64,000 bases of DNA, taken from the NCBI GenBank assembly GCA_001599975.1, contig BCIO01000002.1:1674001-1738000 (forward strand), read 5' to 3'. Below, in pieces: positions 1 through 64,000 of this stretch. The position numbers and the translations under genes are program-made. This DNA is from Cystobasidiopsis lactophilus. Its lineage: Eukaryota > Basidiomycota > Agaricostilbomycetes > Agaricostilbales > Chionosphaeraceae. Under the pieces are notes generated by a model. The model worked only from the letters and a program-made list of their open reading frames with translations. It had not been told where the DNA came from and did no database searches. How positions within the stretch are numbered: the first letter of the stretch is position 1; each line of letters begins with the position of its first letter.

Positions 1-3000
1 TCACACCAATTTGGAGGTAAGAGTACGACAGCATCGAGGCGTCCACCAAGCGCTCGCCGTCAGGAGCTCCAATCGTAGTCCAGCTGCTCTCGCGGCTCAG
101 GTTGGAGACTCTTCGCCATGAAGACAGCTCAGACGTACTTCTTTCGGAAATAGAGGTTCATCTTGCGACCGATGGGGGTCTTTTTGGACGAGCTGCTCTC
201 CAAGTCTTGAGCGCCACGGGCGTGCGCCGCCAGTCTCCGTTTCTTCGCGATACTCTCTGCAATCAAAGGCGCGGGTCAGTCGGCTCAAAAGCTACGATAA
301 AATGATTTTTACCTTTGGTGACCGGCAAGCGAGGCTGGGCAGACATCAAGCTTTCCTCGCTCTCGGGCACATCCCAAGCAAATGACAAGGCGGCAAGCAG
401 TTCAAAGCCAAGATCCTGATGAAAGGTGGATTATTAAGCCTGATTGTACGCTAGTACAGAGATTCGCTCACGATGATCAAGATTAGGACGGCAGAGAGCG
501 GCAGAGGGATGGGGACGGCCACGAATAGGAGCTGGGGCAAGATTTCTGGGACCGAATGCGAGATGGTGTATTGCTTGAAACTTGAAGGTAAACCAGAGTA
601 ATTCGTCTGGCAGCAAATGTCCAACTCACAATAGAGCGTTTCAGATTAATGAAAATCTGGCGGCCTTCTCGGACACCGTCCACAATGGAAGCAAAATTGT
701 CATCCATCAAGATCATGTTGGCTGCAGGAATAAAGTCAGACAGCCTCGTGAAGCAAGAGCAGACGACGCGCCTGCTTCTTTCGAGACGTCCGCGCCTTCA
801 CAAGAACGTTAGTGCGCGACCATAGGCAAAGGGAGGAGGGACAACCGACCCGAAGTGTTCATGCTGATACCCAAATCAGCAGCCTTCAGAGCCGCCGAAT
901 CGTTAACGCCATCGCCAATGAAGCCGACGACATGACCCAAATCTCGGGCTCGCTCCACGATCTGCAACTTGTCCTTGGGCCTGCGTGCACGGCAGCTCGT
1001 GTAAGTCAATTATGAAGTCTTCATTGAAGGTAAACGCACGAAGTCCGAGCAAACACAATCTCCTGTTTCTGTAAGAGGACGTCCCATTGGTGATCGGTCA
1101 TGGAGTCGAGCTCGTCGCCTGTGACCACCGCTGCTGATGTTTCACTGTCCGCGATGTCGGCCAGTGATCTGCCGCTCTTGATGGCCAGAGAGGATTTTGT
1201 GTCGCCAGTGACTAAGCCTATCTTGCGAGCTACAGCCTCCGCGGTGACATGAGAGTCGCCACTGATCATGACCGTCTGGATGCCAGCAGTCTTGAGCTTG
1301 AAGATGGCGTCGGCGACCCCTTCTTTTGGAGCATCCTCGAGGCTTATCAATCCCAGGAAGCACAGGCCGGTAGTGGGCAGGGACTGCGCTTTTGACAATT
1401 CTTCTGCAGTGGCGTCCGATTCCAACGGCAGCTGGGCACACCCAATGACACGGTGACCTTGCTCGCCCAAAGACTGGAACGCAGCGTTGAACGATTCGGT
1501 GAAAGTGGTGGTGATGGGTCGAGTTTCGCCGTCGACTAGGTAGGTTGTGCAGCGCGCCAGAACTCTTTCTGGTGCACCTTTCATCAGAAGAGTGAGCTCG
1601 CCAGTGGCATGCGGGCGGTCCACGACTGAGACGGCGAACTTGTTGGTCGAGTTGAAAGGCACGCTGAAAACCGTGTTGTGCTTCTCTCGGATGGCGTCGT
1701 AGTCCAGATTGGCGCCAGCGAATTTGGTTAGGCCAATGTCAGTGGCGTCACCCCAAATCGTGCGCTCCTTGAATGTGACGTCGTACCGGTCGAACTTGAT
1801 GTTGGAACAAAGGGTGCAGGTGAGCAACAGCTCGTGAACGCCAGGAGCAGTGCGTCGGAACGAGATTGTTCCGGCTTGGCCCTCTTCCAAGGCCATGGGC
1901 AAGCCGCTGCCGGTCCAAAGGGTCGACACGGTCATAACATTTTGCGTCAGAGTGCCGGCTGGGAAAACAGTCAGACGACGTCAAACTAGAGGGGACTCCG
2001 ACTGACTTTTGTCGGTGCAAAGCATGGTCAGGGCCCCTAAGGTCTCCACTGAAGTCAGGTCCTTGACCATAACATTCCTTTTAGCCAGTCTCCGGGCGGC
2101 GATTCCGAGCAGAGTGGTTATGGTGGCCGGCAGTCCTTCGGGCAGAAACGCAGCCAGGATGCTGATCGTGAAGATGACGATCGACGCGGGGTGGCTTTTG
2201 CCGTACGTTGCAGCGACAGCGATGGCCAGGAAGACGACAGAGGCTAACGTGATGGCTCAGGCTCCTGTGGCAAAACAGGCCAAGAGAATGCTTACCGATG
2301 ACCGCTATGCACGAGACGTACTTGATGAACAGGTGCGTCTCTTGGGTTAGCAAGCTGTCCTTCTTTGGTTGTTGATCTGACCTCGTGCTTAGAGCCAGAT
2401 TCCACGTCAAACGCGACAAAGAGAAGGCACGCACTGGTAGACTTTGCAAAGCTGCCCATGTAGGTCCGGTCGCCTGTACGAATGACGATCCCGTAGGCTT
2501 CGCCAGACACAACAGCGGTCGAGCTGAAAAGCAGGTTTTCGGCCTCAACGGCGCGCCCTTCGGCGCCTTCGACGATTGCTCTTCGGCTTTGCGGTGCGGT
2601 TTCGCCAGTGAGCGTGGACATGTCGACCTTCAAATCGACCGCATAGATGATGTACAGGTCGGCAGGCACTTTGTCGCCCAGCTTCACGAAAACGACGTCG
2701 CCCGTCACGAGCTCGCGAGCCGCCACTGTGAACATTTGGCCGTCCCTGATGACTTTACTGTTGACCGGCATGATGGAGAGGAACGAGGCCAAAAGGGAGT
2801 CGGCCTTGTGCGCTTGATAGAACTCCACAAATGCGTTGAGAAAGGCGACAACGAGGAGGAAGGCTCCCATCCATTCGCTCGATTTGTTGTCCTGAAAGTC
2901 CAGCTTCAAAAGGACTGGGCATCGTGGCTCAGCATCGCCATTCGCCGACAAAGACAGAAGCTCTTACCATATTCTAGGATACCCGAGGTGATCAGGAGGA

Positions 3001-3364
3001 TGTTGAAAATGGAGAAGAGGCAGTCCAAATATTTCAACAGAGGTGACCGCCTTTTGGGCGGAGTGAGCTCGTTGAAGCCGTCCCGTTGGCGAGCAGCAGC
3101 TTCAGCACATGGAAGTCCTCGAGACGCGTATGGCCGCTCTCTGTCAACCAGCGTCCGGTGAAGCTGAGCGACCAGCTCGGGCGTTTGGGTGTGCTCCATG
3201 GTGGCCTCGCTCGATGCAGAGGAGCGTCTTCGAGCTTCTGGCAGATCGTCCATCTTCACATCTTGCTTCAGGTCAAAGTCGAGGTCAGACGTGTCGCTCT
3301 GCAGTGTGTGAAAGCCCAAGTCGGACGGCGCCCGGTTGAGCAAGATGGGGATGGCGCTCGCCAT
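1..3364 (-). CDS. ACU: Fungal Na/K-ATPase-like P-type cation pump (ACU type), 3' end beyond window
   Basis: A P2C-type P-type ATPase, the family that moves Na+ or K+ across a membrane with ATP; fungal members are called ACU (alkali cation uptake). Read leftward from ATG 3364, it shows the cation-ATPase N-terminal region and first membrane segments (about 2970-3230), the A-domain loop read as TGET near 2600, PEGLPAT near 2140, the phosphorylation motif DKTGTLTQN, KGAPE near 1570 in the nucleotide domain, GDGVND near 905, and C-terminal membrane segments near 490-560. The DKTGTLT motif is split by a 48-bp intron (1959-2006) inside the Thr codon; at least eight introns are visible. The last visible codons ([16 protein letters not shown]) match the loop before the late membrane helices, so the rest of the C-terminus lies left of base 1. 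The usual TGES is TGET here. Direction of transport is inferred from family only. Confidence 0.92.
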
Positions 3365-3769
3365 CCTTGGTTGTTGAACACCGAGCTCAATGTGCTTTCT
3401 GTATGTAAATCCATTGCTTCCTGACTTTCTGCGGAAAGCAAACTAGAAAGCGCGAGTGGCCGCAAAAGGCAAAAAGAGCAGAATGCCATTGCAGGCTGGA
3501 ACGCCACCTCATCCGCCCGTGACCTTGGTGTGAGCTGTCGTGGGCTGCGTCTGCCTCACTGGAGGCATGCAATGTGTGTTGTGGCTGGCCAACAGCTGTG
3601 GGCCATGTACCACCACGAGTGACTTCAGGCTGCGCGGCTGCGCCACCTGTCCAAAGGAAAGGATTCAACTGTTCTTGCCTCCTTATTCCCACCTCCTGCA
3701 CAGCATCTTGACGAGAACGACGGAAGCAACGAGGGCCGCCGACACGATTGAAATGATCCCACAGCCATC
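3365..3769. other. Intergenic, divergent promoter region
   Basis: About 405 bp between the divergent starts of the P-type ATPase and the MYND-finger gene. It must hold both promoters. Short open frames here have no recognisable domain and I see no RNA gene or repeat. Confidence 0.6.
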
Positions 3770-4888
3770 ATGAGTTCTCCCGAGTGGCGACCGGATTCGC
3801 CAGTCGAGCAACCGGACGGCACGCTTCGGTGCAAATTGCATGGACTCGAGGTTTGTGGCAAGTGCTGCTGCGACTACACCTTCATGCGCGAGATGGCTCC
3901 GCCGAAGAAGCCTAAGAAGCACCCTGCCAAAGCCACGCCGGTTTCTGCCCCTGCGCCCCCAGCTTGTATCAATGGCTGCTCCCAAGTTCCCTCTGCGCAG
4001 TGTGCTGGATGCAGCGTAGGCAAGATTGTTGAAGACCTTGATACCTGGATGCTCATCGGAAGCGGGAATCGCAGGCTGTCAGCTATTGCTCCCGCGATCA
4101 CCAGAAAGCCGACTGGAAACGTCACAAGCCCATCTGCGCGCAGATCAAACAGCAAAAGGCTCTGAACAACAAACTGGCCGCCATCTTGTCCCGATCGTTC
4201 ACCATGGTTACGCTTTGGGGAGACCAACCCTTGACCGACCTCGCTCAATTGGTCCCGCTCGAGAAGTACAAGCTGACGTGGCAACGAGAGGGAGCGTCGG
4301 AAGAAGAGATTTTCAAGTGGCGAGGAACGGAAGGCGCACAGCACGGCAGTGACATTGGACCGGTCTCGGGCGCCCACCCTGTCAGCTCGTGCTCCCTCGC
4401 GGATTCGATTGACAGTTTCGACACGCCGATCCCGTCGCAGAGCCCATTCGCCCCCAACATCACCTTTTCAGGCTTTCCCGACCACACCGTCTTGAATGCA
4501 GGCGGATTGCACGAATTGGCGCGAGTGGCTGACCAGGACTCCTTCTTCGGTCCAGCTGTAAGTTGTTCCAGCTTGAGGAAGATAGGATACCTTGAAGCTC
4601 TTCCTTTGAGCTTAACTACTTGGAGTATGGCACGATCCTCCCGTGGCGCCCTTGCTCTTGCTTTGGGAAACCATCTACACTTGTGCCCGCCTTTTTCAAG
4701 AAAGGCCGCGAGGCCTGGGATCCCTTGTTCAAACGAGCACTGGTGGGTGTCTCATCTAGGTCCGCCCATCGCACGGCACCGCCTGACGCCTTCTGCGATT
4801 TCAGGCCAATTCGTTGGACGTGGACTGCATGTTTGTTAAGACGGGCAAGTGCCTTGCTGGCGCCCAGTGTCCGTTCAAACACCCTTGA
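3770..4888 (+). CDS. MYND-finger plus CCCH zinc-finger protein
   Basis: Protein with an N-terminal cysteine-rich segment (CKLHGLEVCGKCCCDY), a MYND zinc finger, and a short C-terminal CCCH finger. Four exons can be joined: 3770-4015, 4075-4557, 4611-4742 and 4805-4888. The first splice restores the MYND pattern, giving CAGCSAVSYCSRDHQKADW and then the final H-x3-C (HKPIC). The last exon reads C-x7-C-x5-C-x3-H just before the stop (CMFVKTGKCLAGAQCPFKH), a possible RNA-binding CCCH finger. Between them lies about 200 residues with no domain I know. MYND fingers bind proline-rich partners, so a scaffold or regulatory role is likely, but the actual job is unknown. It converges on MUS81, with 82 bp between the stop codons. 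Confidence 0.8.
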
Positions 4889-4970
4889 ATTCCCATTAGT
4901 TGTCTTCACGGACCCTATCCCATTGTTCAATCTAGGCTACTTGCTCCCAACTCGCGCTTTGACCCCTCCC

Positions 4971-7900
4971 TCAGCCTGCGTAAGATCGCTGAGTCCAGAT
5001 GTTCCACGTATCCTCCGACAGCTTCTGCTTGATGCCACGCGAGCTATCTTTCCCAGCTGTATAGAGGAACGAGCCCATGTGTAAGAGAGTCTAATCCGAA
5101 ACATAGAAATAAAGCTCACCCGTGTCCATGATCCAAGTGGCGCCAGTGTTCTTCTTGCGCTTCTTCGCGGGCTGGGATGCAGGCTCCTCGTTCTCCTCTT
5201 GAATGCGGCGGGCTTGAATGGCCTCCCAGAAAGCGATGGGAGTGGGCCACTGCTGAATGAAGGCTTCAACCTTCTCCGCCGAGAAGTGGACTTGGGCGAA
5301 CATCATGGACGCGAACTCGGTCCTGACGGTGCGCTGCTTGGCATTGAACTCTTGGTAGGCGGCGTACGTTGGCAAGATGGTCTCGGGCGCCTTGGTGCTC
5401 CGCAGCTCTTCGAGTTGGCCCAAATAGACCTTGCGATTCGTTTGGCAATTGCGGATGCCGTAGATCGTCTTGTTCTGGAGCCCAGTCAGTTGGTCGTCCA
5501 AATTGAAGACAGCCTGTGAGAACACGTCTTACCGAGTACAGCTGTCTGACGACCTCCGTCAATCGCCTCAGGTGGGCGGCGCCTTTGACCGTGCTTTCGA
5601 CCTCGAAGCATATGAAGCCATCCATGACCTGGGTTTGGCTCTTGACGGTCCACTGCAAGCGAGCCAGATCAGCCTGGACTTTGACACACGACAGCGGGGC
5701 AAAACTTGCGATAGCCTGTTCCCAATTTTCCTTTGGCGTGTGCGTGTTCTCGAGCAAGTAATAGAGTCGCGTGAGGCCAGAGCTCTTCATTCGGATCTTT
5801 TGCTCGTCGTATCGCTCGCCCTTCCTGCAGCGAGTTTTAGTGCGCCGAAGCGGGTTTGGAGCAACGAGAATCGGCCACTTACAGGCTCGAAACCAAATCG
5901 TCAAGACGCTTCCTCTCCACAGCTCCGTCCAGCACAATTTCATCGGCCTCCGAGTTGCCAGACGAGCCCATGCGTCTCGCCACCCTGCGCGACTTCCTTG
6001 AGCAACGACAAGCGAAACGGGCGCGCGGCACTCACCAGATAGCATCTGCAACGGCTAAAGGTCGAGCCTCCACGGCCACGCCTACTTTTTGCAGGTTGTT
6101 GATGATTTCTCGCTCGCGGTGGTCCACAACGAGCAGCACTTCATAGTCCGATGGTCGCATGCAGACCAGATCCGAAGCCTGAAGCCTGGACGCGGCGGGC
6201 ACAGAGGGTTGTGAGCGGTAGCTGACGGTCTGGCGTTCTCGAACGGCGTTTTGAAGGTCGTCCTCGGTCGCCGAAGCCGAGGAAACACCACTGAAGCCAA
6301 CATCGTCAAGAGAGCGCTTCTTGGGCACTGACCGACCCGCAGCCGGTGGAGCAGACGCAGAATGCTTCAAAGGCGGCTTGGGCGCTGGCGCGGCCTTCGG
6401 CACGGAGGGTGCAGACCGCACCTTGGCAGCAGCGGAGAAGCCGGGCGCTATGGCGTTGACTTTGGTGTGTGGGATGAAACCAAACTCTGTTGGGCCTTCG
6501 GGGCCAGAGCCGTGGGACCGCCTCTTGTTTGTGATGTAGCGGGCGATAGGGTGCGAGGCCTGGCTTGAGCGAAATTCGATCCGGAACAACGTCCGGTTTG
6601 CGTCATCGAGCTGAATATCTGCGCTTGACGAAGCGCTGACGCGATGGCCGTCGTCGTCGATGAACCAATATTCGAACGCGTCCGATGTCGAGGCGGGCGG
6701 CTCGGCCGCGCTGCTCTTGCTGGTGGAGCTCGCGGCAGGCCGGCTGTTGAAGTCTTTGAGCTGACCTGCAGGTCGAGTGGAGGATGTGCTCGACGTCGCA
6801 GAAGCCCGATAGGCGTCGGTCCCCTTAGCAGCTTTGAAGCCGGCCGAAGAACCCGCATGACTTCTCTTGAGCGCGGCTTCGAGCTCTTCGTCTTCGGTCA
6901 ACTTGATCTGAGAGTTTTCGACCATCTTGGGGAGGGGGAACAAGTCGAGGGCCGCGTTCGCAGCTGCGGAGTGGGCGATCTTCAGGCCTTTGGTTGTTAG
7001 CGAGTAGGACGAGGGCACGTCGGCGGCGGTAAGCAGGCGCCTCTTAGTGAGACTCGCTATAGCCTTCGAGGACCAGTTCGGCTTGGTGTCGGTGGCCGTT
7101 GAAGGGTCGTAAAAGGCTTCAGCGAACGCCACCAAATCGGTGGAAGGCATGCTTTCTTCGGCCCAGTTCTGGCGGTCCCCATCTCTCACTTTTGAGTAGA
7201 GCGCCAGAAGGAGAGCGGACTCTGCGGATCCGACGGCAGGCACCAGGTTGGCCGACACGGGCGGCGGGCCGAAAGAGGCGTGGCGAGACTTGTCGAGGTC
7301 TGCCAGGACGCTGGACTTGGTCTTGCTGCTATCCAGCTCATCCAGAAGGCGCGATCGGGCACACGGTCTAGCGACGTCGGCATCCGAAGAACTCGCCGAG
7401 CGGCTGCCGTTGCCGCCCAATGTGTGCCCGCTGTCTGACGACCTCGGAGGCGGGACGAACAGGTTGGGCTGCGAGCCGAATGAGTTGTCGTTGAAGTCTG
7501 GGACAGGATCGAAGTCCGACATGGAGAAGACAGGCTGTGAAGCGGCGGCCGTCTTCAGGGGCCGCTTGGCAGGCGGTGGTGGACGCTGTGGCGGCGAGGC
7601 CGCACCTCCTGAATCTCCTCCTCTCGCGCGCTTCCGAAGACCCGCTTCAATCTTTTGGATGGTCCCTTTGCCGACTTTGTCAAGCTTGATGGCTTCCGCT
7701 GGCCTGGTGAAAGTCTCGGCTGTTTAATTGAACAGGCGCGTCAGAGATTGAGCAGCCTCCCCATCCCGTAGCAGTAGGTGCTCACGGCATTTTTTGAAGC
7801 TGTTGATGGCCTATGAAGCGTACAGATGCACGTTAACGCGTGGTTCAAGCACAGAAGCTCCGCAACGCGAGGGCTCACCTTTCTCAAATTTTTATGGGCG

Positions 7901-8048
7901 TAGCCTTCTGGGTCCCGCTCAAACAGCTTGTCGTATCTGAAGCCAAATGGTCAGTTTCGTTCTCAGAGGCCTTGCTGGGAACAGAAGCGCACTCTTCTTC
8001 AAGGATCTCAATCCACTCCGGATTGCCGGGTTGGATGCGCGGAGGCAT
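4971..8048 (-). CDS. MUS81: Crossover-junction endonuclease MUS81
   Basis: Catalytic subunit of the Mus81-Mms4/Eme1 structure-selective nuclease, which cuts branched DNA at stalled forks and recombination intermediates in the nucleus. The N-terminal helix-hairpin-helix domain is spread over short 5' exons (7630-8048: NPEWIEILEEEYDKLF, then INSFKKCP, then KVGKGTIQKIEAGL), so the start is ATG 8048, upstream of the large open frame that begins at 7522. A long low-complexity middle is followed by a winged-helix-like region and the ERCC4 nuclease domain (VLLVVDHREREII, VADAIWVAR, VERKRLDDL). The C-terminal HhH pair includes the segment HFSAEKVEAFIQQWPTP. A 63-bp intron (5057-5119) joins the last exon, whose tail (IKQKLSEDTWNIW) fits the usual Mus81 end. 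The Gly of the usual VGD motif is Ala here; the acidic residue and the ERKx3D motif are intact. Confidence 0.95.
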
Positions 8049-8369
8049 AGTGAATTAATTCTGGGCCTTCAGGGCTCAGGGGTATCTTCTTGACCTTCAA
8101 TTCGTTGCTGCTGAAAGCCTGGAAAGAGCGGACGGTACAGGTGCCAGCGGCGATCGGCAGCGATGGGATTTGTTTGTTGATGTCCACCTGAATCGCTGTC
8201 CACCGTGGAACAGGGCGTGCAAGAATCGCTGCGCCGGCGGCTGGCGTTGTAGTTCAAGGCACAAAGCTCGGAAACAGCACCAACAGAGCACAGATTGAAG
8301 ACAAACTGATGGCGGACTAGGCGAGAGAGCAGGCACGCAGCTTGATCCTGAACCAAACCAAGCTCACTT
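8049..8369. other. Intergenic, MUS81/CBP3 divergent promoter
   Basis: 321 bp between the divergent starts of MUS81 and CBP3. An antisense open frame covers it but has no domain and mirrors CBP3 coding sequence further right, so I treat it as a shadow. No RNA gene or repeat seen. Confidence 0.55.
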
Positions 8370-9400
8370 ATGGCACTTGCTCGATCCTCTCGTGCCTCCG
8401 CGTCTGTCCTCCTGCGCAGCACAAGACCGGCTGTCCTCCAATCCGTGCGATGTGTGGCCACTGAGACCGCCCAGCCTTCAAGTGCAAGTGCAAGCGCACC
8501 AGCTCGCCAGCCGCCCAATCGCTTGCTCAAGGGCGTCGCCAAGCTGCTAGGCTGTACGCCATTGCCCTGTTCCCTTAGTCTAACGTGCCTCAGACCTGCT
8601 TGATAGACTCGGCACCCCACACCACCGCCGTGCGGTCGACTAATTTTTACTACAACATTTTGGCAGAGCAGGCTCGCCTGGACGCCGATTTTTGGTATGG
8701 CGGTAAGGCTCCGAGGCTCTCTCTGTGTGCCCACCAGGTGCCTGATGCTTGTTGCGCAGACTGCCGCTTGCCGCAATCGTTTCAAGCCTGGTTCCAAATC
8801 ACCAATTTGTACATCTACCTTTTGACAACCCGCTTCCGCGCCTTGTCGCCGCCTCTGGGCCGCTACTTTATGCAGGAGCTCATTAATCACTTTTTCATCG
8901 ACGCCGAATATCGAATGCAGTCCGATTACGAGATCAAGCAATCCCGGATCATCAAGGATACTTTGAAGACCATGCTGGCCCAACACCACGGTTCAACGCT
9001 GGCCTACGACGAAGGGCTGATCCGAGGAGATGCGGTTTTGGCAGCGGCGTTGTGGAGGAACATCTTTGGAGCAGGCTGGGGCGAGGGCATGGCGGGCGTG
9101 GAAGGGAAAAAGGCACCGCGCCGGTCCAGCAAGCCCGCCGATCTGGCCGCCACCCCTCAGTTCGAGATGCAGTCACCACCGCCCGAGGAAGTGGTGGAGG
9201 AAGGTGGCGAAGAGGGGATGGACCAGACGCAAATCATCTTCCGCCAGACCCAGTTCGCCGTGGTGCTCGAGCGGCTCGTACGATACGTCCGATCGGAAAC
9301 AGCCCGCCTGGACAAGCTCTCCGACTCCATCGTGGCCGACGGCCCAGCCCAGAATGCGCCCCTGGTCATTCAGTTCGCCCCCTTGAGCTCCCGCACCTGA
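8370..9400 (+). CDS. CBP3: Cytochrome bc1 assembly chaperone Cbp3
   Basis: Mitochondrial chaperone (UQCC1/Cbp3 family) that with Cbp6 helps cytochrome b synthesis and assembly of complex III. The first about 55 residues are rich in Arg, Ser and Ala and look like a mitochondrial presequence. The ubiquinol-cytochrome c chaperone domain is clear: LPQSFQAWFQITNLYIYLL, then FMQELINHFFIDAEYRM, then TLAYDEGLIRGDAVLAAALW. Three exons: 8370-8553, 8607-8702 and 8760-9400; the first splice gives KLLGYSAPHTTAVRSTNFYY, typical of the family, and shows that the nearby in-frame-looking TAG lies in the intron. The C-terminal part after residue 180 is an acidic insert and helix. Its last 31 bases overlap the antisense end of RCF1. 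Confidence 0.93.
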
Positions 9401-9829
9401 TCGGTGATTGACAACGCTTGCGATTTGCTGCTTTCCTTTGTAATCTTGTCCTTGTATGGATTGGGCATGGGCGGGTATCGAACGCTGTTCAGCTCTTGCG
9501 CTTGCTTCTCTTTCCTCCGAGAGTCCGCATAGAAGACGGTCCCTCCCAACGCCGCCACTACAGTCGCCGCCTGAGCTCCCACACGCCAGCGCAGCCAGAC
9601 GTTGAACTGTGCCCGATCGCCCTTGCGCATCGAGTTGGAAGCCAGAACCAAAGCTACAACGGTGGCTGCACACCCTGCATGCCCAAAGCCTTGATGAGCG
9701 AATTCGATGGAGAGGCAAATCTCGAGGCGATGGCTCACCAATGGGCACAAGAGGCTCCTCCATAAACTTTCGCTTTGCCCTTTCCTTGCTAGATTCGGCA
9801 GCCGGTGGGGTGTAGGACTCGTCCGACAT
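9370..9829 (-). CDS. RCF1: Respiratory supercomplex factor Rcf1 (HIG1 domain)
   Basis: Small mitochondrial inner-membrane protein of the HIG1 family that links complexes III and IV and tunes cytochrome oxidase. Two exons: from ATG 9829 to 9739, then about 9674 down to the stop at 9370. Joined, they read KRKFMEEPLVPIG then CAATVVALVLA, followed by KGDRAQFNVWLRWRVGAQ, the hallmark (I/V)-R-x-x-R-like QFN..LR.R..AQ box of HIG1 proteins, and a second membrane helix (TVVAALGGTVFYA). The tail is charged and short. The start codon is only 30 bp from the SSZ1 start on the other strand, and the stop lies inside the last codons of CBP3. Its neighbour CBP3 also acts on the respiratory chain. Confidence 0.92.
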
Positions 9830-9859
9830 TTTTTGCACTTTGGAGCACAACCAAGAAAA
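9830..9859. promoter_or_regulatory. 30-bp gap between divergent RCF1 and SSZ1 starts
   Basis: Only 30 bp separate the two start codons. Each gene's transcription start must either fall in this gap or inside the other gene, so the 5' untranslated regions or promoters overlap. Both ATGs have A-rich upstream contexts (AAAAATG), which supports them as starts. Confidence 0.7.
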
Positions 9860-11743
9860 ATGAGCGTCGTTTTGGGAGTCTCGCTCGGTCGCTCGGTGTC
9901 CAATATTGCCCTCATCGACAAGGCTGGTGCTCCAGCTACGATTGCGGATGACGACGGCGCCAGACAGATCAACAACGCAGTCTCGTTTGCTGGGCAAGAA
10001 GAGGTGAAGCCCATTTCCCGGCACTTTAACGCATCATGCAGCTCTAATGCCGCTGCGTACTAGTACATTGGTGTTCCTGGGCGCAAGCAGCTGGTCCGCA
10101 ACAACGCCAACACGGTCCTGCGCTTCACGGATTTCTTGGGCAAGAGGTATTGACTTTGGCAAATTTTTAATGCGTCTTCTGACACGCTCCCTCTGTGACG
10201 CAGCTACGCTGAGGTCAAGGACGTCAAGTCGCCGTTGAATGCTGCGCAAGTGGTGGACAAGGACGGACAACCGGCCTTCCATTTGGCGCCGCCAGAGGGC
10301 GAAGAGCAGACTCTGACCGCGCTCGAAATCACGACAAAGTTCCTCCAGACCCTCTTCGGCTCCGCCAAGGACTTCCTGGGCCGCATGCCGGACGCTGCCG
10401 TCTTTGCGGTGCCGCAGGACCTGGACGCGAAGGCGTTGGAGGCGCTCAAGGAAGCATCCCAGAAGGCGGGCATTCCCATCAAGCAGTTCATCCCCCAGGT
10501 CGCAGCCGCCGCTCTGGCCTACGGCCTCACTTCTTCGCCCTCCCATACCTCGTTCTCAATAGGCGATCGGAACGTCCTCTTCCTTGACGTTGGCGGATCC
10601 ACCACCACGGCCACCGTCGTTTCTGTCCGCTCCGGCCTGCTCTCTGTCTTGGCCTCCGCTCAGGACTCCAACCTGGGTGGCGACGACCTGGATGCCAAGC
10701 TGGCCGAGTTTTTTGCAAAGGAGTTCACCAAAAAGACCAAGGTGCAGTGGGACCCCAAAAACCACCGCGCGGTGGCAAAGCTGCTTCTCGAAGTCGAAGC
10801 CACCAAGCGCACCCTGTCGGCCAGCACCCAGGCCACTTGCGCTGTCGAATCATTGGCTGAGGGCATGGACTTCAGCGCTACCATCCAGCGCAGCCGGTTC
10901 GACTTGCTCAGCCGGTCCATCTACGACAAGATTGCAGCAAAGGCCATTGATGCCATCAAGCAGGCTGGCTTAGATCCAGTGCAGATCCACGAAGTGGGTG
11001 GCTCATTTCCTTTGCCTGGCTGCCTTTCTGGGTCGGTCTGACGAGGCTCGCCTTGCGGCAATCAGGTCGTTCTGCTTGGCGGTACTACCAAACTGCCGTC
11101 GCTCGTCAGCCACATCCAAGACCTTTTCCCTTCCCGCACCGCCATCAACTCTCAGATCGACCCCGACGAAGTGATTGCCAAGGGCTGCGCTCTGCAGGGC
11201 GAGCTTCTCTTCAACACTCCCTCTTCCAACGCACTTGACCTCTCCGCTGTCGACAAGACGACTGCCAGCGTCAACGCCCTTTCGAAGCCACTGGGCCTGT
11301 TGCTCGGCTCCAAGCCCGACTCCGACCGGTTTGCATTGCTTCTAGACCAGAACACACCCCTCCCCGCCCGGAAATCAATAGACATTTCAGTGCCAGCCTC
11401 CTCCGACAAGGCCGCCTCCGTCGTCCTTTCGCTGTGGGAAGGCGAGCATTCCGTCAAGGTGGAGATGCCGGCGGCCAACGGCTCGGCGGCGAAGAAGGAC
11501 GATGACGAGGATGACTTATCAGATGAGGAGCCAGAGGAGATCCGGACCCCAGTTTTGAAGGCGACCAAGCTGATCGGCAACTTGGTGGCCAAGGTGGACG
11601 GCGCAGTTGTTGGCAAGGGGCGCAATGCGGAACCGGCCAAGGTCGTGCTGACCGTCACTATCAACGCGGACGGCAAGAGCGGCAGCTTGACAGCCAAGCA
11701 GCAACTCGGCAAGGCGGCAGAGCTCTTCAGGTTGGACTTTTAG
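9860..11743 (+). CDS. SSZ1: Ribosome-associated Hsp70 Ssz1
   Basis: Atypical Hsp70 that pairs with zuotin (Zuo1) as the ribosome-associated complex at the nascent-chain exit. Four exons: 9860-10003, 10064-10146, 10204-10993 and 11066-11743. The ATPase domain begins VVLGVSLGRSVSNIALIDKA, a short-loop Ssz1-type start rather than the canonical Hsp70 GTTNS, and continues with YIGVPGRKQLVRNNAN, LFLDVGGSTTTATVV, NLGGDDLDAKLAEFF and VVLLGGTTKLPSLVSHIQ. The C-terminal part is shorter and more divergent than in canonical Hsp70, with an acidic stretch (DDDEDDLSDEEPEE), as expected for Ssz1. The gene is head-to-head with RCF1. Confidence 0.94.
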
Positions 11744-11952
11744 ATTTGCGGCTCTTCGTTTAGAGGGTGCCCCGGCTTTTAGACAAAATGTGCCGGTGTC
11801 AGGCACTGGATACCTCTCTGGCATTCTTGTTTGCAAGACTTACATCCGATCCTCGCGACGCTGCGTCATCCTGCTCCAGAGTCTCAGCACCCGCGTCGTG
11901 GTTTTGAAGAGGAGCAAGAGCAGGAATCGGCTTGCTGTTGAGTCCCGTAGAC

Positions 11953-12465
11953 TCACCAGTTCTTCTTGCCTGTGATCTCAAGTCATTTTTGTCAGTATAG
12001 CTGATGGGAGCCAAGGGAGAAAGCCAAGGAGAGAGGAGGAAAGCGCTGAGGGGATGATCGAAGACCTTACATTCTCTGAATGCTTTGAAGTAATCGGTGC
12101 ACAGGGATTTGTCGTACGAGTTGACCTGCTTTGGAGCTTGAGACGGATCCCCGTATACACCAACAGCCAGACTCACGTCTAGACACCTGCAGTGGAGGGG
12201 CGATTTAGCCTGCTTCCAGAGGCTAGCTTGCAACGGAAAGCGGGCCCACCTCATAGAATCATCCCTTGCTTGTTCGCATGGATCGACACTGCAGGTGGCA
12301 TTGGACTGCGGCGTTGGAAACTCCTCGACGGAATCGCGCTCACAACTTGGACTGGTCGCCCTTTTTGTAGATCGCGCGGTAGTTCTGGGAGGGCGCAGAT
12401 GAGGGCTCGTTCAGCTCCTTCTTGTTACTCTTGAGCTCTTCGCCGATGGGGACTCTTGTGGTCAT
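11953..12465 (-). CDS. COX23: Twin CX9C protein Cox23
   Basis: Small intermembrane-space protein (CHCHD7/Cox23) needed for cytochrome oxidase assembly and copper supply. From ATG 12465 the N-terminus is polar; an intron joins codons at KGDQSK-F-VDPCEQAR, and two more short introns rebuild the CHCH fold: C-EQARDDSMR-C and C-TDYFKAFRE-C, both exact CX9C motifs. The last exon most simply ends ...ECKKNW with the stop at 11953; another acceptor four bases earlier would give a longer tail. The mature protein is about 80 residues. A larger open frame on the same strand (12340-12891) only overlaps by chance with its first exon. The four-exon structure for so short a protein shows the intron density here. 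Confidence 0.87.
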
Positions 12466-12764
12466 TTCGAGGCGGAGTTGGATGTCAGGCTCCAAAGTTG
12501 AAGCTAAAGGGAGAAATGCCTTTTGGTTCTGTACGTCCAACGTCTGCTCTTCTTGAAGCATTGCGAGCAACATATATCTACCAGATATCATTCCGGCCCT
12601 TAACGCTGCACTATTCGAGTCACTGCGCTCGTCCATTGACTCAAAGTCAGAGTCTCCTGTTGCAACCTGCACCGCTTCGTTGCCTTCGCCCTGGTTCCCC
12701 TCGGTATACACAACCTCAAAACGAGCTTCCCAGACGCCAAGAGCGAAGCTTGTAATCCGGTTCA

Positions 12765-14341
12765 ATGGGCGGTCTGGCTTTCCAGCAGGCAGGACTGGAT
12801 ACTCCGCGCCTCGACCACGCTGCTTATCTTGAGCTGTGTGCTGTCTACCAGGAGAAGATTCTGTCGCTGTTCGAAGCTGTTCGCATCCCACCGCCTGATT
12901 GCGCGAGCGTCACGCATGGCGATGTCGACTTACTCGTGCACTCGCCACTCGCGTCTGATTCCTCCAACGCCGCGGTTTCTTCTCTTCTCGGGGCAGTTCG
13001 ATATATCGAACTAAAGAACTCGCAAACGACGAACTTCGCGGTGCCCCGAGGCGACGGCACCTTTGTTCAGGTTGATGTTCGAAGATGTTTGCCCGGAGAC
13101 CTCGAGGGAGAAGTCCTGCTCCATTCTTACGGAAGGCTAGGTTTGTCTGAATTAGCATTTATGGCGTCAATCAACGCATCAGGCTCATCAAGCGAGTTAG
13201 GGCACATTTTGACCAAGGCAGTGGCTCTTTATGGCTTGTCCATCAAGCCAGCGGGCCTGTTCAGCGCATCGAAGTCTCCAGCCTTCTGTCTCTCGACCGA
13301 TATCATTCGGGTCCTGTCCTTTTTTGGCCTCGACGCCCAGAAATACATCGATGGCTTCCAGACCAGGAGCGAGGTCTTCCAGTGGCTCGAGGCGGCTCAA
13401 TTCTTGGACCAGCCATTTATGGCTGTTTGGGATGCTCAGGCTGTTGTCAAGGGCTCCGAATCCCAGCAGTCGATGCTCAGCGAGTGGCAAGCTCGGCGGT
13501 GTTCCAAGCAGCCTCAGATTGTTGTTGATCCGAAGAAGGCTTTGCAAGCGGCTTTGGACTTCTTTGGCGTTCGTGCAAGCTACGACCAATGGCAAGCAGT
13601 CCAAACGAGAGAGCTGGCTTCAAAATAGGCGCAGAAGGCCAAGGACCAAGCTGCCCGAGAGGCTGTCGTCGAAAGGCTGGCTGGCCTGTCGGGGCTTTCC
13701 GGCAAAGAAAAGGCGGCGATGGCAGCTCAAGTCAGAGAGGAGATGTCTTCAAAGATAGAACGCTCTTATGGGGTCATTCCGTTGATGATGTCGGAAGCCG
13801 GAGGAGACGAGCTGGACACATTGGTCATTCAACACGCTTCGGACAAATCCTGGGTTGGTGAAGATCTCTGCGCGCTCTATTTTACAGCCTGCTAAAGACT
13901 ACATCCGCAGGGTTTCCCCAAAGGGTACGTTTGGTGGCGGCGAGCCCCCTGGACCGACGCTGATAGCTAGATGCTCAGGCATCCAGAAGCTGAAGATGTG
14001 TCTCCCCAAACGAGTGCTATTCGCGAGCTGCGAGAAGAGACTGGCTTGGTCGCTGAAGCGTGTGTGGCGGCATCATTCTAAATTGGCCCTCGATTGACAC
14101 GGACTACAGGTCGTCGCTGTCCAGCAAATCTTATTCGACGTCGTACTTCAACCCCGTCACGAAGATGCAGAAGACAGTTGAGTTCTGGACCGCCACCATT
14201 TCATGGCAGCCCGTTGTCTTGCAGGCGGCCGAAGTGGCGGACTGGAAGAGAGTGCCTTTGCGCCTTGCTGCCCAGCATCTCACTTATAAAGAAGACAAGG
14301 ACATGGTAGTCTTGGTGATCCAAGATGTACTCCATCGATGA
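12765..14341 (+). CDS. Nucleotidyltransferase-like domain joined to a Nudix hydrolase
   Basis: The first exon (12765-13568) encodes an unfamiliar protein with a nucleotidyltransferase-like motif (GGLAF at the start, then THGDVDLLVHSP). A TAG follows in the same frame at 13626, but a 60-bp intron (13569-13628, GTTCGT...AAATAG) would remove it, and the frame then continues through an Ala-rich linker into a Nudix domain. Introns 13854-13910, 13925-13978 and 14060-14109 rebuild DKSWGFPKGHPEAED and IRELREETGLVAEA, a Nudix box (REx2EExG) with one extra residue, followed by MQKTVEFWTATISW. Nudix enzymes hydrolyse nucleoside or inositol diphosphates. It could instead be two genes, the second starting at an ATG near 13723. 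The exact 3' end is uncertain. Confidence 0.6.
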
Positions 14342-14655
14342 AGCGGCTCACAAGCACTCGGCCAAACTTCCAGTCTTTGTCCGCTTCACCAGGGTAGATG
14401 CTCTTTTTGTTTCCTCCGCATCAACCATCTCACCCCCTCAAAACTTCTACAGCTCGACACACGACAATATCATGCCCTTTTTGAAGTGGCTGAGGAGCCT
14501 CAAGCGCAAGAAGGCCAGAGTGTGTGGACATATCCGTAAGCATTTGTTGCCGCCAGCGTAGTCTACAACACCACTCAGCTTTGACACTACAGGGCGCATT
14601 GACGGATGCCTGTACTGCTACTGCCAAATCCAAGAGTGGCCAGCGGACCCTCAGC
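14342..14655 (+). other. Uncertain stretch: possible 3' exons or upstream exons
   Basis: Splice-like signals occur here (an acceptor at about 14452, a donor GTAAGC at 14536, an acceptor at 14592). One reading joins short open pieces ending WTYP and a stop near 14540, which could be the true last exon of the Nudix gene; another feeds into the Ser/Pro-rich gene. None of the joined frames resembles a protein I know, so I leave it open. Confidence 0.3.
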
Positions 14656-15674
14656 ATGCCCGCGTTTCGCCCGCTCAAGACGAGCCCAGTGCGTCTGCCT
14701 TCTATACGATCACATGTGCCCTCTTTCTCATCCACAATCCAATAGGCATAAGTTTTGAAACCGTGCGACTATCTGTCCTCCAGCCCAGCTCGAGCGCCTT
14801 CCAAGAGCAGATTGTTCAGCCCGCGATCACCACTTTCGAAAGGTGCTCACGCACGTCCACCTCGGCCGACTCCGTCTGTAGCCTGAAGAGAATCAGCAGG
14901 GTTCAGCCTCCTCCCGAAATTTCAGCAGATTTTGACCAGCTCGAAGTGGTGTCCGATGAATGCAGCGCTCAAGAGGTGGCAGACACCTGCGAGGAGAACG
15001 CCTTGACCGACATGTCCTATATTCGACTCTTCATTCCGACGCCACCAAAGCAAAGAGCGGACAGCGGTGGTCAAGTGGGGCAAGAGACGAAGCCGCCCGC
15101 CCTCAAGCGTTACAACTCCCTCACTACTCGAAGGCAGTCTAAGGTGAGTTTCGATCCAAAGCAAAGCAACGGAGTCTAACACTCGTGCTTGACTCGCTTC
15201 CAGCTTGCGGATCTGGACATAGTCCCCCAGCTACTGCGGGCGCGCTCGGTTCCTTCACTGTCTCAATTCGCAGCCAGCACTCCTGACGCGACACTACCGA
15301 AGAAGCCAGCCGACGTACTTGATTCGCCATCGGATCCTCTGGCTAACGACCCGTTCAGGCCGGCTTATCGCAGACCGAGCGCCACTTTCACCACCAAACC
15401 CCTCTCGCCTCGCCGTAGCCGAACCAACACGCTGACCCACCGCGGCGGTTCCCTTCTCAAGACCTCGCCATCCCCCACCAAAGGGTCTCCATCTTCTCGC
15501 CTACGCCGATTCGTGCTCGACGTCGAGAACACACCTCAAAGATTCTCCGAGTTTGGGCGACCAGCCCACGGCCTTGCCAAGCCCGCTTCCAGAAGCGACC
15601 TCACCGCTCGCCGCCGGGCCCGGAACGCCCTCAAACCAGAAACTCAGGACTCGCCTGTTCGATTTGTTAGATAG
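14656..15674 (+). CDS. Ser/Pro-rich protein of unknown function
   Basis: Unrecognised protein built from three exons (14656-14715, 14784-15143, 15204-15674), each joining cleanly in phase. It is rich in Ser, Pro, Thr and Arg with many SP and TP sites and basic patches (LSPRRSRTNTL, SPSPTKGSPSSRLRRF), the composition of a phosphorylated nuclear or cell-cycle protein. No catalytic domain or membrane segment is visible. The start ATG 14656 is chosen because the frame is open from there, but upstream exons are possible. The tail carries more basic runs (LTARRRARNAL). Function unknown. Confidence 0.55.
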
Positions 15675-15984
15675 AGGAGAAGGAGAGCAAGCTGGATTGG
15701 CTCTTGGCCGATAGACTAATGTGCGGGCGGAAACCAAAGGACACTCTCAAAGTGACTCTGACAAACTTCGACTGTTTTTCTTGGAATGTTGAACAATTAC
15801 AAGGTGGTAGCTTCGGAACCTGTCTGGGGTTTGGCGTATCCGAAAGGAGGGAGAAGAAAAATGCTACGCGGAACCCGGGACCTGCCCTTCGCCCGCTGCG
15901 TCGTCCGTCTGTCGTAATGATCTTGATACAAGAGGCTGTTGATGGCCATTGGCATCGCCCTGTATACTAAAGTTTAGCGACAGC
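15675..15984. other. Intergenic, tail-to-tail
   Basis: 310 bp between the convergent ends of the Ser/Pro-rich gene and STE50. I see no gene, RNA or repeat; it should hold both 3' ends. Confidence 0.55.
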
Positions 15985-18593
15985 TTAATACGTGGTGCGA
16001 AGTGAGCCCACCTCGGTTTTCTTGACGACCTTCCCGATGAACCTGCCAGGTATCAAGTTCGCCTTTAAGATCTGCTATATCTGAGGAGAGACGCTAACTC
16101 ACCAACTTGGCGCCCACCCGCGCTGCCCCGAATCCTCCTTGATAGCGTACGACCAGCTGTGGCGACATGTCAGACACTGAACCAATGTTCACAAGAGGCT
16201 GGGAGCACGCACTGGTTGTATCGCTTGTAGACCCTGAGCATATCGCCGGTGAGCAGCCTGAGCTCGTCGCTGCCGCCCGTCTTGTAGTCCATCAGCGCGA
16301 TGCCGGGGGTCGAGACGGAGAGGATGTTCTTGGGGTTGATGGGCACGACCGAGGCGTTCGTCAAGGAGCAGCCGTCCATCGTCGATAGGTGGCTGGGCGA
16401 AACCGACGTCTCCAAAAGACAGCCGGCTGGCACCTGCGCGCGCCTCAGAATGAGATGTGTGAGCTGAGCTTCAGAGGGGCCGAGGCTTACCCAACCGGGC
16501 TTTTCCAACTCCCCATCGGTAGCTGGTTCTCTGTAAACGATCCACCAGCCTTTAGACTGCAAGTTGGCAACATCTAAGAAATCATTTTCTCGAAAAGGGG
16601 AGTGGCCTTCAACGCACCTTGCTGAGGACGACAAACGTGTCGCCGACGCCGACGTCAAACTCGTCGTCGCGGTCGGCCAGGTAAGGATAGATGGAGATGC
16701 AGTACCCTTTGATGGTCGACGTGCCCGGGGCAGGCAAAGGGTGCGGGTGCGGGCTGGGGCTCTCCTTCTTCTCGCCTCCTCCACTGATGGCGGAGTCGCC
16801 GTCCCTCAAAGTGAGCGTCCCCTCGTCTTCCCCTCCTGCACCACTGGCCTTTTCCTTCTCCTTCGCCCGCTTCTCCCGCCTGGAGGCGTGCTTTTGAGAG
16901 GCGACGTGGATGGGGGACTTGATGTCCTTGATGTGCCTGAGCATGAACACCGGCTCCTGCCCCGAGTCCTTCAGCTTTTGGAACAGCAGCAAGGGCTTCT
17001 CGTCGTAGGACAGGCAGCGCTCCGTCGTGCCGCCGCCGTAGCAGATGAAGAGCGCGTAGTGGCGCCAGTCGTCCGGGATCTTGTACTTTTTGAGCGCGGC
17101 GGGCAGCACTTTGAAGCACGGGTCGGTCAGCGTGACCTTGAAGGACCGCTGGTACTCGTTCGCGGTGGCCGGGCGGGACCCGGAGGAAGACGAGCCGCCA
17201 CCACCGCCAGCCGAGGTGGTTGTGGTCGGCGCGTGGCCTGTGGCGGTGCCAGGTCGAGAGGAGACGTCGGAGGAGACGGAGCCGCGGTAGTTGCCGCCGC
17301 CGATGCCGAGGGAGGATGGAGCGGTGGAGGCGGTGGCGGTGGAGGCGTTGGAGATCATGGAAGCGGTGTTGTTGACGGACCTGATGGAGGAGTGGTTGGG
17401 AGAAGGGTGCGTCGGCGTGTTGGGGGAGCTGGCTGAGTTGGGGAGGCCCGAGGGGGTGAGGGGCGGCGGGGGGTGGCCAAAGCCGGAGGAGGAGTGGCCA
17501 AAGGAGGAGTCGAGGGAGGAGAAGAGGGAGGCCTGGCCGCGCATGGCCGAGTCGGACAGGGTCTCGGCGTGTTGGAAGGGCGAGTCGCGGGGGCTGGCGG
17601 CGGGCGAGGCCTGCGGGCTGGGCTCGAGCTGGTGGCCGACGCCCTTCTGGTAGGCGGAGTAGTAGTGGGAAGTGGAGGGGTGCTGCAACGAGTTGGAGCG
17701 GTGCAAGCCACCGCTGCTGCTGGCGGCGCCGGCGGTCGTTTCTGAGGTGGCCGCGTTGGAGAGGGGGTGTGGGAAGTGAGGGCCAATGGGCGACCTTGCT
17801 GGCCGACCGTTGAGCCTGGAGAGGGAGTCGGGCTCCTGTTTGGACAAGTAGCATTACCTTCAATAAGAGGAAAGATCGAAGGGGGCAGACGGACCTTGGT
17901 GTAGAGGGCCTTTGAGATGACATTCACTTCGTCCCTGAAGCCGGTGATGGTCTCTGACAGCCGCTTGACGTCCTGCTCCAGCGACTTGATCCGGTCGTCT
18001 GTGTCAACACAACAAAGCTTTGACCCTGTGACCAAGTGAAGGGAACAAGGGGAGCCATGCGCACCTCTCTCGCTGAGCATTTCCATCATGCGCGCCGGTG
18101 GAATCACGCCGGACGGGCTGTCCAAGATGATTTGGTCCATGTCCTCCGCTGTTGCACACACATTACTTAAGCCAAAGACCAAGGCCAAGTGGAAGAACGC
18201 ACTCGGCGGTCGCCAATGCCCTTCCTCAATCGGCACATCATCCCGCACTTTGTAGTTGTACACCGTCTTGAGGATGGCGAGTCGTTGGCCCTGTTTAGCA
18301 TTAATTGAGCTGTGTTGCGATGATCTGGGCCCAACAGACGACGCACGACCGAGTGGACGCCAATGTCCTTGAGCGCCTCATGATCCATGTGCACCAGGAT
18401 GGCGCCGTCGATATTGTGGTCTGAACTGTGCTTTCAGCCCCACGAACCCTGCCTGGCTTAACAGTCGCTGCTCACCATTCAGCTGGATCTCGTAGAACGG
18501 GTAGCCCAGGCCAGTGAGCAGGAAGTGCACGTCCGCGACCGACCACTCCTCGATCGGGCCCAGCAGCGGGTCGTACTCGCCTCCTCGCTGCAT
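15985..18593 (-). CDS. STE50: MAPK adaptor Ste50 with SAM, RA and two SH3 domains
   Basis: Adaptor that couples the MAPKKK Ste11 to upstream GTPase and osmosensor signals. From ATG 18593 it has a SAM domain (EEWSVADVHFLLTGLG, then ALKDIGVHSVVRRL), a predicted coiled coil near 17900-18000 (DRIKSLEQDVKRLSETITGF), a long Ser/Pro/Gly-rich linker, and a Ras-association domain near 16930-17150 (YQRSFKVTLTDPCFKVL, PDDWRHYALFICYG). Two SH3 domains follow: one at GYCISIYPYLADRDDEFDVG...GWWIVYRE, and one at IALMDYKTGGSDELRLLTGD...HWSYAIKED...RGWAPSWFIGK. Yeast Ste50 lacks the SH3 domains; as I recall, SH3-bearing Ste50 is a basidiomycete trait, which supports the assignment of the organism. At least seven introns. 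The N-terminal exon may not be the first. Confidence 0.92.
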
Positions 18594-18757
18594 TCTGGCT
18601 CGCCTTTCCTCAATTCATTTAAAAGGGGGAGGAGGTGGCCCCAAGTTGGCCGCCGATGCAAACAGCGAAACTCGTCGCTCCGAGCCAACCTCAGCCAACT
18701 CAGGTGAAACCCATTTTCAAAGCTGGTGACCCAAACGATTTCATCATCCCCTATGGT

Positions 18758-19537
18758 TCAGAAGAACTTGGCCAAGTCTGCCAAAGCCTCGACTCGCTTG
18801 TGCTTCCTGTGAATTGCCCATTCTAAGTGCGGGCGCATGACGAGGTTGGCATGAACTCACGAATCCTGCACGACCGAAGGGCTGGCGTCGCCGCTGTAAG
18901 AGACGCCTGTAGAACAAAGTCAGAAGGAAGGGCAGGGCACAAGGGGAAGGCAAAGGTGGCGCCTTACTCCAGGACACGAAGGTCGAGTTGTTGGAGGTGA
19001 CCGACTCGACTTTGAGGGTGTGCAACGCGCTCGACTGAACGGCCAGCAATTTGAGCTTCACAAGAGACAGAGATGGAAGGCAGCCACGCAACGTATTCGA
19101 CTTCAGGCGAGGACTCGACCACTTCGAAGGACAGGCTGCGAGGCTCCAGGCTGGAGAAGGCCACGACGCGGATCTTTTGCTTGGTGCCGTCCTTGAAGGT
19201 CAGCACGTGCGTGGTGGAGACTGACACGCAGCCAGCTTTCAGGTTTTGCTTTCCAGTGCCAACACCATCGCACACAACGCACAGGCATCAACTTCGCCAG
19301 TCTCGACCTTGGCGCTCGCAATCAAGCTCCAGAACTTGAACCTGTGCTCTTTGAAACTGAGCTTCAACAGATCCACAGCCCAAGAACACAAGCAGCGCGC
19401 ACTCCAGAGAACTGATGGCAGCTGTTGACAGGGCGTTTCAACTTCAAGCTTTCAAACGTTCGCTCGTCCAGGAGCTCACCAAAGACCTGGTTGATGGGGG
19501 CGTTGACTACCGTGGATTCCGTGATGAACGAAGACAT
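18758..19537 (-). CDS. START-like (SRPBCC/Bet v 1 fold) lipid-binding-type protein
   Basis: Small protein of about 150 residues that appears only after joining six or so short exons from ATG 19537. The spliced reading begins MSSFITESTVVNAPINQVF, passes through HRFKFWSLIASAKVETGEVD, GCVSVSTTHVLTFKDGTKQ, KIRVVAFSSLEPRSLSFEVV, then LKLLAVQSSALHTLKVESV, and ends STFVSWSVSYSGDASPSV and HKRVEALADLAKFF. That order of strand motifs and a C-terminal helix (ALADLAKF) is typical of the polyketide-cyclase/Bet v 1-like SRPBCC fold, which binds hydrophobic ligands in a cavity. Ligand and role are unknown. Some splice sites, including a 43-bp intron, are inferred from fold continuity alone. Confidence 0.68.
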
Positions 19538-20553
19538 GGTTGGTCCTTTGGCGGTTCTGGAAGAAGGAGAAAGTTTTGGGGATCGTCCTTGCCTCTCCGC
19601 GCCACGTGCGATGACGGTGGCAAATGGGCCTTCTTCGCTCCTTGTCCCAACTCGACCAGACGCTCAGTACCTGACTGCTTTGTGGATTCCAATGCTCGCT
19701 GGACAGGTTCTCGTTCCCCGGCGATTTTCTGCTGTGCAATTCCGTTTTTATGGTCGTCTCTGTTTGGTGATCTGCGTGCCCACGTTGCGATTCCTGCTCG
19801 TTGGCGTCACAAGGCTCCTCTGCACAATACCATGCTCGACGCCCACCTTGGTAGGCCGGCCACTCAACCTGCAAGAACCAAGATGTTGCGCGTCAAGATA
19901 CTTTCAAGGGCTTCTTCACGCGTTTGCGGATATGTTGCACGCGACCTCGCATTTCAAGAGCCAGCATACAGGTCGTCGTATCTCGACAAAGGCTCCTCAG
20001 TGGAAGATGGGCTTCTTAACGGCGCCACTTGCTACCGGTCACGTTGAACAGATTGGCCACATGTAGCAGTCGCTCTCACCGCCAATCTGGCGACCATTCC
20101 CACCACCACATCAAACATAAGGCATCTCGTGATAATGGCCTGACGACGTCGGCTGAGTCTGCCTATCAGTAGTGACTGAGCACCAGAACCTCGTCCCAGT
20201 CAGCCATTACCACCGTACGGTTTTCCTTGGTACAATGGCAACTTCCTCGGTCGCGGAGTATGATTGAAGTGTTGTCATGCATTAGGCCATGCAATAGCGC
20301 TTATAAGGAAAGGCGCGGTCCGGATTAAGGAGCGAGGAGGTGTCTGAAAGCGAAGCGGCAATCTTGTAACGCTTGCTCATTCGCGAAAGCACGCTAATGG
20401 AATGAAAACCTTACGCTTTTGCATGTCTCCCTTTCATTTGAGGCATAGCACCAGCAGTGTTAACAACTGGGATGCAGCACCTGAGAACTTCGGCTGACCT
20501 CCTAGCCCGACTCGTAGCCTCAATACACCACGAACCATGCCAGATACCCTAAA
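19538..20553. other. Intergenic, about 1 kb
   Basis: Roughly 1 kb between divergent genes. Open frames on both strands (up to 213 codons on the plus strand) lack domains and show no exon-like structure. A CACGTG E-box lies at 19603-19608, within 70 bp of the START-like gene's start. No tRNA or repeat found. Confidence 0.5.
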
Positions 20554-22188
20554 ATGAGCCAGCAAGAGCAGCCGAAAGACCCGACGGTGCTCTACGAGAC
20601 GCGCAGCTTCCGCGAGCTGCACCTTCTGCTGCTTTCGTTCGCCTGCTTGATCTGCCTCGGCTTGCCCTTTTGGTGGCAAACGACGACCACCGAGCGCCTT
20701 TCGTTGCCTTCTCAAGATGTAGAGCAATGGGTGCGCAAGCTGGTCAGTCGCCCATCGCTCAGAGGGCGGACCAAGCCGAGCTGACTTGCTGAAACCGGAA
20801 AGCCATGCCCGATCCAGTTCGACTGGCAGCTCGCAGGGTCGCGTTCGGATTCACTAGAACCAGCGCATCAATGTGTTTCTGTCTCAGAAACGTCGGAGGC
20901 CATTGGAACTGGCGCTTCTGGAAGCCCGGTTCAGCTTCTCGACCACTCCACGCTGCAGGTAGCAAGCCCTGGAGGCGGGCCCGACCAGATTTCGTCGGAA
21001 AGCAGACATATTTTAGGCCAGCTGTTGTCGCTCGACATGCAAGACCCTTCCAAAGTGATGAAATACGCCCCGGCCTACAACCTCATCTTCAGTCTTTTCT
21101 ACCAAAACGCCTCACAGGAAGCCGGCTTCAACCACGTTGATCTGAAGCCCTACATTGCCTGTGAGCCTTGTTCTCTCACTTTCAGTCCGGGCCGACCGCT
21201 TTAAAACAACCTTGAAGCGCACATCTTGCCGCTCGTCGACGACTTGAATGGCATCTACAGCTTCAATATTCAAACCCAAGCTCAATACTATGCGCCACTC
21301 ACAGTTGAGGTCCAAGCGGTGGAAGAGGGCAGTGTTGTCCAGGAGGAGGACCTGAAGGCTTTTGTGAATTCGGCGGAGTGGAATCTAGGTAGGCATCGAG
21401 AGTCAATCCGCAGCAGTCCTCTGAATCATATGCACAGCTACTACGGACAGCAAGCTTCCTACATTGCACTTTATCACTTTCGTACCGAGCGCGGATCTGC
21501 GGCCGTTGCGGTCCATCAAATACGGTTAGCATGATTTTCTCCCACTCTTGCCCGCTAAAGTCTCATAGGAGCAAGCAGGCATCCTTCAAGATGAACTAGC
21601 ATTCACAATTCCTCAATGGGGCGGCGTCTATGTGGCGAACGACCCGTCCTCGTCACTGCTTCCCTCCTTCAGGACGTTCAGACACCAGCTCGAAGTTCTG
21701 ATCGGACTTTCACACCCTCCCGCCGCGGCGAAACTTGATCCAAAGGATGGGTTGCGCTGGCAGCGGTCAAAGTTGGTCAAGCAGCGCACCATGGAGGCAG
21801 CCGTCGATGCTGTCGAGACGCTATCCGCCATCATTCAAATGACCCGGCAGATTGCGAACATGCGAGTCAACCAAGAGGTTCAGGCTGCCGTACGAGAGTC
21901 TCTTGATGCGCTGCGCGAGGTCTGCCATGCTCTATATCGCTACGAGTGTCGAACCTGAATGCTGAGCCTTGAGCACAGATGACTCACTCGACCATGGAAG
22001 CCCAGCTGAGATGGGCTGCCGAGGCGTCCCGACAAGCCTCAAAGGCGTTCTTCCACCCTTCCATGCTCGGCCTTCTGTACTTCCCCCAGGAGCACAAGTA
22101 CGCCGTTTACACCCCGCTCTTCGGACCCATGGCCGTCCCCCTCGTCTCGACTGCCATCAGGGAACTCATACGGCTCAGAAAGACTTAG
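20554..22188 (+). CDS. GPI17: GPI transamidase subunit Gpi17/PIG-S
   Basis: Subunit of the ER GPI transamidase, which attaches GPI anchors to proteins. It has a typical N-terminal anchor (LLLLSFACLICLGLPFWW), then luminal sequence with KYAPAYNLIFSLFYQNAS, HILPLVDDLNGIYSFNIQ, and the conserved FTIPQWGGVYVAND segment, and a C-terminal hydrophobic segment ending MLGLLYFPQEHKYAVY-TPLFGP. Five exons: the first intron begins at 20743 and ends at 20802, the others near 21170-21218, 21389-21437, 21525-21580 and 21949-22007; each keeps the PIG-S pattern in frame. In the fourth intron two neighbouring acceptors both work, so a residue or so may vary. Length, about 450 residues, is a little short of the usual 500-odd. 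Confidence 0.93.
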
Positions 22189-22429
22189 AAGGAGGCTGGC
22201 TAGAAGAGCGCGACTTTAGAAGATAGCATCGCGCTTTGTGGGTCTGCCGGAGCGAGCATCTGTGGCTCACGGAGCTTACAGATCTGCGGTAGCGCGCCTT
22301 GCCAGGACGGCTTGACAACCTGTTGAACATCCTAGCCTCACTTGTAAACCCACTTGTATAACTCTGCAACCTCATCCAAAAGGTTTCCAGCCGCGTCTCT
22401 CGTCCTTTGTTCCGCACACACCAGTCGCG
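22189..22429. other. Intergenic between tandem genes
   Basis: 241 bp between GPI17 and DPB4 on the same strand; probably 3' end of the first and promoter of the second. Nothing else seen. Confidence 0.5.
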
Positions 22430-23344
22430 ATGCCGCCCAAAGGAAAGAAGGGCAAGGCGGCCGCTGCCGCTGCTGCAGAGCAACCTCCAGAAGAGGACGA
22501 CTCTAACCTGGTGGGCATTCAAGACTTGGAGATGCCCAAGTCAACAGGTAAAGCCCGACCATTTTGCCTCGGGGTTGGAAGTAGCTCAAAGCCCGGCCGC
22601 CCAGTTATCAAGGTCGCCAAGTCAGAGGTAGCCGCCGGTCCTTTCCAAGCGGACAAGCAGAAGCTGAGCCCTTCGCGTTCGAGCGCAGCTTCCAGAGACC
22701 GCAAAGCTTGCCAAAGAGATTGCGCCCGCGTTGGTCCGGGCGACGACCGTCTTCATCAGCTACCTGGCAGCCATGTATGCCCTTAGTCTGGTCTTATATC
22801 TCGTGGTGCACATTGATCGAGCAACCCGCACAGATCCCACGATGTCGCGAACGAGCGGTCTCACAAGACCATCACCGCCCAACACGTCCTCGAGGCTACG
22901 CGCTTGTTGGAGTGGGAGGACGGCGAGCAAGTGCAAAAGCTCCTGAGAGATGAACTCAAAGGTGCGCCTTGCTCTTGGGCTCAGGCATTGTGCTTTTCGG
23001 AAGCTCAAGAGAGCAACTGGTCCACCACAGCGTTCAAGACCGCCCAACTCGCCAAGAAGGCCGCCAATTCCAAAGCAAAGGCCGCAGCTAAAGCATCCGG
23101 AGGCAAATTGCCCACTGAAGCGATGGACGAGGATGAAGATGCCAACGGCACCACGCAGATTGTCAACGACGACGACGAAGCGGAGGACAGCTACGGCGAA
23201 CTCGATGAGGACACTGTAGGGGACATCGAGGAGGACGTTGTGGAAAGCGACCTCGAGGAAGAAGAGCCGGAAGAGCCCGATGTGGAAGACACCGGGCTCC
23301 TCGACGACGACGCTCACACCAAGGGTGGCACGGACGACCTCTAG
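22430..23344 (+). CDS. DPB4: DNA polymerase epsilon subunit Dpb4/POLE3 (histone fold)
   Basis: Histone-fold subunit of DNA polymerase epsilon, also part of CHRAC-type remodellers. From MPPKGKKGKAAAAAA the five exons join to give the fold: IQDLEMPKST-VIKVAKSE, LPETAKLAKEIAPALVRATT, VFISYLAA-ISHDVANERSH, KTITAQHVLEATRLLEWED. These match POLE3 helices alpha1 to alpha3. The tail is Ala/Lys-rich, then strongly acidic (EDVVESDLEEEEPEEPDVED), as in Dpb4. An intron at about 22970-23031 removes a non-family stretch before AFKTAQLAKKAANSK. The stop at 23344 is 43 bp from the antisense stop of IRC5. Confidence 0.92.
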
Positions 23345-23387
23345 CCAGGTGCCTGATACATTGAAAACCATTGCACTGGCAATAGAT

Positions 23388-26300
23388 TCACTCCCTGACA
23401 GTGAGAATCTGCGCAAGGACCTCGTTCTCCTCCTCCCCATCGTCATCCGCATCCGCAGCCGACTCGAAAACTTCAAAGCCGGCCTCCTGAGATTCTTTCC
23501 ACCCTTTGCTCCTCGACATGGCCTCGTCCTGCGTGGTAGTTTTAACCTTGCTTCATGTTTGGGAAAATCGCCGAGCAAACGCACGCTGCGGTCCAGCAAC
23601 TTGTCGAGCTGTGCTTGGCTGATGATCTCGTCGTGCTTGTTGACCAGCGTGATCTTTTCGCTTTCTTGCGACAACAACACTTCGGCGAGCTTCGCCATCG
23701 AGTTGGCTTCTTTGCGGTGGCTCGCCTTCTTGCCCAGCACGTCCGAGACCTCGGTGCCCGCCATCTTGAACGCGCCTTCGCCAATGACCAGTGCTTCCAG
23801 CTTGCGCTTCGCGCCCGCTCGAGCCAAAATTTGGTTCTCGATCGTGTTGGCGGTGATCAGGCGGAAGACGAGGACCGGCTTGGTTTGGCCGATCCGGTGA
23901 GCTCGGTCCTGCGCCTGCAGATCCTGCTGAGGGTTCCAGTCCGAATCGAAGAGGATGACGGTATCGGCAGCAACGAGGTTGATGCCGACACCACCCGCCC
24001 GAGTGCTGAGTAGGAACAGATGGGGCGCGTCGGGCCCAGTCTTCTCGTTGAAATCTTTCATCTGCTGGCGACGGTCGGTTTGCTTCGTGGTACCGTCGAT
24101 GCGGCACACTGTCCATCCCTTGTACTCCTGCGCCCAATCCTGAATGACGTCCAGCATCGAGGTGAACTGCGAGAACAGCAGGACTTTGTGGCCGCCACTG
24201 AAGAGCTCGGTGAGCAGGCGGTTCAGCATCAGCATCTTGCCCGACGCGTTGATCAAATTCTCGTTGACAAGCTGGGCTCCTGTTCGCTGGTCGACTGGCC
24301 AATCAAAAAGCCAAGGCTGCGAAACTGTCTGAACCAGCTGTCTTTTGATTTTCGGCAGCAAGATTTAACCCACATGATTGCACACCTTCCTCAGCTGCAT
24401 GACCAAGTTCTGCAACTTTAGACCGTTGACAGATTTCTCTGGGAGCACAACTTCAAAAACGGCACCGAAATGAGAAGCGAAATGAGAAGCTTACTGGCCA
24501 GTCTCTGCTGGAGGGCCCGGCCTCGCTCCTGCATCGACATCTCTTCCACGTCAGTGTCGTTCGGTGTCCTTCCGTTGTCCACGTCGTCAAAGAATTGATC
24601 ATCCGATTTCTCCTCGTACGACAGACGGGCTCGCTTGCGCTTGCGGCCGCGAGTGGACGAGCTGACGGTCGATTCGTTGTCCGTGGTGGGCGTCGACGCG
24701 ACAGTTTCGCTTCTGACTGAAACTGGAGTTCCGGCCCGGCTGGAAGCGTTGCTATCGCCGGTTTTGCGGTCAATCAAGAACGAGCGGATGTTGCGACTAA
24801 TGACAGCGTCGTAGAGCTCTTTCTGTTCGGGTGTCAGAGGAGCATAGAGCAAGTACCTGTTTCAAAGTCAGAAAAGACATCCGATTGCGGTTCACCGCAA
24901 GTACGCACTCTTTCTTGGGTGGCAAACTCTGCTCCACATCCTTCTTCATTCGACGCAGTAAGAAAGGCTTCAAGATCGCGTGCAGCTTGGTCACTATCTG
25001 GTTGCTTTCTTCTTGAGAAATGATGCGATCTTGGCCGCCCTCTGCTGATAGGTCGGAAAAGTCAAACCTGGGCAAAGCGCATCAGCCGGGCGCGTTCGAT
25101 GAAAGCATCCGCCTCACCATTGCTGGAAGCTGTCTGTTAGCGCGAGATCTGGTCAGCCAACCAACAAAAATGGTAAAAGACTGAACTCGGACTCACCGAG
25201 GTCGTCAAAGATGTCGGGGAGAGTGAAGTTCAGCAAGGACCACAGTTCTGCCAGATTGTTGTGCAAAGGCGTGCCGGTCAGTAGCAGTCGGTTGGCGGAC
25301 GAGTACTGCTTTAGTTCGCGGACCAGCTTGCAATTGAGGTTCTTGAGGCGGTGCGACTCATCGACCACGATGTATTTGAACTGATCCCAGAGTCCCTATA
25401 AGATCAATACGGGGAGCGGAGAAAGGACAAGCTTACATCGATCTTCCCAAGATACGCTTTATCGTTCATGACCAGTTCGTAGCTCGTCACGATCACAGGG
25501 AAGTCAGGCCCGCTAGGGCTGGTAGCGGCTTTCGGCTTTTGCTTGCCCGTCTTGGCCTTGGTGGTACCGGTGCCCATGCCCAAGTGCTCAGAGCGCATCT
25601 CGGCTCGCTCTACAGGTGTGCCGTGGTATAGGATGACCGGAATGTCGGGCGTGAAGCGTTCAAACTCGTTGACCCAGTTTGCCAGCGTAGACAGCGGGCA
25701 GACGATCAGGAAGGGCCCATGTACACCGTGCTCTCGAAGGTGAGCCAAGAAGGCAATCGTTTGAATGGTCTTGCCCAAGCCCATCTCATCAGCAAGAATC
25801 TGGGGGCACCCAATGCAATGCGTCAGCGGGATGTAAACATCGGCGGAGCAATGGAGAGACGGGAACGCACTCCGGAAAGACCGTTGGAGTACAAAGACAG
25901 AAGCCATTCAACACCCTCCAGTTGGTACGATTTGAGCGTGGCGCCGGTGACCAGCTTGCTCTGACGGGCTTGATTCGATGGGCCAGGCGCGTCGATCTGG
26001 CCTTCAGTGCTCTGCTGAGCCGCCTTTTCGATCCCTTCCTCGTCGATGACATCTCCTATAGCCTCTTGGTCTGCCTTGCGCTTCTTTGAGGCCGCCTGGG
26101 CACTCGCAGCGGCAGATCGACTCTTGTTGGTGGCGGCTGGCTTCGATGCTGCCTTCTGCGCCTTCTTGTCTGCTCTCTCTTGCTGCTGCCGCCTCTCTTC
26201 CCGCTCTCTGGACATCTTGTCGCCTGTAGAACGCGATAGGATCCCCGGCTTGTTATTACCGCGCCCTAAAACTTCATGAAAATGCGCGTCTTGTGGCTCA

Positions 26301-26408
26301 CTGAGGATTTGGGAGTATATCCCGCTTTGCGACAGCAGGAACTGCAGCTTAGCCCGCTTGTCTTTGAGCTCTGTCATACTGCGCGACAAAAGGTGGCAGA
26401 GACGATGG
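23388..26408 (-). CDS. IRC5: Snf2-family remodelling ATPase Irc5/LSH
   Basis: DNA-dependent translocase of the Lsh/HELLS/Irc5 group, linked to cohesin loading and DNA damage tolerance in yeast and to chromatin silencing elsewhere. All helicase motifs are visible: [18 protein letters not shown] (I), [10 protein letters not shown] (II, DESH), [11 protein letters not shown] (III), then [32 protein letters not shown] (V) and [12 protein letters not shown] (VI). A charged insert between the lobes ([16 protein letters not shown] then acidic residues) fits the family. The C-terminal exon after a 56-bp intron reads [20 protein letters not shown] and ends LAQILTVRE at 23388. The 5' end is unresolved: reading back from [20 protein letters not shown] the frame is open to an acceptor near 26409, and any earlier exon would lie in the 26409-26760 region. 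Near the start is an ambiguous base. Confidence 0.9.
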
Positions 26409-26762
26409 CTGGAGAGGGAGAAAGAAACTTGATGCGCGTCGATGAGTNCCCCGATGAGTCACGCCCGCCGCGATTTGCCACCATACCTTGAGGCCCTGCA
26501 ATTGGCGTTCTAAAAAGCACGGGAAATGAAGCCAAGCGCTCCCAGAAACGCGTCGATTTGAGGCATTGGGAAAACTCGGGTCGCCTTCCAAGGACGAAAG
26601 TCTGCTTCGATTGGCATTTCTAGCCTCTACGACTCTTCGAAAAGCCCTCATACATGCTTTTGAAATCTGAAACAGGCGCGAAAGTAGCTGAGATTCACCA
26701 TCTCCTAAAAGCCGCTCACGCACGACGCACTCACAGCCTGGACCGGGACGACCGCTCGCACA
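26409..26762. other. Intergenic or 5' region of IRC5 with one N
   Basis: About 350 bp between IRC5 and SEC6, likely holding their divergent promoters and perhaps an IRC5 5' exon (a donor-like GTATGG sits near 26491). The single N at 26448 is flanked by the repeated octamer CGATGAGT (26440-26447 and 26452-26459), suggesting an unresolved read. Confidence 0.5.
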
Positions 26763-29129
26763 ATGGCGGCACACGCCGTGGCTGCTTTGGCCGACTCCTT
26801 GAGGACGTCTGAAGATTTGGCCAAGCTGCCCAGCTTGCGGCGCAAGATTCGCTCAGAACTCGTCTCCCTCGAAACCAAGCTGCGGCAGTCTTCCAAGGAG
26901 AGCTTGACCTCGACGCGCTCTGGGCTCTCAGCTCTTATGGACTCGCGCGTTTCAGTGCAAGAGATCAGGGAGCAGCTGGTCAACGTGGAGCGGCTTAACG
27001 ACGACCAGCGGACCCACGTCGAGGGCTTCGAGAAAGTCAGCGAGGTGTCGAAGATCCACAAGAACTTTGTCGATACTCTGGCCATGGTCAGCAACCTACA
27101 AGACATGTACGCCAAGATAGAGGCTATCCGCCAGCTCATCGACGAGGAACGAGCGAACCCGTGGGGCTCCCAAGCCAACCTGCTCGCAATCCACTACCGC
27201 CTTACGCAGCTCGAGGCCTTCCGCAACGAAACCATGCACCAAGCCAAAAAGACAGCCGATTCGTCGGCCATCGAGACCTTGGACTCGTACTTTGCTCCGC
27301 TCGCTGGCCTCCTCACGGCGTTCGAAGAGCACTACCTCAGCCTGGCCGAAAACCTGGTAGACCTAGCCAAGAAGGGGCAAGCTGACGTAGCAGTCAAGAT
27401 TGCCAAGATTGCAGAGGTGGAGGGATCCCGAGACGAGAAGGCCATTGCGATTCGATTGGTCAAGAAGAAGGGCGCCGAGGTGGCTTCCAAATTCAAGTCA
27501 CTACAGGCAGACGCGGTGAGCCGTCCTCTTTGTCATATACAAATTCGAACGCCGTCTCATTGCTTGTTTCAACACAGCGCGTAATCAAGCACTACCGGGC
27601 AAAAGTGGTCGACGCCATCAGGCAGTCCGCGCGCAAACGCATGGGCGCCCAGCGGGACAAGTATGACTCGATGTTCGAGTTCATCGAGAACTTCGACTTC
27701 TTCTACAAAGAGCTTGTTCTGGTCGAAGACCAACTGCCAGCCAGATTCCCGCCGGACTGGAAGATCTACAACATTTATGTCAAAGCCTACCATATGGCGA
27801 TATACGACTTCCTCAAGACCTACGTTAGCTCGGACGAAGCTGACGCTGCCTCCCTGCTGCGACTGGCCCAGTTCAGCAAAGAGTACACGACTACGATGAC
27901 CCAAGAGCTGGAGATCTCGCCCGACCTATTGGAACCGCCGCTGTTGGATGGCAAGCAGCAAGAGCTCATTGAAGACTACCTCAAGTTGATAATCAAGAAG
28001 ATGGATGAGTGGATAGCGAACCTGCAGCGGACGGAGCAGGGCGACTTTGTGGCGAGGGAGAACCCACCAGAGGAGGATGCGGACGGCATGTATGGCATGC
28101 AAGGCGCGATCATTCTGTTCCAGAGTCAGTTATCTTCCGCTTCCGGGGCCAGCTCGAGGCTGACGTAGATGCGCAGTGATCAACTCACAATGTGACCTGG
28201 CCGCCGAGTCCAACCAAGGCCTCATCTTGGCGCGGGTGGTGGAGGAGTCCAACCGGGTCATGCGGCAACTTCAAGGGTCTTGGATTGCTTTGGTGGATCA
28301 GGAGGTGAAGAAGCAGATGACGTCCACCAACCCGGAAGAACTGCCGCCCGGCCTGGTCGAGTACATCATGGCCGTGGCGAACGACCAGGTCAAATCGGCC
28401 AACTTCGTCGAGACCTTGCTGACACGGCTAGAAACCTTGGTGTCTGACAAGTACCGCGTCATCATCACGGACCGGCTCAACGACGCCATGGACGGCTTCC
28501 TCGACGTGGCGAAGAAGTGCATTCAAGTGCTCATCCAAATTGTCTTCAACGACCTCAAACCCGCCACCAAGATCCTCTTCACCACCAGTTGGTACATCGA
28601 CGACCCGGTGGTGCAGATTGTCGAGACTTTTCAAGACTACATCCGCGACTTCTCCCAGCATATCAACCCGTCTTTGTTCGACCTTTTGGTGGACGATCTC
28701 ATCGACACCTTCCTCATCACTTACCTCACGGCGATGCGAAAGTGCTCTAAGCTCAAGATCCCGGCAGCTGGCTCCCGGCTCAAAGAGGACATCCGCAAAG
28801 CCTTCACGTTCTTCCTCCAAGTCAAACCGTCACGGCAAGAGCTGGAGTCCCACTTTGACGTCCTTGATGCGCTGCACAAGATTGTGACGTCCTCGAAGAC
28901 CATGTTCTTTTTGGACTACTGGCCTTTCGCCAAGAAGTATGGGCCGAACCTGCCTTTCATCGAGGCCTTACTCAAAGCCAGAGAGGACTTGGACAAGAAG
29001 GCGGTCAACGAGATGCTGGAGGGGATCCGCAAGAAGGTGCAGGACGACGATCTGCCCGAGCCGTCGTCGAACATCTTCAAGCGCCTGCCGGAGGAGCGAA
29101 CGGGGATAGCAGGCTATTTACCGATTTGA
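26763..29129 (+). CDS. SEC6: Exocyst subunit Sec6
   Basis: Subunit of the exocyst, the octamer that tethers secretory vesicles to the plasma membrane. Three exons (26763-27515, 27577-28124, 28177-29129) encode about 750 residues, the usual length. The N-terminus is a helical, coiled-coil-rich segment (AKLPSLRRKIRSELVSLETK), the middle reads KYDSMFEFIENFDFFYKEL and FPPDWKIYNIYVKAYHMAI, and the C-terminal alpha-helical rods contain FNDLKPATKILFTTSWYIDD and PSLFDLLVDDLIDTFLITYL, signatures of Sec6. The second splice gives FQMINSQCDLAAES in phase. Convergent with STT3, 175 bp apart. Only two introns, fewer than its neighbours. Confidence 0.95.
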
Positions 29130-29304
29130 TGCACTTCACGCGCTCCTATCCTACTCAATGTCATCGCAATGGGGGCCAGTGCGCGGCTTTTCTCAGAACA
29201 CATCGACATCGCAACGGCTAAGCTCTCCTCCTCAAAGGCCGAGGTAGGATTGCGGCAACGAGCTCTCGCATGTCGTATCAATTTTGGGTATCTGGCAGCC
29301 CGTT

Positions 29305-32300
29305 TTACGTCGTGATCGTCTTCCGCCGGGGAAGTTTGCCACCGCTTTGCTTCGACGGTCGCTTCTTGCGCTTGCCCTCCAAAAATGAGTTGGCCGCTGG
29401 GTGAGAACGCCCTAGGATGTCCGGCTTCTTTACTTGATAGATCCGCACGATCCAATTCTCCGACGTGAAGGCCTCGTCTGAACGGTGCAACGGTAGTTAG
29501 TCCAGCCCGTCAAGAACTATTCGTGCGCACCTAGAGTGTCGAGCGTTGGCCCTACCGCTGGCATTCGCTGGTTACGGACGCGGTCCATAGCATTCTGACC
29601 GCCGTAAAGCTCGGCGAAACGATAGTAGCTGAACAAGTGTCAGAGTAGACATAAGGGCGTGCGAGACCTTTTCAACTGCGCACCTCATTTTGTACATCAA
29701 CGAATTACGCATCGTGGGTGTAGCATTGTCGTCAACTCGATATTCGCCTCGGTTGAAGAAACTTCCTTCGTTGACTTCGTCAGGCCAGATGCCCTCTGAA
29801 ATGCGGATCATCCTAAACGCAAGAAAGGCACCCCTCAATCAATTTGCTTCGCAAGGCGGGCACCAAAAAGAGTAACTCACCAGAGGAACTTGTTGATGTC
29901 GTCTCCGCTAAATCCGATTAGACCGCCAAAAACGATGAGCACATAGTCGACGTCGTGGGCTCTCAGAATTGGGTAGGACACCTCTTCTCTCGACGCCATG
30001 GCTTTGCCGACTGTTGCAATGCTGAGATTAGGAGAGTCAGCCAGCTTCATCAACGACCACCAAACGTGGCTTACTGCGTGTTGTTCCATGTGGCGTTGTC
30101 GACTAAGGTCGCGCGGTCGGCAAACCCTGCCAGTTGGTACCCATAGTCCCACCATGACATGACTTTGGCATCCTTTTCGGTATTCTGGCGAATCCAGTAG
30201 TAAGCCTCTCTGAAATCGTCGATGATGTTCTGCTCGCCGTTGGCACCCCGCGAGGCGAGCACGACGGAAGGGCTGGAGTAGGCAGTCGAGGTGACCCATG
30301 TGCAATGGAGGCAGAAAAAGACGAGGAAGTAGGTGAGCAGAGACACGACAGAGATGCGCGTGTCCAAGCCGAAGATGCCGGTGGAAGGCGGCGGGACGGA
30401 CGTAGCCAGTGCGGCTGCTTTGCCCTTTTTGGTCGCTGGCGGAGCCGCTGGAGGAGAGTCTTGCACCGAAGGAGTAACGGAGCGCTTGCCGCGCGACTTG
30501 GCCTTGGACGGAGGGCTGGCAACAGCCGAGGAAGATGCGGCTTCTTCAACCAGAGCGGGCTCTTGGAGGTCGTCGTCGGTGATGACGACCACAGCCGCCG
30601 GAAGGTGTGGGTCCACGTACGTGGTGAACAGCCGGGAGACGACGACAGCCGCCGAGACACAAACGACGGGCGTCAAAGTGAGCATGAGGCGGACCATGAC
30701 GCCGGCAAAGTAACTGCCAACCAGTGCGTACACAATGACGAAGACGTGTTCGTCTCTCAGCTGTCGAAAGCACAAGTAAACGCCGGCCGGGAAAAGGTAG
30801 ATGAGGATTTGAAGGTCGAAGAAAAATGACGGCCAGGCTGTTGGCTGGTGCTCGGACACCGATGCAATGATCTGAAGAAAACGATTTGCTCTTAATATCT
30901 ATGCGAGTCTCTCGGCCATTCGGAAGCCCAAGACGGATACGCACGGGAATGTGAATCTCTGCAAGGCGAGCACCGAAAGCAAAGTCATTTGTCTGTCTTT
31001 CGAGCAAGGTCCTGGGAGGATCTGCTTACTCGCGTATCCTGTGTCCCACAACGAATAAAAGCGACCGGTCCAAGGGGCGATGTAGCCCTTTTGAGTGAGC
31101 ACAACCAAGGCCAGGCCACCGAGCACCGTTCCAAGTGCAACGAAGACGACAAGCACCTTCTGGAAGGCCTGTTTGCCAAGATGGGAGCTGACGAGCTGTC
31201 CAAAGGCGACAAGCTGAAGCAACCCAAACACCCCCAAGGCGGCCATGTGCTCCGAATTGCGGATCGGCTGGAAGCCGACAAAAGGGACCGACATGGCCGC
31301 CAATGTGCCGATGGTGTAGTAGGTCGAATAAGCAACATAGAGCTTGGTGGTGAAACGACCCATGAGCAAGAGCACGAAGACATGCAAAGGCAGCATGTTG
31401 GTGATGAAGGCGTAGCCACCTAGTATTGCCGTCAGCTACCGGCTTAAGGTTTGAGATAAAACGAACCCCAAGCGCCGACCATGTAGAAGTAGAAGAGCGC
31501 AGTCAAGGTGCCGTATAGGGCCGAGCCGAGTTTCATAGCTTTGAGCCAAAGGTAGAATGTGAAGACCAGAATGAAGATGGCAATGGCTTCGTTGTCATAA
31601 GAGCCAGCGACGGAACGCGAGATGTAACCTGTTTAAAGGCATCAGCGTGCAAGCCAGAACTTGCACCACGCAGAAAGAGCAAGAACCTGGTGCAATGCCG
31701 ATGAACAGTGCGGCCCACAACCCCGCGGCGTTGGCTCCTTTGCCGTTCTCGTCCGCCCCGACTTCTCTGGCCAAGAGAAAAGTTGAAGCTGCTGTAAGGC
31801 CACTGAAGCCGGGCGCAAGCATCACGCAAATTTCGCGGATGTCGACCGGGATGTTGAGCGAGTGCAGGAGCGAGAAAATCGCGGCAGAGGTGAGCATGAG
31901 GCCAGGGTAGAGCGTGCCGCCTGACACACGTCCAAGAGGATACCATGCAGTCGGGTCGAACCAGTTCCAAAAGGCGTACACGCCTTTCTCCGTCAACACC
32001 TTGGTCGCTCTAAAATTGAACCTGATGCCAGCGATGAAACCTTGAGACCTTGGGCTGAGGTCGGAGAGACGAGCTCTTACCATGGATCAAACTCGTGAAT
32101 GATGCTTTCGAATCGCTGCGGGGCTTTGCATTGAGCACGCTGGCCTCGAAACAGACTGCAGTGAAGGCCGCGCCAGGACTCACGATTCTGGGGACGTGGG
32201 ACGCCCGATGCCTCAGCAACGGGCCTCAGAAGTGGAAACAATGGAATCAGACCCACACTGCAAAGAGGCGAGAGGAAACGGCGGCGATGCCAATGGACAA

Positions 32301-32393
32301 GAGAATGGCCAGCTTCAAGCCGGTCAGCACACGGCTGCGCGCTTTCTCCGTCAAGCCTGCTCCCGGCCAGCTGTACGCTACAGCTGCGGCCAT
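29305..32393 (-). CDS. STT3: Oligosaccharyltransferase catalytic subunit Stt3
   Basis: Multi-pass ER membrane protein that transfers the lipid-linked glycan to Asn in N-X-S/T sequons. From ATG 32393 ([14 protein letters not shown]) a first membrane helix leads, across a roughly 150-200 bp intron, into [19 protein letters not shown], with the acidic first-loop motif. Further on come [20 protein letters not shown] and many hydrophobic segments. The catalytic luminal motif [11 protein letters not shown] is near 30140, and the C-terminus ends with a basic tail ([19 protein letters not shown]). Many introns; I placed the principal exons but not every boundary. A Lys/Ala/Pro-rich loop near 30400-30540 ([20 protein letters not shown]) separates two membrane groups and is longer than in yeast Stt3. 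Confidence 0.94.
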
Positions 32394-32571
32394 CCTTGAG
32401 TGTGCGCTCTTGTGCTCGTGAGAGTCGAGGGACAACCAATTGCCAGCCTGGACAAAGACGGCTCGGCTAAACTTCCAAGCCCTGCTCTGAATTGAAGTGC
32501 TCTCACCCAGCTTCCGCCACCCAAGGTCTCCGGCGACTCTTTGATTAGCAGCTCGTCTTCTTTTCAAAAGC

Positions 32572-34559
32572 ATGGCACCCGGCCCTCACGCCTCCACAAG
32601 CCGCGCTGGCCCTTCCAGAGCCCCTGCACAAGCCACAGTCACCTCGACTCAGCAAGAGCTGCTCGCTGAGGCCCACCGCTTGGTCCAGCACACCATCCGC
32701 GCCTTCTACGACAGCAGACAGGTCGTTTTGTTCGACCAACTCATCCGGGGCGAGGCAGCGTGAGTCCGTTTGTTTTGGGTGGCCAGAAAAAGGAGGAAGT
32801 CGCAACGGCCCGAGCGGCGAAGGGCACCCTGCTGCTGGCCCGGCCAGTCTCAAGGACTGTTGCCGGTCGCGCCGTCCAGAGCGACCTCTTGGTCATGTGT
32901 GAAGAGCAAAGAAGGCTGACGAGGAACCAAATTTGACTGCACAGGCTCAAGGACGAGGTTTTGGCCGCCAAGCTGGGCGTGCAGATTAAGGACCTGGCCA
33001 AGATTGCTCAGCCTTTGGTTGAGCATCGCTTGCTAGCGGTGTAGGTTTTGCTGCCTACCCCATCCATAGCCAGGTTTGCCTATCGCGTGCCTTGGATGCG
33101 GTGGCAGATTCCGTCGCAACGAGGTGAAGGACGGCAGCATCAAGGCCGTGGCCAAGGCATGGTACTACATCGACCTCAAGACGTTCATCGACGTCGTCAA
33201 ATGGCGCATGTACAAGGTTCGAAAGACGATTGATGACAAGCTGCGAGATGTGCGGCCATTTCATTCGAGCCCTTTATTTGATGGCATGCTAACCGACCAT
33301 GACGGACTCGTAAAACAGGAAATCAAATCGCAAGGCTACGACTGTTCCCTGTGCAAGGCGTCTTACTCAACCCTGGATGTCGCCCATCTGGCGGTCGACC
33401 CGACGACCTTCCAGTTTAAATGCGACGTCTGCGGCAGCGTTCTGACTGACAACGAGTCGACCGCCGAAGCCGAATTGGGGAAGACCAAGATCAGGAGGCT
33501 GCTGGAACAGTGCAAAGTCATCATGGACGGCTTAAAAAAGACCGAAAGCTTCATCGTGCCAGCGTGCGTCCTTTCTATCGCGCCTTATGTCGCGCTAGAC
33601 CCTTCATTCGGGAGCTGATTTGCCGGGGGAAAACTGCGCAGTTTCAATATTGCCAAGTGGCTCGACATCAACCACCCGGTCCAAGAGTCAGCTTCTTTGT
33701 CCAAGATTGGTGCGGACGGCATCAAAATTGCAATGGGTGGCGCCCAGGCTGCGAAGGTTAAAGTGGAGCTGGCCGACGAGCACGATGTCGCCGCCTTGAA
33801 GGAGGCCAGGCTCAAGGAGTCGGAAGCCATTCGCCAACAAAACGCGCTGCCGGCTTGGATCGCCAAGTCAACAGTCTCAGGGGAAGCTACGGGAGCAGGG
33901 GCGCGGCAGATTGTGGAAGAGGATGGCGTTTTCCTGCCCTCGTCGCCGAGGAAGGAGGTGTTCGATCTGACGACCGCGGAGTCTAATGGCAAGCGCCTTT
34001 ACCTCTTTTAATCGTCAGACGTGTCTTGCTGACGCGTATTGGTTGGGCTGCAGACGATGCGCTGGAGGCCTACTACGCCAACTTTGAAGCGTCCACTTCC
34101 AAGGAACCTCCCGCTTCTGCGCCGGTCGTCCCGACAATCCAAACGCAGGCTGACTCGGAAGACTCAGACGACGAAAACTTCTTCGAACCTGTCGCACCCG
34201 CCGCCGCTGGCGCCTCGAGCTTGACCAGCTCGCTGGTGCTTACCCCTCCCACCTCGTACGAGGAAGACGTCAAGCCGCTGAATCCGCCTAAGAACGTCAA
34301 CGGCAAGCGCTCCCGGGAGGCTTCTGAAGATGGATTTGAGGTGGCTCCGGACGCCGAGGACGACTTCGGCGACGATTTTGGCGACATCTTCCACACCTCA
34401 CACCCTTCACCTCTACTCGACGAGGAAGAGAGCGCCGCCAAGCGAGCTCGGTTGTCAGCGTCAGTTTCTACGCCGGCCGTGGAGCTGGCACCGATCGAGC
34501 TCGCGCCAGAAGCAGCGGATGACTACGATAGCGACAACGCGGACTTTGAGGCGGTCTGA
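32572..34559 (+). CDS. TFA1: TFIIE large (alpha) subunit Tfa1
   Basis: Large subunit of general transcription factor TFIIE, which recruits TFIIH to RNA polymerase II. From ATG 32572 a short disordered stretch leads into the winged-helix domain (VLFDQLIRGEAA, joined over an intron at 32760-32944 to LKDEVLAAKLGVQIKDLAK). Further exons give KAWYYIDLKTFIDVVKWRM and DEIKSQGYDCSLCKASYST, then FQFKCDVCGSVL, completing a C-x2-C...C-x2-C zinc ribbon. A coiled region (AKVKVELADEHDVAALKEA) and a long acidic C-terminal tail (DSEDSDDENFFEP and later DAEDDFGDDFGDIF) follow, all expected for TFIIE alpha. The boundary around 33035-33100 is less certain than the others. Confidence 0.92.
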
Positions 34560-34735
34560 TTGGGCGGTTCCTTTTGCACATTGCACATTGTCTATATTAT
34601 ATCTGCATCTTCGTTTTGTTTTGGAATGGACAGTACGGACTCCCACCACCTGCTTGCCCACCAAGGGGCGAACTGAGGAGCACCTTGCAGATCGGCCTTT
34701 CAACCTCCTCAACCACGGTTTCGCTCTCGCGGGAT

Positions 34736-35705
34736 GGCAGACGTTTCTGATCCTGCCATTGCTGAGGCCTACAGTGCGTCTCCAAAGAAGGCGGGAGGCT
34801 CGACACTCACGGCGCGCGCGCTTTAGATCAAGTCCGCAGCGATAAAAGCCCCGAGACCTGGCTGGCATTGTCCTATGAAGGGGAGAAAAGCAGTAAACTA
34901 GTCCTCTCGGGGACAGGCACTGGCGATAAGCCACTCGACGAGGCAAGTCCTTTTGTCGGCCGCCACCTCTGTTCGACACTGGTGTCCCGGGGTCCGGACG
35001 CCGTCGAAGAGCTGTTCTGGAGCTGACATGACCCCAACAGCTTAAGGAGAAGCTGGTGTCTTCTCAAGCTCAGTTTGCGTATGCTAAGATTGTAAGCGTG
35101 CCAAGCTCTCTTTGGAGGCTTTCATGGCGGCTCAGCTCCTTTTCGGCCAGACCTACGCCAACGACAAGGAGAGCGTTAGAGTACGTCCATTCGTTCTCTA
35201 GATTAAGATATAAGGAATACTGAGACGGTGCCGGTCTCCAGGAAAAGTTCATCCTCGTGGGTTTCTGTTTGGATGGGCCAAAGCAATGGCTAGCCTGACT
35301 TCGGCCGGCAGATCACTTGGATCGGAGAATCTGTCGGCGGTGAGCCCATGACTCTACATAACCAAGGTTGTCCGTGGTCTGATCAACGCCTTAGTCATGC
35401 GCAAGGCCCGGGGTAAGCACTCGTTACCTACGTGCAGCGACAAAGTTAAGGACAGAAAGCAGTGTCCACGCACAAGTCCGACGTGCAGCAAGTCCTCAGG
35501 ACTTTTTCCATAGAGGTCAGTTGTTAAATGTACGCGTTACAAAGCTAACAGATTTGTAGGTGCCCGCAAGCTCGTTCGACGACTTAGACGAGAAGTCGAT
35601 TGTCGTGAGTGCTCTTTCGCGTCGCAATTGGACTGAATGACTGATCCCTGTGCATTTCAGACGAGGCTTCAGAAGGCCGGAGGAGCATCGTACGGATCTG
35701 GTTGA
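34736..35705 (+). CDS. COTL1: Coactosin-like ADF-homology protein
   Basis: Small actin-binding protein with one ADF-homology domain. It only shows after joining about eight short exons. The spliced reading is MADVSDPAIAEAYIRSDKS, PETWLALSYEGEKSSKLVLS, then LKEKLVSSQAQFAYAKI, YANDKESVREKFIL-ITWIGE, SVGVMRKARVSTHKSDVQQV, LRTFSIEVPASSFDDLDEKS and IVTRLQKAGGASYGSG, which follows human coactosin (WIGENVSG, KTLVKEVVQNFAKEF, LKKAGGANYD) closely. Exons include an 18-nt one (35395-35412). Nearly a kilobase for about 150 codons. Donor and acceptor choices early in the gene (before 35050) are the least sure. Confidence 0.85.
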
Positions 35706-36243
35706 GTGGCGTGCAATCTTCGAGGAATTGCACAACTTTTGCAATCAGTTGCCATTGCCCCACGATCACGCGTCGCTTTGCCTTCTGAAGCTTCTTGGCA
35801 CCTTTGTGCCCGCTTCGGAAGCAGTTTCATGCAAGCATGATGGGCTTGGGAAATGGTGTCGGCCCACCCGTGGTGCGCGAAGTCGCGTTTCAGGTTGCCA
35901 TCCTCTCTCCAAACTTGCTTCCTCCGCTTCCACCATCATTCGCAGGTCGAATCTTTGCTATTTCCTTTCTTACTAGGCAAGCGTAACTTCTTCAACAGCA
36001 TTGTAGCAAGTCTGACGATTTGTGCAGTTGATCTAGTCTCCCTTTCTTCGAGTAGCTGGGTGAGCCTCGCCTTCCTTAGCAACCTTGTCTGTCCGGCTTT
36101 GACAGCCCTTCCCAGCCTCTCGTCTTTTGTTTCCTTGATTCCCTTCTGCGTATCGCTATCCCAGTCGTTCTCAAAACCCTTCGTTTCGCTACCTCCTCCG
36201 TTTTTTTCTCGCACCGGAACCTGAAACGCCCACCACAGCGCCA
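35706..36243. other. Intergenic, promoter of the Rds1-like gene
   Basis: 538 bp with long pyrimidine-rich runs on the plus strand from 35930 to 36230 (CTTTCTT, CCTCTCGTC, TTTTTTTCTC), a common fungal core-promoter style. An open frame here (35650-35976) is not exon-like. No RNA gene seen. Confidence 0.5.
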
Positions 36244-38533
36244 ATGAAGTATCAAGCTTTTCTTATATCCGTTCAACTTGCCCTGGCGCTGGCCGCCTCT
36301 CCCCTGCATCGGCGACAAGAGGGCGTCGGTGCTGCCGTTATCGGCACTTCTTCCACAGAGGCGACGTCCGCCGGTGCCACTTCATCGTCGACCGACTCTG
36401 GTTCTCCATCTTCGAGCAGCAGCTCTTCCGCCACTCCCGGTTTCGAGGCTGCCAACGTCGCCATCCCCAACGACAGCGGCATCGGCATGCAGCTGGTCGC
36501 CACCTCATCAGCTACAGCCAGCACCCTAGCCTCGACCGCAACGGATAGCACGTCAACCGACAGCGCTTCAACAAGCAAGGCATCCAAGGGCTCCAAGACC
36601 ACCAGCTCGAGCGAGTCCGAGTCGACGAGCTCATCGAAATCCGAGTCCAACTCCGGGTCTGGCTCTGCCGCACAAGACTTGGTTGTTCTGCAGCTGGCTT
36701 TCACCCTGGAAAGGCTTGGTAAGTTGCATGGTTGATCTTAGGCACCGGAGCTAAGCTGGCTCTTTGCACTATACATACAGAGACCAGCTTCTACCAGCAG
36801 GCGAGCAAGAAGCTGTCGGTTGACCAATGGCAGCGACTCGGAATCAGTGGCGCGCAGGCTGATTTGTTGAGCGAGACCCTCACCGTGAGCCAGTTCCTCG
36901 TCCGTAGTTGGTCAATTGTTGATAGAGAGCCGCAGAGCGTCGCTTCGGACGAGTCCACCCACACAGCGCTGCTCCAAGGTGCGATCAAAGCCGGCGGCGC
37001 GGAGCCCTTTGTCGGATGCGACTTTGATTTTGGGAACTCTTTCGAGAACCCGTTCGCATTCTTGTCCGTTGCCCGCACCCTCGAGTATGCTGGGTGGGTC
37101 TCACTTTCCCCGTCCTCGCTCATCTTGATCTAAGGCCAAGAGCTCCTGCAGAGTTGGTGAGCGATAACACTTCCCTTCGCGCATGCCTGCTAAAGCTCCA
37201 AGCGACCAGCCGCCTACACCGGCGCCGCCAACCTGATCTCGGACAAGTCCCTGTTGACAACAGCTGCGTCCATCGTGACGGTCGAGGCCAGGCATCAAAG
37301 CGTGAGCTCCTGCCCGGCACTTTCCCTGCTTCTACCTGACTGATGTTTTGTCACAGTTTTTCAATCTGGTCACCGGAAACAAGGTGGTCCCTCAGGCCTT
37401 CGATATCCCCCTGGCCCCTCCAAGCATCCTCTCGGTCGCCGGTAGTTTCCTGTGAGTCTTGTTAGCCAAAGAGAAAGCTTGCCTCTGACTCCTCCCCACA
37501 GAAGCGGCTGCAGCGCTAAGGACTTGTCCTTGGAGGCCACCGATCCACTTGTCGCTGTCAAGTAGGTGTCCATTTGCCGAATTCATTCCATCGAACTCAG
37601 GCCTGATTCTTTATGAAGCGGCGACAACAACTCGACGCTCTTCACCACCGGCTCCTTTGTCAGCTTGGCAACGCTCAAAGACATTCCCGATAATGCGTTC
37701 TGCCAGGCAAGTTTGGACCTTGCAGAGCATGTAACGCTCTATGGCTCATCTAATAAAATCCAGATGGTTGTTGGCGGAGCGGATCCCATCGTTCTAGCCG
37801 TGGACAACTGCATCGTCCCGGAAGGCGTTGAAGGGTGAGTCTTGCTCAGCCACACCTACATCGCTGACCCTCAAACCAAAAACTCAGCGTCGTCGCCATC
37901 TTCTTGACCGAAGACGACACCCCTTTGATCACGGACGTCACCAAGCAGGATCTCGGCAAGGTTTTGGCTGGCCCAGCCATGGGGTTCGTCGACAACGCTA
38001 AGGACGCATCTGCCGAGATCTTCCAGTCCCTCCTTGCCATAGAAGGCCTAGGATCGGCTCAGCCGGGCAGCAAGGCCTTCCCGCCCGGGTCCGATATCAG
38101 AGGGCGCAAGAACAAGAAGGGTCAGGAGGTAGGCTCGCGATTTGGTCCTCCTACACGCCTTCGATATTGACTGACGAATCACTCGCTCCTTCAGGTCATC
38201 ATCAAGCAAACGCAGATCGTCAGCCAGACCGAGGTCATCTTCACGCCATCCGGTGGCAAAAGGTCGCAGTACAACACCGACAACAACCAGATCACCGTCA
38301 TCTCCCAGACTGCTGTCGCTTCAACAGTTGTCGTCGAGCAGAACAACGGCAACAACAACGGTAACGGCAACAACAAGAACAACAACAGCAACAACAACAG
38401 AGGCAGCGGCAAGGGCAGCGGCAACTCGAAGAGCAGCAACTCCAAGGGCGGCTCGAACGGCTACAAGGTGCGCAGGAGCCGTGCACACATGGCTCCTGCC
38501 AGGCGCAGCCAGCTTCGGGGAGGGAGGCACTAG
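36244..38533 (+). CDS. Rds1-like secreted protein with ferritin-like domain
   Basis: Secreted protein resembling fission yeast Rds1 (induced by stress). From ATG 36244: a signal peptide (MKYQAFLISVQLALALAAS), a basic cleavage region (HRR), a Ser/Thr-rich stalk, then a ferritin-like helical domain across about nine exons (DLVVLQLAFTLERL, ETSFYQQASKKLSVDQWQRL, FENPFAFLSVARTLEYAGV, ISDKSLLTTAASIVTVEARH-Q, VPQAFDIPLAPPSILSVAGS). The E...E/H residues in LERL, ETSFY and EARH are the type that could bind metal, but I cannot confirm it. Further on come VVGGADPIVLAVDN and a C-terminal tail with Asn runs (NNNGNGNNKNNNSNNN) and Ser/Lys/Gly repeats, ending in Arg-rich residues. Function unknown. Confidence 0.78.
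38341..38410 (+). repeat. AAC-rich low-complexity tract in the Rds1-like gene
   Basis: Imperfect run of AAC/GGC codons encoding Asn/Gly (AACAACGGCAACAACAAC). It is a codon-level repeat inside the last exon and a likely site of length variation between strains. Confidence 0.75.
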
Positions 38534-38851
38534 ATGGACCCTGCTCTTTCGCTGTTCTCTGTCATGTCCGCTTGATTGATTCCTTTCCTCCTTCACACTT
38601 TGGGGCAATATCACACTTTCAGTCTTCGCGCGAATCCTTATGAGCTGGCCATCAGGCCTTACAGCACACCGGGGCCGCCAGCAGTCACGGTGGCCAGAGG
38701 AGGGAAAAAAAAAAGTCGCCTGGTCCTCCTCATTGTTTTCTTCTCCCATCCGCGTCGATTCCAGGTGAGCTGCCCTTCCAGAGTCACCGTCCTGCTCGCC
38801 AAGCTGACGCGCGACTGCTCCTAGAAGCCCGCAGCTCGCCCAACCACCAAA
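38534..38851. other. Intergenic, PCNA promoter
   Basis: 318 bp between the Rds1-like gene and PCNA. It includes a nine-base A run near 38706. Possible cell-cycle elements: ACGCG within GACGCGCGAC at 38808-38817, just upstream of the PCNA start, resembles a MluI cell-cycle box (ACGCGT) but lacks its last base, so I do not call it. Confidence 0.45.
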
Positions 38852-40534
38852 ATGCTCGTGAGTTCATTTAGTCGCGCCCTTGCCTCTGCTGGTGTCCTCT
38901 GGACAACGCGTCGTGCTGTTCGGCGCCGACGAGGTCTCCAGCCATTTCTGTCGACCTCCTTCAGGCCCGCGAGACGCGTTTTTGGGCGAGTTGCAACCAG
39001 GAAGGGCCAGCGCTGACCTCGATGTGTTTGCTTTTGCCACAGGAAGCCAAGATTGAGAAAGCCGAGCTGCTCAAGAAGATTCTTGAAGGTGCGTCGAGGC
39101 CCTGAAGCTCTTGTCGGACCGTGCTCAAGCCGTAGAGCGACCGCAGCCGTCAAGGAGCTCGTCAACGATGCCAACTGGGACTGCAGCGACGAGGGCATGG
39201 TCAGTTCCCTCAAATCCGCTGCCTTCCAACGCCGATGGGCTCTAAACGTAGTCAAACAGAAACTGCAAGCTATGGACAACTCGCACATCGCGCTGGTGTC
39301 CCTCGAGCTGCAGCGGGGCATCTTCAAGGAGTTCCGCTGCGACCGCAACATGTCGCTCGGCATGAACTTGGGCTCGCTCACCAAGATCCTCAAGTGCGCC
39401 GGCAACAACGACACCGTCAAGCTCACGGCCTCGGACGACTCGGACGTGCTAGGCCTCGACTTCCAGAACCGGAGTGGGTTCTCTCTCGCCTTTGCTTTTG
39501 GCCTCTAAGCTGAATGCGGTCTCCAACCCACAGTCCACGACCGCATGGGCCAATACGAGATGAAGCTGATGGACATCGACCAAGGTGCGTTTTGGCGCGA
39601 CGGATCTCTTTTAAGGCCTTTATGGATCTGATGGTGCGCGCCAAATTTAACCAGAGCACCTGGGCATCCCGGACACGAGCTACGACGCCAGCGTGACCAT
39701 GCCTTCGGGCGAGTTCCTCCGCATCGTGCGCGACATCAAGGAGCTCGGCGAGTCGGTCAAGATCGAGGTCACCAAGGAGGGCATCAAGTTCAGCGCCGAG
39801 GGCGAGATTGGCACGGCGGCCGTCACGCTGAGGCCGACCGCTTCGACGACGCGCGCGCGGGCCAAGTCGGAGGAGGAGGACGAAGAAGAAGAGGACGAGG
39901 ACGAGGAGATGGAAACGGTCAAGGCGGAGGACGACGAGGAGGCGGACGCGTCGCCCAAGAAGGCCAAAAAGTCGGCCAAGGCCAACGGCACGTCGAAGAA
40001 GCGCATTGCCGGCTCGGACGACGAGGAGGAGGACGACGTGAAGCCCGACAAGGAGGTGATCGACGTGGAGGACAATGACGACGACGAGGACGACGATGGA
40101 TCGGTCCACGCGCTCGACGACGACGACGATGACGCCTCGGTGGCTTCGTCCAACAAGAAGCGCAAGGGCGCGAACGGCAAGGTCATCAAGAAGCCTGCTG
40201 CCAAGTCGTCCAAGGGCAAGGCCAAAGTTACAAAGGCCAAGGGCAAGAAGAAGGGCGGGGAGGATGGCGAGGACGAGAACCGCGAGGTTTGTTTCTGCCC
40301 CCTTCCTCTTTGCCCTCTTGATCTCACACATGGCACGCACAGATCATCATCACCTTGTCGCAGTCCGTGTCCTTGACCTTCTCGATCAAGTACCTCCAAA
40401 ACTTTGCCAAGTCGACGCCGCTGAGCGACAAGGTGACGCTCAACCTGTCGGCCGAGGTGCCCCTGCTGGTGCAGTACGACTTTGAAGGCGGCTCGGTCAA
40501 GTTCTACTTGGCACCCAAGATCAGCGACGAGTAG
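38852..40534 (+). CDS. POL30: PCNA sliding clamp with a large charged insertion
   Basis: Ring-forming DNA sliding clamp that tethers replicative polymerases and repair factors. Exons: 38852-38857 (only ATG CTC), 39043-39088, 39147-39199, 39260-39473, 39532-39584, 39655-40286 and 40343-40534. The spliced protein starts MLEAKIEKAELLKKILEAVK, continues MKLQAMDNSHIALVSLEL, CDRNMSLGMNLGSLTKILKC and GIPDTSYDASVTMPSGEFLR, and ends FEGGSVKFYLAPKISDE, all PCNA. Between IGTAAVTLRP and IIITLSQSVSLTFSIKYLQN sit about 150 residues where human PCNA has about 13; they are acidic (SEEEDEEEEDEDEE), then Lys/Ala-rich, and have no stop. The first intron is unusually long (185 bp) after only two codons. Confidence 0.95.
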
Positions 40535-40961
40535 TGGTGAACGCTTTCCCTTAACCCAAACAAACGCGTGCCGTCGTCAGTCTCTTCCTCTCTTTTCTTT
40601 CGTTCGTGCGAGCTCAATACTTGTTCATTCAACAGGTCGCATATACTTTTTGGCTCTGCTCCCACCTCGTCTTGTCGGACAGCGAATCAGGGGAATGGGA
40701 CTGGTGGTGTCGCGTTCGTCTCTAAAGAAGCCATCGTTCTGTCTCTCCCTTTTTTGGTCCCATCTTTCTAGTAGTTGCTCTCTTGCTGTTTGCTCGCTTT
40801 GCCATATCCCACAAAACAGCGCTCTCTCCTCTGCCCTTAGTCAAGCCAACTGAGTTGGACACCCTCAGCCACTGTTGCCCTTCCTGACTTCAACAAGATC
40901 CCAAGCCCCGGCCGTCGAAGGAGTAGTGCATCTTTGAGAATAGTCAGAGGAGCAACAAGGG
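40535..40961. other. Intergenic, CSN4 promoter
   Basis: 427 bp between PCNA and CSN4 on the same strand. Pyrimidine-rich plus strand (CTCTCCCTTTTTTGG at 40742-40756). Nothing coding or RNA-like seen. Confidence 0.5.
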
Positions 40962-42599
40962 ATGGAGGCCGCGCTGTCTGCCGTTCAAAGCAACCCAGTC
41001 TCGAGCAAGACTGAAGCCTGTTCGTTTGCCCTTTCCCTCTTCTGCTCTGTGTGTGAATGACCAACAAAAGAGAAACACACACAGTCGTCGCTCTGCTGCA
41101 CAAGACGCTCAACAATGGCTCCTCCTCCGCCCCTGCTTCCTCCCACCGCTTGGTCGAGGACCTGACCGCCTTGGTCCGCTCGGCCGCGCAAGAGTCGACC
41201 GGCCTGCTCGTCTCCCGCCAGGTGCTCTCCGAGGCCGTCAAGGAGATCACCACCCACGCCGCGCTCCAGGACGCAGAGGCCAAGAAGGCGCTCATCCAAA
41301 ACATCCTCCCCCTGCTCCAGGCCAGAGCTGTCACTTTTGAAGAGCAGGTTCGCGCTTTCCCCCATCTTTCCGCTTGCCGTCGAAAGAGAATTGCTGATGA
41401 ACGTAGGGTCGAAACAGATCACCACGTTGCGCTTGGCTTTGGCTGACATCCTCGAGGCCGAGGAGGATTGGGAGGGTTGCGCCAAGGTCTTGATGGGCAT
41501 CCCCCTCGACACCGGCCACAGGTGAGCATCTTGTCTTTGTCAGTGAAAGGTCAAGGGTTTGAAAGTGAGGAATTAGGTCCATCACGGACGACTTCAAGCT
41601 GACCGTCTATGTGCGCATCGTGCGCTTGCTCTTGGAGGAGGACGACGCTGTGACCGCCGAGAGCTACTTCAACCGGGCCACTTTGCTCATCCACACCGCC
41701 ACCGACAAGACCATGCAGCGTGAATTTCTCCCTCGCACACTCTCAATGCCTCTGGCTTTTGGAAACTAACCAGCTTGTTTTAACACAAAGTGCACTACAA
41801 GCTCTCTCAAGCCCGCATCTTGGACAGCCAACGCAGGTTCAACGAAGCCGGCTCCAAATACCACGAGATCTCCTACGTGACCGAGCTCGAAGAGGAGGAG
41901 CGCCTCCACGCCCTCTCCGCCGCCGTCACCTGCGCCATCCTCGGCCCCGCCGGCCCAACCCGCTCCCGCCTGCTCGCCACTTTGTACCGAGACGACCGGT
42001 CCCAGCACCTCGAGCAGCACCCCATCCTCGCCGCCACCTTCTTGGGCCACATCATCCGCCCCAACCTCATCTCCAGCTTCGAAGCCACCTTGAAACCCCA
42101 CCAGCTCGCCCGCCTGCCGCCCATCCCCAAGCCGTTGGCCTCCTCCAGGGCTGCCCCCGAGGAGCCTGGACCAGGAGCCAAGCGCGGGCCCGAAACAGTC
42201 TTGGACCGAGCCATCATGGAGCACAACCTGCTGGCCGCGTCCAAGATCTACGGCAACATCACCTTCTCCGGCTTGGGCTTGCTCTTGAGCTTGACCCCCT
42301 CGGCGGCCGAAGGCATGGCGCGCACCATGATCCAGCAAAACCGCCTCAAGGCCGCCATCGACCAGGTCGAGAAGCTCATCACCTTTGACCCGGCCGCGCG
42401 GGAGCTCGAGGGCGCGGTCAGCAACGTGGCCAAAGCGGCGGCCTTGGGCTCGGGCGGGGCGGAGGAGGACGACAAGGACAAGGTGCATGCCGACGAGACC
42501 GTCAGGTGGGACGCCAACATCCGCCGCAACACCCAGGCCGTCGAGGAGCTCGCCGCCCGCGCCAAGTTCTTGCTCACCGCCACCGTTGGAGGCGTGTGA
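40962..42599 (+). CDS. CSN4: COP9 signalosome subunit 4
   Basis: PCI-domain subunit of the COP9 signalosome, which removes Nedd8 from cullins and so controls cullin-RING ubiquitin ligases. Five exons: 40962-41022, 41088-41348, an exon starting near 41407, 41579-41716 and 41791-42599, giving about 450 residues. Key blocks: TLRLALADILEAEEDWEGCA, DDFKLTVYVRIVRLLLEEDD, ESYFNRATLLIH and LHYKLSQARILDSQRRFNEA, a TPR-like helical repeat, then the PCI domain (IYGNITFSGLGLLLSLTPSA, MIQQNRLKAAIDQVEKLITF). The C-terminal helix (RWDANIRRNTQAVEELAARA) is typical for CSN4. Codon use in the last exon is very GC-rich. Confidence 0.95.
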
Positions 42600-42903
42600 A
42601 GTCGATCTTCGTTCGAGGTTCTAGAGGCAAGACGAGAGGGCGAAGGGAAACCTGTGGGCGCGCTCCGCCAAAAAAAGGACGGCTAGAGTAGTCTTTTCCG
42701 TTAGAGAAGTTCCGACTTCAAAAACATGTACAATTCAATTTTACGCGACGACTCTTGTGACATGCTTGCGTGTGCGTCGAGAACAAAATACAACAAGTGA
42801 GCACCCCTTCGTTCACTCGGCCATGGTGGCAGCTGCCCTAGCTTAGCCGACCGCTCGGCCCTTCCATCCGTTACAGCCTAGGCTCCGGCCAAAGAGGCAG
42901 GCT
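42600..42903. other. Intergenic, tail-to-tail
   Basis: 304 bp between the convergent ends of CSN4 and the bZIP gene. Contains AT-rich stretches near 42710-42800, likely 3' processing signals. Nothing else seen. Confidence 0.5.
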
Positions 42904-44207
42904 TCACCTGTTCCAACTCTGAACCAGCTCGTCCAGGTCCTGCACTTGCTGCGAGCTGCCAAAGTTTTGGCTCGCCGCCACCGACCCGAGCCAGACCGCG
43001 CGCTCCCTCTTGAGCTGTTCGTTCTCCTCTCGCAGCGCCTGGTTCTGCTCGACGAGCTGCTCGTAGCTGACCTTGAGCTCGGCCACCGCCTGCTTCTTGC
43101 GGTCGGTGGACGCCTTGGCCAGGCGGCGGTTGCGCTCCGCTCGCACTTCGGCTCGCTGGTCGGGCGGAATGACGTTGCGCTTCTTCGGCGGGGCCTTAGG
43201 CGCCGCCTCAGGGTTCTTCTTCGGTCGCCCTCGTCCGCGCTTCTTGGGCGGCTCCTCCACGGTCACCCCGTGGTTTTCGGGTGGCGGAGCGGCCGAGGAA
43301 GCAGGCTGAGCGCCCTCTTCCGCGCTGTTGCTACCGGGTTGCGATGCGAGAGTGGGAAGTGTAAGAGTGGACCCGGTGTTGGTGGTCGTCAAGTTGTTGG
43401 AGGAGGGCGGCAAGATATTGGGCGGCAGCAGCGGGTCCACGGTGGGCGGTGCGGAGTGAGAAGGTAGGAGCAAAGGGTTGAAGCTGTAAGGATCGGGGAA
43501 GGACGAGGAAAGATCGTCGTTGGTCGGGGTGGCGGCCACGAGGCCGGGTGGGAGCGCAGTGGGGACTGTAGACGGGGCCTGCTGGCCAAGGAGGGCTGAG
43601 TCCGGCAAAGGGGGCATGTAGCCATCGAAAGGATTCGCAAAATCAAACTGGGGGAGGCTGTCAGGGTCGAGGAAGGGGGCGACCAATGAGTAGGCGGTGA
43701 CGACCTCCTCGTCTCCCGAGGCCGTGTCACTCTCTGGCAGCCACTCGTCCTCCTCTTCCTCAGCGTTGTTCGCAGCCTTGCGGTTGGGCGTGAAGTCAGG
43801 ATCCGCGTCCGAGTCCTCTTCTGAGTCCTCCGCTGGAAAGTTCATGTAGGCGTCCAGATCGAAGAGCGGCTCGGCCGTGTTGGCCTTGACTGGCGCGGGG
43901 ATACGGCCAGAGCGCGTGGGCAAAGGATTGTAAGGTGTGGCCGACGTAGAGGCGGTGGCGGGCCCGCCGTAGAGGGACTGCAGGAGGTCGTCCACTGGCG
44001 GCGTCGGTGCGCCCGCTGAGGCATCAGGCGATTTGACGGGCGACGAGGATGAGCTAGCTTGGCTTTGGATGAGCTGGACCAAGCCATGGAACGCCTTGGC
44101 CGCCTCCTTCTTGCTCGGCCGGATGGCGCTCGTCGCGGAGTTCTCTGAGGCCCCTTCAGTACCTGAGGGCTAGCCTGAGGGGCGTGGCAGAACTCACGGG
44201 CACTCAT
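42904..44207 (-). CDS. bZIP transcription factor with AT-hook-like motif
   Basis: Two exons from ATG 44207: a short one (MSA-R) joined over a 36-bp intron to the long exon ending at 42904, about 420 residues. The N-terminal half is Pro/Ser/Asp-rich with acidic blocks (PAEDSEEDSDADPDF), a possible activation domain. A GRP-core motif (KKRGRGRPKKN) near 43230 resembles an AT-hook. The basic region (AEVRAERNRRLAKASTDRKK) runs into a leucine-zipper-like helix (LKVSYEQLVEQNQAL then LREENEQL). Compared with the bZIP signature N-x7-R, the Arg position is Thr (N-RRLAKAS-T), so DNA recognition may differ. The 36-bp intron is at the short end, so the first exon could be wrong. Targets unknown. Confidence 0.78.
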
Positions 44208-44482
44208 CTGATGCCAACGACACACGGGCCACCCAGTTCCGGGAAGCAAGGGGGCGTTGCTCGCTTGACCTGGTCCAAGAGGAAAAGTGAACGCGACGAG
44301 TGAGCAAATGTAAACATGATGCAAATCATCATATTGCACAAGAGCATTCCCAGCTCTGATTCATCTAATATATAAAGCCCATTGATAACAAGTGTAAAGA
44401 GAAAATATGGCTTCCAACAGCCAAAGCGAAACAACGAAGATCCCCGAACGATCACCTCCTTCAACGCGACTCCTTTGCCACT

Positions 44483-46494
44483 TTAGCTGGCGAGGGAGTC
44501 GACCAGATCGATGTGACGAGCAACAAGAGGTACTGGCCCGCGCTGGTGCAGAGGAACTGGGGCAGAGCGGCGATAGAGCGGGCTTCTTCTTCTGGTGACT
44601 CGCTTGAAGGAGGACGGGGACTCGATGGAGCGCTTGGCTTTGGCGGAAGAGGGCAGAGCCTCCATAGCGGGCAGAATGGAGCGCTTGGACTTTGTGTTGA
44701 GGTTGACATTATTCTTGAAGACAGTCCAGGAAGGCTCGTTTGTCCAGATTTCGAAGTCGTTGGATCCGGCACCAGGGTTGACCACTTCCCAGACAAGGTG
44801 AGGAACTAAATTGGGGCCAAGTCAGCAAGTCGACCCTTTAGCAAGTGGCAGGAAGCAAGAAGCACTCACTGCCAGCCTTAGCGAGCGCGGGGACAAAGCT
44901 GCCGATGACGTTGGCCTTGCCCGAGCCTGAGGCTCCCCACTCTTCGAAAATGACAATCTTGCCAGACTTGGCCGCCTGCTTCTGGCCGGCCAACAGCGCG
45001 TTGACCGAATTGGTGGCGTCGGTGCCATAGTCGTGCGCAGAGACGATGTCGAAGTTGGGGCAATCGTAGGCCCAGCTTTGCAACGAGGTGTCCAGAGTGA
45101 TGCCACCGCCAGTGCTGACTTTGATGGCCGAGCCGGTGGGAAGCGCCTTCTTGATGACCGCGGCCCGGTTGCAGTTCCAGCCAGCGTAGAAGGTCATGTG
45201 GCCCATGGGCTCGTTTTGTGGCTCAAACCTATTTGCTAGCAGGTCAGACAATGATACTTGGCTTTAAAAAAAGCACACTCACGCGTAGATGACATCGTCC
45301 AACTCGGACCACGCTTTGTTGCCCAGTTTTGCGTTCTTGTGTGCCAAAACGTGCTTGATCCGGTTGTCAAAAGCGGTTTGAGCTGAAGCGCTGGTATAGA
45401 AGGCCGAGGCGTCGGCGTGCTGCTGGGCGCCCGAGCTACCGGATGAGACGACGCCATACTTGATGGCATAGGCGTCCGTGCTCCAAAAGCCCAGTGCATA
45501 GCGATCGCCGATGGAGATGATGAGCTTCATGCCTGTTTTTTTTCACACGCTCAGTCGTTGACCTCTGCTAAGATTGGCTGCTGAGCCTTACCTCGTGCCT
45601 TGCACTCCACCATGAGCTGGTCGATGGCTTCCAAAATGGTATCGTCGTAAACGCCGACAGTCTTGGGCTCCACTGTTTTTGAAATGAGCATGCGCGTTAT
45701 AGGAAAGAGGGGGCAGAAAGCGCACAGTCGTTCATGGCAATTGCGGAACTGCCCTTGTTGCCGGCATAGTTGCTCGCAATGAACAAGCGGACAACCTTCA
45801 TGCCCACGGACTCCATCGCGTTGAGCACCTCGAGCCGGGCAGACTGAGTGAAAGAGTGGAGATAGTAGCTGTTGCCGCCAATCCAGAACGCGGGCATCGT
45901 GGCGGTGGAAGAGGGTGCGCTCGAGGAAGAGGTGGTTGCCGCGCTACTGGAGGCAGGCTTGCTGGAAGCCGAGCTGGGTGTGACGGAAGAAGAGGACGAC
46001 GCAGTGGTTGTTGCGGATGAGGAGGCAGCTACCGACGAGGATGTCTTGAAGGCGGACGAGCTTGGTGCCGACGACGAAGTTTCCTTGGAAGAGGTGATGG
46101 TGGTAGCGGCGGCCTTGGTGGGAGTAGACACCTTGGTGGTGGTTGAAGACGCCGTGGTGGTAGTGGTGACGACCTTGTGCCAAGACTCGGTGGTGGTCGA
46201 CGTTTTCTTTGTTGCAGAGGTGGCGACTTTGGCGGGCACTGGCGTAACAGTAGCGACCTTGGTGAAAGACATGGTTGCTGTGTTGGGGAGGAAGCGAGTG
46301 CTGGCCGCTGACAACTTGGGGTTCTTGATGCCCGTGTTGTGGATGAGGTTGACGCTGAAGCTTGAGCTGGCAGCCTTGACGAGTGGCGAGGGAGGGGGAT
46401 TGTCGAATCGAGGCTCGAGGATTGGTGTGGCACTGACCAGAGTGCAGAGGAGGGAAACGGCGCTCAGCGCGTGAAGAAATGAAGACCCGCTCAT
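44483..46494 (-). CDS. Secreted GH5-like glycoside hydrolase
   Basis: Extracellular hydrolase, nearest to GH5 endo-mannanases by motif. From ATG 46494: signal peptide (MSGSSFLHALSAVSLLCTL), a Ser/Thr/Ala-rich linker of about 150 residues (heavily glycosylated if secreted), then the barrel: MPAFWIGGNSYYLHSFTQSA, MESVGMKVVRLFIASNYAGN, MKLIISIGDRYALGFWSTDA, the acid/base region FEPQNEPMGH (NEP), DIVSAHDYGTDATNSVNALL, and the nucleophile region KIVIFEEWGASGSGKANVIG (E in EEW). About six exons. The C-terminus continues past the barrel with NTKSKRSILPAME and a basic tail (FKRVTRRRSPLYRRSAP), unusual for the family. Substrate is inferred from motifs only. Confidence 0.85.
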
Positions 46495-47303
46495 GATTGG
46501 TAGACGAAGCTTGGACACAGTCGCGAAGCTCGGGACAAAATGAACGCTCAGCGTTATTGAAAGGTGAGAAAAGGCACAGCCTTGTTGGAGTCCAGGGGAG
46601 AAGAGACGGCGAGAAGTAGCGGCAAAGGGCGAAGGGGTTGTCTTTAATGGAGTTGGAGAGAGAGCAAGATTTCGCAAAGTCGATGCTGGTTCATCTTCCA
46701 GCCAATTCGCACCGCTTGGCGCAGCTGCTGCGGTCAAATCTTACCATTACGGTGGACTGGGAGACTCAGAAAGGGCATCGGCGGTGCATCCAGCCACTTT
46801 GTGCATGCTCGCCACCTTTTCAAAGGAGGTGGCTGGCCGCTCGACAAAAGGTCTGCCCCGACTCGACAGCACTTGGGATGGCTTGCGAGTCGTTACATGA
46901 TAATACAGAGCGTTGGCCATTGGTGACGCGTCTTTTATTGGGGAGCAATGGGGGAAAGGGTCGTGCAAATCGGATTCGACGGTCGTGCAATGGTGGCAAA
47001 GTTAGGGTCCTTCAACGATGCCTTTTTCGATAACACAAGAAGCCTTGTTACATCACTAGAGCCTAGATATGTTGAGCTTAGCGACAGGTGCAGGCAGGTG
47101 ATGACCTCGAAGCCTCGGTTGCCACAGCGCGCAAGCGTCTCAAAATTCGAAACGCGGCCCCCGTTCTTCCTTCTCCGTATCAACGACGCCCTCTCGCAGG
47201 CGATTGAGGCTGGTGAACACAATTCAAAGCCAGTAGGCGACGGCAGCAGTGACCCGGACGCGCCAGTGACCAGGTCCCGTTCGAGAGCGCGCACATATTG
47301 ACC
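46495..47303. other. Intergenic, about 0.8 kb
   Basis: Between divergent starts of the GH5-like gene and the small membrane protein gene. Open frames on both strands (for example 46938-47301) lack domains. No RNA gene or repeat seen; presumably promoter DNA for both. Confidence 0.45.
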
Positions 47304-48296
47304 ATGGAGTACCTCGCGCCCCCTGCCTACGCACGCAACAACGCCGAACTCCGGGTTGAGATCTCGAGAAAGGGAGGACCGCCAGTGATGCCGGCCGAGC
47401 TGAGCCAGGTGCTCACCGAAACGGAGTTCTTTGATCGCATCTCTCGCCTTCGACGCCTGTTTGGCATCTATATCTGGTCGCCCCTAGAGCGCTTCTTCAT
47501 TGCGTTCGCCATTCTGTCTAGTTTAATGGTAAGCTACAGTTGGAACTATAGCACAGGTCGGGAACCAACCGCTGAAAGGCGAGGGAAAAGGCCTTTATCG
47601 GCACCTTCCTTGTCAACCAGATGATAGGCTCGAAGGCTTTCGACAACGGCGTGCTCGTTGATGAACAGAAGCTGGTGGAGGCCAGGCTGATCAACATGGG
47701 TGCGCATTTGAGCTCTCTCTGAACGCTGCATGGTGTTGACGTCGACGGCGGCCCAGGTTTGGTGGCAAGGGCTTTTCATTTGAACACACAGCGTGGGTAT
47801 CGCTGACTCCGTGGTCAGTTGGGGGTTGTGGTAGTCGTCTGGCTGCCTTATGCGATCTGGAAGAGCCGAGGATTGGGCCAGATCCGTCGCCGCCTCGAAT
47901 CCTTTAATCGGGCTGACCAAGACAAGGGTGAGAGATTGTTGTATGCTCTTTGTGTCACGGATGTCGAGTCAAACGAGCCATTTCAGGAGCGCAAATCTTG
48001 AGGTGGAGACTGCTTAGCCACTCGTCAGATCTTTTCTCCCATGGGCAAAAGAGCTGAAGGCTTACGTGAATAGCAGCAACTTTACGACTCGAGCTGTAGT
48101 CGCCGTGCAGCTGCCCGACACCTACGTCCTCCAGCCTGCTGCATCGTCCTTTCAGCCGATGGCCTACCCACACCCAATCCACACGGCTGCGTTCTCCTAC
48201 CCTCCTCCAGACTATCTTCCTCAAAAGGGGACAACCATAGCCAGAGGTCAAGGGGACCGCGAGCACTACGACGCAAATGCTGGCGGCGGCACCTGA
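47304..48296 (+). CDS. Small membrane protein of unknown function
   Basis: From ATG 47304 (MEYLAPPAYARNNAELRVEI) the first exon ends after a hydrophobic helix (SPLERFFIAFAILSSLM); exon 2 (47591-47699) continues AFIGTFLVNQMIGSKAFDNG and VDEQKLVEARLINM. An acceptor at 47834 puts exon 3 in phase as VVWLPYAIWKSRGLGQIRRR, and the next acceptor (48051) gives ELKAYVNSSNFTTRAVVAVQ. The tail is Pro/Tyr/Ala-rich (FSYPPPDYLPQKGTT). So one or two membrane helices, then a cytosolic coiled or polar region. No family I recognise. The intron 47700-47834 is inferred only from phase. Stop is 48 bp from the antisense stop of the HIT-finger gene. Confidence 0.6.
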
Positions 48297-48344
48297 TCTC
48301 GTATAGACCTTCGCAAGCAGCAAAGCCACGGATATTCTTCTCTC

Positions 48345-49151
48345 CTAGTCTTTTGAAGGACAGTCGGTCTGTTTCTGCAGGATGGACGAGACAGTGTCGG
48401 CAAATTTGTGCATGAGCTGGACGGTGTCTCCTGACACTGCTTGCTGGCGACCGCCCGGGGGCCTAGCAGCGCCTCGACCTCCTCGAAATCCACGCCTGTT
48501 CGAGTTCTGTCCTCGTTTGGGGACAAACCTGCTCCGGTCGTCCGATTGTGCCTCTGCTGCGCCCATAAGCTGCCGCATTGCCACCTCCGGGTGAACACCC
48601 TCCTGATCGAAGATGGAGGCGAGCAGAGGCGAGAGGGAGGGGTTCTCATCCAAAAGCTGCCGGAGCTCCTTTGATTGGGCTAGGGCAACAAGTCAGCGCG
48701 CGAACCACAAAAAATCAGTGCGAAGCCGCACCAATCGCCAAGAACTGGTCTCTCCTTAGCGGCTTGGGATCGTCCCGGTTCAAAGGGTCTTCGTAGGTAG
48801 CCAAGTCCGGTTCTGTGGGCCACTTGAGATCTTGAAGCCGCCTTAAAGGCTGGCGAGGTGGCAAAATTTCGTCGTTGGGTGCCTCCTGGCGTGCGCCATC
48901 TGCCGCATCGACCTCGGGTGCTTCTAGCGGGGGCGGGTGATCATCTTGAACTGAACCCTGTACAGCCGCGGAATTGCTCTGCAACACTTTGTAGCAAGCC
49001 AGAGAACAGCTATTGAAGGGCGCCAAAATCAAGCTCGTCCTCCCCTGGACTCAAAAAGCTTTTGCGCTCACTACAGCGTATTGGACTTGGGATCCTTGTA
49101 GCGAGATTCGGCACTCCTGCAGACGCCGCAGGGTCTTTTGAAGTTCGCCAT
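48345..49151 (-). CDS. HIT-finger-like protein with degenerate zinc ligands
   Basis: Three exons from ATG 49151. The first two join as FKRPCGVCRSAESRYKDPKS, NTLYCSLACYKVLQSNSA. This is the shape of a HIT zinc finger (CxxC...YKCPxC...YCSxxCY), as in Hit1/ZNHIT3, proteins of snoRNP and remodeller assembly. Here the second CxxC is DPKS and the last His/Cys ligands are absent, so only one zinc site, if any, can form. The rest is an acidic/Pro region, then LKWPTEPDLATYEDP, a helix-rich segment (LRQLLDENPSLSPLLASIFD, EVAMRQLM) and an RGG-like stretch (RGFRGGRGAARPPGGRQ), pointing to RNA or RNP contact. Assignment to a HIT subfamily is tentative. Confidence 0.65.
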
Positions 49152-49282
49152 GGCCGGCTCAACCAAACCATGCGATTTCAATGGAGTCAGGCGCTCGCCG
49201 CCGCCGCTAAATGCTGGGTAGGAAAAGGGACAAAGCGGATGACTTTTCAACTATATGGGCGCGCTACTACGGCCTGCAAAAT

Positions 49283-50636
49283 CTATTTGTGCGCAACAGG
49301 GGGCCGATAGATGATCTTCCTCGTTTTCAAAGAGCTGCAGGTTTTGCGCTCAGCTCACTCTGCAACGGAAACCGCACAGTCGAACAACACTCACGACCAC
49401 TTGAACTTTTTGACCCAGACGGAAATGGCGGTCAAGGTTGAGAGAATGATGACGGCTTGGAGGCCCATCTTTTTGCGCTCGTCCATTTCCGGCTCGGAGG
49501 CCCAGCTCAAGAAGGTCACTGTTCGAGGCTCATCAGCATGACCTCGCAGGTACACACAACAAGACGAGGTTAACGCACCGACATCCTTGGCCATCTGGCT
49601 GGTGGTGGCAGGAGTGCCTAATTCGATGGAAAGGCGGCGGTCAGCGAAGGAGCGAATGGCCAAAGCGGAAAGGCCCACCGTCTTCGTACTCAACAAGACC
49701 GTCGTAGAGAACGCGAGCCATGCCAATGGCGCCACCAGGGAAATAAGGGTTGTAGTTCAGGCCCTCGCGCAACTCGATCCCGGCGGGAGGGTCGACGTAG
49801 CCGGTGATCAGGGCGTCTGATCGACCCGATGGCACTTGAGATCTGGTGCACAGTAAAAATTGGGAGACTATGGCTACGCACAGACGTAATCGGCGCCGCC
49901 ATGGCGAGCCTTGATGATGAGCGAAAGATCTGGCGGCAGAGCTCCGGCGTTGCCCGCGCGTGCGGCCTCTTCGTTGGCGTACGGCCTCGGCATATAATCT
50001 GCCAGCTTGCCAGGGCGCTGGAACATGTCACCCGCATCGTTCGGGCCGTCCTCGTATTCCACCTCCTCGGCCATGGCCTTGACCTCGTCCACGTTGTGGG
50101 AGACGGCGACCAGGTTGCGCCACGCAATGCGGTCCAAAGAGTGGCAGGCGGCGCACACTTCGCGGTAGACTTGGTAGCCTCGTCGAATGCTAAACAAAAC
50201 CGGGCCCAGGGAAAACAGTGTGAGCGGAGCTAGCCACGATCCTCCAACGAGCGGACGCACGCAGCATGGTCAAAGGTCTCGAACACGCCCGTGTGCGACC
50301 ACGGGAAGGAGGGCGGGTGCAGGCCGTGTTCTGCCGCCGTCATGGCTTTCGCTTCTGGCACGAAGGGTGCGCCATAGAGGTGGGTGTACCAGGCGATGGA
50401 CCCAGCGGACAGGAGGGAGAGGGTGACAGCGGACGTCCTGGACAAGATGAAGGGCTGCACGACGGCCACAGAGTGCAGTCAGCACGGCCGCCTTGGTCAG
50501 GCAAAAAAAGGGCAAACAGCCCGGCGCACTTCGGAGGGTGCAGCACCTGCAGCGCTCGACGAGGATCGGGCGAACTGCGGGCCAGCCGTCGCCTTCAGGC
50601 GATTGCCTGCCCGGCTGCAAAGTCTTGCGAACGCCA
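49283..50636 (-). CDS. CYT1: Cytochrome c1 of complex III
   Basis: Heme-bearing subunit of the mitochondrial bc1 complex, which passes electrons to cytochrome c. From ATG 50636 the presequence ([20 protein letters not shown]) is joined over a 104-bp intron to a hydrophobic sorting segment ([12 protein letters not shown]). The mature protein has [20 protein letters not shown], the heme site [16 protein letters not shown] (CxxCH), [20 protein letters not shown], and [20 protein letters not shown]. The C-terminal membrane anchor ([19 protein letters not shown]) is followed, across one more intron, by [17 protein letters not shown], fitting the usual matrix tail. About five exons. Expected length and order throughout. 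Confidence 0.95.
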
Positions 50637-50759
50637 TTGAGCAAGTCGTCGAGGGAGCCAATGGGCGAGGCGCGATTTCGGCTTCAGGGCAAGCTGGTGA
50701 GCTTGGAAAACTTGTGGTGGCAGGACCGGAACTCTAAATGGATGCATTTCAAACAGGTG

Positions 50760-52584
50760 TTACAAGGGTCTGCCCAGGATGCCTGGTGCCTCTCCCGACT
50801 CGGTGGGTGGATTTGAGCACCTCCTGAAAGTTTTGCGGCGGGTTAGCTTTTTATGTTCAGTGGGGCGGGACAAATTGAAGGCACTTGCATAAGTGTTGAG
50901 GGACAAGCATATCACCTGTGGCTGAGCATAAGGAAAGCAGCAAAGAGACCAAAGAATGACACAAACGCACCATGACGCAGCAGCCAAAGGTGAACAGTGC
51001 CCACGCTAGGCCGCGCAGGGCCCGGTCCTTTGCGGTGGTCGGGTGTTGGAAGAGCTTCAAATAGAAGACAGCGGGCAAGATGAAGCTGATGGTGGTGGAG
51101 CCCGTGCTGCCCACAAAGCCCAAGATGAGCTCCAGCTGAGTGATGGAGAGGGCGATGAAGAACGAGGTGATCAGAATGCCGCCCGTGGTGGCGATGAACA
51201 TGAGCAGGCTGCTGTCGTCTTGGTCGACGGCAGAGTCGTCCGAGTTGGCCTTGAGGTCCTCATTGGTCTGGGACGGGCGCCAGGTGATGACCTTGATCAA
51301 GCAGGCACGGCACGGGTGGAGCTGCAGCGGGTAAGAGACTGACAAACAGCCCTCCTCAATGCCTGTCTGCGTATTTTGCGTGTATAGACAACTCACAGAG
51401 CACGAACCTGCAAGAGCTCGCTTAGACAGGGACACGGTGCCAGCAAAAAGCGGGCTCACACAAGGATGCCAAAGCGGCAAACGGCCACCGCCGGCGAATT
51501 GTGATAGGACTCGAGGAGGTTGGATGTAACGTGGTTGCCAAAAGTCAGGTACCCGAGCAAGCCGACGACTTCGTAAATGCAGGCGGCCGAGCCGATCGAG
51601 ATGCCCACGACCCGATTGACCGAGGCCTGGCTGTTGTCCTCCAGCTCATTGTAGATGGAGAACTGTGGGAGCACTGATCAGCTGGGCCGCTCGTGTCAAT
51701 TGCAGAAGCGACGGACCAAGTTTTGGGCGCACGTAAAGGCGAAGATGTACACCGGCAAGCTGGACACCAATGCTGGCGAGAAGTGAAAGAGGTCAATTTG
51801 CCCAGGCGGGTCGAGGCCGGTCCGATCAAAGGTCTTGTAAACGACCACTATGATCAAGTCTGCCGTCGTCCATTCGTGAAAGTCAAAAAAGCGAGCAGAG
51901 GCAAACGAGTGTCGAGCAAACTAACCGACGACCGCGACAAGCGCAATGTAGGACGTGAATCGAAGAGCGTGCAGGGACCTTAAAAAGGCGAGTGGCGTCA
52001 GGAGCAGGATGGCGAGCGTGATGTAAAGCCTGCGGTCGAGCAACACGCTGGGCGGGTTGTCGGTGAAGGAAAGCACCACCTTGGGCGCCAGACCGCCGAT
52101 GATGATGAGGTAGGAGATGCTCACGCCAAAGCACTTGAGTGCGATGGCGCCGTCGAAGAGGATGCGGAGGGAAGGCAGGGTGATGAGGCTGAGGGCCGAG
52201 AACGACGATGTTCGCCCAATGCGCGAAGCGCTGCGGGACAGTAAGAATAGGCCCAAAGCGGCCGCGCACCCTGAGAAAGCAATCGTGAGGGCCCCGGGAA
52301 TAATGCCACCAGCTGAGATGGCGCTTGGCATAGCCAGCATCTGGCAAGACCGCCCTGTTAGTCCTCCCATCCCAAATGCATTCCTTGGAAACAGCAATCA
52401 CCCCTGTGCCCACTGTGCACTTGTCGTCAGCACATCGGTCGCGCGTGAAGGGCAACACCAACTTACAGATAGTGTTGGAGAGGTTGGCGCACGACGAGAA
52501 GAGGGATGCCGTGCCCTTCTTCTCCTCGGCGTGCTCGACGGCCTCTGGCGCCGCAGCACGCAAGGGCCGATACTCGGCGGCCAT
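50760..52584 (-). CDS. AVT-type vacuolar amino-acid transporter
   Basis: Multi-pass amino-acid/auxin permease family, most like fungal vacuolar AVT proteins. From ATG 52584 (MAAEYRPLRAAAPEAVEHAE) the first exon ends CANLSNTI; an 11-nt exon (52402-52412) then gives LGTG and the next exon MLAMPSAISAGGIIPGALTI, restoring the N-terminal family motif ANTILGxGMLAMP. Later blocks: VSISYLIIIGGLAPKVVLSF, FTSYIALVAVVG, GISIGSAACIYEVVGLLGYL, LLESYHNSPAVAVCRFGILV and LILGFVGSTGSTTISFILPA. About 10-11 membrane helices are visible. The last exon (VICLSLNTYASAFNLSRP, then a polar tail) may be followed by more splicing, so the end at 50760 is provisional. Confidence 0.87.
52402..52412 (-). other. 11-nt microexon of the AVT-type transporter
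   Basis: On the minus strand, CAG-TGGGCACAGGG-GTGATT. Upstream intron 52413-52466 begins GTAAGT; the downstream intron is about 62 nt and has an ACTAACA branch-like site. Joined, it reads LGTG between NTI and MLAMP. Without it the family motif would be lost. Confidence 0.75.
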
Positions 52585-54323
52585 GATGGGCGCCCACGGG
52601 TGCTGGACCGGAAGGTGATGGCGGATGGCAGAAGAGAGAGAGGTCACTCTTGCACAACCCCGGCGACCGCTTCGTCTCACTGTTGGGCCGGGTGAATGCC
52701 TCTTGACAGCTTTGTCAGTCAGCGCAAGTCGTCTCTCCCTTCGTTTTGCTCGCCTGTGGCTCGCCTTCTTTTGGTTTTTTGTGCCCGTCGGAGCGTTCAA
52801 AAGTTGCAATGCCCTTTGCTTACTCCGTTGGCTCGGAACTTGCGATCGTGGTCAAAACCTCTGGTTTGCTACTGCCTTGATTTCGTACACTGGCTGGCGT
52901 TGTCGGGAGCGATCCAATCGATCCAAACTGCATAACGCTCTGGGTGTCGCTATGATGTTGCCTGTTCGCGCCAGCTGCACTGTACTCTCGTCGAAACGGG
53001 CTTTTAATAGCAGCACAGCAATCCAACAAGAGACGAGGCTTGCGAAGTCGAGTGGATGTCGACTTCGCTTCGCGCCGCGAGCCCACTCTGGGAGCCTGTT
53101 CAAGCTCTTTCCCAAATAATACGCTCTCTACCTGGTGTGGTCTTGGAAGATTCCCTCAGCTCTCAAAGAAGGTACGAAACAAAGCATTGCCGTTTAATGA
53201 AGAGGCAGTGGGGCGAACCCAAGCGTGGCGCCGGTCCTTGCCTTGAAGTGGCCAACAGTGAATAACTGGAATACCAGGGCGGTCCATGTCATAGTGTCTT
53301 TTATGATCTTTTCGACGTTGCATCGCTTCAATGGCCTTCTTTAATAAAGTTGGGATTGAAGCGTTCATTTACGCCAGTGCTCGGACAGCTCAAGTGGTTC
53401 GATCGCGCCCTTATTACCCCTCAAGTGCTTATTGCTCTTGCCAAAGTCGTTGCTACTGGCTGTGGTCTTTCCAGTGACGCAGGACTTCGGATGGCAAAGC
53501 TTCAAGTCAAGCGTCAGCAACTTGAAGCTTTGCATGACAGACGGGTTTCGGCGCAACGTTCGATGATATTCTGGCAGAGTAAGCCGCCTTATTTACTTTG
53601 ATTTACATAACGCTTCATATGCACCCAGAAATTTAACTGTATTTGGGAAATATGCAGACTTTGGTCTCTTCGTTCTTCGCCACTTCCTCTGGTTCTCGCT
53701 CAATTCGCAAGCAACCGCTACCAAACTTGCTGTACAGCTGCACTATAGCTGAATCTTTGCTGACAGGGTGCCAGATGACTGAGAAAAGGCGCTGGGGCCG
53801 AGAAAATTGCAAATTTCGGGCCACCATCATTTTTGGCCCATTTTAAGTTGCTCCCATCATCTCCATCTCCTCCGCAACGCTACTGATGGGGGATTTGGCG
53901 CAGGCACGTGACCTTCCTTCTTTTTTATTTCGCGGACTTGCCCGCTGACACACAAGAACAGTGGTAGCGCGCTTCATTTGCATTCTTCCAGGGCTTGTTC
54001 CCTACGGATGGTTTGAAGAGGTCTAGGGATCAATCCCCTAAATCTCCAGAGGCTTTCTTTTTGCACCCTGGGCCAAGGGGGCAGCCTCAAGCCGGGGGCC
54101 GGTTTCGCGCGGGCTACATTTTGTGCCCTTTCTTTTTCGCCTTCGCCACGGTTCCTTCAAATTTACAATCTTACTTCCATTTGGAAGCATTGAGGGAGGA
54201 GCTGAAAGAGCAAGGAAGAGGAGGAGTCAGCATGAAATTTTGCCAGTGGCACGTGAAATGACCTTCGGCCAGAATTTCCCAGGTCTTCTTTCAACGACGA
54301 ACACCTGTTACGGCTTTACATAA
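52585..54323. other. Long intergenic stretch, about 1.7 kb
   Basis: The largest gene-poor stretch in the window. Open frames of 60-160 codons on both strands show no domain, and I could not link them by splicing into a recognisable protein. It contains a 14-bp inverted repeat (53494-53533) and two CACGTG sites (53905-53910 and 54250-54255, the latter 68 bp upstream of the G-patch gene start). It must hold the transporter promoter; the rest may be a rapidly evolving gene or noncoding RNA. Confidence 0.45.
53494..53533. repeat. Perfect 14-bp inverted repeat with 12-nt loop
   Basis: GCAAAGCTTCAAGT (53494-53507) is the exact reverse complement of ACTTGAAGCTTTGC (53520-53533), separated by 12 bases. 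In RNA it would form a stable hairpin. It is not followed by a T run, so a terminator is unlikely. Confidence 0.8.
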
Positions 54324-54957
54324 ATGCAGCAGGAGGACCGCGAGTACGCTTGGAGCAAGCTGTCGAGGCCGCCGCCCAAATTCGTGCCGGCCAAAGGGCT
54401 GTCCGGCGAGCAGCCGGCCAAAAGGGGTCCTTCGGGTCAGGACGTCCGCGCCATGTACGAAGCCGTCGTAGGGCCATCGGCGCCACCAGTTGCCGACGAA
54501 GCAGAGGTCTTGCGGTGCTCGCTCTGCGATTGCGCCGTAACCGACATTGACTCCCACTCTCGGAGCATTGGCCACCTTCTCAACAAAGACCGCAGTCCAG
54601 CTGTCGTTCCCACCTACTACAAGCTCAAGGCCGACAATAGAGGGTAAGCGCTTTTGAACCACGGCGCGCGAAAGTGAGAGAGGTCTGACATGCGCCGCGC
54701 TTTTGCCTAGGTTCGCCATGCTGCTGTCGTCGGGCTGGGACCCAGACAAGGGAGGCTTAGGCAAAGACGGCCAAGGACGGGTTGCGCCCATCAAGGACTC
54801 TCAAAAGGTCAAGGACCGACTGGGCATTGGCCTCAAGACGGCGGAGACCGAGTCTTTGGCCCCAGTGGATCCACTCCTCACCAGAAAGCAGCTGGAGACC
54901 AAGCAAAAGAAGGACAAGGCAGAGTGGTCTTCTCTGTACGCCTATCTGAACGAGTGA
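54324..54957 (+). CDS. G-patch domain protein (GPANK1-like)
   Basis: Two exons from ATG 54324, intron about 54643-54711. The first exon has a C2H2-like segment (LRCSLCDCAVTDIDSHSRSI then GH) and PTYYKLKADNRG; the second begins FAMLLSSGWDPDKGGLGKDG, a G-patch, and continues GRVAPIKDSQKVKDRLGIGL. The order finger, short P-x-Y-x motif, G-patch is that of GPANK1-type proteins. G-patches activate DEAH-box RNA helicases. A Lys-rich helix (LLTRKQLETKQKKDKAEW) ends the protein. About 190 residues, so the ankyrin part of animal GPANK1 is missing. Confidence 0.85.
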
Positions 54958-55190
54958 TTGACTGCTCACCCGGGATGAGAGCGTCTCGCCATCAGTCTGC
55001 CGTTCGACTCGCCGGGAAGCTGGCACGCTCCCGTTTGTACTAGATTCCTGTTGTAGCAATTCATCGAGAGGAGCTGTTAGCCCTGGCAAGCTCGAATCAA
55101 TTTTGCCGCCCTCGACGGAGCCCAAGGTGCAGACACAAAGGTCGATCTGCCGCGACCAAAAACTGTCATTGCGGCGGCAACTTGGGCTAT

Positions 55191-56764
55191 ATGCTGGAGA
55201 TCCCTGGCTATTCTTACGACCCGGTTAAGAACCGGTACTTCAAGCAAACGCCTGCACAGCAACAGGCTGCGCTGAGACCGCCGAAGAAGAAGATCAGGCT
55301 CGAGCATCATGACCCGTCAAGCCCGAAAGCCAGGCGTTTGGCAGACCGGGAAACGATCTTGGGCCCGTCTGGTTCGCGCAGTCTGTTAACACTGAGAACG
55401 TACGAAACCTTTGGAGCGTCCGTAAGAGAGGCTGATTGTGCTGGGGCGAGGCAGGACATGCGAGGCCGAGGCGCTGGCTACCGCCGAGGCTCAGTCTTTC
55501 TATCCAGCTCTGGCAACAGGAGAAGATGTATCCGCGTTCTGTTTCGACCAAGCCGTCCCTGGTCTGGTGTGGGTGGCGGGTTCGGGCATAACCTTGTGGT
55601 AGGCGGTTGACCCTTCCCTCAGGGGCACAGCTCACGCGTTCTCGCTTAGTCGTGGCCAACTCGGCGATAAAGACCGGTTCGACTGGCACATGGTACCTAA
55701 CTCTGCTTGTTGTGGTTGAACCAGCTTTCATTTGGATCCTGGGAACAGACCCACTCTTTGGTTCCTCATGGCCGCGACTTGCACTCCTTGCGCTGTCGTG
55801 ACGGTACACTCTTGTATGTGGTTCATTTGAGGCCATGCACCTGTGGCCTAGTGATAATGGGGCGTCTACAGGGCTGCGGGCTTTACGAAGGCTCAACTCC
55901 TCAGCTCGTCAGCGTGGGTTTCTGCTGCCTTGTTTTCTAGCTTCTTGAACTGATGGTATTTACAGGCGGGTGACCCAAGCGACACCGAGCTGGTGCTGTT
56001 TGCAGACCGACAAAGCGTGGGTTTTTGGTGCGTTGGCTCTCAACCACCTGGCACAAATCCGGTGATGAAAGGCCGTGCTCCGCATAGGCTGCGATGACGG
56101 CGTCTTCGCGTACGACTGCGACACCAAAAGAACCTCGAGCTTGACCAACACCAAAAGTGCGGTCTTCGCCCTGTGCGCCTTGCCGAAAGAGCCAGACTGC
56201 TTACTTGCCGGTCTGCGATCTGGTCGGGTTCTTCTGTGTGACTCTAGGACCAAGCTTGGCCAGGTGGGTTGGTGATTTGCCGAGGCCCGCTTGCCAAGTC
56301 CTTCAATGGTGGGTGGACACGGCAGACATGCTACGAGCTGAATGCACCGGTAAACCACATCAAGAGCGCCAAGGACAGCTTGATGTTGGTCTCAACGACT
56401 AGCGGGTGAGTCCATTACGGTCTTGGCAAGGACTGGGCTTGAAGGCAACGGCAGCCTGCTTGCACTTTACGACTTGCGCTTCCCCCGTTCACGACCCCTG
56501 AGAACGTTCAAGGGCCACGTCAATGCGTACAGAAGAGAAGTGGCACTGGATATCTGGAACGGGCAGGTCATAGCTGCTGCCGGGTCGGACTGTCGGGTCA
56601 GGCTGTGGACGATCCAAGACCCAGTGGCTGCCATTGGAGAGTCGGGCTTAGGCGTGGAGGTTTTTGCAGAGCCCGTAGAGCAGCTTTCTTTTCAGCCGGA
56701 CACAGCCACCCCAGCTTTGTGGCTCGCTTCTGGCCCAAGGTTGTCAATGTACACCCTGCGATGA
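55191..56764 (+). CDS. DCAF4: WD40-repeat protein, DCAF4-like
   Basis: WD40 propeller related to DCAF4/WDR21, a substrate receptor for CUL4-DDB1 ubiquitin ligases. From MLEIPGYSYDPVKNRYFKQT, which matches the DCAF4 start (LPGFYFDxEKxRYF), several exons follow: SFYPALATGEDVSAFCFDQA with VWVAGSGITLW (55490-55590), the region near 55660-55760, RIGCDDGVFAYDCDTKRTSS then VFALCALPKEPDCLLAGLRS (56080-56260), VNHIKSAKDSLMLVSTTSG, and SLLALYDLRFPRSRPLRTFK-GHVN. The last blade reads VIAAAGSDCRVRLWTI, close to the DCAF4 GHVNEY...GQDCYTRIW segment. Exon joins between 55330 and 56070 are only partly resolved. CSN4, which regulates such ligases, is also in this window. Stop is 66 bp from the antisense end of PGM. 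Confidence 0.75.
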
Positions 56765-56830
56765 CTGATTGCATTGGTCCTTTGCCACCAGCTATGATAG
56801 AGCTCTGGGGGCGTTGCGAGAGCCAACGTT

Positions 56831-59094
<2,264 letters not shown>

Positions 59095-59716
59095 GATTGT
59101 CGTCGAAGTCGACGAAGAACCGATTTCGTCATGGCCTCTCTCCCCGGGTTTCTGTTGGGCCCAACAAGTGTTCGTATTCTTCCGCCATTCTTTGTGCAGT
59201 TTTAACAGGGATCAAATGCCTATGTCGGACTTGCGGCTGTTACCTTACCGCCTTCAAGTCGGAACGCTTGCTGAAGCCTGCAGCCTGCACGATGATGCCT
59301 ATCAGCGGATCGCCTTTCTTTTCCTTGGTACTCTTGTCCAACCATTGTATCGGGGTGCCTGGTCTGAGTTTCTTCTCGGTGTAATGCTTTCGGGCGCCGC
59401 GCCAAGTGTGTCCAACTTTATTGTACTTGGGTGCCGCCTCTCCCGGTTGATGCTTCCTTTTGGCTTTTCGTTAAGCAGCTCTTACTAATAGGTGGGGTCT
59501 TCTGTTGGCCGCCAACAGCCAAGAAAATGGTGGCGGCGTCCCCGATTGGCGACGTCTTCATTCGTTTGTGCCGTTGTCGCTTCTAGGAGCTCTCAGTTAC
59601 AATCGTCTTTGAGCCGTATGTAGCCTGTAAGGTGTTGGAGCTGTCGTGGAGTTGTAACATCAGTCTGGCCTGGACTGCATTTCTCTCCAATTGGCCTGGC
59701 CAGTCATTTTCGCAGC
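59095..59716. other. Intergenic, PGM promoter
   Basis: About 620 bp upstream of PGM, up to the tRNA. Short open frames on both strands are not exon-like. No further RNA gene found. Confidence 0.5.
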
Positions 59717-59725
59717 AAAAAAAAA
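59717..59725 (-). terminator. Pol III terminator of tRNA-Gln
   Basis: Nine A bases on the plus strand, hence T9 on the tRNA strand, directly after the tRNA 3' end. This is the expected RNA polymerase III stop signal. Confidence 0.9.
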
Positions 59726-59811
59726 GGTCGAACTGGGATTCGAACCCAGGCTATCAGAAATTTTGGCGTTAGAGTCAGAATCTGAGGTCCTAACCGCTAG
59801 ACTATTCAACC
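59726..59811 (-). tRNA. tRNA-Gln (CUG), with a 15-nt intron
   Basis: On the minus strand the cloverleaf is complete: acceptor GGTTGAA with TTCGACC (one T-G pair), D stem GTCT/GGAC with loop AGCGGTTA, anticodon stem TCAGA/TCTGA, and T arm CTGGG-TTCGAAT-CCCAG. The loop between the anticodon-stem strands is 22 nt; removing 15 nt after position 37 (about 59760-59774) leaves TTCTGAT with anticodon CTG, so glutamine. The intron sits at the canonical 37/38 site cut by the tRNA splicing endonuclease. The B box GGTTCGAAT is perfect. Confidence 0.95.
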
Positions 59812-60307
59812 GTCTAAGTTGATCACAGCCTCTATGTCAATCACCAAAGCTCAACAGCAATTTGAAAAAAATTTTAAAAACCGATTTTGATCGTCTTCTT
59901 CCTTGATAAAGAGTGGATTTCTGCCCTTCAGAGCTTTGTATAAGGTCGAAGTAGAGTTCGGGCTGTGAATTAGATCAAATGATTCAAGTCCGACTGAGAT
60001 GGTTGCCACCCTGCCGCGTGTCGCAGCCGATCTCAGTCTTTCCGCCTTAAGATCCGCTGTTAGGATGTTAGCATTGACATGAACTCTGGAACGTTGAGAT
60101 TTCAGACCAAGTCATCCCAAGTGCATACAAAAAAAAGTCGTTCCAAGAGTGCCAAAACCAGCGATGGACAAAGGCGACGGTCTACGTCAGAGTCCACCTC
60201 AGAGTAGAGCTACCCCTCCCGTTTCTCGTGAGGCAAGGTATCCCCCAAAAGGCGGAAAGTGAGCGGCGAGCCAGACAAGCACGGCCGGCCTTTGAGTACG
60301 CCGACTC
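59812..60307. other. Intergenic
   Basis: 496 bp between the tRNA gene and the F-box gene. AT-rich upstream of the tRNA (59860-59890, AATTTGAAAAAAATTTT), as common before Pol III genes. No other gene seen. Confidence 0.5.
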
Positions 60308-60965
60308 CTAGTGGTCGTCCCCATCGCTCTCTCGTGCGCCCGTTGCGTCTGCGTCGCTCCCGTCCTCGTTCGTAGCCAAATCAGCCGAGCCATTCGCACT
60401 TTCGGGGTCCTCGGCGTAGAATTGGAGCGTCGAGCTTCTGTCGCAGCGCCTATCGCTCTGGCGGTAGCCCCATTCTGCAGGGCTGTACAGCGACCATTTG
60501 ACCCCGCCTTGGCAGTCGAAGCCAGTATAGTCGCACCATGCGTCGTACTGAAGGATGTGGTCGTCCGGCATCAAAAGGGAGAGCCACCAAGCCGGCCCGT
60601 CGTTTTCGCCAATGACAAAGCCCAGCACACGAGCGGCACTGTCGATCCAGTTGTAAGGACTGAAAATAGGGCATATCTGAGACTGGATCGCTCAGAAAGC
60701 AAGGAGAGGCTCACCTGTCATATTCTCTGGGCAAGTCGTTCGCACTTTGGTTGACGCCTCCAGCCACTGGGTTAAAATCCCGTGCGGCATCCGTGTATTC
60801 GAAAGGCTGGTAGAAGCCGTTGACTAGGTGGTCACGAAAGCGTCGCTCGAGCGCGCTTCCAAGACATCTTTTGAGGAAGCGGCTGCAACAGACGACGGCG
60901 GCGAGGTCGTGATCCGACAAATCTCGGGCGATGGCATGCCACAGCTCGGCCGGAATGGAAGCCAT
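60308..60965 (-). CDS. Small F-box-like protein
   Basis: Two exons from ATG 60965. The N-terminus MASIPAELWHAIARDLSDHD then LAAVVCCSRFLKRCL is an F-box, which binds Skp1 in SCF ubiquitin ligases. The intron (about 60660-60714) joins to SPYNWIDSAARVLGFVIGEN and WWLSLLMPDDHILQYDAWCD, a Trp/Asp-rich region that is presumably the substrate-facing part but matches no repeat I know. The tail is acidic (DPESANGSADLATNEDGSDA). About 200 residues. Confidence 0.72.
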
Positions 60966-61239
60966 GTCTGTGTGGTGATAAGGTGAGAGGCGTTTCAGTC
61001 GAGGGCTGCGAGGAACAAGAAGGCGCGCCGACAACGCCTGAGCACAGCTGGTGGGGCCTTTGGTCTCCAGGGGCCAGACAGCCGATCCGAGGAGTAGCAC
61101 CGTGGTGGTAGTAAGAAGACAAAGGAATCTGTGCCGCCTTTTGTGGCCAGGCCGTTGATGAAAAACCGTTGCGTGGCGTCATGGCGGAGTCACCGGCTTC
61201 CGAGAAAGAGGCAGGGGCGGCCCTGGTCGATATCCAGAC

Positions 61240-61731
61240 TCAAATCTCAGAGAAAATGGTGCCGAGACCGAGAGAGCCTGAGGAGGAAGAAGAGCCAGCA
61301 GCCGACCTTGCAGCCAGAAGCTGAATGTGCTGCAAAGCGCTGCTCTTCCTTTTCTTCTTCCGAAGCTTGGCGTCCGCCACAGGTTCTTCTGCAGTTTGTG
61401 GTGCTGCCAGCGACAGAAGCGTCCCGCCCGTTGCCTTGCGCACAACTTCGTCCTCGTGCCCGCAAACTCGACACCGCGCCACCATTTTGGAGTCCCTGCG
61501 CTTGCCTCGTTTCGAACCGAACCGAACAGTTCTGAATACGGCACTGGCTGCATTGCGAGGACTGGAGCATCCAGAGCAGGCTGCAGAATCGGGCGCGCCT
61601 GACGCTTCGCAATCCAGAAAAGACTCGACTCTGGTGTGAGCGGCTAGGCTAGCTGCCAATTTGATCGAATGTCCACCCAAGTAGGATGTACTGGCTTTCA
61701 GATGCCGCAACTTGGGCTCGTCGGCTTTCAT
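61240..61731 (-). CDS. RNase P/MRP subunit of the Rpr2/Rpp21/Snm1 family
   Basis: Intronless gene, 163 codons from ATG 61731. The N-terminal helices (LRHLKASTSYLGGHSIKLAA) are followed by a zinc ribbon with CSGCSSPRNAASAVFRTVRF and later ARCRVCGHEDEVVRKATGG, that is C-x2-C then C-x2-CGH, the pattern of Rpr2/Rpp21 (RNase P) and Snm1 (RNase MRP). A basic patch (LRKKKRKSS) and Ala/Ser-rich tail end it. Which complex it serves cannot be told from sequence. Divergent from the S28 peptidase gene, 134 bp between start codons. Confidence 0.78.
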   Translation of the reverse strand: MKADEPKLRHLKASTSYLGGHSIKLAASLAAHTRVESFLDCEASGAPDSAACSGCSSPRNAASAVFRTVRFGSKRGKRRDSKMVARCRVCGHEDEVVRKATGGTLLSLAAPQTAEEPVADAKLRKKKRKSSALQHIQLLAARSAAGSSSSSGSLGLGTIFSEI

Positions 61732-61865
61732 TGTCGGGCTTTCGAGCTGAGGTGGTCGTATGAGAAAACACCTCGTCTTCCAGGAGCAGCCAACTACCCC
61801 CCGTCCTTATCTTTCCGAGCGCCCAAGAATCTTGGGAGTCGCTAAAGGACCACTCGACATCAGAA

Positions 61866-63997
61866 ATGAAACGGCGCCTCTGTGCTGCCGCCTGGGTGGT
61901 CTTGTCGCTGTGCGCTGCCGATGCGGTCTCTGCCCTCCGCCCGCCCAAGCCGGTGGGCCTACACAAAGCACAGAACCGCGCGGCACTGTCTTCTTCATCC
62001 ATGCCCACTGGGTGGGGCCAAATTCACTTCGCCTCCTCAGCCGAAGCCAAGGAGAGCTCCGGATTCCCAGCCCACTTTCTGTCGGTCCCGGTTGACCACT
62101 TTCACGATGCGCCGCGCTACGAGCCCCATACAAACGCAACTTTTAAGCTTCGTTATTTCATGGACTCCCAATTCTACAAGCCTGGCGGGCCAGTCTTCAT
62201 CCTCGACGGTGGCGAAACGTCTGTGGAAGAGTGAGCCCAGCATTCAAAGGCCCGTCCGTTCTTGAGGCTGTTCTGATATCTCATGTGAAACAAGTCGTAT
62301 CCCGTACCTCAAGACAGGCATCGCAAACGTAATCGCTCGTGCGACATCCGGGATTGCAGTGATGTAAGGAAGAATTCGCCGACGCCGAACTCGGATGTCG
62401 CTCACCTAGGCACGGTAGACTGGAGCATCGCTACTACGGCGAATCGTATGTGATGCCCAATCTGACCACGGATTCTCTGCGATTCGTGAGTTGTTCCTCT
62501 CCCCGATGCGCTCTCGAACGTGGCTTGAGGCGAGAAGCAGCTTTCCACGGAGCAAAGCCTGGCCGACTCAGCATACTTTGCTACCCACGTCGACCTTCCC
62601 GAGCTTGGGCGTCTCGACCCTAGTCAGACCGCGGTGCTCTATTGTACGTGCCTCCCGAGTCTCTTCCACCGCATCTCTGCCGCTGATTTCCACAACTAGA
62701 CGGCGGATCTTGTACGCGAACTCTGTTCCTTCAGATATCCATAGCAGCTCGGAACTCAGAGAAAAGCCTTCTAGATGCCGGAGGGAAGGCTGCGTTCATG
62801 CGTTTGCTGTATCCCGACATTATCTTTGGTGCGATTGCCAGCAGCGGCGTGGTGCGTGCTGAACTCGACTTCTGGCGATACTACGTCCCTATTATAGAGA
62901 ACGGCCCTCCAAAATGTGTGGCCTCTCTCTTAGCGCTCACAAGGTTTGTCCGGTCTCCTGTGTAAGGACATGCACTGCCTGAGATAACAATTTCGCAGAG
63001 CCATCGACGCGCTAGTAGACGACTCCTCTGCCTGGGCCTCGTTCAAGACCCAGTTCGGCGTCGAAGATCTCTCGCACGCCGACGATGTCATGAACTTGCT
63101 TAGCCTGCCCCTATCCGGGTGAGGAACGCACAAGCACCCCTGATGGTTTCCATTGCCTGACGAGCAAATAAAAGGTGGCAAGGACGCGACTGGCAGACGC
63201 CGTCGCACAAGAACAGTTTCTATCAGCTGTGCAGTGCCCTTTCCGGCCCCGATTCCTCGTTGGTGGAGCCCACGCTGCCCATGTCGACCTTGATGGCGCG
63301 CTATGCCAAATACATTAAGACTCGCGTACTGCCGCTGTGCTCGACAGGCGACTTGGAAGGCTGCTTTGGGACCCACAATCCATCGCAGTACAAAGGCACG
63401 GGGCTGGGCGAGGACTGGAAGCTGTGGACGTGGCAATACTGCACAGTGCGTAACTTACCTGGGCGAGTCCACCTGTGAATGAGCACTCAAACGCGATTGG
63501 GACTTTTTAGGAATGGTGCGCCACCATATGACTGCGTTCGGTCCGTCACCGCGCTGACTTCTTATGTCAGGGGTTACTTTATTGGCGGGGCGCCAAAGGA
63601 CCAACCGTCGCTGGTGTCAAAGCTGCTGAATGTCGACTACAATGCACGCATATGCCAGCTCTCGTTCCCGCCTGGAGAGAAGACGCAAGTGCCAAAACTT
63701 CCGGACACTGACCGCATCAACGTTTACGGCAACTTCAAGTTGAACGTTTCTCGATTGGCCGCAATCGACGGGACGGAAGATCCCTGGCGGGCCGCCACTC
63801 TACATTCTTCTTTGGCAGAGCCGAGGACAGACACATCGATGCAACCATTCAAGCTCATCAAAGGCGGTGTACACCACTGGGACGAATTAGGCGCAAACCT
63901 GACGCAAACTGAACCATCCGAGATCGCTAAAATTCACCGCCAAGAGGTCGAATTCGTGATCAGTTGGTTGGACGATTTCAGACGGACAGCATCGTAA
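61866..63997 (+). CDS. Secreted S28-family ser-carboxypeptidase
   Basis: Pro-Xaa carboxypeptidase/dipeptidyl-peptidase type serine peptidase. ATG 61866 opens a signal peptide (MKRRLCAAAWVVLSLCAADA); then HFLSVPVDHFHDAPRYEPHT, YFMDSQFYKPGGPVFILDGG, LEHRYYGESYVMPNLTTDSL and STEQSLADSAYFATHVDLPE. The nucleophile motif YYGGSYAGGKAAFMRLLYPD needs a 12-nt exon at 62700-62711. Later: IIFGAIASSGVVRAELDFWR, the Asp region IDGTEDPWRAATLHSS, and the His region GGVHHWDELGANLTQT. So Ser, Asp and His of the triad are all present and the protein looks complete (stop 63997). At least nine exons. Confidence 0.93.
62700..62711 (+). other. 12-nt microexon of the S28 peptidase
   Basis: ACTAG-ACGGCGGATCTT-GTACGC. 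Upstream intron 62644-62699, downstream intron 62712-62774. In phase it adds the Gly-Gly-Ser-Tyr that surrounds the nucleophile; skipping it leaves the frame open but removes the serine. Confidence 0.8.
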
Positions 63998-64000
63998 TCA

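Follow-up and report, generated by a model that had tools for sequence, protein, structure and literature searches.

The PCNA gene

The window analysed here is a stretch of 64,000 nucleotides from the basidiomycete Cystobasidiopsis lactophilus (contig BCIO01000002.1, positions 1,674,001 to 1,738,000), and all coordinates below are positions within it. Its forward strand carries a gene for PCNA, a protein that ranks with the best conserved in eukaryotes for both its size and its fold. The features of the locus are as follows:

38852-40534, + strand: PCNA gene, seven exons, 397 residues, from splice model and translation
38852-38857, 39043-39088, 39147-39199, 39260-39473, 39534-39584, 39655-40286 and 40343-40534, + strand: PCNA exons
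39774-39776, + strand: K164, the conserved modification lysine, in VTKEGIKF, by alignment with yeast
39786-39788, + strand: K168, the conserved Rad5/Rad18 docking lysine of yeast, by alignment with yeast
39843-40277, + strand: insert, residues 187-331, in the back loop between what we take to be strands D2 and E2, by alignment with yeast and PDB PCNAs
40287-40342, + strand: intron 6, beginning three codons past the end of the insert

All six introns (56-185 bases) follow the pattern GTNNGT...CAG. The next gene downstream (41421-41516, + strand) shows a weak PSMD12/CSN4 N-terminal match (E 0.0055, below the cut-off) and is possibly COP9 subunit 4. At the gathering threshold, Rfam matches the window once, at a tRNA gene (59725-59811, - strand). 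A search for 5.8S rRNA found no match among the 39 of 672 candidates that were scored.

The identity of the 397-residue product (calculated mass 43.7 kDa) as a sliding clamp is clear from Pfam, with matches to PCNA_N (E 2.5e-50; 169.9 bits, cut-off 20.3) and PCNA_C (E 5.1e-43; 146.8 bits, cut-off 23). The Rad1 clamp family also passes its cut-off, at a far lower score (41.3 bits against 24), while the cut-off for the Rad9 family is not reached. A PDB search with the same protein returned 98 distinct sequences at E 0.001, and the yeast clamp aligns to the query in two stretches, residues 1-186 and 332-397. When the window PCNA is aligned with three standard PDB clamps, that of yeast (1plq/3k4x) and two presumed fungal ones (8gj5 and 6qh1), the core is shared at 44, 54 and 56% identity and the insertion is the sole gap, each of the three being 140 residues shorter at this point. 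The residues of the PIP-box pocket in the interdomain loop, L126 and I128, are retained, and the C-terminal APK (A391 P392 K393) is invariant across the four sequences.

Changes at positions 113 and 178 of yeast PCNA presumably affect translesion synthesis. Residue 113 of the window PCNA is Gln where yeast has Glu, and residue 178 (39816-39818) is Ala where yeast, the two other PDB clamps and the PCNA gene of a record filed as viral (L024, described below) have Gly. In the alignment discussed in PMC9225081, G178 is conserved among the fungi compared and is said to matter for ring stability and for interaction with Rad5. Given these two residues, the subunit interface of the window PCNA may be adapted.

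Searches of the 22.1 Mb assembly, which is possibly incomplete, with both PCNA domains found no second PCNA gene; they were run exon by exon with the best candidates scored. A paralogous PCNA of normal length, which the first-pass annotation had named as grounds for giving up its proposal, did not appear in these searches. The cell probably has no other replicative PCNA, and it therefore presumably replicates its DNA with a clamp that bears the insert.

Position of the insert on the clamp

The insert stands in place of about five yeast residues (187-191), so that the net gain is 140 residues in a protein of 397. The first-pass annotation had put about 140 extra residues in the domain-2 loop at 39837-40286, which proves right to within a few residues. 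Yeast residues 183-195 are described as the P-loop or back loop, the main site at which fungal PCNAs vary within their less conserved C-terminal domain (PMC9225081), and this naming together with our alignments upholds the proposed location on the back face.

Along the sequence, the insert falls between K168 and the position of yeast K196, which is Ile336 in the window PCNA. In yeast, the docking surface for Rad5 and Rad18 lies on the back face, is marked by K168 and K196 and adjoins K164 (PMC13050448). As placed by alignment, the arm has its root next to K164 and to the surface used by Rad18 and Rad5.

The insert as coding sequence

A gene with an unusual internal segment raises the question of whether part of that segment (39837-40286) is removed from the mRNA, leaving a protein of normal length. 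The end of the insert lies three codons before a genuine intron, which would suit a retained intron or an error in the gene model. Against this, the insert is in frame and free of stops, and it keeps the codon bias of coding DNA. GC content at the three codon positions is 0.65/0.35/0.88 in the insert and 0.54/0.33/0.92 in the core, with the same codon preference for Asp, Glu and Lys, compared with an overall GC of 0.50-0.66 in the introns and 0.56 in the sampled genome (180 kb). A scan for donor and acceptor patterns found no consensus splice pair within the insert: the donor patterns GTNNGT and GTA[A/T]G occur in exon 6 only at 39752, in the core, and at the real donor at 40287, and from 39837 up to the true acceptor, whose last base is 40342, there is neither CAG nor TAG.

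Two of these observations carry less weight than they might seem to. Synonymous recoding of the insert leads one to expect 1.3 acceptors and 0.23 donors, and of 5000 recodings 27% have no acceptor and 78% no donor; the missing splice sites are thus unsurprising, and their absence shows only that partial splicing would need non-consensus sites. Likewise, the open frame across the insert is weak proof of coding because two antisense frames are open there too (39423-40343 and 39680-40576, - strand, 306 and 298 codons), probably as a by-product of high GC3. Even so, the earlier statements that no intron explains the segment and that coding composition is kept across it both hold. Splicing within the insert is very improbable, and from its sequence the insert is almost certainly part of the PCNA protein.

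Composition and charge pattern

The 145 residues of the insert include 27 Asp, 26 Lys, 23 Glu, 17 Ala and 12 Ser. Charged residues make up 55% of it, and its net charge is -20 against -11 for the remaining clamp. On the charge-hydropathy plot, the insert as a whole and all five of its sub-blocks lie on the disordered side of the line, while the core plots as folded. This prediction bears out the earlier description of a charged and disordered segment. The charges are strongly segregated, none of 5000 shuffles being as blocky, and run in the order acidic, basic, acidic, basic (to about residue 323), with a short acidic end:

39855-39947, + strand: acidic block 1, residues 191-221, with VKAEDDEE, SUMO-acceptor-like and then acidic (12% of shuffles)
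39948-40013, + strand: basic Lys/Ala block 1, residues 222-243, with SPKK, a CDK-type site (7% of shuffles)
40014-40133, + strand: acidic block 2, residues 244-283, with VIDVED and then acidic, SUMO-interacting-motif-like
40134-40277, + strand: basic block 2, residues 284-331, rich in Lys, Ala and Gly; it includes a KKRK run and finishes in a short acidic stretch

Basic block 2 has what we take to be a resemblance to histone H1 tails, and its KKRK run is presumably nuclear-localisation-like.

To judge how unusual this composition is within the genome, stop-to-stop segments of at least 100 residues were collected in all six frames from the window and from 18 stretches of 10 kb. The insert ranks first among the 983 segments of this 244 kb with 58 Asp, Glu and Lys per 100 residues, in a ranking that covers about 1% of the genome and was made after the insert had been seen. 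Second comes an acidic segment in a different open frame of the window (43 per 100; 23036-23335, + strand). The next two (42 and 41) lie in a single stretch, L020, that was chosen deliberately for its match to the CAF-1 large subunit; the segment of 41 overlaps that match by position, and the segment of 42, which we infer to belong to CAF-1, lies about 600 bases upstream. Since the insert leads the ranking, stretches so dense in these residues are uncommon in this sample of about 1%.

Origin of the insert and its motifs

The acidic blocks hold imperfect GAG/GAC trinucleotide-type repeats (62-88% match) with mixed codons, which suggests old slippage that has since diversified. It is also conceivable that the insert was born from a shifted donor site, given that its end falls three codons before intron 6. 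An internal tandem duplication of an acid-base unit was considered and rejected: the two halves score 76, a value matched by 460 of 2000 block-preserving shuffles, and for the basic blocks alone 1898 of 2000 do equally well. No second match to the insert was found in the assembly at E 0.001 (seven candidates scored), and the insert alone has no known domain in Pfam at E 1; the whole protein gives a BUD22 match (E 0.11) below the cut-off. When a 64-residue piece across the insert's start was searched against the PDB, five weak matches came up (E 0.076-0.81), all to acidic stretches of unrelated proteins, and they were set aside.

A SUMO-interacting motif consists of a hydrophobic core of the form hh.h with an acidic run beside it. 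The segment VIDVEDNDDDEDDD may be of this kind, and its arrangement arises in 1.4% of shuffles, uncorrected for the seven patterns that were tried against 20000 shuffles of the insert. This VIDVED site (2.1% as the plain pattern) is the sole uncommon one of the seven. The others are met more often in shuffled sequence: CDK-type sites in 7%, the SUMO acceptor with an acidic tail in 12%, simple acceptors in 19-32% and CK2 sites in 61%. The putative modification motifs are therefore mostly at the level expected from composition, and we treat them as leads.

Comparison with other clamps and charged proteins

The window PCNA has a precedent. In an alignment of S. cerevisiae with 14 other fungi, PCNA of Cryptococcus neoformans (UniProt Q5K7Y2) has an insertion of more than 80 residues in the back loop, at yeast residues 183-195, that is absent in the other fungi compared (PMC9225081). 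The net gain of 140 residues in the window PCNA at the same loop likewise exceeds 80, and the Cryptococcus insert is the shorter by the published wording, the two being compared by description. The two proteins also differ at residue 168, which is Thr in C. neoformans and Lys here. The section of PMC9225081 on the back loop gives no function for the Cryptococcus insert. Among titles and the beginnings of abstracts, we found no further report on it and nothing on the subject for Rhodotorula PCNA or for loop insertions in basidiomycete PCNA; a search for the PCNA 'D2E2 loop' found no literature, and the passages of PMC7255605 considered here do not mention a PCNA insertion. The uniqueness that the first-pass annotation had implied is reduced accordingly: the window insert is a second, longer case of back-loop insertion and not a singular oddity.

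Four further PDB clamps (5h0t, 5hac, 6j0j and 7wp3), which we take to be Leishmania donovani PCNA, are also longer than most at 289-302 residues, about 30-45 more than yeast PCNA overall with tags possibly counted. Their alignments reach into the insert, as far as query residue 217 or 218, or else 203.

Searches for relatives outside this assembly yielded one PCNA. Of 207 pattern matches to the full protein among viral contigs, none was confirmed as a relative; by alignment search, one of 172 candidates proved to be a PCNA gene, which is interrupted and has a back loop of normal size. It lies at L024:1501-2375 (IMGVR_UViG_3300010980_000172, filed as viral) in at least two stretches, the best segment having 54% identity to the window PCNA, and the break in the gene points to an intron, which would make the DNA eukaryotic, or else to a chimeric record. 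None of 50 candidates from prokaryotic genomes was a relative, and none was found in phage records with query residues 1-184.

Among proteins that are not clamps, several offer partial likenesses. Human p15 (PCLAF) places a positively charged N-terminal tail at the back face of PCNA, where it binds DNA (PMC7225939). It is a separate, disordered and basic partner held through a PIP box, unlike the arm considered here, which is built in and of mixed charge. Ki-67 and NPM1 share with the arm alternating charge blocks in disordered regions, and charge blockiness, itself tuned by phosphorylation, is reported to promote condensation of Ki-67 (PMC9106583). Neither protein is a clamp, and condensation by a PCNA arm is a candidate likeness only. 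Histone chaperones with an acidic domain resemble the insert by composition alone.

Pathway context

The assembly seems to contain the machinery with which an arm on the back face might make contact. The dimerisation domain of the CAF-1 large subunit is there, so this chaperone is not being replaced, and the idea that the arm compensates for loss of CAF-1 was dropped. One match to the PINIT SUMO-ligase domain exceeds its cut-off, as do 13 matches to Rad60-SLD, which represent SUMO- and ubiquitin-like folds without sorting one from the other. None of 11 matches to the Rad18 model exceeds the cut-off; the best, of 55 bits and reading through one stop, is followed 300 bases downstream by a second stretch and may tentatively be regarded as a Rad18 gene split by introns. 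Among the pathway parts examined, no missing one explains the arm.

Proposed role and alternatives

The reading we put first, though we hold it with slightly less than even confidence, is that the arm serves as a disordered electrostatic tether for factors of chromatin or damage tolerance. The back face of PCNA trails behind the polymerase. Each of the three subunits would carry a 140-residue disordered block-polyampholyte arm on this face, and the arms would trail toward the newly made duplex, beside K164 and the docking lysine K168. The front face would still accept the clamp loader and PIP-box partners; with L126, I128 and the C-terminal APK retained, its function is presumably kept and replication unblocked by the arms. 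The acidic blocks could hold basic partners such as histones or the basic tails of repair factors, and the Lys/Ala blocks could touch DNA. The arms would in this way concentrate chromatin or damage-tolerance factors locally and tune access to K164, and phosphorylation by CDK or CK2, or SUMO, might alter their charge. This reading draws on the single clean insertion in an otherwise gapless core, on its presence in the sole PCNA gene found, on the density and segregation of its charge, on its place on the modified back face, on the parallels with p15 and Ki-67 and on the SUMO-pathway matches in the assembly; the motif counts, mostly at chance, and the presence of CAF-1 speak against it. Histone-like or chaperone action, docking and modification, as suggested in the first-pass annotation, are candidate roles that the sequence makes plausible.

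A close rival, possible and somewhat less probable in our estimate, is that codon-repeat slippage lengthened a solvent-facing loop that tolerates low-complexity sequence, with at most slight electrostatic effects. The trinucleotide-type repeats in the acidic blocks fit such a history, as do the variability of the back loop among fungi and the long Cryptococcus insert, by which the loop is seen to tolerate insertion (PMC9225081), and the insert alone has neither a family match nor significant internal duplication. Blocky charge, moreover, could arise from slippage alone without selection, which counts against the tether. However, GAG/GAC repeats do not account for the basic blocks, all 982 other segments of the density sample are less rich in Asp, Glu and Lys, and the codon use of the insert is about as biased as that of the core. 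PCNA is also essential and under tight constraint, a matter of general knowledge that sits poorly with neutral expansion.

More specific roles are harder to favour. The arm could be a control element for SUMO and ubiquitin in which VIDVED, VKAEDDEE and VKPD bind SUMO at K164 of the same or a neighbouring subunit or carry extra SUMO, so that recruitment of an anti-recombinase or Rad18 is altered. The rarity of VIDVED with its downstream acidic patch, the rooting of the arm on the K164 face and the SUMO-pathway domain matches in the assembly all agree with this, yet VIDVED is weak once corrected for the seven patterns, the acceptor-like sites, which 12-32% of shuffles also contain, do not stand out clearly from chance, and with Ile in place of yeast K196 the surface for docking may not be the same. 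We regard this proposal as unlikely. Scarcely more probable, and more speculative in scope, is a clamp with chromatin machinery of its own, whose arms would take hold of histones and newly made DNA and would also recognise SUMO at K164, coupling nucleosome assembly in cis with the choice of damage-tolerance pathway in this fungal lineage.

Implications

As far as its sequence tells, the arm-bearing PCNA is real, well placed and unusual. With Cryptococcus, long inserts in the back loop are now known in at least two fungi. A native clamp enlarged by half, its additional mass lying beside K164, would be a natural experiment on the capacity of the back face and on how clamps may hold chromatin factors without PIP boxes.
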